This document shows, one piece after another, positions 1 through 37,650 of a stretch of 37,650 bases of DNA (position 1 is the stretch's first letter; every line of letters starts with the position of its first letter). Below the pieces are notes generated by a model. That model made no database searches. It was not told the DNA's origin and was given only the letters and a program-made list of their open reading frames with translations. Source of the stretch: Prosthecobacter sp. (GTDB lineage: Bacteria > Verrucomicrobiota > Verrucomicrobiia > Verrucomicrobiales > Verrucomicrobiaceae); contig NZ_JAQSEA010000150.1 of NCBI RefSeq assembly GCF_029946185.1, positions 1-37,650 on the forward strand, in the 5' to 3' direction. The translations under genes were made by a program, and so were the position numbers.

Positions 1-3000
1 AAGGTGACGACCGGGCAGACCTGCAGATTGAGGGTGGCAGACTGCTGGCAGCCGAACTTATCGGTGACGGTGAAAGTGAGGTTGGTTCCTGCCGCATTGC
101 CCGACGTCGGCGTGCCACTGAGGACGCCCGCCGTGCTCAGCGTGAGTCCCGCTGGCAGTGTGCCCGAACTCACCGCCCAGGTATAGGGAGTGTTCCCGCC
201 ACTGGCACCGAACGTCTGGCTGTAGGCCGTGCCCACCGCGGCGTCCGGCAATGACGACGGTGTCACCGTGATGGTCGGACACACAGGTGTCAGGGTGTAA
301 GCGCGCGTGCCGAGACAGCCGTTTTTATCCGCCGCACGGAGGGTGAAACTGGTGGCCGCGCTGCTGGTCGGTGTGCCGCTCAGAACGCCCGCCGTGCTCA
401 GCGTGAGACCTGCTGGCAGCGTGCCGGTGCTCACCGTCCAGATGTAGGGCGAGGTTCCGCCGCTGGCGGTGAAGGTCTGGGTATAGGCCGTGCCAACCGC
501 TGCCGCTGCAATGCTGCTCGGATTGACCGTGATGGCAGGACAGGCCAGGAAGCCGAAGTCAATGCTCAGGTTGGTGTTGGGGTCGGTGTCGCCATCCGTG
601 ATCGATTCCGTACCGCCCGCAAGACCGATCAGCGGGCTTTGCACCGGCAGTCCCTGGGAGGTCTGGATGCCGTTGTCATCATTGTCCACGCCGTTGTCCA
701 GCGTGACGGTGGTGCTGCTGCTCAGCGGGAATCCCGCCGGTGGCGTGGGCATGTAAATGAAGTACTGTCCCGGAGACAGATTGCTGAAGGTATAGAAGCC
801 GCCGCCTGAAGTGGTGGTGGTGGCTGCCGGGGCGGCCGTGAGCGGATTCTGCCCACCGAGGAAAAGCTGCAAGGTGACACCGTCGATACCCGCCTCTGCA
901 GCGTCCTTGATGCCATCATTGTCCACATCATTCCAGACTAGGTTGCCCATCTTCATCGAAGGCGCTGCGCCGGGACAGGCGGCGCCGTCGGAGTTTGACA
1001 CGGCGGGACCGGTGCCCACGGCGGTGATGCTGCCATTGAGCACGCCGCTGGTGCGGTTGAAGGCATACAGCGTGTCCTGATTACCCGTGGATCCGGCACT
1101 GCCAAAGCCGTAGGTCAGGCCGTTGGCATCAATGATCATCGATCCCCATGAGCCGGGAGCGGATGCGGAAACTCGGGTGGCCGCACCGGTGGTGATGTTG
1201 ATTTGAAAGAGGCCGAGCCAGCTCGTGTCGACCGTGGAGTAGCCATACACATTGCTGGTGAGCGGGTCCCAGACGATGTCACCAAAATTGCCCCTGTAAG
1301 TCGTGCCGGTCCCAGTGTTGGTGACAGTAATTGGAGCCCCGACGAGCGAGGCCGATGTCAGGTCAATCGTGTAAAGCTGAGTCGAGGAAGGGCTGAAATT
1401 ATACAGGTTCAAAATCATCAGCCCATTCGTGAGAGCCGTGGCGCCCGACCACTGACCGCTGGAACCTGGAGAGGCCAGCCCAGGAATGGCCCCCATGTCC
1501 ACCAGCACGCCCTGCGAATTGATGCGGTAGAGATGATCGCCGTTTTGGTCGACGCAGTAGAGATAGCCGCCATAGGCCGCGAGACCGTTGAGTTTGTACC
1601 CGCTGAAAATGAATGCCGGCACCAGCGATGGCCCGTCTCCCACATAATAAAGGGTTGTGTCAAAGACGCCGGAGCCGGAGCGGGTTTCGGCATTCTGGAC
1701 AATCCAGAAACGATTGTCGCACAGGAAGGGGGAGCCGATGTTCGAGGCGAAACCAAAGTCAACGGTGTTGTCGTAGTTCCCGCTGCCGGAGGTGCCTGGC
1801 TCTGTTCCCGAGATGAGCCGAATGACCGGGCTGTAGGCCGAGGTGCCGGATCCTCCAGGCTGGCTGGCATTGTTGTCGCCATCCTGGCCGTTGTCGGTGG
1901 TGTCCACCACCAGACTGGTGCGCGAGAGCGGTGGTGTAGGAACCTTGACGAAGTAGTAACCGCTGCTGAGACCGGAGAAATTGTACCCGCCGCCGCCTGC
2001 GCTGGTCACGGAGGAGACCTTCGTGTCAGCATTGGAGCCGGTGCCGCCGATGTCATTGTCCGCGCCTGCCGTCCACAATTCCACCAGCACGTTGTCGATG
2101 CCACTTTCCCCGCTGTCGAACAGGCCGTTCTCATTGGCGTCATTCCAGATCAGATTGCCGACAGCCAGGCTGGATGCGACCACCACGGTATAGTCCTCGA
2201 CTTCGCCGTTGCCGCTGGAACCGGTCGAACCCGGACTGCTGGTGGACGTCAGGCGTACACGCAGACCTGTGGTGCCCAGAGTGGCTGCGTTTGGCACTGT
2301 GAAAGTGATGGTTTTGTTGGAGTTGGATGTGCCGTTCGAAATGACGGTGTTCGTGGCGATCTGCTCACCGCTGTCGGTCAGCAGGCCGTTTTGATTGTAG
2401 TCAATCCAAGCGTTTAGGAAGGCGGAGGACCCGCTCGTGTTGGTGACGTTCACCGTCACAGTCGTGGAGGAGCCCTGCATGATTGAGGCCGGAACCGTGA
2501 CCCCGTCCTCGTCATCACTGCCGGTGATGTCATCACCCGTGGCGCTGCCATTCGTCGTGGCCGTGGCCTCGGCGTCCGTCAGCGCGCCGATCTTCAGTGT
2601 GGAGAGCACCGTGCTGCTGGCGTTGCCGAGGTCCGAATTGTCGCCGAAGTCTGTGGATGCCGGTGTCATTGAATAGGCGCGCAAAGCGGAGCAGCCATTG
2701 GCATCGGTCACGGCAAGGGTGAACGAGGCCGCCGTAGTCGAGGTGGGCTGGCCGGAAATGACTCCAGTACTCGTGTTCAATGTCAGACCCGCCGGCAGTG
2801 CGCCGCTGCTGACTTCAAACACATACGGCGAGGTGCCGCCGCTCGCACTCACAGTCTGACTGTAGGCAGAGTTCACGATGCTCGACGCCAGAGTGGACGG
2901 GCTCAGGGTGATGGCTGAACAAGGCTTCACGGTGTAAGCCTGGGTGCCATAGTAGCCAAGGTTGTCAGTGGCGCGGAGCGTGAAAGTGAAGGTCGATGAA

Positions 3001-4544
3001 CTGGTGGGCGTACCGCTGATCAAACCCGTGCTGGCATTCAACGTGAGCCCACTCGGCAGGGAACCGCTGGCAACGTTCCAGGTGAAGGTTGGCGATGTTC
3101 GGGCGACACTGAGGCCATCATCGGCTCCAATCAGTTTGAATGAGGAGTTGTATGAATTCTGCGTGCCAGAGGCCGCGAAGAGTTCAATGGCCTCACCTCC
3201 TCCCAGTTCGAAGAAAACCAGTTCAATCACATGGATTCCCGCCGTGAGTGTGACCGTGCCTAATCTATCTGCAGTCGCGTGCAGCGTGTCATCGTTGATG
3301 ACCGTCGATCCGTCGATCTTGACGCGTACACCGTCGTCGGAGTTCGTGAGGATGGTCCATGCACCGGCGGTCGGGATGGTGATGATACCCGTGGCTTTCA
3401 GGGCGAAATTATCACCGGACCCGCCTGGGAAGCCAGTGTCTGTGACATGACCTCCACCGGCACTGCTGCCGTTGTAGGCGATGGTTGATGCGGTGCCTGT
3501 CCAGTTGCCGATGCGGTTTGTTCCGGCCAGCACGGCATCCGCTGCGGCGAGAGTGCCGACCGAGTTGGATGAGAAAGCCTGCTGAACGTCAAATCCAGAC
3601 TCCAGGGCCGTCATCGTCTGGGAGAAAGCGGTGCCGACAGTCGGGGGAGGGAGCGTTGTGGGAGAAATGGAGATGAAATTTAAAACCTGCAGCAGCAGAG
3701 TGTCAGACCCCTGGCAGCCGGAGGCATCCGTTGCGGTGAAGGTGAGGTTTACCCCGCCAGCATTGCTCACAGTGGGAGTGCCAGAAATCACTCCGGTGGA
3801 TGCATTTAAACTCAAGCCCGCAGGCAAAGTCCCAGAGGTCAGCGCCCAGACGTAGCTCCCGTTGCCGCCGCTGGCCGCCAGTGTCTGTGAGTAGGGCCAG
3901 CTCACTGCACCGTTTGGCAGGGAGGATGTGTTCAGGGTGATGGTAGGGCAGACGAGGGTCGTGATATAATCCTCCACTTCCCCATTGCCGTCCAGACCGG
4001 TGGGGCCGGGAGAGCTGGTGGAGGTCAGGCGCACGCGCACGCCAGCCGTGCCGAGGGAGGCACCGGAGGGCACAGTGAAATTCACCGTCCTGTTTGCGTT
4101 GGACGTTCCGGTCGTAATCGTAGTGTTGATGGCAATCTGTTCGCCACTGTCGCTCAGGGATCCGTTGCGGTTGTAGTCGATCCAGGCATTGAGAAACGCC
4201 GTACTGCCGGTGGTGTTGGTGACGTTGACCGTCAGGCTGGTGGTGGTACCCGTGACCATGCTGGCTGGTACGGTCACGCCATCTTCATCATCGCTGCCAG
4301 TGTTGTCGTCCCCGGTGGCCGTGGAATTGGCGGTGATGGAGGTTTCACTGTCAATGACAGCACCCAGTTTCAGCCTCGAATTGACGGTGCTGCTGGCACT
4401 GCTGAAACCGGAGTGGTCGCTGAAATCAGTCGCCGCTCTGGCTGCTGTCGCGGCGGCCCATAAAACGCAGCACATAGAAACGACGAAACGTGCCGCTGTG
4501 AGGCGGCACGTCAGACTGTGTGATCGTGATGCGTTTTCCCTCAT
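1..4544 (-). CDS. Giant modular surface protein (GEVED, Ig-like, PA14, SdrD_B), partial
   Basis: The frame stays open for about 1514 codons from the ATG at 4544 and runs off the left edge, so the C-terminus and any sorting signal are unseen. A signal peptide is likely (hydrophobic stretch near residues 20-38, cut near ARAATDF). In order I read: GEVED-type module ending GEVEDY (about 40-193); Ig-like He_PIG repeat (about 200-290); a second He_PIG interrupted by a PA14-like domain (about 312-482); a third He_PIG (about 545-620); a second GEVED module ending GEVEDY (780-785); SdrD_B-like domain (about 795-933, GNLIWNDANENG); a propeller-like segment (about 935-1190); a second SdrD_B (about 1199-1333, GNLVWNDVDNDG); then two He_PIG repeats. 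These families are typical of secreted adhesins and matrix proteins. It starts 10 bp after the PEP-CTERM gene, so co-transcription is likely. The ligand and role are unknown. Confidence 0.9.
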   Translation of the reverse strand, partial: MRENASRSHSLTCRLTAARFVVSMCCVLWAAATAARAATDFSDHSGFSSASSTVNSRLKLGAVIDSETSITANSTATGDDNTGSDDEDGVTVPASMVTGTTTSLTVNVTNTTGSTAFLNAWIDYNRNGSLSDSGEQIAINTTITTGTSNANRTVNFTVPSGASLGTAGVRVRLTSTSSPGPTGLDGNGEVEDYITTLVCPTITLNTSSLPNGAVSWPYSQTLAASGGNGSYVWALTSGTLPAGLSLNASTGVISGTPTVSNAGGVNLTFTATDASGCQGSDTLLLQVLNFISISPTTLPPPTVGTAFSQTMTALESGFDVQQAFSSNSVGTLAAADAVLAGTNRIGNWTGTASTIAYNGSSAGGGHVTDTGFPGGSGDNFALKATGIITIPTAGAWTILTNSDDGVRVKIDGSTVINDDTLHATADRLGTVTLTAGIHVIELVFFELGGGEAIELFAASGTQNSYNSSFKLIGADDGLSVARTSPTFTWNVASGSLPSGLTLNASTGLISGTPTSSSTFTFTLRATDNLGYYGTQAYTVKPCSAITLSPSTLASSIVNSAYSQTVSASGGTSPYVFEVSSGALPAGLTLNTSTGVISGQPTSTTAASFTLAVTDANGCSALRAYSMTPASTDFGDNSDLGNASSTVLSTLKIGALTDAEATATTNGSATGDDITGSDDEDGVTVPASIMQGSSTTVTVNVTNTSGSSAFLNAWIDYNQNGLLTDSGEQIATNTVISNGTSNSNKTITFTVPNAATLGTTGLRVRLTSTSSPGSTGSSGNGEVEDYTVVVASSLAVGNLIWNDANENGLFDSGESGIDNVLVELWTAGADNDIGGTGSNADTKVSSVTSAGGGGYNFSGLSSGYYFVKVPTPPLSRTSLVVDTTDNGQDGDNNASQPGGSGTSAYSPVIRLISGTEPGTSGSGNYDNTVDFGFASNIGSPFLCDNRFWIVQNAETRSGSGVFDTTLYYVGDGPSLVPAFIFSGYKLNGLAAYGGYLYCVDQNGDHLYRINSQGVLVDMGAIPGLASPGSSGQWSGATALTNGLMILNLYNFSPSSTQLYTIDLTSASLVGAPITVTNTGTGTTYRGNFGDIVWDPLTSNVYGYSTVDTSWLGLFQINITTGAATRVSASAPGSWGSMIIDANGLTYGFGSAGSTGNQDTLYAFNRTSGVLNGSITAVGTGPAVSNSDGAACPGAAPSMKMGNLVWNDVDNDGIKDAAEAGIDGVTLQLFLGGQNPLTAAPAATTTTSGGGFYTFSNLSPGQYFIYMPTPPAGFPLSSSTTVTLDNGVDNDDNGIQTSQGLPVQSPLIGLAGGTESITDGDTDPNTNLSIDFGFLACPAITVNPSSIAAAAVGTAYTQTFTASGGTSPYIWTVSTGTLPAGLTLSTAGVLSGTPTSSAATSFTLRAADKNGCLGTRAYTLTPVCPTITVTPSSLPDAAVGTAYSQTFGASGGNTPYTWAVSSGTLPAGLTLSTAGVLSGTPTSGNAAGTNLTFTVTDKFGCQQSATLNLQVCPVVT

Positions 4545-4545
4545 C

Positions 4546-4556
4546 GGGCGGGCTTC
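4546..4556 (-). promoter_or_regulatory. 11-nt leader motif upstream of the giant surface protein start
   Basis: Read on the minus strand this is GAAGCCCGCCC, ending 1 nt before the ATG at 4544 and including the TGA stop of the upstream PEP-CTERM gene. The same 11 bases sit 2 nt before the start of that upstream gene. Neither start has a purine-rich Shine-Dalgarno sequence. Identity at matching positions before two adjacent starts suggests a translation or regulatory element, or a leftover of local duplication. The function is inferred only. Confidence 0.4.
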
Positions 4557-5268
4557 AGGGCAGGAACAGGGAGGTTGTGCGGCGGAAGCGGCGTGTCAGG
4601 TGGGCGACTGCGGCGGCGAGCAGCAGGAGTGCAGAACCTGGTTCAGGCACCACGGCCGTTTGCAGGCTGAACGGGCTTGGCGTCGTGGAATATGTACCGG
4701 GACCCTGCACTCCATTGACACCGCCAATGATGGCGCTGTTGGCATCGAGCAGGGTCCAGTTATAGGCTCCGTCGGTGTCTAATGGATCAGGGATGATCCA
4801 GTCGGCATCAATATCACCTGCAGGTGAACCATCCGTCACCAGTGCCCATTCGCTGCTGGGGACAATGGTTTTGGAATTGAAGGCCCACAAATAAACCACC
4901 GTGCCTTGGGTATAGACGTCGGAGGAAGTGTAACGGGTTGATTCTGCAGTACCATCCGTGAGGAAATCAATCGTCCCGCCATAGAACTGCCCGGGTACAT
5001 TCCAGCCATTTTCGTCCGGATCAAAAGCGAGATCAATCAGATGCCAGTTGGTTTCCCATTGATCAACGTTTTGATAGGTGGGGGTGAAACCACCGGTGAA
5101 CACTCCGATCTGGAAGGTATAGGTGGCGTCAAGAGAGGCGCCGGCACTGTCATAAAGTGGATCGTCAACGTTATTGCCCCAGAAGACCGTGCTGGCCTGG
5201 GCGCCGTGAGTCCACGCCAGCGCTAGAGCGAGGCAGAGGAGTCTTAGGAGGTAGAAAGGCGTATTCAT
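4555..5268 (-). CDS. PEP-CTERM sorting domain protein
   Basis: This 237-aa protein has an N-terminal signal peptide (hydrophobic LLRLLCLALALA, cut near AQAS). It ends with a classic PEP-CTERM signal: VPEPGS, then a hydrophobic helix (ALLLLAAAVA), then a basic tail (RRFRR). In the known system an exosortase recognises this tail, removes it and releases the protein to the surface or exopolysaccharide. No exosortase gene lies in this window. The central part is rich in Asp, Trp and Tyr and has no catalytic motif I recognise. It is first in a likely two-gene unit with the giant surface protein, whose ATG lies 10 bp past this stop. The start at 5268 lacks a Shine-Dalgarno sequence but is preceded by a GAAGCCCGCCC motif also found before the next gene. 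Confidence 0.9.
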   Translation of the reverse strand: MNTPFYLLRLLCLALALAWTHGAQASTVFWGNNVDDPLYDSAGASLDATYTFQIGVFTGGFTPTYQNVDQWETNWHLIDLAFDPDENGWNVPGQFYGGTIDFLTDGTAESTRYTSSDVYTQGTVVYLWAFNSKTIVPSSEWALVTDGSPAGDIDADWIIPDPLDTDGAYNWTLLDANSAIIGGVNGVQGPGTYSTTPSPFSLQTAVVPEPGSALLLLAAAVAHLTRRFRRTTSLFLP

Positions 5269-5270
5269 CA

Positions 5271-5281
5271 GGGCGGGCTTC
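5271..5281 (-). promoter_or_regulatory. 11-nt leader motif upstream of the PEP-CTERM gene start
   Basis: The minus-strand sequence GAAGCCCGCCC lies 2 nt before the ATG at 5268 and matches exactly the motif before the giant surface protein gene. No AGGAG-like ribosome binding site is present here. Its role is unproven. Confidence 0.4.
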
Positions 5282-5376
5282 TTGGGCTGTTTTGAGTCGG
5301 AGAAATCAGGTTCAGATGTGCTGGCGAAAATCGAAGAGCTTCCCCGCTAAAGGGAATAGACTCTTACATATCACAC

Positions 5377-5397
5377 TTGTTATAAATATAATAACAA
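5377..5397. promoter_or_regulatory. AT-rich inverted repeat, candidate operator
   Basis: TTGTTAT and ATAACAA form perfect 7-bp arms separated by the 7-bp spacer AAATATA. The site is 109-129 bp upstream of the PEP-CTERM start and lies in the only markedly AT-rich part of this intergenic region. The shape fits a dimeric regulator site or an upstream promoter element. No clear -35/-10 pair could be fixed. Confidence 0.35.
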
Positions 5398-5605
5398 CAA
5401 TTGCAGCAAACAAGCATCAATTCGGCTTTATTTGGAAATCCTGAATGTTCAGAATGGCCGTCTGCGGTGTCCCCGTGGTCAAATCGCCCACTCGAAATGA
5501 CGATTTGGCTCAATGACACCCGTTTTAATCCTCCCTGCTGAGGCATTCAGCCCATGAGGTGCAAAAATCTCATGGCGCTGGCCAGTGTCGCGGCTAATGG
5601 AGTCG

Positions 5606-5863
5606 ATGAAATTGGAACAAGGCCAGATTTGGAAACAGGGAGAGGATTACATACGCATCGTGGAATGGGCGCGTCTGTCCATCGAGTACAAGGTGATGAA
5701 AGACCCCGTCTCTAAGCAGGGAACGGTGCACCAAGCCACGAAAAAGGAATTCTGCCGCCTGCTCAAAGGGGCCGTGCTGCTAAAGCCGGAGGATCTGCCC
5801 GCCGCTGAAGTGCCTGCTAATGACGAGGAACTCGCTCCTGATCCTGAGACTGAAATGGTCTGA
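5606..5863 (+). CDS. Small conserved-looking hypothetical protein
   Basis: An 85-aa product if started at the ATG at 5606, which is preceded at short spacing by GGAG. An ATG at 5597 and a GTG at 5585 in the same frame are alternatives. The N-terminal two thirds (KLEQGQIWKQGEDYIRIVEW) reads as a small beta-rich fold that then predicts basic helices (KKEFCRLLKGAVLL). The tail is acidic and Pro-rich (EELAPDPETE). No signal peptide, membrane segment or catalytic motif is visible. I do not recognise a named family. Amino-acid composition supports a real cytoplasmic protein. It stands alone between the surface-protein unit and a repeat-rich region. Confidence 0.65.
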   Translation: MKLEQGQIWKQGEDYIRIVEWARLSIEYKVMKDPVSKQGTVHQATKKEFCRLLKGAVLLKPEDLPAAEVPANDEELAPDPETEMV

Positions 5864-5983
5864 ACGCAGACAGACACAGCATGGGCGCTGACCTCCGGTA
5901 CATTTGGGAGGGCATCACCAGAATGCACCTTATCCACCCCAAAGTGCCGCGCTCCATGGGGTCTGAAGGACCCACGGAGTCAG

Positions 5984-6017
5984 CCCAGGGCGCAGTCGCG
6001 CAGCGACAAGCCCTGGG
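5984..6017. repeat. Two-part hairpin
   Basis: CCCAGGGC (5984-5991) pairs with GCCCTGGG (6010-6017), and inside it GTCGC (5995-5999) pairs with GCGAC (6003-6007). An imperfect GGGGTC/GGACCC inverted pair sits just upstream at about 5958-5973. There is no T-tract, so this looks more like an interspersed structured repeat than a rho-independent terminator. It could still stop or stabilise the transcript of the gene ending at 5863. Confidence 0.5.
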
Positions 6018-6322
6018 GTCCCACGAGCCACCACGCATCGTTGCTTCAGGAAGCTCCCTGAATGGACGCAGGAGCGCCTTCTTTCGCTCCATCATGGCCC
6101 ATATCGTTCCGTGATTTCGCAAAGTGAATGATGGGCAACACTCGCATGGCCTCCCGGAGGGAGCAGAGAGATGAGCAGGTGGTGGAGCGAAACCGCGAAG
6201 TCGTGCAGCGGGAACCACCGCACTTGGCACAAGACACCGTCTTCAGGACCGCATGCCGAAGCTATGCGAGAAGCTTACAACCATCCAACGTTCACGGGGA
6301 GTTCGCGTATGGCTCTCTCATA

Positions 6323-6623
6323 CCCCTGGCATGAATGGCACTCGGTTAAGGGTAATTATCGTGGGATGCGCTCCAAAAATGAAACGGGCTATGGAGCGCG
6401 GACTTGAGTCCGCTGCAGGTCGTCCGCGTGGTGCGTGTGTTGATTCGCGCTGAGTACCGCAAACACGGTGACGCTCGGTGTGGCGAAAGTAGAATGCTCA
6501 AGCAGAGCCAATGGGTGCGGCGGTATGCAGCGTGCTCAAGTCCGCACTCCACGGAAAGCTTCGCGCCACACGCTGAATTTGACGGTGTCACCGCTTAACC
6601 GAGTGCCATTCCCCTCTGGCATG
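6323..6623. mobile_element. Candidate miniature inverted-repeat element with flanking direct repeats
   Basis: The body is 6334-6610. Its ends are perfect 17-bp inverted repeats: AATGGCACTCGGTTAAG at 6334-6350 and its reverse complement at 6594-6610. Directly abutting them are CCCCTGGCATG (6323-6333) and CCCCTCTGGCATG (6611-6623), which differ only by a 2-base insertion and look like a target-site duplication. Inside are GCGCTCC/GGAGCGC (6368-6374, 6393-6399), the palindrome GCGGACTTGAGTCCGC (6398-6413), and a 15-of-16 inverted match between 6393-6408 and 6535-6550. No transposase is encoded. A MITE-like element or a degenerate insertion is inferred. Other genomic copies cannot be checked from here. 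Confidence 0.5.
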
Positions 6624-6669
6624 CGAGACCTTGCGCACAATCAGTCTGCGAATTCAAAGACATGCTCGC

Positions 6670-7758
6670 TCATTTTCGCACGGTTTCGAAAAACAGAGTA
6701 AACTCGTGCCGGTTGTAGGTCAGGTGCGTCTGCGCAAACAGACGCAGACCCGCAGCCTTGGACATCGAAACGATGACGCGGAACAGCTCGTTGGCCTCAT
6801 CCAGCGCATCAATTCGCGGCACTTTAAGCGTGTAGACGACGAGGCCGCCGGTCTTGAGAAAACGCGAGAGACGGATCACCTGTTCGATGGATTCCTCCGG
6901 CGGGCCGTTCATGTCGCACAGCAACGCATCATAGAGGGTGCCAGCCCTGGGCTGAAAGGCGGCCACATCTTCGAGGAAAAACTTCAGCCCCGGCCGGCCA
7001 TCGAGGCGTTTGTCGAGAGGTGCACGATCAATCGCCGTGACACGCTGGTTGCGGGCGAGCAATTCCGATGTCATGCCGCCGGGGCAGGCACCCAGTTCGA
7101 TCCAGTGACTTCCTTCTTTCAGCGACGGCCGGTACAGCAGCAGGTAATGCAGCGCCTCCGCGATTTTGGCCCCCGCACGGCTGATCGTGTCCGGTGCATC
7201 CTGATCAATGTATTTGCTGCCACCCGCATAGAGGCCGTTTGAGGCGCGCGGACTCTGCATGCCGCAGAACAGGCCCTCTTTGCCAACGAGACAAAACAAG
7301 GTCTCTGCCGTCGGGTCCTGCTCTTCCACCGTGGCTGCGGCCAGCTTGGGAAACAACTGCAGCACCCGGCCGCGTAGATTCGACGCCAGGCCCTTGTAAT
7401 ACTTGTCGGGAGACGTGGGCTGCAGGGTGCCGATGAAGATCCCCTGCGGGTTGCGCTCACCGAATTTCTTCAGCAGCGTCTGCGCTGCCTTTTCGATGAA
7501 GCCATCCATCTTCTGCGCATTGCAGGGCCAGGTGTGGTCCATCGGCAGATTCCAGCGGGCAAACTTGGCTGCCTCAGACTGGCGGATCGCCGCAGGTGTT
7601 GCTGTCTTGATGAGATAATAATCCTGACCCAGCCGTGTGCTCGATGCTGCGCCCATCTGTTGCAGGACGCTGTCTGCGATCCCCTCAAAAATCTCGGGGA
7701 TGCGCACCAGCCAAGGGCGGTGAGTCGGGGGGGCTGCGTTCGTTTCACTGTCGGTCAT
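6670..7758 (-). CDS. rlmM: RlmM-like 23S rRNA ribose 2'-O-methyltransferase
   Basis: The 362-aa product matches the usual RlmM length (about 366). The C-terminal half is an FtsJ/RrmJ-type SAM methyltransferase: motif I ELGACPGG at about 221-228, an acidic residue after strand 2 (AIDRAPL), LLCDMNGPP with Asp282, and TLKVP with Lys312, fitting the K-D-K catalytic set of this family. The N-terminal half fits the THUMP-containing RNA-binding region of RlmM. The E. coli enzyme methylates C2498 of 23S rRNA; the same target is inferred here. The ATG at 7758 is preferred over the GTG at 7770 because AGGAG lies 5 nt before it. The gene starts 70 bp after the response-regulator gene. Confidence 0.75.
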   Translation of the reverse strand: MTDSETNAAPPTHRPWLVRIPEIFEGIADSVLQQMGAASSTRLGQDYYLIKTATPAAIRQSEAAKFARWNLPMDHTWPCNAQKMDGFIEKAAQTLLKKFGERNPQGIFIGTLQPTSPDKYYKGLASNLRGRVLQLFPKLAAATVEEQDPTAETLFCLVGKEGLFCGMQSPRASNGLYAGGSKYIDQDAPDTISRAGAKIAEALHYLLLYRPSLKEGSHWIELGACPGGMTSELLARNQRVTAIDRAPLDKRLDGRPGLKFFLEDVAAFQPRAGTLYDALLCDMNGPPEESIEQVIRLSRFLKTGGLVVYTLKVPRIDALDEANELFRVIVSMSKAAGLRLFAQTHLTYNRHEFTLFFETVRK

Positions 7759-7828
7759 GCACTCCTGCACTCGCGCTGCATTGTCCTGTCTGCAAGCAGA
7801 GGAGTGTGGCCAGGTTCCGGCGGTGGGC

Positions 7829-8530
7829 TCAGTTGCTCCCTCCGCTGCGGTGTGTCAGCCATTCAACGGCGGCACGTACAAGTTCGGGGGCGGTGGTGAT
7901 GCCGAGCTTGGTTTTGATGTGGGACCGGTGGGCTTCGATGGTCTTGACGCTCAGCCGCAGATCATGGGCGATCAAGCTGGTGCCGCGGCCTTGGCCGAGC
8001 AGTTCGAAAATTTCCAGTTCTCGATCACTGAGTTTCTCCACCGAGCTTTTGCTGCTGCTGTCTCGCCCTGTTACAAAGCTGTTCAGCATCAGCAGGTTGG
8101 CTGCAGCGCTGAGGTACAGATCTCCACGGAGCACCTGCCGGATGGCCGCCACCAGTTCGTCTGGCGGCGATTGCTTCATCAGGTAGCCGCGCGCACCCGC
8201 TCGCAGGGCCCGTTCGGCGTATAGAGATTCATCGTGCATGGAGAGCACAAGCACCGGCAGATGGGGGTTCAGCGCCTTGAGAGATTTCACCAGTTCAATG
8301 CCATTGGTGTCTTTCAATGAGATGTCTGCGATCACGAGATCGAACTCATGGCTCTCGACCAGTCCCATGGCCTGGGTCGCGGTTTCCGCTTCGCCGCTGA
8401 TGATGATGTCCTGCTCATGTTCCAGGAGCATCACGATGCCTTTACGGAAAATGGGGTGGTCATCCACGATGAGAATGCGCTGCAGGCCACCCTCATAACG
8501 TCTCTGCTGTTGAGCGCGAGAGGTGTTCAT
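7829..8530 (-). CDS. NarL/LuxR-type response regulator
   Basis: A 233-aa cytoplasmic two-component regulator. The receiver domain (about 18-135) has the acidic pair VDDHP, phospho-acceptor Asp69 in LVIADIS, the Ser97 switch residue (LSMHD) and Lys119. The LuxR-type helix-turn-helix (about 168-228) reads LSDRELEIFELLGQG then SVKTIEAHRSHI. The ATG at 8530 is chosen because it overlaps the stop of the histidine kinase (ATGA) and begins just before the receiver fold; a longer in-frame ORF to 8731 would lie inside the kinase gene. Kinase and regulator are translationally coupled and surely form a pair. The target genes are unknown. Confidence 0.92.
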   Translation of the reverse strand: MNTSRAQQQRRYEGGLQRILIVDDHPIFRKGIVMLLEHEQDIIISGEAETATQAMGLVESHEFDLVIADISLKDTNGIELVKSLKALNPHLPVLVLSMHDESLYAERALRAGARGYLMKQSPPDELVAAIRQVLRGDLYLSAAANLLMLNSFVTGRDSSSKSSVEKLSDRELEIFELLGQGRGTSLIAHDLRLSVKTIEAHRSHIKTKLGITTAPELVRAAVEWLTHRSGGSN

Positions 8531-9924
8531 CCGGGGTTCTGGAAGAGGGGTGGGTGGAATGGGGGCGGTGGCGGCGGCTCGCCAGCGGCCATGGGCAGCA
8601 GGCAGGTCATTCGCGTGCCGTGCTTCTTGCGTTTGCCAATGGTAAAATCCGCCCCGATCACATCCGCACGGTACTTCATCAGGCGCAGTCCCATGCCATC
8701 GTTTGCATGAATGACTTCCGGCAGTCCGCACCCATCATCTGCCACGCTCAAGCTGAGTTGATTCTGTCGCAGTCGCAGGCTCATGGTGATGCTGCGCGCG
8801 TCCGAATGCTTCAGCGCATTGGCCACCGCCTCCTGCGCGATGCGGTAAAGATGCAGGGCCACACCATTGTCCGTGATGGGCACCATGCGTTCGCAGCGCA
8901 GGCGGCAGGAGATGCTGCCATGGCTGCGTGCCGCCAGTTCATGCAGGGCGGACACCAGGCCCTCGGCATCCATGACCACGGGGTGCAGTCCTTTCGCAAT
9001 GTCGCGGGAGTGCTCTACGGACTGATGGAGCAGCTCCGCCAGCCTTCCTGCTTCAGCCGCCGGTCCCGGGAGTGATTGCGCGATCAGGGTTTTCGTCAGC
9101 GACCGCGCCATGAAGGCCAGCCCCGAGAGTGACTGGCACAGCCCATCGTGCAGATCCTGGCCGAGCCGGCGTTGCTCCTGCTCGGAGATGTCGAGCAGCG
9201 CGTTTTCGAGCCTGTTCCTTTCATCCATCTGCGCCGTCAGTTTTTCGTTGGCGGCGACCAGTTCCGCTGTGCGTTCCGCCACCCTTTGCTGCAGCTCTTT
9301 CTGGGTCTGCCGCTGTTCGGTGATGTCGGTCGCCACTCCCAGCACTTTGTCGCAGACTCCGGCGTCATTGAACAGGGGGACCTTCCCGGTGCTGAACCAG
9401 CGCACCTCCCCGTCTGCCTGGGTGATTTCTTCTTCGGGAATTTGCAGTGCCCTGCCGCTCAACATGACTTCCTGGTCGATTTGTTGAAAGTGCGCGATTT
9501 GATCCGGCGTGCGGTGGAAATCGGCGTCCTTCTTGCCGACAAGTTTCTCCGCCGTGGTGAGGCAGCTGTGGGCGAGTGCGGCATTGCCCAGCAAAAAGCG
9601 TCCGTCACAGTCCTTCACGAAAATCATGCTTGGAGTCGCATCAATCACCTGACGCAGAAAAGTGCGCTCTCGTTTCAGTTCATCCTCGATCAGGCGGCAG
9701 CTCTGCTCGCTCGCTGGCAGGACCTCATTACTCGCTTCAAGCTGCGAGTCGGCGTGTTTCGCCTTCTGCGCCACTCGTGGTCGCTGCTTGCCGGGCCTGC
9801 CCTTGTGCCGTGTATTTGCAGGCGTTCCTGATTGAGTGTTGCGTGTGCGGCTCGCAGCCCTGCTCTGGCGTTTTGCCTGGGAGGGGCCTTTCGACTTTGA
9901 CTGCCTGGAGGAGGAGCGAGGCAT
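8527..9924 (-). CDS. Cytoplasmic PAS-domain sensor histidine kinase (NarX/DesK-type)
   Basis: 465 aa without membrane segments, so likely a soluble sensor. Residues 1-60 are a basic Ser/Arg/Lys/Gln-rich leader. A PAS domain with PAC tail spans about 88-204 (IDATPSMIFVKD to GVATDITEQ). A coiled coil at about 205-245 (QKELQQRVAERTAELVAANE) leads to the HisKA_3 dimerisation helix with phospho-acceptor His259 in GQDLHDGLCQSLSG. The HATPase domain has N-box EAVANALKH, DDGCGL, GMGLRLMKYRA and HGTRMTCLLP. It ends in a poly-Pro tail. AGGA lies 8 nt before the ATG. The gene follows the small membrane protein gene by 24 bp and overlaps the regulator gene by 4 bp. Confidence 0.92.
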   Translation of the reverse strand: MPRSSSRQSKSKGPSQAKRQSRAASRTRNTQSGTPANTRHKGRPGKQRPRVAQKAKHADSQLEASNEVLPASEQSCRLIEDELKRERTFLRQVIDATPSMIFVKDCDGRFLLGNAALAHSCLTTAEKLVGKKDADFHRTPDQIAHFQQIDQEVMLSGRALQIPEEEITQADGEVRWFSTGKVPLFNDAGVCDKVLGVATDITEQRQTQKELQQRVAERTAELVAANEKLTAQMDERNRLENALLDISEQEQRRLGQDLHDGLCQSLSGLAFMARSLTKTLIAQSLPGPAAEAGRLAELLHQSVEHSRDIAKGLHPVVMDAEGLVSALHELAARSHGSISCRLRCERMVPITDNGVALHLYRIAQEAVANALKHSDARSITMSLRLRQNQLSLSVADDGCGLPEVIHANDGMGLRLMKYRADVIGADFTIGKRKKHGTRMTCLLPMAAGEPPPPPPFHPPLFQNPG

Positions 9925-9948
9925 GGGGGCATCCTACCGACTCAGGAT

Positions 9949-10644
9949 TCAGGCTTCAATCTGAATTGTTCGGCACAACAACGGGGTTTTTGCGGCAGGG
10001 GCACTGCGGGACAGATGCCTCTGCAGCAGCAGCTCCAAGCGCTCAGTTTCCAGGTCTTCCTCCATCAACATTGTCCATTTCCGCTCGCGTCCCCACCAGC
10101 GACAGCAGATTTGCAACCGTGCGCCGGGTTTGGCATGAGTGCTGATCCTGACCCCGCGCTGAAGTGACCAGTGCAGGATTCTCTCCGCCCGCAGGGTGCC
10201 AAGGCCGGAGATGCGCAGTCTTTGGTGGGAATAGCAGATGACGCGTGGTGCCGCCAGACAGGTGAACAACGCCAGCCGGGCCATCGAGACGATGAACCAG
10301 CCGGACAACAGGCCGCAAAGCCAGCGCTCGGGGGAGACGTACACGCCGCCTCCGGCCCGCCAGGCCAGCACAGTTAGAATCATGCAGGTCAGCAGTGCGG
10401 AGGCCTGATTGAATCTCCCGTGCAGGATGCGCGTCAGATGTTCATATCGCGCCCGGTGGAAGCGCACGGGCTCCTCTATCCATAAGCTGGTCTCAGCGGC
10501 ACTGCGCGTGGCGACGCGGTGGAGCCGCCTGCGCTTGGGCTGCGCCCGATAGGCTCGCGGGTCCTGCTTCAGCAGTCGGGACCGAGGCGCGCTGGAACGC
10601 GTGACTCCGGCCGGAAGACGGGCTGCTCGAAGAGGTTTGTTCAT
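9949..10644 (-). CDS. Two-helix membrane protein of unknown function
   Basis: 231 aa. The first 50 residues are strongly basic (Arg/Lys-rich). Two hydrophobic helices follow at about 81-96 (ASALLTCMILTVLAW) and 109-132 (LCGLLSGWFIVSMARLALF), then a cytoplasmic-looking region (about 135-215) with a pattern like bacterial PH-type domains (VICYSHQRLRISGLGTL... then RKWTMLMEE). I do not recognise a family with certainty. AGGAG lies 7 nt before the ATG. It sits between the 73-aa gene and the histidine kinase gene with gaps of 24 bp on both sides, so it may act with the two-component pair, for example as a membrane partner of the soluble kinase (inference). Confidence 0.7.
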   Translation of the reverse strand: MNKPLRAARLPAGVTRSSAPRSRLLKQDPRAYRAQPKRRRLHRVATRSAAETSLWIEEPVRFHRARYEHLTRILHGRFNQASALLTCMILTVLAWRAGGGVYVSPERWLCGLLSGWFIVSMARLALFTCLAAPRVICYSHQRLRISGLGTLRAERILHWSLQRGVRISTHAKPGARLQICCRWWGRERKWTMLMEEDLETERLELLLQRHLSRSAPAAKTPLLCRTIQIEA

Positions 10645-10668
10645 GCGTCGCTCCTGCCATGCGATGCC

Positions 10669-10890
10669 TTATTCGTTGATGCCGCAGTGATGCCAGTGGT
10701 GGGCGGACCGCGAGGCCAGACGCACGCTTCCGGTCAGCTTGAGGACCTTCTGGGCCAGTTCTTCGCTCGAATAGCGGCCGCTTCCCTGCGGCTGCTGAAA
10801 GCCTGGCATTTCGCCGGTCTGCATGGCTGCCCCGAAGTCTGGGCACGCTGGTTCCACCGTCGTTTCTTGAAGTGTGCAAGATGCGTTCAT
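10669..10890 (-). CDS. 73-aa hypothetical protein
   Basis: A small protein whose ATG overlaps the stop of the upstream DUF2934-like gene (ATGA at 10887-10890), which is the main evidence that it is translated. The N-terminal half is low in structure (Thr/Glu/Pro/Gly/Gln-rich). The C-terminal half has a predicted helix (SSEELAQKVLKLTGSVRLA) and ends in a His/Trp-rich segment (SAHHWHHCG). I recognise no family. It is second in the five-gene unit that ends with the kinase and regulator. Confidence 0.6.
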   Translation of the reverse strand: MNASCTLQETTVEPACPDFGAAMQTGEMPGFQQPQGSGRYSSEELAQKVLKLTGSVRLASRSAHHWHHCGINE

Positions 10891-11186
10891 GACCAGCCTT
10901 TCGTTGCGAGTGAGAGTTCGCTGTCCATCACATAGCAGGAGACCGTTTCCGTCTCCTGTTCCCAGAAATTCTCCAGCGATTCGGATTCAGCAGGAATAAA
11001 AGGCTGACCTTGTGAGGAATAGATCGCGACCAGCTCTTTTTCCGCATTAAGCCAGTGTTCAGGCCGCAGATGCGAGCAGCCCTCTTTCTTCCAATGCTTG
11101 AAGGCAAGCAGGGCGATTTCTTTGTCTGAGGGGTGCAAGCCCGGACTGGAGGTCTCGCAGGATATGGGATATACAGCGGCATTCAT
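10887..11186 (-). CDS. DUF2934-like small protein
   Basis: 99 aa. Residues 23-52 (EIALLAFKHWKKEGCSHLRP then EHWLNAEKEL) follow the DUF2934 pattern: an Ala/Leu helix, a Trp, a basic turn with Gly, then EHWxxAExEL. The function of DUF2934 is not established; the motif is found in short bacterial proteins. The C-terminal half is acidic and rich in Ser/Glu (AESESLENFWEQETE). No signal peptide is seen. It is the first gene of a compact unit (DUF2934, 73 aa, membrane protein, kinase, regulator). Its promoter should lie in 11187-11417, shared with the divergent nucleoid-protein gene. Confidence 0.75.
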   Translation of the reverse strand: MNAAVYPISCETSSPGLHPSDKEIALLAFKHWKKEGCSHLRPEHWLNAEKELVAIYSSQGQPFIPAESESLENFWEQETETVSCYVMDSELSLATKGWS

Positions 11187-11417
11187 GGCTTTGAGGTGGG
11201 GTTAATGATGAAATGCAGTCTGGCGGGTTGTCCCATTCTGGACGTTCCCGCTTTTCTCGCAATGGGCTCTGCCCTGCTCGTGGCATGAGGGAAACCCCGA
11301 AGGGTCTGTCATGGCTTGGCAGAGGTGCTTTCCCATGTTTGCGGCGGCCCTAAACTTCAATTGCACCTTTCTTTAATCTTGGCCAATCGCATTCCCTTTC
11401 TACTCTCCGCGCCCCGC

Positions 11418-12485
11418 ATGTCCGTCAAACTCCGCCTCAACACCGCCACCGCCACCAAAGTCGTCCTCGCCAAGATCGGCAATCCTCTGCGTGAGGAGCC
11501 GCTGCAAACATCCCGCGAGGTGTTTCAGATTGCCGAGGGTGATCAGGAAGCCCTTACCGCGCTGTTCCTCAAGCCCTTCAAGGCCTGTCTCGCCCATCGT
11601 TTCACCCATCACGCCTCACTCAAGCAGCATGAGGTGAACAACTGCGCCAAGGCCATCTTTGAAGATGAGGATCAACTGCTCGCCAAGGGCATCGAGATCG
11701 CCCAGCGCCTCTACGCCAAATCCAACCACCCCAACATCAAGGCGGGTGATCTTTGCATCTCCCTGCTCAAGGAAATCCACATCGAAGGCGAGCTCGTCAA
11801 CGGCATCTGCATCCTGAAGAGCGACAGCGTCGTTCCCTTCCTCACGATCACCCCGCGCAACGGCGATCTGCAGCTCCACACCGAGCACGGCATCAATCCC
11901 GACAAGATCGACAAAGGCTGCCTCATCCTCAATTTCTGGGCCGAGAAAGGCTACTACGTCCTCACCTTTGACCGCAGCGGCGGCGACACCCGCTTCTGGG
12001 TGCGCGAGTTTCTCGGCGTGGAGGCCGTGCCCGACGCCGCCTTCCTCACCAATGCCTACACCAAGATGGCCGTGTCCTTCCTGGAAGAACAGCAGCCAGC
12101 CGATGACGACACTCCGCCTTGGGAAACCGCGAACGCCGCCAAGGACGCGCTCAGCTACTTCGAAGGTCGCGAAAATTTCGATCTGGAAGAGTTCGGTCAG
12201 ACCGTGCTCAAATCTCCCGACGCCATCGCCAAGTTCGACGAACACCGCGCCCGTATGGAGGAAGAGCAGGGCCAGCCCTTCGAGACCAATTTCGAGATCT
12301 CCAAGAAAGACCTGACCAAGGCCAAGAAACGCATCGCCGCCGTCCTCAAGCTCGACACCGGCGTGGAAATCCACATCAAGCCCGGCAACAGCGAAAACGA
12401 CCCGCAGATGGAGCGGGGTTTCGACGACGAAAAGGGCATGAAATACGTGAAGGTGTTTTACAACAAGGACGTCAGCGCGGGGTGA
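11418..12485 (+). CDS. 37-kDa nucleoid-associated protein (NdpA/YejK family)
   Basis: 355 aa, the normal length for the NdpA/YejK family (about 335-350). These abundant proteins associate with the nucleoid; the precise activity is unclear. Supporting features are the N-terminal region with an induction-like HHASLKQHEVNN helix, the central EIHIEGELVNGICILKS and LTFDRSGGDTRFWVREFLG segments, and a basic C-terminal half (SKKDLTKAKKRI). The ATG at 11418 is preferred over the longer frame from 11316 because MSVKLRL begins the conserved region and the upstream extension has no coding character. The SUI1 gene follows 12 bp later, so the two are probably co-transcribed. Confidence 0.8.
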   Translation: MSVKLRLNTATATKVVLAKIGNPLREEPLQTSREVFQIAEGDQEALTALFLKPFKACLAHRFTHHASLKQHEVNNCAKAIFEDEDQLLAKGIEIAQRLYAKSNHPNIKAGDLCISLLKEIHIEGELVNGICILKSDSVVPFLTITPRNGDLQLHTEHGINPDKIDKGCLILNFWAEKGYYVLTFDRSGGDTRFWVREFLGVEAVPDAAFLTNAYTKMAVSFLEEQQPADDDTPPWETANAAKDALSYFEGRENFDLEEFGQTVLKSPDAIAKFDEHRARMEEEQGQPFETNFEISKKDLTKAKKRIAAVLKLDTGVEIHIKPGNSENDPQMERGFDDEKGMKYVKVFYNKDVSAG

Positions 12486-12497
12486 GCCGCTTCATTT

Positions 12498-12785
12498 ATG
12501 GATCCGAAAACAGACCCCACCTCTCCGCAGCGTCTCTGGAAAATGGGTCGCGTCGTGCTTCAGCGTGAAACGGCACATCGCGGCGGCAAGACGGTCATCG
12601 TCATCAAGGACTTCGCCACGCATCTGCCGCTTTCAGTGATCGAGACTATTGCCAAGCGCGTCCGCGCCGCCTGCGGTTGCGGTGGGACGGTGCGTGACAA
12701 ACGCATCGAGATTCAAGGTGACCAGGCCGCCAAGGTCAGAGCCGTGCTGGAAGCCGAAGGCTTTGAAGTGCGCGGTGTGAAGTAA
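12498..12785 (+). CDS. yciH: SUI1/eIF1-type translation factor (YciH family)
   Basis: 95 aa with the SUI1 fold signature: RGGKTVIVIKDF, then CGCGGTVRDKRIEIQGDQ (the GGT loop that contacts the ribosome in eIF1), then a helix and strand (VRAVLEAEGFEVRGVK). Bacterial YciH-type proteins are small ribosome-associated factors thought to affect initiation fidelity. Length and motifs are complete. It follows the nucleoid-protein gene by 12 bp. The downstream gene is convergent, with only 26 bp between the stops and no clear terminator hairpin. Confidence 0.92.
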   Translation: MDPKTDPTSPQRLWKMGRVVLQRETAHRGGKTVIVIKDFATHLPLSVIETIAKRVRAACGCGGTVRDKRIEIQGDQAAKVRAVLEAEGFEVRGVK

Positions 12786-12811
12786 GGGGGCAGTTTGAGC
12801 GGCCATGCTCC

Positions 12812-14473
12812 TCACTGCATGACGTGGAACGCTGCCTTTTCGTTGCCCTTTTCTCGGAAGTTGCTCCAGGTGTAGTCGAAAAAGTATTTCACTTTGCGGT
12901 CGGCTGACCAAGTGATGCTCACCTTGTTGCCGGCCAGAGCCTCCCAATGCGGCAAGCCTTCAAAGCCGTAGCCGGTGGCGGTGTGATCGGCGTGAAATTG
13001 GAGCTCACCCTGCTCGGAGCGCCAGCGGCTTTCAGGCAGCCACTTGGTGAGTTCCGGCGCATCCTGCGGACCGTAAAAGCTCTCCGGCAGCACATGCTCG
13101 TTTTCATAGCGCCGCACCTCACGCCGCACGCCATCCTTCACATAGGCAATCCACAGGCTTTTGTTCCAGTAGGGAATGGGATCAATGCCGAGTGAAGTTG
13201 GAGTCACGGCAAACCATTCCTTCTTGGTCTCCAAGAATTCCTTCACGCGAAGCGTGACGTCCGCATTCCTGTCACCGCTGCCATACATGGCGTACAAAAT
13301 CTGCAACGGCCTGCGAGTAGGAGATAGCAGGACTTTAGGTGCAGGTCTGGCGGGTTCAGTGATTTCTTTGACCGGTGCTATTTCGACCGCAGGGAGCGCA
13401 ACAGGCTTGGGATGATTTTTCGGTGCGACGAACTTGATCCAAGTTGAGGCACCGCCACCCCAGAGCGATTTGCCGGGAAACCCAGCTCCGGCATTTTGGC
13501 GCATGTGCCCGTCGCCTTCCTCCCAGGGTTTGGCGATGGGGCTGGCCCGGATTTCGGTGCCCTCATCACGGCGGCGGATGAAATCACGGACGCGATCAGG
13601 ATCATCACACACCGACCACGCCTCACTTGCGGGATCCGACACAAAACCGAAGTCATTTGTCCCCAGCATTCCGGCGACGGCGAAATACTTCGAGCCCCCC
13701 CAGCGCAGGTGATTGTTCACCACATGAAACACCAGCCAGTCGCCGGGGCGTACCTCCACGCTCATGCGCTCGGCCGTGGCACCAAAAATTTCATTGAGGA
13801 GCGTGCGCTGGCCGTCCTGAATGCGCACGCCGTTCTTGTAAGCTTCGACAACGAAGTCGTCAGTGACGGTGATGAGATGGGCGGCGAGCAGGCCGTTGGT
13901 GCGCTTGATCTCTTTCTCCACACGCTTGGGCTTCACCGTACCGTCATCAACGTGCGACAGCAGGCGTGGCGGGATGGGGCTGAGTTCGGTCTGTCCCGGA
14001 GGCTTCCAGCGGATGAAGATGCCGCTGGCACCACGCCCCCCGACAAAGCCTGCCGAGAGGATGCTCACGCGGCCTCCCTTCTTGAGCGGGATCGTCACCA
14101 CGGTATCGTCTCCATCACGGAAAGCGCAGACGACTTCGCCCTGGATCATGAGCAGGTTGCGGTCATAGAAGCTGTGAGTGGAAAAACTGTAATCGCCATC
14201 GGCTTCGATCTCCAGAAAGCCGCTGGCGACGGCATTGCGTTCGGTTTCCCATGCCCATGGTGACAGCGACTCGACAACGTATTTTTCACCTATCGGCTGG
14301 CCCAGTTTTTCAAGCGGCACGTTGAAGTTGTCTTTGTCATTCGCCTGCAAAGCATGGCGTGGATATTCCGTGACGGCGAGTCCGGGAGCGAACGGTCGTG
14401 CGGTCGTTGCAGCATTAAGCGGAGCCTGGGCACCGAGGCCGAGCATGAGAGACAGAAGGATCGTGGTTTTCAT
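12812..14473 (-). CDS. Secreted protein with PA14-like domain
   Basis: 553 aa from the ATG at 14473, chosen because it begins a signal peptide (KTTILLSLMLGLGAQAPLNA). Residues about 80-170 resemble a PA14 domain: an edge-strand pattern ending GIFIRWKPPGQTELSPIPPR, the W-x-PPG and PIPP elements being typical. A middle region (about 195-330) reads as beta-rich and includes a galactose-binding-like pattern (GDWLVFHVVNN). Residues about 390-468 form another module (ILYAMYGSGDRNADVTLRV), and the C-terminus has a W-x-x-x-x-G-x-L-x-F-x-x-D strand pattern. No catalytic motif is evident. A carbohydrate-related periplasmic or surface role is inferred. It is divergent from fabV, with 162 bp between the starts. 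Confidence 0.7.
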   Translation of the reverse strand: MKTTILLSLMLGLGAQAPLNAATTARPFAPGLAVTEYPRHALQANDKDNFNVPLEKLGQPIGEKYVVESLSPWAWETERNAVASGFLEIEADGDYSFSTHSFYDRNLLMIQGEVVCAFRDGDDTVVTIPLKKGGRVSILSAGFVGGRGASGIFIRWKPPGQTELSPIPPRLLSHVDDGTVKPKRVEKEIKRTNGLLAAHLITVTDDFVVEAYKNGVRIQDGQRTLLNEIFGATAERMSVEVRPGDWLVFHVVNNHLRWGGSKYFAVAGMLGTNDFGFVSDPASEAWSVCDDPDRVRDFIRRRDEGTEIRASPIAKPWEEGDGHMRQNAGAGFPGKSLWGGGASTWIKFVAPKNHPKPVALPAVEIAPVKEITEPARPAPKVLLSPTRRPLQILYAMYGSGDRNADVTLRVKEFLETKKEWFAVTPTSLGIDPIPYWNKSLWIAYVKDGVRREVRRYENEHVLPESFYGPQDAPELTKWLPESRWRSEQGELQFHADHTATGYGFEGLPHWEALAGNKVSITWSADRKVKYFFDYTWSNFREKGNEKAAFHVMQ

Positions 14474-14635
14474 CGTGGCGATGGGTTGGACCGGCAATTC
14501 AGCGGGTAAATTACCAGTGGGGGCACTGGAATACACGAACTCATTTGATCCGGTCTTGGGCTGTACTGGTGATTTCGGGCGGGGAAAACCAGTTGCCAGC
14601 ACCCTCGCGACTGCTAACGCTCAACTTACCCACCT

Positions 14636-15829
14636 ATGATCGTCGCTCCTAAAATTCGCGGATTCATCTGCACCACCGCACATCCGACCGGTTGTGCCAA
14701 ACACATCGCTGACCAGATCGCCGTCGTTAAGTCGCGCGGTCCCATCGCCAATGGCCCGAAGAAGGTGCTGGTCGTCGGCTCCTCGACTGGCTACGGCCTG
14801 TCCTCGCGCATCGCGGCAGCGTTTGGCTCGGGAGCAGCCACCATGGGCGTGTTCTTTGAGAAACCGGGTGAGGCTGAGCGCTGCGGCACCGCAGGCTGGT
14901 ACAACTCCGCTGCCTTTGAGAACGAAGCCAAGGCAGCTGGATTGTACGCCCGCTCCTTCAATGGCGACGCCTTCTCCGATGCGATGAAGACCACGGTGAT
15001 CGAAGCGATCAAGGCGGATCTGGGTCAGGTCGATTGCGTCATTTACAGCCTCGCCTCCCCACGCCGCACGCACCCGAGGACGGGCGAAGTTTTCAAGTCG
15101 GTGCTCAAGCCCATCGGCGACGCATCCTACACGAACAAAAACCTGAACACTGGCAACGGTGTGGTCAATGAAGTGACGATCGACCCAGCGAATGAAGACG
15201 AGATCGCGCAGACGGTGGCCGTCATGGGCGGTGAAGACTGGGAGATGTGGATCGACGCGCTGCAAAGCGCCGGCGTTCTTGCCGAAGGCGTGCAGACCGT
15301 GGCGTACAGCTACATCGGACCGGAAGTGACCTGGCCGATCTACAAGAACGGCACCATCGGCCGTGCGAAAGAGGACCTTGAGCGCGTGCAGCGTGTGCTG
15401 GATGGCAAGCTGGCCCCTCTGAAAGGCAAGGCCTGGGTTTCCGTGAACAAGGCTCTCGTCACGCAGGCCAGTTCCGCGATTCCCGTGGTGCCACTTTATA
15501 TTTCGCTCCTCTACAAGGCGATGAAAGCTGAAGGCACGCATGAGGATTGCATCGAGCAGATGGACCGCCTCTTCCGAGAGCGCCTCTGCAATGGCAACCC
15601 GCAGCCGGATGAAGCCGGACGCATCCGCGTGGACGACTGGGAAATGAAACCCGCGCTGCAGGATCTCGTGGGCCAGCGCTGGGCCGAGGTGAACACGGAC
15701 AACTTTGCCCAACTGGGTGACTTTGAAGGCTATCAGACCAGTTTCTTGCGTCTCTTCGGCTTCGGTCTCGAAGGCGTGGATTACAATGCTGAGGTGGATG
15801 TCAGCATCGGGGTGCCATCACTGGCCTAA
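14636..15829 (+). CDS. fabV: Enoyl-[acyl-carrier-protein] reductase FabV
   Basis: 397 aa, the normal FabV/TER length. It reduces trans-2-enoyl-ACP (or -CoA) with NAD(P)H in the last step of fatty-acid elongation. Visible marks are the N-terminal IRGFICTTAHPTGC, the nucleotide-binding GSSTGYG at 48-54, and the catalytic Tyr236 and Lys245 in YKNGTIGRAK, giving the Y-x8-K spacing that separates FabV from FabI (Y-x6-K). SLASPRR and the C-terminal LFGFGLEGVDY are also family-like. FabV enzymes are known to tolerate triclosan. No other fatty-acid gene is nearby. A stem-loop follows the stop. Confidence in the family is high; ACP versus CoA preference cannot be read from sequence. Confidence 0.95.
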   Translation: MIVAPKIRGFICTTAHPTGCAKHIADQIAVVKSRGPIANGPKKVLVVGSSTGYGLSSRIAAAFGSGAATMGVFFEKPGEAERCGTAGWYNSAAFENEAKAAGLYARSFNGDAFSDAMKTTVIEAIKADLGQVDCVIYSLASPRRTHPRTGEVFKSVLKPIGDASYTNKNLNTGNGVVNEVTIDPANEDEIAQTVAVMGGEDWEMWIDALQSAGVLAEGVQTVAYSYIGPEVTWPIYKNGTIGRAKEDLERVQRVLDGKLAPLKGKAWVSVNKALVTQASSAIPVVPLYISLLYKAMKAEGTHEDCIEQMDRLFRERLCNGNPQPDEAGRIRVDDWEMKPALQDLVGQRWAEVNTDNFAQLGDFEGYQTSFLRLFGFGLEGVDYNAEVDVSIGVPSLA

Positions 15830-15845
15830 CGGCAGGTAACTCCAG

Positions 15846-15866
15846 CCCACAGCAAGTTGCTGTGGG
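15846..15866. terminator. Stem-loop between convergent genes
   Basis: CCCACAGCA and TGCTGTGGG form a perfect 9-bp stem with a 3-nt loop (AGT). It lies between the ends of fabV (15829) and the convergent lactonase-type gene (15879). There is no T-tract on either side, so termination by this hairpin is inferred from position and symmetry. Confidence 0.55.
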
Positions 15867-15878
15867 TATGCAGCCTGC

Positions 15879-17123
15879 TCACCCACGTTTCCCCAAGTCC
15901 AGGAACACGATGCTCGATGGATTGCCGACGGGCGTGTATTGACCGGTGAAGGCGAGGGTCCCAGTTTTGGGGTCCACGCGGAACACCGCGATGTTGTCGC
16001 CGCGCTGGTTGAGGCTGTAAAGGAAGGTGCCGGTGGGGTCGAAGTTGAAGCTGCGGGGGTAGTCGCCGTGCGTCCACTCCTCGCTGACGTAAGTGAGGGT
16101 GCCGTCTTTGCCGACTGCGAAAGTGCCGATGCTGTCATGCAGGCGGTTGCCGACATAAACGAAGCGGCCATCGGCGGAGAGCATGATGGCGGAGCAGAAA
16201 TTGCTGCCCGCAAAGCCCGGTGGCAGGCTGGAGATCGTCTGGCGTGGGGACAGGCGGCCCTTGTCGGCATCGTAGTCAAACAGCACAATGTTGGAGCCTT
16301 CTTCCTGCAGGGAGTACATCCAGTGATGATTCGGATGAAAGGCGAAGTGACGCGGGCCATCGCCCGCAGGCAGCGAGACAAAGGGCGGATCATTTGGCGT
16401 GAGCAGGCCTTTTTGATCATCGAACTTCCACACGAGAATCTGGTCCAGCCCGAGATCCACGGACAGGGCATGGCGACCCGTGGGATCAGGTTGAATCATG
16501 TGCGAGTGGACCTGATCATGCCCGCTGAAGGCGAAGCTGCCGGGGGGCGCATTGGTGGCTTTTTTCGGCCCTACGGTGCCGGCATCCTGCTTGAAATCTG
16601 TGGCTTCACCGAGGCTGCCGTCTGCCTTGATCGGGAGCACCGACACCGAGCCGCCAAAGTAGTTGGCCACCAGCAGGAAGCGCCCCGAGGGATGGATGCT
16701 CAGGTTAGTCGGTCCTTTGCCGCCGGAACTCACCGAGTTCACCAGCTTCAACTGACCATCCGCCGGATTGATGGAGAAGGAGCTAACAGATCCCGCCTCG
16801 TTGTCGCCTTGGTGGTCGGTTTCATTCGTTGAATAGAGATGAGTCTTCGCGGCATTGATGACGAGGCAGTTGGGACTCGTGCCTGATTTGTACAGACCGC
16901 ATGGCGTCATGGCACCGGTGCTGCGATTCACTTCGAACAGGTGAATACCCTTGCCATTTCCCGGTGGCAGGTCCACCTGCGTTGCCTTCATGTTTTGCAG
17001 CGGCGAGGTGAAGGTGCCCACGTAGGCGATCAATGGCGCGGGGTCTTTGGCCTGGACTGCAAACGCGGCGCTGGCGGCGAGGGCGGTGTTTAGAAAGGTG
17101 CGTCGGGAGAGGTGTGTTTGCAT
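15879..17123 (-). CDS. Tat-exported lactonase-family beta-propeller protein (YbhE/Pgl-like)
   Basis: 414 aa. It opens with a twin-arginine signal (SRRTFLNTALAASAAFA, Arg7-Arg8), so it is likely exported folded. The rest is a seven-bladed propeller of the lactonase/YbhE family: LIAYVGTFTSP, NPADGQLKLVNSVSSGGKGP, HPSGRFLLVANYFGGSV, DGPRHFAFHP, SADGRFVYVGNRLHDSI, SFNFDPTGTFLYSLNQRGDN. Cytoplasmic relatives hydrolyse 6-phosphogluconolactone. An exported version more likely acts on another lactone or sugar, so I give no gene symbol. The gene starts 11 bp after the CocE/NonD hydrolase gene and is probably co-transcribed with it. Confidence 0.85.
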   Translation of the reverse strand: MQTHLSRRTFLNTALAASAAFAVQAKDPAPLIAYVGTFTSPLQNMKATQVDLPPGNGKGIHLFEVNRSTGAMTPCGLYKSGTSPNCLVINAAKTHLYSTNETDHQGDNEAGSVSSFSINPADGQLKLVNSVSSGGKGPTNLSIHPSGRFLLVANYFGGSVSVLPIKADGSLGEATDFKQDAGTVGPKKATNAPPGSFAFSGHDQVHSHMIQPDPTGRHALSVDLGLDQILVWKFDDQKGLLTPNDPPFVSLPAGDGPRHFAFHPNHHWMYSLQEEGSNIVLFDYDADKGRLSPRQTISSLPPGFAGSNFCSAIMLSADGRFVYVGNRLHDSIGTFAVGKDGTLTYVSEEWTHGDYPRSFNFDPTGTFLYSLNQRGDNIAVFRVDPKTGTLAFTGQYTPVGNPSSIVFLDLGKRG

Positions 17124-17134
17124 GAGTGGGGGAA

Positions 17135-18784
17135 TTATTTGATGACTGGCAGAATCACGCGCGAGGCATGGGTTTGGTCATGCCAGATGGTGTTGATTGC
17201 TGCGACGCCGGGTTCGGTGATGAAGTGGCTGATGGGTGCGCCGGTCTGCGGGTTCGGCTCATAATAAGGTGCGCCGGTGCTGGCGATGGTGATGCGGATG
17301 CGATGGCCCTTGTTGAAGATGATACTGGTCCAGCCGATGTCCCAGGCGAGCTTTGTCACTGCGTCAGGCACGAGCAGCTTCTGATGATCAAAGCCTTCGT
17401 GATAGCGCGCCCGCAGCGGGTAGTCCACGAGGAGGATGGAACGGCCATCGGGATAGACGTCAGTCACGCGCAGGAAGAAGTCCGTGTCCTTGGCGGTGGA
17501 TGACACGAAGACTTCGGCCTTGATGCGGCCTGTGACTTCCAGCGGCTGGGTCAGTACCTCGCTGGTCCAAGTGCGGACTTCGGCCTGTTCTTCAAATCCG
17601 CGCGCATCTTTAGCTCCAGGAAAGCCGGCGTAGGGCAGGCTCATGGGGTGCGCTGGATCGCTGGCATACGCGGTGCTGGCTTTTGCGGCAGAGGGTTTAG
17701 CTGCGGCGAGTTTGCCGTCGGGTTGGAGGAACCAGTCTGCGGTAGAGCTGGCGGGCGGGAAGTCTTTCGCCTCGCGCCACACATTGCCGGGTGCGCCTTC
17801 TTCACCGGCTGCACCCATCACGTAGTATTTCACTGTGGTATCTTTCTCTACACCGTTGGCCTCGCCCTTGAGGTAATGATTGAACCACTTCGTCATGTGC
17901 GGATACACGTCGAACTTGGCGTTCTCCGGAAACAGGAGTTCGCCGATCTTGTTCGACTTCGGATAGCCGCCGTGGAGCCAAGGACCGATGATGAGCTGCT
18001 GCTGGCCGCGTGAGTTTGCGCCCCCATGCTGCTGCCTTCCGATGAAGCTGTCGACGCTGCCCTGGCACATGAAGTCAAACCAACTGCCGATGGTGAAGCA
18101 GGGGTAGTTCATCTTGTCGAAATGCAGGGAGGCATCTTCGTCCTTCCAGAAATCGTCATAGTCGGGGTGCTGGTCCCATTCACGCAGCATGGCTTCATTG
18201 TCCTTGGGGTCTCGTGCCACGGAGCCGCCCTTAATGAAGCGCTGCGGCTTGGTGGCACCGCCGATGCGGTAACCTTCCTGATACAGGCTCAGGCCGGTGT
18301 CAGTCATGTACTGCGCCACCAGATGGGGCGGCTGGGTGACGGCGAGGTAGTTCTGCGCATAGCCTGCCTGCGAGCCGCCATAGGTGCCTATTTTGCCGGT
18401 GCACCAGGGCTGCGTGGCGAGCCATTCGCACACATCGTAACCGTCACGCAGCGGCCCCCATTGCAGCCCACGATAGCCACGGTAAACGCCCTCGCTCTCA
18501 TGCGTGCCACGGTAGTTCACCAGTGCGATGACAAAGCCGCCTTCAGCGAACTTGGCCGCCGCTTTGCGTGATCCCGCGCTGCTGATGTCGGCGTAACGCT
18601 GCTCAAAGATAGCTGGCCATTTGCCCTCGCCTTTCGGAAAGAACACATAGGCGGAGAGGCGCTTGCCATCGCGCATCGGGATCATGATGTGCTCTTCACG
18701 GACGGAACCGAAATCGAGCTTAGGCGGTGCTGCTGCTGCGTTCAGGGAGACACAGGCGGCGAGGAATAAGAGAGCGTGGCGCAT
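17135..18784 (-). CDS. CocE/NonD family alpha/beta hydrolase
   Basis: 549 aa from the ATG at 18784, which starts a signal peptide (RHALLFLAACVSLNAAAA). Residues about 30-300 form the S15/CocE alpha/beta hydrolase core: MRDGKRLSAYVFFP, LVNYRGTHESEG, nucleophile Ser138 in YGGSQAGY, likely Asp237 in GSWFD and His271 in IGPWLHGG. The C-terminal jelly-roll domain of X-Pro dipeptidyl-peptidase type follows (VTGRIKAEVFVSSTAKDTDF, DYPLRARYHEG, HRIRITIAS). These enzymes hydrolyse esters or amides, as in cocaine esterase, glutaryl-7-ACA acylase and X-Pro peptidases; the substrate here cannot be told. It sits between the glycosylphosphotransferase gene (70 bp upstream) and the propeller gene (11 bp downstream). 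Confidence 0.88.
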   Translation of the reverse strand: MRHALLFLAACVSLNAAAAPPKLDFGSVREEHIMIPMRDGKRLSAYVFFPKGEGKWPAIFEQRYADISSAGSRKAAAKFAEGGFVIALVNYRGTHESEGVYRGYRGLQWGPLRDGYDVCEWLATQPWCTGKIGTYGGSQAGYAQNYLAVTQPPHLVAQYMTDTGLSLYQEGYRIGGATKPQRFIKGGSVARDPKDNEAMLREWDQHPDYDDFWKDEDASLHFDKMNYPCFTIGSWFDFMCQGSVDSFIGRQQHGGANSRGQQQLIIGPWLHGGYPKSNKIGELLFPENAKFDVYPHMTKWFNHYLKGEANGVEKDTTVKYYVMGAAGEEGAPGNVWREAKDFPPASSTADWFLQPDGKLAAAKPSAAKASTAYASDPAHPMSLPYAGFPGAKDARGFEEQAEVRTWTSEVLTQPLEVTGRIKAEVFVSSTAKDTDFFLRVTDVYPDGRSILLVDYPLRARYHEGFDHQKLLVPDAVTKLAWDIGWTSIIFNKGHRIRITIASTGAPYYEPNPQTGAPISHFITEPGVAAINTIWHDQTHASRVILPVIK

Positions 18785-18854
18785 CAACTCATTACGGGTT
18801 CCGTGGACGGCACGTTTCACTCACGTACTGTGCGAAAGACACGAATTCTGATAC

Positions 18855-20249
18855 TTAGCTCGCGCCGATGCCGCGAATCACGGCGGGCAGGGTCTGCGCG
18901 AGGATTTTCAGATCGAGCCAGAAGGACCAGTTGTCGATGTATTTCAGATCGAGCGCGACCCACTCTTCGAAGCTCTTGATACCGTTGCGGCCCGTGACCT
19001 GCCACAAGCACGTCAGGCCGGGTTTGACGCTGAGACGACGGCGTTGCGCGTGTTTTTCGATGCGCTGAATTTCATAGACGGGCAGGGGACGCGGGCCGAC
19101 GAGGCTCATCTCGCCACGCAGCACATTGATGAGTTGAGGCAGCTCGTCGATGCTGGTGCGGCGCAGCCAGCGGCCAAAGGCGAAGATGCGCGGGTCGTTG
19201 GTGATTTTGAAGACCGGGCCATCCATTTCGTTGCGGGTCTCCAGTTCATCGCGCTTGGATTCGGCGCCATTCTGCATGGTGCGGAACTTCCACATGGTGA
19301 AGGGCTTGCCGTAGAGTCCGGCGCGTTCCTGCTTGAAGAAAACCGGGCCGCGTGAGCCCAGACGAATGCCAGCAACCGCCACAAGCCAGAGCGGCAATGA
19401 GAGCAGAAGCAGAATGAGTGCGCCGACGCGATCCACGATGCCTTTGAACATCAGTTCCCATGAGACCTGCGGCGTGGAATGAAACACCAGCATCAGGCGT
19501 CCTCCCAGGACGTCAAAGGTAGGACGGGCGATGGCGGTCTGGAAGAAATCTGCGGCGATCCAAGCTTCGACGCCTTCGGTTTCGCAGGCCTGTACGGCCT
19601 CTTCGATCTTGCTGAAATGCACATGCTGCGCGGCAAAGAGCACGCGGCTGATGGAGTGCTCATGCAGCGCTGCGACGAGATCGGACACCGGGCGCTGCAT
19701 GATGTCGATTTGTCCCACGACCTCGATCTCGGAACGCTGCTCGGAGGTCATGTTGGTGAGGAAAGCCTCAAGATCGGTCTGCGCGCCGGCGATGATGACA
19801 CGTTCACGGCCCTTGCCTGAAGCCATCTGCTTGCGCAGGATTTCACGCTGCCAAGCCTCGCGCAGAAGCAAGGAGAGAGCCCCGAGGGCCACGGAGAAAA
19901 CGACCACGGCACGACTTTCGACCGACCATTTGAAGAACACGATGCAAAAGGCGATGCACATGCCGATGGCAGCCAAGGCCTCCGCCAGCTGGCGGATCGA
20001 GCGTCCGGGCGTCTTGTTGTAGATGTTGGAATAAAAGCCGCGTGCCTCCAAAACGATGGGCGTGAACGGAGCCACGATCGCAATCACCCAGTAAAAGTTC
20101 TCCATGGGCGGAATCTCCACCGCATCGGGAAAGAAGACCGGAACCAAATCTGCACGCAGGAAATGACCAAACCATAGGCAGAACGCCAGAAGCGCGCTGT
20201 CGAGCAGTTCGGTGAGCTGCAAATTGATTTCTTGCTTCCTGCCCAGCAT
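18855..20249 (-). CDS. Polyprenyl glycosylphosphotransferase, exopolysaccharide initiation
   Basis: 464 aa. Several membrane helices lie in the first 135 residues, then a CoA-binding-like soluble domain (RERVIIAGAQTDLEAF), another membrane helix (VGALILLLLSLPLWLVAVAG) and the catalytic bacterial sugar-transferase domain: GPVFFKQERAGLYGKPFTMWK, KFRTM, LRRTSIDELPQLINVLRGEM, SLVGPRP, VKPGLTCLWQVTGRN, DLKYIDNWS. Family members (WcaJ, WbaP) attach the first sugar phosphate to undecaprenyl phosphate at the inner membrane. No glycosyltransferases, flippase or polymerase follow, so it is an orphan here. It is divergent from aroD across a short AT-rich gap and may share a transcript with the two minus-strand genes downstream. 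Confidence 0.93.
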   Translation of the reverse strand: MLGRKQEINLQLTELLDSALLAFCLWFGHFLRADLVPVFFPDAVEIPPMENFYWVIAIVAPFTPIVLEARGFYSNIYNKTPGRSIRQLAEALAAIGMCIAFCIVFFKWSVESRAVVVFSVALGALSLLLREAWQREILRKQMASGKGRERVIIAGAQTDLEAFLTNMTSEQRSEIEVVGQIDIMQRPVSDLVAALHEHSISRVLFAAQHVHFSKIEEAVQACETEGVEAWIAADFFQTAIARPTFDVLGGRLMLVFHSTPQVSWELMFKGIVDRVGALILLLLSLPLWLVAVAGIRLGSRGPVFFKQERAGLYGKPFTMWKFRTMQNGAESKRDELETRNEMDGPVFKITNDPRIFAFGRWLRRTSIDELPQLINVLRGEMSLVGPRPLPVYEIQRIEKHAQRRRLSVKPGLTCLWQVTGRNGIKSFEEWVALDLKYIDNWSFWLDLKILAQTLPAVIRGIGAS

Positions 20250-20309
20250 AATGATGCGTAAGATACTAAAACCTATTTAGATTTATTAAAATTATACTCC
20301 GCCTAGCCA

Positions 20310-21020
20310 ATGGCTCAACTTGTTTCCACTAAAAACCTGCTTTTCTCCTCACGGCCCCTCGCGGTCGGGGTGGTGGCCGATTCCACTGCCCTTGAGCACT
20401 TTACCTCACTCGACAATGCTTCACGCGCGAACTTGTGCGATGTGGCTGAACTGCGGCTGGACCAGTTGAAAATCCCTGCTGCGGATTTGCGTGCCATGCT
20501 GGCTGGCAACACGCTGCCGCTGCTCCTCACCGCCCGCCATCCAGCGGAAGGCGGGCAGGCTCCTGAAGATCCCGCCACCCGGGCGGCGATGATCGAGCCT
20601 TTGCTGGATCTCGCCACGTTGATCGACATCGAGCTGCGCAGCGCGGCCCAGATGCAGGGCATGATCCAGAAAGCACGGGCCGCAGGGGTGCCGGTGGTTG
20701 GCTCGTTCCATGACTTTCAGGCCACTCCGGCGGATGAGGTCCTGCGCGGGGCGGTGAATTTCGCCCAGCAGGCGGGACTGGATGCCGTGAAGATCGCTAC
20801 GTACCTGAACACGCAGGATGATCTGGCCCGACTCATGAAGCTGACGGGGGAGAACCACCGGCTGCGTCTTTCCGTCATGGGCATGGGGCCATGGGGGCGT
20901 GTTTCGCGTCTGGTACTGGCAAAATGTGGCAGTCTGTTGAATTACGGCTTTATTGGTGCATCGAATGCTCCCGGCCAGTGGCCCGTCGCCCGCCTGAAAG
21001 AACTCATCGCTGAACTTTGA
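20310..21020 (+). CDS. aroD: Type I 3-dehydroquinate dehydratase
   Basis: 236 aa, the expected size for a class I dehydroquinase. It dehydrates 3-dehydroquinate to 3-dehydroshikimate in the shikimate pathway. The Schiff-base lysine is Lys161 (DAVKIAT) and the acid-base histidine is His134 (GSFHDFQ). The N-terminal ELRLDQL, the LLTARHPAEGG strand and the C-terminal SVMGMGPWGRVSRLV and GASNAPGQWP segments also fit. The start lacks a Shine-Dalgarno sequence. The next gene begins one base after this stop, so translation of the two is likely coupled. Confidence 0.93.
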   Translation: MAQLVSTKNLLFSSRPLAVGVVADSTALEHFTSLDNASRANLCDVAELRLDQLKIPAADLRAMLAGNTLPLLLTARHPAEGGQAPEDPATRAAMIEPLLDLATLIDIELRSAAQMQGMIQKARAAGVPVVGSFHDFQATPADEVLRGAVNFAQQAGLDAVKIATYLNTQDDLARLMKLTGENHRLRLSVMGMGPWGRVSRLVLAKCGSLLNYGFIGASNAPGQWPVARLKELIAEL

Positions 21021-21021
21021 A

Positions 21022-22089
21022 ATGATCACCCCCTGTCAGTCTCACCATCTCCGCCGTGCCTTGCTGGCCGGTTTTTTCTGCATGTCTATCTCGGGCTGTG
21101 GTGACCCTAAGCGCGAGCAGAAGCTGCAGTGGCGGGAGGAGGAGGTGGAGGCCAAGGCTGCAGCCATCGCCAGACGCGAGCAGGAGTTTGCTGGTGAGAA
21201 GCAGATGATCGCGCAAGCGAAGGCGGACATCACCGCGCGTGAGGCCTCTGTGCAGCTCCTCAAGAAGAAGCTGGAGACGCAGCTCGCCGCAGAGGTCGAG
21301 AAAACGAAGAAGGTGCGCCATGAGATTGAGATCAAGAATCTCCGGGGCGCCATTCCACAGATCAGTGCCGGGCGTTGCATCATCATTGATCCTGAGAACG
21401 ACGATGTGCTGTTCGAAAAGAGCCCTGACCTGCGGGGAGCCATCGCCAGCACGACGAAAATCATGACCGGTCTGCTGATTGTGGAAGCGGGAGACCTCGA
21501 CAAGGTGGTCACCATTGAGCTGGCGGACACGCAGTGCGCCCCGGTGCGCATCGGCCTCAAGGTGGGAGAGAAGTACACTCGCCGTCATTTGCTCACCGCG
21601 ATGCTGGTGAAAAGCTCCAACGACATCGCGCAGGCGCTCGCACGTGACAATGCTGGCAGCGTGGCTGCTTTTGCACAAAAGATGGATGCACGTGCACAGG
21701 CGCTTGGGCTGAAGGACACGCACTTCGTCAATCCGCATGGTCTGCCATCCGTCACCGATGAAAACCCCTATTCCACGGCGCGTGATCTGGCGATGATCGC
21801 CAAGGAGGCGGACAAACTGCCGGACATCCGTGCGATCGTGAAGCTGCAGAGCTTTAAGTTCACCAGGCCTGACGGCAAAATCATCGAGCTGGCCAACACC
21901 AACCGCGTGCTGCGCAGCGCGAGCTACTGCGATGGAATGAAAACCGGCTACACCGAGGCTGCCGGTTACTGCCTGGTGGCCACCGGCCAGCGCAACGGGC
22001 GCAGGCGCATTGTGGTCATTCTCAACGACAGTCACGAAGGGGTCTGGCGCGACGCGCAGGCCCTGCTCGACTGGGCGCTGAAGGCGTGA
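21022..22089 (+). CDS. Lipoprotein D-alanyl-D-alanine carboxypeptidase with coiled coil (peptidase S11)
   Basis: 355 aa. A lipobox (SISGC, Cys26) predicts lipid anchoring. Residues 29-107 are a charged Glu/Lys/Gln/Ala-rich coiled coil. The S11 penicillin-binding catalytic domain follows: Ser143-TTK (SxxK nucleophile motif), KSSN with Ser198-Ser199-Asn200, and KTG at 307-309. S11 enzymes remove the terminal D-Ala from peptidoglycan stem peptides or cut D,D-crosslinks. The usual C-terminal PBP5 domain and amphipathic anchor are absent, because the protein ends right after the catalytic domain. Anchoring is therefore N-terminal rather than C-terminal. The gene is 1 bp downstream of aroD. Confidence 0.88.
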   Translation: MITPCQSHHLRRALLAGFFCMSISGCGDPKREQKLQWREEEVEAKAAAIARREQEFAGEKQMIAQAKADITAREASVQLLKKKLETQLAAEVEKTKKVRHEIEIKNLRGAIPQISAGRCIIIDPENDDVLFEKSPDLRGAIASTTKIMTGLLIVEAGDLDKVVTIELADTQCAPVRIGLKVGEKYTRRHLLTAMLVKSSNDIAQALARDNAGSVAAFAQKMDARAQALGLKDTHFVNPHGLPSVTDENPYSTARDLAMIAKEADKLPDIRAIVKLQSFKFTRPDGKIIELANTNRVLRSASYCDGMKTGYTEAAGYCLVATGQRNGRRRIVVILNDSHEGVWRDAQALLDWALKA

Positions 22090-22147
22090 AATAGCAATCG
22101 AGGCTTGCCAGTTTCAGGGCTTCCCGGCATCATCGCCGTTCTTAACC

Positions 22148-22891
22148 ATGAAACTCCACCTCCTCCTGCTTGCCTCCTTTTGTGTCGCCGTCACCAGCTT
22201 TGCTGAAACGGCCAAGAATCTTGCCATTGATCCCAAGCCGCGTGATACGGGCTGGATGAAGCGTCATGAGAGCTTCAATGAGATTTCCAAAAAGGGCGAG
22301 GCCCAGCTGGTGTTTCTGGGCGACTCGATCACGCAAGGCTGGGAAAAAAATGGCAAGGAGGTGTGGGCCAAAACGTGGGCTCCGTTCAAGGCGGCGAATT
22401 TCGGCATCGGCGGTGACCGCACCGAGCACGTTATCTGGCGTCTGCAGAACGGTAACTTTGACGGCATCAAGCCGAAGCTGGTGGTGCTCATGATCGGCAC
22501 GAACAACACCGGCCATCAGGGCCGTCCCGCCGTCGAGCATGGGGGTGCGGTGTATGCGAGCAGCCCCGAGCAAACCGCCGAGGGCGTGAAGATGATCCTC
22601 GATATCTTGGAAAAGAAACTGCCGGAGACCAAGGTACTGCTGCTGGGGATCTTTCCACGCGGAGCCACCAAGGACGATGCGATGCGCAAACAGAACGTTG
22701 CCACGAACAACCTCATCTCAGGCTTCGCGGATGGCAAAAGCGTCTTCTACATGGACATCGGCAACATCTTCCTGAAGCCAGACGGCACTCTTCCAAAGGA
22801 GATCATGCCCGACCTGCTCCATCTCAACGCCACAGGCTATCAGATGTGGGCCAACGCGATCGAAGGCAAGGTCAAGGAACTCATGAAGTAG
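22148..22891 (+). CDS. Secreted SGNH/GDSL hydrolase
   Basis: 247 aa with a signal peptide (LHLLLLASFCVAVTSFA). SGNH motifs are complete: block I LGDSITQGW with nucleophile Ser60, block II FGIGGDRTEH (Gly), block III IGTNNTG (Asn), block V Asp222-x-x-His225 (DLLHLNATGY). It resembles the PAF-acetylhydrolase-beta/gamma-like group common in PVC bacteria. Members are esterases or lipases, often deacetylating carbohydrates; the substrate is not readable. It follows the DD-peptidase gene by 58 bp and precedes the propeller-cytochrome gene by 77 bp, all on the plus strand. Confidence 0.9.
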   Translation: MKLHLLLLASFCVAVTSFAETAKNLAIDPKPRDTGWMKRHESFNEISKKGEAQLVFLGDSITQGWEKNGKEVWAKTWAPFKAANFGIGGDRTEHVIWRLQNGNFDGIKPKLVVLMIGTNNTGHQGRPAVEHGGAVYASSPEQTAEGVKMILDILEKKLPETKVLLLGIFPRGATKDDAMRKQNVATNNLISGFADGKSVFYMDIGNIFLKPDGTLPKEIMPDLLHLNATGYQMWANAIEGKVKELMK

Positions 22892-22968
22892 TTCGGAGTA
22901 AAGCAATCCCGTTCCAGCCTGTGATCAGGCGCAATTCATGCGCCTGAATGGCGCTACTTTTCGCAACC

Positions 22969-25467
22969 ATGAAACACCCTCTCATTTCTCTTCTATTCAT
23001 CGCGACAGGGGCGCTCGCGCAACTGGCCGATCAGGCGACTCCGGCAGACAAGGTCACGATCTCCAAAGGCTTTAAAGTGGAGCTGCTGTATTCTGTGCCC
23101 AAAGAGCAGGAAGGCTCATGGGTGTCGATGACACAGGATGACAAAGGCCGCATGATTTGCAGCGACCAGTATGGCGCGCTGTACCGCATCACCCCACCGG
23201 CGCTGACTGGCAGTCCCGGTGAAACGAAGGTGGAAAAGCTGAGCATCGACTTTGGTCACTGCCAGGGTTTGCTGTTTCATGCAGGCGCACTTTATGGCGT
23301 GGTGAATGACAACGCCTATCAGGGCCGCGGCCTCTACCGCTGCAAGGACACGAACGGGGATGATCAATTCGACACGGTGGAACTGCTGCGCTCCTTCCCG
23401 GGCAAGGCCGGGGAGCACGGACCGCATGGCGTGATCGCATCTCCGGATGGGAAAAGCCTGTATGTGATGTGCGGCAACCAGACGCCGGAACCCAACTGTG
23501 AGACCAGCCTGGTGCCCCGCCATTGGGCCGAGGATCAACTTTACCCCATGCTGACCGGACGTGGCTTCATGCGCGATGTACTGGCTCCAGGAGGCTGGCT
23601 GGCGAAAACCGATCTCGACGGCAAGAAATGGGAGTTGGTGAACATTGGCACGCGCAACACTTACGACATCGCCATGAACCGCAGTGGCGACATCTTTGGC
23701 TTCGACGCTGACATGGAGTGGGACACCGGCATGCCCTGGTACCGCCCCACGCGTGTGTGCTTCATGCAGAGCGGTGGGGATTTCGGCTGGCGCACTTGCA
23801 GCAAGAAATTCCCCATGCGCTGGGAGGACAGCCTGCCGGCCGTGGTGGACATCGGACCTGGCTCTCCGACCGGCGTGGCTTTTGGCTATGGCGCGAAGTT
23901 TCCGGCTAAGTATCAGGATGCGCTTTTCATCTGCGACTGGAGCTACGGCAAGATGTATGCCGTGCATCTTTCGCCGAACGGTGGTGGTTACACTGGTGTG
24001 ACTGAGGAGTTCATGAGCGGTGCTCCGCTGCCGCTGACGGACATTGAAGTCTCGAAGAAGGATGGCGCAATGTATGTGAGCGTAGGCGGCCGCAAGGTGC
24101 AGTCGGGGTTGTATCGGGTAACTTATGTGGGTGGTGAGCTTGGTTCTTGGGATTCCACTCAGCATGCGGATTCGGGCAATCATAACAGAACGGCGGATGT
24201 TCGTAGAGGGTTAGAAGCCTTCCTCGGCAAACAAGATGCCGAGGCTGTTGACCGGGCATGGCTCAATCTTGGACATGCTGACCGCAACATGCGTTTCGCT
24301 GCCCGTATTGCGCTGGAGCATCAGCCGCTGGCTTCCTGGAAAGATAAAGCGCTAACCGAAACCAATCCTCGTGCCGCCCTGAGCGCGCTCATGGCTCTAG
24401 CTCGCAGCAGTGGTGGAGACAAAGCACTACAGAAGCCGGTGCTGGCTGCGCTGAACAAGATCAATTTCAAGGCGCTCAAGGGGATTGATCGTGTGACGTT
24501 GATCCGTGACTACATGCTCGCCTTCACGCGCATGGGAGAGCCGGATGCTGCGACAAAGGAGTCGCTGATCAAGCATCTGTCGCCGCTGTTTCCCACGAAT
24601 GATCCGGCGCTGAACCGTGATCTGTGTGAGGTGCTGGTCTATCTGGGCGATGAAGGCATCGTGGCCAAGGCTGAGCCGCTGGTGAATGGCTCGCCGACCC
24701 AGGAGGAGCAGATCGATTATGCTCGCATTCTGCGATTTGCGAAGAGCGGCTGGACGAAGGAGCTGCGCGCCGACTACTTCCGCTGGTTTCTGCGTGCTGC
24801 GAACTACAAAGGTGGGGCGTCGTTTGACTTGTTTATTGGCGAGATCAAACAGAACGCGCTTTCCACCATGACGGAGGAGGAAAAGCTGGCCATCAAGGAT
24901 GTGCTGGATTCCAAGCCGGAAGCCAAAGCGCCGAGCTTCACGGTGAAGCCGATGCAGTTCGTCAAAGCGTGGACGCTGGCTGAACTCAGCAAGTCGCTCG
25001 GAGTCGGACTGGAGGGCAACCGTAACTTCGCCAATGGCCGCAACATGTTTGGTGCAGCCACCTGCTTCGCCTGTCACCGCTTTAACAACGAAGGCGGTGC
25101 CGTTGGTCCTGACCTGACCAGTGTGGCTGGCAAGTACAGCCCGCGCGATCTGCTGGAGCATATTCTGGAGCCTAGCAAGGAGATCAGCGACCAGTATGGC
25201 AGCACGGTCTTCACCCTGCAGGACGGCAGCACGGTCATTGGCCGCATCGCTAACATGAATGAGAACAACATGATGGTCTGCACCAACATGATGGACCCCA
25301 ACAACTTCACCAATGTCGATTCCCGCAAGGTGGTGAAAACGGAGGAGAGCAAGATCAGCATGATGCCGCCGGGCCTGCTCTTCATGCTCAAAGAGGACGA
25401 CATCCTCGATCTCATGGCCTATCTGCTGAGCAAGGGGAATCCGGACGATCCCATGTTTGTGAAGTAA
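22969..25467 (+). CDS. PVC-type beta-propeller/HEAT protein with C-terminal haem-binding domain
   Basis: 832 aa from the ATG at 22969, chosen because it opens a signal peptide (KHPLISLLFIATGALA). The N-terminal half (about 35-400) is a propeller of the sorbosone/glucose-dehydrogenase type: CSDQYGALYRI, HGVIASPDGKSLYVMCGNQ, RNTYDIAMNRSGDIFGFDAD, LFICDWSYGKMYAVHLSP. A HEAT-like helical region follows (about 420-660). The C-terminal domain carries Cys699-Phe-Ala-Cys702-His703 (CFACH), one covalently attached c-type haem, then GGAVGPDLTSVAGKY and LEHILEPSKEISDQYG, hallmarks of the Planctomycetes/Verrucomicrobia haem-binding domain family. A periplasmic dehydrogenase passing electrons to the haem is inferred; the substrate is unknown. 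Confidence 0.9.
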   Translation: MKHPLISLLFIATGALAQLADQATPADKVTISKGFKVELLYSVPKEQEGSWVSMTQDDKGRMICSDQYGALYRITPPALTGSPGETKVEKLSIDFGHCQGLLFHAGALYGVVNDNAYQGRGLYRCKDTNGDDQFDTVELLRSFPGKAGEHGPHGVIASPDGKSLYVMCGNQTPEPNCETSLVPRHWAEDQLYPMLTGRGFMRDVLAPGGWLAKTDLDGKKWELVNIGTRNTYDIAMNRSGDIFGFDADMEWDTGMPWYRPTRVCFMQSGGDFGWRTCSKKFPMRWEDSLPAVVDIGPGSPTGVAFGYGAKFPAKYQDALFICDWSYGKMYAVHLSPNGGGYTGVTEEFMSGAPLPLTDIEVSKKDGAMYVSVGGRKVQSGLYRVTYVGGELGSWDSTQHADSGNHNRTADVRRGLEAFLGKQDAEAVDRAWLNLGHADRNMRFAARIALEHQPLASWKDKALTETNPRAALSALMALARSSGGDKALQKPVLAALNKINFKALKGIDRVTLIRDYMLAFTRMGEPDAATKESLIKHLSPLFPTNDPALNRDLCEVLVYLGDEGIVAKAEPLVNGSPTQEEQIDYARILRFAKSGWTKELRADYFRWFLRAANYKGGASFDLFIGEIKQNALSTMTEEEKLAIKDVLDSKPEAKAPSFTVKPMQFVKAWTLAELSKSLGVGLEGNRNFANGRNMFGAATCFACHRFNNEGGAVGPDLTSVAGKYSPRDLLEHILEPSKEISDQYGSTVFTLQDGSTVIGRIANMNENNMMVCTNMMDPNNFTNVDSRKVVKTEESKISMMPPGLLFMLKEDDILDLMAYLLSKGNPDDPMFVK

Positions 25468-25533
25468 AACGAATCACGTAACCCAATTCCGGGTGGAAGG
25501 CTGTTTCCTGCACAAAGATAGTGGGCTTCGGTG

Positions 25534-25623
25534 GCGGTAGGCTGAGGACAGCCAGCCCTGCCTCCCGCTGGCGTGGGAGTGTTGATGGAGCAAAGGCAGG
25601 GCGGTTTGTCCTTCAACTGCCGT
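25534..25623. repeat. Long imperfect inverted repeat
   Basis: Arms of 30 bp at 25534-25563 and 25594-25623 match at 21 of 30 positions, with a perfect inner 9-bp stretch (GCCCTGCCT/AGGCAGGGC) and AGGACA/TGTCCT outside it. The 30-bp loop contains a smaller TCCC/GGGA pairing. It lies between convergent genes (stops at 25467 and 25754). It may be an interspersed structured repeat or part of the 3' end of the cytochrome-protein transcript. Confidence 0.45.
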
Positions 25624-25689
25624 CGAACGTCTCCAGGCTTTGTTTTCAGAAATCACTGTAACACCTCACATCGCTTCTGCTGCCAATGC

Positions 25690-25721
25690 AAAGGCCCCAG
25701 TTCTTACGAACTGGGGCCTTT
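25690..25721. terminator. Strong bidirectional stem-loop terminator
   Basis: AAAGGCCCCAGTTC and GAACTGGGGCCTTT pair perfectly over 14 bp around the 4-nt loop TTAC. The A/T ends give a short T-tract on either strand. It sits 33 bp past the stop of the minus-strand basic protein gene and 222 bp past the plus-strand cytochrome gene, so it can serve both. Confidence 0.8.
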
Positions 25722-25753
25722 GTCTGATGACGGTAGTAACCGTAAGTTAGAAC

Positions 25754-26008
25754 TTATTTGGCTTTCTTCTCAGCGGCGGGGGCGACGGACTTCTGCTTGG
25801 CCCAGCGCTTGCGCTGAGCGTCAGCGATCTTCTTGCGCGCTGCGGGGGACATGATTCTCTTCTTTTTGGCAGGCTTTTCTGCAGTCGATGAGGTGGTGGA
25901 GGACGACTTGGATGAGCCGCTAAGCAGTTGAGCCAGTTCCTGCTGGAGGTCTTCGATTTTTTCTTGAAGAGTAGCAGCGCGGCGAAGTTGGGAAGACGAT
26001 AGAATCAT
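25754..26008 (-). CDS. Small basic coiled-coil protein with C-terminal KRW motif
   Basis: 84 aa. Residues 8-30 form a short coiled coil (LRRAATLQEKIEDLQQELAQ). A Ser/Thr-rich linker follows (GSSKSSSTTSSTAEKP). The basic C-terminus has KKKRIMSPAARKKIADAQ then RKRWAKQK. The SPAARKKIADAQRKRWA pattern recurs in small bacterial proteins, often annotated as histone-like or of unknown function. The basic tail suggests nucleic-acid binding and the coiled coil suggests oligomerisation (inference). It has its own terminator hairpin at 25690-25721 and an AT-rich upstream region without a Shine-Dalgarno sequence, so it is probably monocistronic. Confidence 0.8.
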   Translation of the reverse strand: MILSSSQLRRAATLQEKIEDLQQELAQLLSGSSKSSSTTSSTAEKPAKKKRIMSPAARKKIADAQRKRWAKQKSVAPAAEKKAK

Positions 26009-26102
26009 TTGTGGTTTTATTATTGGGATTACAACACCTTGTTTATGAAAGGCTTAGTGGAAAGTCAAGCGCAGAACCAAGTGCGGCATCTCAGTTCGGC
26101 GG

Positions 26103-27371
26103 TTAAAGCGCCTTGTTATAGATGCTCTGGAATACCTGAGCAGCGTTTGGATCAATGATGGTGATGCCGTCTTTGTCGAAGCGTGCAGTAACTGTCGCTC
26201 CTTTGCCTTCCTGCATGTACTTCCAGTTAAGATCGCGCACGCGGGCGGCGGCGTCCACAATGGCGCAGGTAATACGGGCATCTTCGGCGGTAGGATAGAG
26301 TGAGGCCACGGAATCCCGTGTTTCTTGGGCAAACTTCACGCGGCAGATGGCCACCAGACCCACAGTCAGACTATCGACGCCATAGCCTATGTAGCCTTTG
26401 CTGCCATCCGGGCGGGATACTTCACGGGTAAAGTGATTGTTGCTCGTGCGGGTGCCGCCGCCCTGATTCCACCAGCGGAAGCCACGGTACTGCTGGTCGC
26501 TCTCGACTTTGCCGTCAGCACCGACGATCTCATGACCTTGGTTCACCGGACCTTCAAAGTCAGCGGGGGTAACCCAGTTATTGTTAAAACTGATCGACAT
26601 GCCGTTGTCGAAATCGACGCGCACTTGCACGGCGTCGAAGGCATTGATGCCGTCGCGGATCAGACGTTTCTTCTGACCCACAGCGGTCAGGGACACGGGC
26701 TTGCTGTGGTAGTAGCTCCAGATCAGGTCCGTCCAATGCGGGCCGACGTAGCTGAATGGGTCGCTGCTTTCCACCCACTTGAAGGTGCTGGTGCTGACTT
26801 CAAGCGGCTCTTCGAGATAGGCGGTGCCATAGAGCGGCGCACCGATGCGGTTCTGGATGTCATCGCGAATGCGCAGGTGGTCGGGGTCATAGCGTTTGTG
26901 CATGTCGACAGCGACGATGAGGTTTTTGGCCTTGGCCGCTTCGATGATTTCATCCGATTCTTGAATGGAGAGGCACATGGGTTTTTCGGTCAAGACGTGA
27001 ACCCCTTTGGCCAGAGCGGCGAGAATGGGCTGCGTGTGCAGATGGTCCGGAGTTGCCACTGCCATCACATCGAGATCGGGAAAGGCAGCCAGGATGTCAT
27101 CCCAAGGCGCATCGCCATGGAAGGCACGCGGCTCGTGGCCGGTGAGTTCCTTGAAGGCGGCAGCGGTTTTGAGCGCGGATTTCTCACTGCGGGTGGCGAC
27201 GGCGACGAGATCAAACTTCACCCCGGCGAGTTCGCGGGAGTATTTGTCGAGGCCGACACGGGCGAGCTGCCCGGCGATGCCGAAGCGCTGCAGGTCCGCG
27301 TAAGCACGTGCGTGAACATCTCCGCCGAACATGCCGGCGCCAACGAGGGCGATCTTGATTGTGGATTCCAT
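26103..27371 (-). CDS. Gfo/Idh/MocA family oxidoreductase
   Basis: 422 aa. N-terminal Rossmann fold with the dinucleotide loop GAGMFGG (11-17), strand LVAVATRSEKSA, ATPDHLH, and the family motif Glu129-Lys130-Pro131 (LTEKP), where the lysine is catalytic. The C-terminal alpha/beta domain has GPHWTDLIWSYY with the conserved region that positions the active-site His/Asp. These enzymes act on sugars, inositols or related polyols with NAD(P). No Tat signal is present, so it is cytoplasmic, unlike many PVC relatives. It ends 94 bp upstream of the small basic protein gene. The substrate cannot be told from sequence or context. Confidence 0.9.
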   Translation of the reverse strand: MESTIKIALVGAGMFGGDVHARAYADLQRFGIAGQLARVGLDKYSRELAGVKFDLVAVATRSEKSALKTAAAFKELTGHEPRAFHGDAPWDDILAAFPDLDVMAVATPDHLHTQPILAALAKGVHVLTEKPMCLSIQESDEIIEAAKAKNLIVAVDMHKRYDPDHLRIRDDIQNRIGAPLYGTAYLEEPLEVSTSTFKWVESSDPFSYVGPHWTDLIWSYYHSKPVSLTAVGQKKRLIRDGINAFDAVQVRVDFDNGMSISFNNNWVTPADFEGPVNQGHEIVGADGKVESDQQYRGFRWWNQGGGTRTSNNHFTREVSRPDGSKGYIGYGVDSLTVGLVAICRVKFAQETRDSVASLYPTAEDARITCAIVDAAARVRDLNWKYMQEGKGATVTARFDKDGITIIDPNAAQVFQSIYNKAL

Positions 27372-27622
27372 GGTGCCACACGGAACGCGAAGTCAGGCGT
27401 CATGCAACCGGTCTGGCTGATACATGAATGCCGGGTTCGCGTGTTTTGGTGAGCCTGCCGTGCCAAGGGCAATGACGAGTGCGTCTGGGTTTGCATGGCG
27501 TGCAGAGGCGAGCATGAAGAGGCCAAAATTCGCGGACGGTTGCACGCTCTCCGGATTTGCCATGAACTACAATCACCGCAGCCCTCCGTGACAGGCAAGC
27601 CAAAAACGGTGATTGCAAGCCG

Positions 27623-28153
27623 TCACGCTGCCAGTGGCGTTGCGAGCGCTACGTAGTCAGGCCTGTCCGAGGCATCGCGATAGGTGTGGCCTTTGATCAC
27701 CTGCCCATGATGCAGCAGAAATGCGCCGGGGAGCTGGAGCGGATCGCCTTTGATCCTGCCCGGCAGATGACCTGCCACGGCGGACTTGATCCAGGCACAC
27801 AGCACACGCGGTCCCATCAATTGCACCATGCGGCCACGCTTCAGGCCCAGCCCCTTGTAAAGTGTGCGTTGAGGATCCGCCACAGCGGCGATGTCAGCCA
27901 AACCATAGCGTCCGGCAAAGGCGGCAAAATCTTCAGCCTCGCCCATGTGCCCCAGCACGATACGCGTGCCCGCGGCTTCAATCTGCCTGCGCAGTCGCGC
28001 GATGTCAGACATGGCATTGCGGCAGAAGGTGCAGCCCTCGTGCCGCAGCAGGACCAGCAGCACTGGCGACTTGTCTGACAGAGCCGCGAGTGTTTCTCCC
28101 GTGCTAGTCAGCGTTCGTCCCAGCAGTTCGGCAGAGTCAGGGGAAGCTCTCAT
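27623..28153 (-). CDS. Thioredoxin-fold redox protein (AhpC/TSA_2, SelL-like)
   Basis: 176 aa without a signal peptide. The active site is Cys41-x-x-Cys44 in LRHEGCTFCRNAMSD, followed by a typical thioredoxin-fold layout (TRIVLGHMGEAEDFAAFAG, then a strand and LYKGLGLKRG, then LPGAFLLHHGQVI with a cis-Pro-like turn). This fits the AhpC/TSA_2 (peroxiredoxin-like 2, SelL-related) family, which probably has reductase or peroxidase roles; substrates are poorly known. It is followed downstream by 250 bp of noncoding sequence before the Gfo/Idh gene. The 58-aa gene ends 38 bp upstream of its start. Confidence 0.82.
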   Translation of the reverse strand: MRASPDSAELLGRTLTSTGETLAALSDKSPVLLVLLRHEGCTFCRNAMSDIARLRRQIEAAGTRIVLGHMGEAEDFAAFAGRYGLADIAAVADPQRTLYKGLGLKRGRMVQLMGPRVLCAWIKSAVAGHLPGRIKGDPLQLPGAFLLHHGQVIKGHTYRDASDRPDYVALATPLAA

Positions 28154-28191
28154 TCCAGGAGCTTAGCCAGTCATGCAGACTTCCCAGTCCT

Positions 28192-28368
28192 TTATTTCCC
28201 AGCATTCGCCTTGTCGGCAGGCTTTCCAGCAGGGGCGTCAGCTTTGGCAGCAGGCACGGTGGGCTTGGGAGCTGTAAACAAAACTTTGGGGGTGCGGACG
28301 CCCGACCACTGGTCATTTTTGGTTTTGAAAGGGCGGGGGGATCGATTGCTGACTTTTTGACTGCGCAT
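28192..28368 (-). CDS. 58-aa basic Ala/Pro/Lys-rich protein
   Basis: An ATG-to-TAA frame of 58 codons plus stop. The N-terminal half is basic (RSQKVSNRSPRPFKTKNDQW) and the C-terminus is a low-complexity Ala-Pro-Lys tail (VPAAKADAPAGKPADKANAG). GGAGG lies just 2 nt before the ATG, which is tight but the best Shine-Dalgarno match in this part of the window. No family is recognised. The Lys-Ala-Pro tail resembles those of small nucleic-acid-associated proteins. It precedes the redox protein gene by 38 bp on the same strand and is divergent from the DUF5069 gene. Confidence 0.55.
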   Translation of the reverse strand: MRSQKVSNRSPRPFKTKNDQWSGVRTPKVLFTAPKPTVPAAKADAPAGKPADKANAGK

Positions 28369-28471
28369 GGCCTCCGTTACTTTTGAATAGCCCGAATTGC
28401 AAAGGGTGCTTCACACCTTTGCACACTCATGCCATTCTTGAAGGCGGTGGGCGGCCGTGCATATTTCTCGC

Positions 28472-29086
28472 ATGACACTCCCTTACCCCACCCTCATTCC
28501 CGGACTCCGCAGCCCTAACGCTCAAGTGAACGGTCTGGTCTATTTCGGCCGGATGCTGGACAAGATTCGTCTGACTGCCGCGGGCACACTGCCTGAAGAC
28601 TGGCAGTCTAGGCGCGGCGCTATCTCTGGCAGCTTTGACTGGCGCTGCTGCGAGTTCCTCCGAATCGACTACGCCACACTCGAAGCTGAAACGCTCAAGG
28701 GCGGTAGCGATGAAAGCCTGCTGGCCTGGGCCTATACGAATGGCCGCCAGCCCACCGAGCAGGAGATCGAAATCTGGAACGCCTTCATGACCAAGCGCGG
28801 CTGGCGCGATACAGGCACGGAGCGTCTGAACGAACGCCTGGCGGAAATCGGCCTGCCACCCGGAACGGTGGCGACGATGTTTGAGTACATCGAAATTGAT
28901 GAAGGCAGGCTGATCCCTAGCGCGAAGTCACTGCGCCGCCATTCACCTGCGGCTCATGAAGGCTGCTTTCACGGGGTTCCTTCCACTGGATTGTTGAAGG
29001 AGGCGGAAGAAATAGCGCAGCTCACGCCACCGCGATCACCGCAGTCTGCGCCGTGGGCGGCAGCGGATGCAACGAAGCCTCATTGA
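28472..29086 (+). CDS. DUF5069 family protein with C-terminal extension
   Basis: 204 aa from the ATG at 28472; a GTG at 28457 is also in frame. The DUF5069 core (about 1-150) is clear: LIPGLRSPNAQVNGLVYFGR, MLDKIRLTAAGTLP, DWRCCEFLRID, and FEYIEIDEGR, where the family normally ends. About 50 residues follow (IPSAKSLRRHSPAAHEGC...), low in predicted structure and running 65 bp into the convergent methyltransferase gene. That tail may be an artefact of a lost stop codon. The function of DUF5069 is unknown; it is widespread in Verrucomicrobia and relatives. No Shine-Dalgarno sequence is seen. Confidence 0.8.
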   Translation: MTLPYPTLIPGLRSPNAQVNGLVYFGRMLDKIRLTAAGTLPEDWQSRRGAISGSFDWRCCEFLRIDYATLEAETLKGGSDESLLAWAYTNGRQPTEQEIEIWNAFMTKRGWRDTGTERLNERLAEIGLPPGTVATMFEYIEIDEGRLIPSAKSLRRHSPAAHEGCFHGVPSTGLLKEAEEIAQLTPPRSPQSAPWAAADATKPH

Positions 29087-30038
29087 AGCCTGCCTCGATG
29101 AGCATCTGCTGATACTCCGCAAACGTGTAGGCATCCCCCTCCGGCGTGGTGCCAAGCATGACGAGGCTGAAGCTGGCAGCCGGAGGCGGAGTGACGCGAT
29201 CCTCATTCGGCACAAATTCAACGATCACCACCTTGCCGCCCGGCCGCAGCGCAGCCTTCACACGCTTCAGAAAGCGGGTGCATTCATTGATCGTGAAGTG
29301 GTGCAGGAAATTCGGCACCAGCACGACATCGTAATCACTGCCGAGATCCACCGTGAAGGCATCGCCGGTGATCGTACTGAAGCGTTCCGCGAGACCTGCT
29401 GCCGCTGCGTTTTCCTTCGTCACTTCGAGCACCGCTTCCCAATCAAGCGCAACGAGATGCGCGCGTGGATTTTTTTGCGCGACGGCAATGCCATAAGCCC
29501 CATGACTTGCGGAGATGTCGAGCACACGGGTCTCGCGGGAGGGATCCAGCGGCACCAGGGCCGCTGCGCCCTGCGAGGTCGGCATCATCATCGGCCCCAT
29601 GGCGCGGGCAAATTCCACCCAGGCCGGATGATCCGCTGCAGTCGTGCCCTCCTCCGTCGTATGCAGACGCCCACGGCGAATGGTGGATGCGAGATCTGTG
29701 AAGGCCTCCGTCAGCCCCGGAGCCAGCAGAAAATTCACCGCCGCGCCGAAGTACGCCGGGGATTTCTGATCAAGAAAAGCCGCAGAGGATGGCGTTAGCG
29801 TGTAGCACGGCCCATCCTTTGTGAGGAAGCCCAAGATCGTCAGATTGTCGGCCAGAATGCGGATGCCGCGCTCCGGGCACTGGCAGAGAGTGGCGATCTC
29901 GGCAGCAGTCGCCGGGTTGCTGCCGATGGCGGTGAACAACCCCAGATCAATCGCTGCCTTTAACGCTGCCGATTTTTGGAAGGCATTGATCGTTTCAAAG
30001 AAAAGCTGGGGAGACGGAGCTGCGGATGGATCAGACAT
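29022..30038 (-). CDS. SAM-dependent O-methyltransferase (family 2 type)
   Basis: 338 aa from the ATG at 30038; upstream in-frame codons to 30131 lack coding character. The N-terminal helical dimerisation/winged-helix domain (about 10-95: FETINAFQKSAALKAAIDLG, ILADNLTILGFLTKDG) is followed by a Rossmann methyltransferase domain: motif I VLDISASHGAYG, acidic motif II VALDWEAVLE, ITGDAFTVDLG, LVPNFLHHF, and LRPGGKVVIVEFVPNED. Such enzymes methylate hydroxyl groups of small aromatic or polyketide-like molecules. The usual GGGxG of motif I is replaced by SASHG. The 3' end overlaps the convergent DUF5069 gene by 65 bp. No biosynthetic neighbours reveal the substrate. Confidence 0.88.
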   Translation of the reverse strand: MSDPSAAPSPQLFFETINAFQKSAALKAAIDLGLFTAIGSNPATAAEIATLCQCPERGIRILADNLTILGFLTKDGPCYTLTPSSAAFLDQKSPAYFGAAVNFLLAPGLTEAFTDLASTIRRGRLHTTEEGTTAADHPAWVEFARAMGPMMMPTSQGAAALVPLDPSRETRVLDISASHGAYGIAVAQKNPRAHLVALDWEAVLEVTKENAAAAGLAERFSTITGDAFTVDLGSDYDVVLVPNFLHHFTINECTRFLKRVKAALRPGGKVVIVEFVPNEDRVTPPPAASFSLVMLGTTPEGDAYTFAEYQQMLIEAGFNEASLHPLPPTAQTAVIAVA

Positions 30039-30233
30039 AGTAGAGAAACAATAACAAGAGGACGCGTGATCGCCAATCCACATGAAAGCGCTCCCTGCTA
30101 AATAAAGATTTAGTGGCCATGAGTCGCACACGCCCGCATCTTCTATCTGAACGGACGGGAGGAATGCTGCACGTTAGATGCTGCCTTTGTTCCCGTTTTC
30201 ATCCAAGCTCATTCGCATCCATATAGCCGCCTC

Positions 30234-31289
30234 ATGGAATCTCTCTCTCCTGAAAGCCAGACTAAGCCGTCGCTGAACCGCCACGTCATGTTCTGCTTTC
30301 TGCCTCATGCGCTGTTTGTCCTGCTTGCCTTGGGTGTCTGGGGGGGGGGCTGGTGGCTTCTGCTGCCCATTGTTTTTTTGCAGGTCGCGCTGCCAATGCT
30401 GGACTGGATCACCGGCTGGCAGGATGACGGTCATTACGAGAAGGCTGATTTCTCAGGCGTGCAAGTGTCTTTGCTGCAATGGAACACGCGTCTGTATGCT
30501 GTGTTTTACATGGCCTCAATCGTGTGGCTGGCGATGTCTCTGAATCGTTTCAATGCCATGGAAATCGGCATCCTGATCGCAGTCGCCAGCCTGATGGGCG
30601 GGATCGGTTTTGGGGCAGCCCATGAGCTGCTGCACGGAAAGGAAGAGCTCGATCAGATCACACAGCGGCTGCTCACCACCTTCTTGTTCTATCCACACTA
30701 CAAGCTCATTCACATCCGCAGTCATCATGTCCACGCCGGAACGGATCATGACGAAAACACCGCCTGGCTGAATGAAAGCATCTACTCCTACATCTTCCGC
30801 ACGATTCCCGGCAGCATGATCCGCTGCTGTAAAATGGAGGCCCGACGCTGCAATGGCGAGGGCTTGTGGAAGAACAAAATGTTCATCTATGCCCTAGGCC
30901 AGCTGGCGCTGTTGATTGGCCTGTATCTGGTTTCAGGACTGAACGGCACCTTGTTTTATCTGGCTCACATCCTTGGCGCTCACATCGTCCTGGAGTCGGT
31001 GAATTACATCCAGCACTACGGCCTCATGCGCCGCATGAGCAACGGTGAATATGAAAAGACCGGTGCAGAGCACTCCTGGGATACCTACCACTTTTTCTCC
31101 AGCTACATCACCTTCCGCGTCGGGCACCACTCCTATCACCACATCGCAGTGAAGCCCTACTACCTCCTGACCCCGGAGCCCGAGGCCCCGAAACTTCCAG
31201 TGGGCTATTTCTGGGCCATTGCCATGGTCCTGCTGCCACCGTGGTGGCGACATGTGATCAATCCCAAGCTGAATGCGCCCGCCGCTTAG
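30234..31289 (+). CDS. AlkB-type membrane di-iron fatty acid/alkane hydroxylase
   Basis: 351 aa, hydrophobic with about six membrane helices. All histidine boxes of the alkane-monooxygenase family are present: His130-ELL-His134, His160-IRS-His164-His165, NYIQHYG at 257-263, and HHSYHH at 298-303. The NYxxHYG signature is specific for AlkB-like enzymes rather than desaturases. These enzymes hydroxylate terminal carbons of alkanes or related chains at the inner membrane using a rubredoxin. No rubredoxin or rubredoxin reductase gene is nearby. Its stop overlaps the stop of the convergent zinc-ribbon gene by 3 bp (TTAG). Substrate is not predictable; it may act on a cellular lipid rather than on alkanes. 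Confidence 0.9.
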   Translation: MESLSPESQTKPSLNRHVMFCFLPHALFVLLALGVWGGGWWLLLPIVFLQVALPMLDWITGWQDDGHYEKADFSGVQVSLLQWNTRLYAVFYMASIVWLAMSLNRFNAMEIGILIAVASLMGGIGFGAAHELLHGKEELDQITQRLLTTFLFYPHYKLIHIRSHHVHAGTDHDENTAWLNESIYSYIFRTIPGSMIRCCKMEARRCNGEGLWKNKMFIYALGQLALLIGLYLVSGLNGTLFYLAHILGAHIVLESVNYIQHYGLMRRMSNGEYEKTGAEHSWDTYHFFSSYITFRVGHHSYHHIAVKPYYLLTPEPEAPKLPVGYFWAIAMVLLPPWWRHVINPKLNAPAA

Positions 31290-31627
31290 CTGACTACTTT
31301 TTTCACAAAGCAGGCCTTCAGGCCAATCGCGATCCCGTCCATCTTGCAGGAGATCTCGTGGTCGCCATCCACGAGTCGGATAGGTTTTGATTTGGTGCCT
31401 ACTTTGAGCACGTCATTGGAGCCTTTGAGCTTTAAATCCTTGATCATTGCCACGATGTCGCCGTCCGCCAGCACGGCACCGTAGGCGTCCTTCACCACAC
31501 GCGCCGCATCCGGCTCGTCTGCTAGTTCCAGCTTCGGCCATTCGTGACCGCAGGTCATGCACTCATAGCGGTCGGTGTGGTCCAAAACATCATTCATCTC
31601 GCACATCGGGCAGGCAGGTTGGCTCAT
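31286..31627 (-). CDS. PhnA/YjdM-type zinc-ribbon protein
   Basis: 113 aa from the ATG at 31627. N-terminal zinc ribbon with Cys6-x-x-Cys9 and Cys23-x-x-Cys26 (ECMTCGHEW), then the PhnA domain: VVKDAYGAVLADGDIVAMIK, DLKLKGSNDVLKVGTKSKPI, and DGIAIGLKACFVKKV. The length equals the family norm (about 110). Despite the name, PhnA/YjdM has no proven role in phosphonate use, so I give no gene symbol. A longer frame upstream to 31984 overlaps the divergent secreted-protein gene and is rejected. Confidence 0.92.
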   Translation of the reverse strand: MSQPACPMCEMNDVLDHTDRYECMTCGHEWPKLELADEPDAARVVKDAYGAVLADGDIVAMIKDLKLKGSNDVLKVGTKSKPIRLVDGDHEISCKMDGIAIGLKACFVKKVVS

Positions 31628-31730
31628 AGGAGATGAAGCAGACACTTCGAGCGCATGAAACTCAAGCGCTGACTGATCTTCGACAATTTTGGCGCATGAA
31701 CTCGCCAGATTTACTCGTTTGAATGCGCCC

Positions 31731-32477
31731 ATGAACATCCGCCTCCTCCTCGCCCCCTGCCTCCTCATCAGTGCCGCCATCTTGGCCGCAGACCTGCCCA
31801 AGATTCCCGCCAAGCCCATCGCCGAAAAGAAAGAACTGCTGTTCTCCGATGAAATGAACGGCAGCGAGCATGACAAACGCTGGCACCGCGTGGTGGACAC
31901 GTTTGTCTTTGAAAATGATGCACTCAAGGGCACCCAGACGCGGGTGAAGGATATGCCCTCCAAAGACGGCAAATCAGTCATCACCGCGCATGCCGCCGTC
32001 TATGGCCTGGAAGTGCCTACTAAGGACAGCGTCGTCGAAGTGAAAATCCGCTTTGAAGGCTGCACGATGATCGATGTTGAGTTCGACGACCGCAAATACA
32101 CCGCCGCCCACTACGGCCACCTCTGCCGCGCCCAGGTGCGACTCGACAAAGTCACCCTCATGGATGAGCGCGAAGGCAGCCAGAACATGATCATCAAGGA
32201 ACTGCGCAAAGACCCGACCAAGAAGGATGAAGTGAACAAGATGATGGCAGGCAAAAGCGCCACCTTTCCAGTGAAACTCGAAGCAAACAAAGACTACACG
32301 CTGCTCGTCGAGACCGTGGGTGATGAAATGCGTGTCAGCATCGATGGCAAAGCCGTCGCCTTCCTCAAATCTGCTGGCATTGGCCACGCGACCAAGTCGA
32401 AGATCGAACTCGGTGTCGCCGGTCAGAGCGGCTGGTTTGACGACATCAAGGTCTGGAACGCCGCTCCTGCCAAATAA
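31731..32477 (+). CDS. Secreted LamG/DUF1080-like protein
   Basis: 248 aa with a signal peptide (NIRLLLAPCLLISAAILA). The mature part reads as a concanavalin-like beta-sandwich: KELLFSDEMNGSEHDKRWHR, TAHAAVYGLEVPTKDSVVEV, YTLLVETVGDEMRVSIDGKA, LGVAGQSGWFDDIKVWNAAP. This strand pattern is typical of the 3-keto-disaccharide-hydrolase/DUF1080-like proteins of PVC bacteria. No catalytic residues can be assigned. A sugar-binding or polysaccharide-related role in the periplasm is inferred. The ATG at 31731 was chosen because it begins the signal peptide. Confidence 0.72.
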   Translation: MNIRLLLAPCLLISAAILAADLPKIPAKPIAEKKELLFSDEMNGSEHDKRWHRVVDTFVFENDALKGTQTRVKDMPSKDGKSVITAHAAVYGLEVPTKDSVVEVKIRFEGCTMIDVEFDDRKYTAAHYGHLCRAQVRLDKVTLMDEREGSQNMIIKELRKDPTKKDEVNKMMAGKSATFPVKLEANKDYTLLVETVGDEMRVSIDGKAVAFLKSAGIGHATKSKIELGVAGQSGWFDDIKVWNAAPAK

Positions 32478-32492
32478 GCGAACTTCAAAGTC

Positions 32493-33110
32493 TCACAAAG
32501 CGCGGGGTGCTGCACCTCGCGCTTTTTTGATGCTCATCACCACGCGCCAGCCGAGCAGCAGCGTCACAATCACCGCGAAGAAAAACGGATACGTCACATC
32601 CGACTTCACGATGGCCCAGTAATGCAGCACACCGCCGATGGCAGTGTAGTACGTCAACCGGTGCAACTGTGCCCAGCGCGGCCCGCCGAGCTTTTTGATC
32701 ATCGCATTGGTGGAGGTGACCGCCAGCGGCACCATTAGCAGAAAGCTAAACATGCCCAGAGCTATGAAGGGCCGCTTGTACACGTCCCCAACCACCGTTT
32801 GCAGCTGCCAGTCACGATCATAGGCCAGGTAGGTCAGCAGATGCGCGACACCATAAAAAAACGCATACAGGCCCAGCAGGCGGCGCTGTTTGAGCAGCCA
32901 GTTCCACCCATAGATTTTGCGCAGCGGCGTGACCAGCAGTGTGAGAATGAGAAAGACAAGCGTCAGCACACCCGTGGCACGCGTGACGTACTCTACAGGA
33001 TTCGCCCCCAACTTCCCGCGCCAGCCGTCGATCAAGATGAGCACGGCAGGCAGCAGTCCATTGAAGAGAAAAAGCTGCCGGTGAAAACGTGTGTCTGCGC
33101 TGAAGTTCAT
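32493..33110 (-). CDS. msrQ: MsrQ haem-binding membrane subunit
   Basis: 205 aa with about six membrane helices. It fits the MsrQ/YedZ family of the ferric-reductase-like membrane domain: helix VLTLVFLILTLLVTPLRKIY, haem-ligand candidates in FYGVAHLLTYL, WAQLHRLTYY and GVLHYWAIVKSD. MsrQ passes electrons from the quinone pool or flavin reductase to MsrP. The ATG at 33110 is preferred; an in-frame TTG at 33119 overlaps the stop of msrP. Start and stop lie 5 bp apart, so msrP and msrQ are co-translated. It is convergent with the secreted-protein gene, with 15 bp between the stops. Confidence 0.92.
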   Translation of the reverse strand: MNFSADTRFHRQLFLFNGLLPAVLILIDGWRGKLGANPVEYVTRATGVLTLVFLILTLLVTPLRKIYGWNWLLKQRRLLGLYAFFYGVAHLLTYLAYDRDWQLQTVVGDVYKRPFIALGMFSFLLMVPLAVTSTNAMIKKLGGPRWAQLHRLTYYTAIGGVLHYWAIVKSDVTYPFFFAVIVTLLLGWRVVMSIKKARGAAPRAL

Positions 33111-33115
33111 ACAGG

Positions 33116-34081
33116 TCAAAAATCCGCGCTGAGGTCCATGCCCGCATAGAGATGCGCCACCTGCTCCGCATAGCCGTTGAACATGAGCGTAGGTCGGGAG
33201 CCCATTTCACCGATGCGCCGCTCATGCGCCTGCGACCAGCGCGGGTGATCGACGGTGGGGTTCACATTGGAGTAGAAGCCGTATTCACCCGGATTGGCGA
33301 GGCTCCAAGTGGTGGGCGGCTCGCGGTCCATCAGCGTGATTTTCACCACGGACTTGATGCTCTTAAAACCATACTTCCACGGGACTACCAGCCGCACCGG
33401 CGCGCCGTTTTGATTGGGCAGAGTCTTGCCATACAGGCCGGTGGCCAGCAGCGTCAGAGGGTGCATCGCCTCATCCAGCCGCAGACCTTCCACATACGGG
33501 AGATCAATGCCGGCGTAACGGGAGTCAGGCATCTGCTTGATGTCATAGTACGTCTCAAACGCGACATGTGTCGCGGCACTCAGCGGCTCCACCATCGCCA
33601 GCAGTTTGGACAGTGGAAATCCCACCCACGGGATGACCATTGACCAGCCCTCCACACACCGGAAACGGTAGGTGCGCTCGACGGATTCAAACTTGAGCAG
33701 GTCCGCGAGATCAAAGCTGCGCGGTTTCTGCACCAGCCCGCCAACTTGCACACTCCACGGGTCGGTGACGAAGTCTTTGGCCTTCGCCGCGACCGCAGAT
33801 TTGTCGGTCGAAAATTCGTAGTAGTTGTTATAGCCCGCGATGTCAGTGAACGAGTTCACCCTTTCATCCGCTGCGAGCGTCGTTTGCAGCGACGGCTCGG
33901 CCACGGTGGCGATGGCCGTCCCCGTGTCCTCCACTTCTGGTCGCGGGCTGAAGCTGCGATACAGCCCCGCCGTGGCCAGCGTGGAGCCAGCCCAGATGGC
34001 CGACTTCATGAAGAAGCGCCGGTTGAGAAAGGTCTCCTCAGGCGTGACCTCGCTGGAGGGAATAGGGGAGCTGTCTTTCAT
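33116..34081 (-). CDS. msrP: MsrP, periplasmic protein-methionine-sulfoxide reductase catalytic subunit
   Basis: 321 aa with a twin-arginine signal ([13 protein letters not shown], Arg21-Arg22), so it is exported folded with its molybdopterin cofactor. The oxidoreductase domain carries the molybdenum-ligand Cys142 in [14 protein letters not shown], followed by [45 protein letters not shown] and [14 protein letters not shown], all MsrP/YedY hallmarks. It repairs oxidised methionines in periplasmic proteins. The ATG at 34081 is preferred over the TTG at 34090. msrQ follows directly. The gene is divergent from a SAM methyltransferase gene across 117 bp. Confidence 0.95.
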
Positions 34082-34198
34082 GTCGGGCAAAGCATGCGGC
34101 TCCTAGTGTGAGGCACCTGCAGCAATATTATTCCCGCACAATGAATGCCAACTGGCAAGTTGCATCCGCCACCATCACCTCGCAGGTTTTGCCATTCC

Positions 34199-34996
34199 AT
34201 GTCCCTCCTCGAACGCCTCTTCTCCATCGGCCCCGTCCGCAAAGCCATCTGGCAGCTGTGGTATCCGTATCTCACACGGCGGCTGCGGAGCGAAGAAGTG
34301 CTGTTTTTGAATTACGCCTTTGAGACCGCCCCGCCCGTCGGCCTGCAGCTCGAAGCTGTTGACGAGCCCAACCGCGCCTGCATCCAGCTCTATCATCACG
34401 TCGCCACCCAGGTGGATCTGCGTGGCAAGGATGTGCTGGAGGTGAGTTGCGGCCATGGCGGCGGTGCCTCCTGGCTCACGCGCACGCTGCATCCCGCCAG
34501 CTACACAGGTCTGGATCTCAATCCCAGCGGCATCGCCTTCTGTAAGAAACGCCATCAGGTGAGCGGACTCCGCTTTGTGCAGGGAGATGCCCAGTCGCTC
34601 TCCTACCCTCCGCAAACGTTTGATGCGGTGATCAATGTCGAGGCATCGCACTGCTACCCCGATTTCCCCGGCTTCCTGGCCAAAGTCGCACGCGTGCTGA
34701 AGACGGGCGGTCACTTTCTCTATGCCGACTTTCGCTTCCGCGATCAATGGGCCGAATGGGAGCAGGCCATTGCTCAAGCACCGCTGGAGATCGTGCAGAC
34801 CCGCGACATCCGCACTGAAGTACTGCGAGGCATGGAGATCAATGCCACACGCAGCGAGGCTCTCATCTGCCAGCGCCTGCCCAAATTTCTGCATTCCCTA
34901 GGCCGCGACTTCGCCGGACTGCCTGGCGCACGTGTGTATGAGGCGCTGAAGTCCGGCGAGCTCTCCTACCGCTCCTGGTGCTTCCGCAAGCCGTGA
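34199..34996 (+). CDS. Class I SAM methyltransferase, lipid-methyltransferase-like
   Basis: 265 aa from the ATG at 34199 (MSLLERLF). SAM-binding motif I VLEVSCGHGGG (about 78-88), then SYTGLDLNPSGIAFCKKRH, FVQGDAQSLSYPPQTFDAVI and LKTGGHFLYADFRFRD. The EVSCGHGGGASxLTRTL/YTGLDLNP pattern resembles mycobacterial phthiotriol-dimycocerosate-type and related fatty-acyl methyltransferases. The acceptor here is unknown. The stop codon TGA abuts the stop of the convergent lectin gene, making TGATCA. An earlier in-frame start at 34145 gives an unstructured extension and is not preferred. Confidence 0.85.
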   Translation: MSLLERLFSIGPVRKAIWQLWYPYLTRRLRSEEVLFLNYAFETAPPVGLQLEAVDEPNRACIQLYHHVATQVDLRGKDVLEVSCGHGGGASWLTRTLHPASYTGLDLNPSGIAFCKKRHQVSGLRFVQGDAQSLSYPPQTFDAVINVEASHCYPDFPGFLAKVARVLKTGGHFLYADFRFRDQWAEWEQAIAQAPLEIVQTRDIRTEVLRGMEINATRSEALICQRLPKFLHSLGRDFAGLPGARVYEALKSGELSYRSWCFRKP

Positions 34997-35344
34997 TCAG
35001 GCGCCGATGGCCATCCAGTTGAACTCCACGGAAAAAATCCGCGAAGCATCCCAGGTGGAGATGACCGCCTGGAAGCCGAACTCCGTGACGTTCTCCGCCT
35101 TCAGCGTGAGCCGCGAGCTTTCCTGCCGGTCCATGTCGAATCCAGTGAGCCCGAGGTGCACGACGGGGACGAACGCAAAGGGTGAATCGAACATGACATC
35201 AAGGACGAAACTTCTCGATGCCGCAATGTCCGGATAAACCACGTCAAGCGTCCAGCCTGCCGTGAGGACACCGACACCAACGTTGGACGACAAAACTTGC
35301 CAGGGGACAGAGGATGAATACATGCGGAATCCATACAGCAGCAT
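34997..35344 (-). CDS. H-type lectin domain protein
   Basis: 115 aa. The C-terminal 60 residues fit the H-type lectin domain (as in snail agglutinins and discoidins): VVHLGLTGFDMD, SRLTLKAENVTEFGFQAVIS, TWDASRIFSVEFNWMAIGA, with the FDxD and NVT..GF..xxxTW...I....W.AIG pattern. Such domains bind GalNAc or other sugars as trimers. There is no signal peptide, so secretion or localisation is unclear. The ATG at 35344 is used; a second in-frame ATG at 35323 is equally possible, since neither has a good Shine-Dalgarno sequence. It follows the SoxC-like gene by 46 bp on the same strand. Confidence 0.82.
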   Translation of the reverse strand: MLLYGFRMYSSSVPWQVLSSNVGVGVLTAGWTLDVVYPDIAASRSFVLDVMFDSPFAFVPVVHLGLTGFDMDRQESSRLTLKAENVTEFGFQAVISTWDASRIFSVEFNWMAIGA

Positions 35345-35390
35345 CCGGGCCTGACACCACCCTCTTTGTTGTCACACTGAAAAAGACGCC

Positions 35391-36614
35391 TCAGGCCACC
35401 ACTTCCAGCAGCGCTTTCTGAATGTTGTTCTTCCCGGACTTCGGGAAAGGGCGTGGCATCGGCTGGGCGTTGCCGGTGGCATCGATGGTACGGCAGCGCA
35501 GCTCGTACTTGCCGGGCGCGAGTTTGACCGGTTTGGCAATCCAGCGGCACAGCGTGTGCTGCATGGGCCACTGCCGGGGTCTGCGCGTCACTGGATCAAA
35601 CTGCGCAGGATGCAGCGGCGCGCCTTTGAAGCCCGCGATGCCGCTGCCATGAAAAGGCACGATCTCCGCATCCTGCCACGGTGCCTGAGTGAAGTTCGGG
35701 TCGTTGGCAGGCAGCGGCGCGTTCACATCCCGCACCCAGTACTGCACCTGCTTGAGACCTGAGATGCCGACCTGTGCATTGCCATGCAGCGTCAGTGCAT
35801 CTTTCGCACTGAGCTTGTCGGGAAGATGATCGCCAAAGCGGGCGAAGGTCTTGAGCCACGAGTTGATGTCGTTGTTGCCGTTCGCGTAGGTGTCATCGGA
35901 CTGATGTGCATTGGTGAAGCCGATGCGCTGCAGCCACTTCACCGATTTAAAGCCGTACGCCTCCGGCACCATCATGCGCACCGGCCCGCCGCGTTCGCCA
36001 GTGAGAAATTCGCCATTGAGCTTGTAGCAGAGCATCACGGGCAACTCTCCCGGCGGATCTTCAAACACACGGTTCATCGGCAGGTAGCATTTGAAAATCT
36101 GCTTCGGGTCCTCGTTGTGGTGGCCGTGATACCAGACATGTCGCAGGTTTTCCACCGGGCCGCAGAGCCACAGCACATCGCGCAGCGGCACGCCTTCCCA
36201 TAGGCCATGCCCCAGCGGATCGGCGAGGTTGTTGCAGGTGATGACCTTCAGGTAGCTGACCGCCTTCGTCTTCGCGATCTCCATCAGCTTCTCAAACGTG
36301 AGCGCCGTACCATCGTTGCGCATCATGGGATGCTCGATCTTGGAATTGCTCGCTGGATCGGCGATGATTTCCAGTTGCCAAGTCTCACGCACCATGCCGA
36401 TTTCGCGCTGCTTCTCGATGGGCAGTTTGTAGGGCAGGGGATTGCCGCGCTCCACATTGTAAAAGTCAGCTGATGGTGTGATGCAGCAGCCACCCTCTTC
36501 ACACACCGGGCCCGTCTTTTTCCCAGCCGCCTGCAGTTCCGTATTGGCCTGCACCGCAGCGCCAGCGGTGCCGAGCTTGAACAGATCGCGGCGGGAGAAA
36601 GATTTGGGTTTCAT
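35391..36614 (-). CDS. SoxC/sulfite-oxidase-like molybdopterin oxidoreductase
   Basis: 407 aa from the ATG at 36614, which starts a twin-arginine signal (SFSRRDLFKLGTAGAA, Arg8-Arg9). The molybdopterin domain has the Mo-ligand Cys127 (VITCNNLADPLGHG) followed by GLWEGVPLRDVLW, and further RGGPVRMMVPEAYGFKSVKW. A C-terminal Mo-co dimerisation-type domain follows (VQYWVRDVNAPLP, APGKYELRCRTIDATGNAQP). This order is typical of SorA/SoxC sulfite dehydrogenases. An unusual Cys cluster CEEGGCC (38-44) follows the signal. No partner cytochrome is adjacent. The substrate may be sulfite or another small oxyanion. It follows the uracil-DNA glycosylase gene by 30 bp. Confidence 0.87.
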   Translation of the reverse strand: MKPKSFSRRDLFKLGTAGAAVQANTELQAAGKKTGPVCEEGGCCITPSADFYNVERGNPLPYKLPIEKQREIGMVRETWQLEIIADPASNSKIEHPMMRNDGTALTFEKLMEIAKTKAVSYLKVITCNNLADPLGHGLWEGVPLRDVLWLCGPVENLRHVWYHGHHNEDPKQIFKCYLPMNRVFEDPPGELPVMLCYKLNGEFLTGERGGPVRMMVPEAYGFKSVKWLQRIGFTNAHQSDDTYANGNNDINSWLKTFARFGDHLPDKLSAKDALTLHGNAQVGISGLKQVQYWVRDVNAPLPANDPNFTQAPWQDAEIVPFHGSGIAGFKGAPLHPAQFDPVTRRPRQWPMQHTLCRWIAKPVKLAPGKYELRCRTIDATGNAQPMPRPFPKSGKNNIQKALLEVVA

Positions 36615-36644
36615 GGGCACACACTCAAACGTGCGCACCCGGCG

Positions 36645-37526
36645 TCACTTAGCCTGAAAGTAGCCGCGCTGCTTCTCGCTGATGGGCAGTCCCAGCTTTT
36701 CCATGACCTTGAGCATGTCCTCCCACACCGCGCGCTTGGCACGAATGCCATCACCTGTTTTCTCCTCCCGCAGCAGGTAGGACGGATGATAGGTGACCAT
36801 GGTCGGAATGCCGCTGGTGCTGTGAAACCGGCCGCGCAGGCTGCCTACGGCACCCGGAATGCCCAGCCCTTCCGCAGCCGTTGCCCCCAGGGCCACGATG
36901 ACCAGCGGCTTGATGAGATCAATCTCCGTGAGCACAAAGGGCAGGCAGACTTTCATTTCCGCAGCTTCAGGCTTGCGATTGCCGCTGCCCTGATTGTCCA
37001 TCGCCGGGCGGAACTTGCAGATGTTGCTAATGTAAACCTTCGGACGGTCGAGCCCCATCGCCTTGATGATGGCAGTGAGTTTCTGCCCCGCCGGACCCAC
37101 GAAAGGCTCGCCCAGTTTTTCCTCTTCCGCTCCTGGTGCTTCACCGACAAACATCAGCGATGCCAGCGGACTCCCCACGGCAAAGACCATCGTCTTGCGC
37201 AAGCTGTTCATTGAGAGCGCGGGCTCCCAAGTCTCCGCCATCGTGCGCAGCGCCGCGAGCTTCTCTTCGAGCGTCACACCGGCCACTTCGAGCAATTCCG
37301 CCTTCTTCGTCTCCGGCGGCGGAGCTTCGTGAAGGGGGCGCGCGACTGGCGCAGGAGCCGCCGCGAACGACCTCAGCGGTTCAGGCTCGGAAATGGCGCG
37401 TGCCGCAGGCGGACGTCCGAGCCCGCTCAGCTTCTCCATCGTCCCCGGCCGCAGCCCGACATGCGTCTTGCCCTGGAGCTTACGCTGCTGCAGGTGCTGT
37501 TTGAGGAGGCTGGTGGCGGTGGACAT
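36645..37526 (-). CDS. Family-4-like uracil-DNA glycosylase lacking Fe-S ligands
   Basis: 293 aa. Residues 1-95 are a Pro/Ala-rich, basic N-terminal region without a recognised domain. The catalytic domain (about 95-290) has motif [21 protein letters not shown] (from 128), VALGATAA and motif B YHPSYLLR with His247. These are family-4 uracil-DNA glycosylase signatures; the enzyme removes uracil from DNA. In the normal family four cysteines bind a 4Fe-4S cluster. Here the N-terminal CxxC is replaced ([10 protein letters not shown]), the third ligand position is Phe172 (ICKFRP), and only Cys194 aligns; Cys170 is shifted by two. Cluster loss is inferred. It is 50 bp downstream of the sugar-permease gene and 30 bp upstream of the SoxC-like gene. 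Confidence 0.85.
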
Positions 37527-37576
37527 GTTTAAGAAGGACGAATGCAGAGATTCCGACTTTCGTCATTCTGATTTCG

Positions 37577-37650
37577 TCATTGCCGCCGCGAGAGACGCAT
37601 ATCCATCCACACCGCAAGAATCAGCACGACACCACGCGCGATGTATTTGT
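37577..37650 (-). CDS. Sugar ABC transporter permease, C-terminal fragment
   Basis: The 3' end of a gene that enters from the right edge: 24 codons ending KYIARGVVLILAVWMDMRLS then RRQ and a stop at 37577-37579. A last membrane helix followed by AVWMD and a basic tail is typical of RbsC/XylH-type sugar permeases. The rest lies outside the window, so the assignment is tentative. The uracil-DNA glycosylase gene starts 50 bp after this stop and could be on the same transcript. Confidence 0.55.
   Translation of the reverse strand, partial: KYIARGVVLILAVWMDMRLSRRQ

Follow-up and report, generated by a model that had tools for sequence, protein, structure and literature searches.

A 279-bp sequence in the genome of Prosthecobacter sp. 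is very probably a MITE of the IS4 type. In the window, by which we mean the whole stretch of 37,650 nucleotides that was analysed, it occupies positions 6333..6611 (both terminal inverted repeats included; no strand assigned). The best explanation overall, to which we give a probability of about 0.95, is that it was moved by an IS4-type transposase whose own element has the same 18-bp ends, and that it inserted into an older palindromic repeat, repeat C. The following traits of a MITE are seen here: inverted ends, a target duplication, dispersed copies, short length without a transposase gene, and empty sites. The MITE reading had been put forward in a first-pass annotation made from the letters alone, and it is upheld by the recurrence of the ends in the genome, by the existence of empty sites and by transposase genes with matching ends in sister genomes. 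The element is ordinary in kind and well supported, and its family is new only as far as the literature searched shows; no description of an IS4-subgroup MITE family was found in the literature searched on Verrucomicrobia and Prosthecobacter, and the print record may still hold one. Less ordinary is the fact that the same ends surround two palindromic interiors that are unrelated to each other, and that one of these is also present where no ends can be recognised.

Structure of the element

The left terminal inverted repeat, GAATGGCACTCGGTTAAG (6333..6350, + strand), is the same as both ends of the full-length elements L104 and L112 described below, and the right one (6594..6611, - strand) is its perfect complement; the two pair over 18 bp with 100% complementarity. 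The first-pass annotation had seen this repeat and placed its limits at 6334 and 6610, which made it one base too short at 17 bp. With starts up to 600 bp apart, the window contains no other perfect inverted repeat of at least 12 bp, and 60 dinucleotide shuffles of the window gave none of at least 16 bp; inverted 12-mers averaged 2.4 per shuffle, against seven overlapping ones in the window, all from the 18-bp repeat. The inner inverted repeat that had been described at 6393-6408 and 6535-6550 is also real, with a larger extent of 26 bp at 88% complementarity (6392-6417 with 6526-6551). These are the arms of the interior module that we call B: the left arm (6392..6417, + strand) contains the self-palindrome GCGGACTTGAGTCCGC, and the right arm (6526..6551, - strand) has a palindrome of its own, imperfect in this copy. 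The absence of a transposase inside the element was correctly noted, as no listed reading frame of at least 100 aa overlaps 6333-6611 and the longest stop-free stretch in the six frames is 82 codons.

Copies in the genome and the genus

The ends belong to a dispersed family. In the 6.19-Mb, 317-contig assembly from which the window comes, a 341-base query spanning the element has 48 matches, counting the window itself, and the 17-base end has 78 matches at up to two mismatches (reversed-pattern control 0), five of which are a repeated coding-like stretch rather than ends. Nineteen end pairs at the same threshold enclose elements of 104-312 bp in this genome, and at up to one mismatch the end is present in 22 of 48 genomes of the genus, this one counted (control 0). 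The BLASTN-type check that had been suggested for further copies therefore gives many with the same ends in the own genome, and the objection that the element might be single-copy falls away.

Ends of the form AATGGCAGTCTGTTAAG or AATGGCATTCTGTTAAG, several of them near contig ends, looked like those of an autonomous IS and were rejected. They appear to be the repeated coding-like stretch, since all five share the flank GAGC(A/C)GATGAACATGAGTCTGAATG and no partner end was found in the stretches fetched, where some contigs end close by. Contig C38 (L050) carries two very short relatives (82 and 106 bp), whose ends are variant and whose 11-bp duplications are perfect. On contig C104, near position 5339, a CRISPR-like stretch directly adjoins the left flank of a MITE copy (L020), with GTTGAAACGGTGGAAACCGTGGAAGTCTC three times and two different spacers in the 200 bases shown.

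Target duplication and target preference

The direct repeats reported next to the ends are genuine, but they constitute an 11-bp duplication with two substitutions, not a pair of 11 and 13 bases. The left copy, ACCCCTGGCAT (6322..6332), and the right copy, CCCTCTGGCAT (6612..6622), neither with a strand assigned, are identical at 9/11 positions; for the extra CT, two substitutions are preferred over a 2-bp insertion because the pair reads ACCCCTGGCAT / CCCTCTGGCAT. The length of 11 bp is that of the family. Among 33 bounded elements (27 own and six from other genomes, three of these six being about 1.62 kb), flank identity is 0.80 at a duplication length of 11, against 0.16-0.24 at 8-10 and 12-14. 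The 11-bp flanks are identical at 8.76/11 bases within elements and at 6.03/11 between elements (n=33). At least 9/11 flank bases are identical in 25 of the 33 (20/27 own, 5/6 from other genomes) and in only 14% of between-element pairings, with seven of the 27 own elements and one of the other six falling below this value. The count used ends at up to four mismatches and excludes elements with a flank cut by a contig or locus end, such as L104 and L035, as well as repeats of elements already counted.

The consensus target over the 33 elements is the palindrome ATGCCTGGCAT. The own genome contains 16 instances of a target-like motif, AAGATGCCNGGCAT, on the two strands together (control 0), which makes the preferred target a repeated motif in its own right there. 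The string GGCATGAATGGCA, which is the target plus the first bases of the end, has 25 exact sites (control 0). About eight of these (C14:5490, C30:267, C64:138, C104:10098, C159:28739, C161:29967, C280:5441 and C282:6579) are not the start of any listed end, four of them within about 30 bp of a MITE; these eight could represent isolated end fragments or footprints of excision.

The host locus and empty sites

The element sits between two convergent reading frames, a short frame at 5606-5863 (+ strand; no family in Pfam) and an FtsJ-like methyltransferase at 6670-7770 (- strand). The extra stretch of the window compared with its relatives consists of repeat D, repeat C and the MITE, and this repeat stack between the convergent frames is lineage-specific. 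In the loci of ten relatives, nothing matches 5904-6674; in eight of them 21-56 bp separate about 5775-5810 from about 6685-6695, and two (G021 and G030) have a different stretch of about 375 bp. As the relatives are without the larger repeat block, paralogues of repeat C were used instead, and the empty site of the window copy is paralogous only.

Repeat C is the older palindromic repeat that received the MITE; its left part lies at 6144..6332 (+ strand), and a probable degenerate right remnant lies at 6623..6690 (+ strand). The remnant was placed by multiple alignment, in which roughly its first 11 bases align well; no BLAST match was reported for it. Removal of the MITE and one copy of the duplication restores repeat C across the target, an argument that rests on a short stretch because the right remainder is degenerate. 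Eleven other copies of repeat C in six genomes, the own one included, are uninterrupted at the target, with the consensus CATACCTCCGGCATGCGGCCTTG; 13 loci were fetched, and L172 and L174, where the match stops before the target, were left out of the alignment. Repeat C (L163-L175) is a palindromic dispersed repeat of about 290 bp. The consensus fold of six aligned copies has 89 pairs, eight of them changed on both sides in at least one sequence, and with an unfavourable covariation term (+1.73) a conserved RNA is not established. Adjoining it is repeat D (5919..6139, + strand), another dispersed repeat, about 220 bp long at most (L176-L181), for which the main matches were fetched; these come from the own genome and relatives, are 77-90% identical and show no recognisable ends.

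An orthologous empty site is available for another own copy, C275:12484-12805, whose joined flanks were compared with 16 loci, one of which is the own copy. The site is uninterrupted in nine relatives (G002, G021, G017, G032, G022, G023, G006, G010 and G026); the junction is free of gaps in G021 and has gaps totalling 3-13 bases nearby in the other eight, and the target itself is poorly conserved in G010. Four genomes (G012, G028, G030 and G001) have an insertion at the same 11-bp site. These insertions are variants of the same MITE type of about 310-650 bp, with the interior module present twice in G012 and G028 and two elements in a row in G001. The loci of G062 and G013 match the right flank only, and in further relatives, such as G008, G015, G029, G057 and G067, the flanks are about 0.8-1.1 kb apart. 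The empty sites anticipated by the first-pass annotation thus exist as orthologous sites for the C275 copy and as paralogous sites for the window copy.

This evidence bears on the idea that the sequence is a structured RNA gene or a bidirectional terminator whose inverted repeats are kept for folding. Such an origin would suit the position between convergent frames and the fact that both strands are predicted to fold strongly (z -6.85 and -9.29 against shuffles), though a long inverted repeat alone would be expected to yield such scores. It is already contradicted by the duplications and empty sites, it does not account for dispersed copies in which unrelated interiors have common ends and copy-specific duplications, and nothing matching the element stands at this locus in the ten relatives compared; nor does the whole window contain an Rfam match at gathering scores. 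We therefore give this explanation a next to negligible probability. The related suggestion that the RNA could adopt competing folds is weak, as the ends and the inner arms pair in one nested stem of the predicted fold and so do not compete with each other. A real alternative would be for each inner arm to fold on itself, given the palindrome GCGGACTTGAGTCCGC in the left arm.

The likely partner insertion sequence

Sister genomes contain the transposase with matching ends that the MITE reading calls for. Transposase genes are bounded by exactly AATGGCACTCGGTTAAG in two of them, G027 and G030. The element in G027 (L104) measures 1587 bp end to end and carries a 514-aa transposase frame; its right flank is cut, which makes a duplication unreadable there. 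The element in G030 (L112) measures 1621 bp with a frame of 493 aa, and both have the identical end on both sides. A third element, L102 in G026, has a variant end, a length of 1622 bp, a 504-aa protein and an exact 11-bp duplication. Among 39 genomes of the genus, 33 have DDE_Tnp_1 matches; of the more than 100 matches listed, 30 loci were fetched and scanned for ends at up to five mismatches.

All three proteins match NCBIfam NF033592 (IS4 family transposase), at 207.7-214.6 bits with a cut-off of 115, and Pfam PF01609, at 81-91 bits with a cut-off of 23. The L112 protein, the one in which positions were assigned, by eye, has the spacing D-75-D-116-E, within the IS4 criterion D(60-110)D(100-150)E, and a YREK motif, YYRRWSIELFYRDVK, of the form Y(2)R(3)E(6)K. 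The available part of PMC2266710 gives the IS4 subgroup ends of -AATR--------WTW, a length of 1400-1650 bp, duplications of 10-13 bp and YREK, and describes the family as moving by cut-and-paste. The end GAATGGCACTCGGTTAAG matches this signature position by position, and the 11-bp duplication falls within the range; by ends, size (1.59-1.62 kb), duplication length and DDE/YREK residues, the partner fits the IS4 subgroup. Named records of this IS come from one Verrucomicrobia MAG, four Verrucomicrobiaceae MAGs and one Prosthecobacter sp. MAG.

The window element differs from members of the subgroup in having no transposase, and it has little in common with the partner IS beyond the 18-bp ends. 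For 19 own elements, the 24 bases next to the end were set against those at the six ends of the three IS. In 11 of the 19, one end has 14-20/24 bases in common with the left end of L112 or L104, a level equalled in 0-3 of 200 shuffles; the remaining eight, among them the window copy, reach at most 13/24. The left 24 bases of the window copy are no closer to the IS than shuffles (85/200 as good) and the right 24 only slightly closer (12/200 as good), and its resemblance to the IS lies in the 18-bp ends only.

With the L112 transposase as query, 23 of 48 genomes give matches, of which many are fragmentary or distant. No relative was found in the own 317-contig assembly, so the window copy is probably immobile, unless a transposase gene lies in an assembly gap or re-enters. 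The single PF01609 match of the own genome, on contig C126, was not taken as the partner, since its locus has no matching end at up to three mismatches. On the same contig (L065), tandem AAAAAGATGCCAAC units, with a run of N, lie between a DDE transposase remnant and another frame, which looks like a Y1-type transposase.

Shortened copies of the IS are also present. In a 0.89-kb copy in G030, residues 1-127 run on to residues 371-493 at 98% identity, an internal deletion, and L132 is a copy of the same length; the deleted form could plausibly mark the beginning of the path from IS to MITE. In G012, G027 and G032 there are short pieces whose match is confined to roughly the final 40 residues of the transposase; those in G012 and G027 adjoin an end. 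Several sit at contig starts and may be assembly breaks, and we draw nothing from them.

Model of MITE movement

Our analysis suggests a model in which a full-length element sharing the 18-bp ends supplies an IS4-type DDE transposase that would bind the MITE at its ends, excise it and insert it at a site similar to the palindrome ATGCCTGGCAT, with 11 bp being duplicated. For the window insertion the target lay in repeat C, which is part of the repeat stack between the convergent frames. Movement in trans by the transposase of the sister-genome IS is suggested by the agreement of the ends, and the cut-and-paste chemistry is presumed by analogy with the IS4 family.

The MIC231/IS231 mobile insertion cassettes of Bacillus cereus are non-autonomous members of the IS4 family, mobilised in trans, with a modular interior, and MIC231 carries genes. 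The window family resembles them as a non-autonomous IS4-family element with a modular interior, and differs in having non-coding palindromic modules where MIC231 carries genes. IS231 also belongs to another subgroup of the family, with CAT ends (PMC2266710, in the part available). The present family adds to the phylum an IS4-subgroup MITE with a likely autonomous partner, a clear target preference, and filled and empty sites. As the full-length IS, the internally deleted IS and differing interiors occur in one genus, the birth of a MITE and the replacement of its interior could be traced there.

Interior modules

The same ends enclose two unrelated palindromic interiors. Type A is roughly CTGGGTTTGCT(T/G)CCCGG...CCCAGGG, and in type B, to which the window copy belongs, GGAGCGCGGACTTNAGTCCGC palindromes flank a conserved centre; L035 has both, as judged by eye. 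The palindrome GGAGCGCGGACTTNAGTCCGC occurs 48 times at up to three mismatches (control 0) and forms inverted pairs in several places; 17 of the 48 lie within 330 bp of an end (up to two mismatches). Of the remaining 31, those located in L010 and L029-L033 show an end when up to four mismatches are allowed. At this looser threshold no end was found in L014, L018, L034 or L044, nor in L038, a weaker match of the 341-base query; inspection by eye still reveals a truncated left end in L014. The B loci without recognisable ends indicate that B exists outside recognisable MITEs, and it was either captured by MITEs or shed from them.

The inverted palindromes of the interior, in their many copies, could also point to a REP/REPIN-type element moved by a RAYT (Y1 transposase), and REP repeats are on record from a verrucomicrobial genome (available part of PMC3733652). 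Against this, the outer ends match the IS4 element exactly, and as an account of the whole element we consider it very unlikely. To our knowledge, 11-bp duplications such as those present here are not expected of REP movement. A REP/REPIN reading may apply to the interior B module rather than to the whole element. For the element itself, moved as an IS4-type MITE, we advance tentatively, and as a possibility that we rate below even odds, that the IS4-type ends form an interchangeable shell capturing and spreading unrelated non-coding palindromic modules (A and B, of which at least B is also a separate dispersed or tandem repeat); repeat families of the genome would then be exchanged among carriers, and MITEs would land in other palindromic repeats such as C.

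In five of eight aligned B elements (L016 and L019-L022), the two palindromes of one element differ (GGAC...GTCC and GGAAT.AATTCC), which favours local hairpins as the unit that is kept; the right palindrome of the window copy, which is imperfect with three mismatches, argues against this. Module B also occurs as two copies in a row in L018 and as four copies in tandem, about 202 bp apart, on contig C135.
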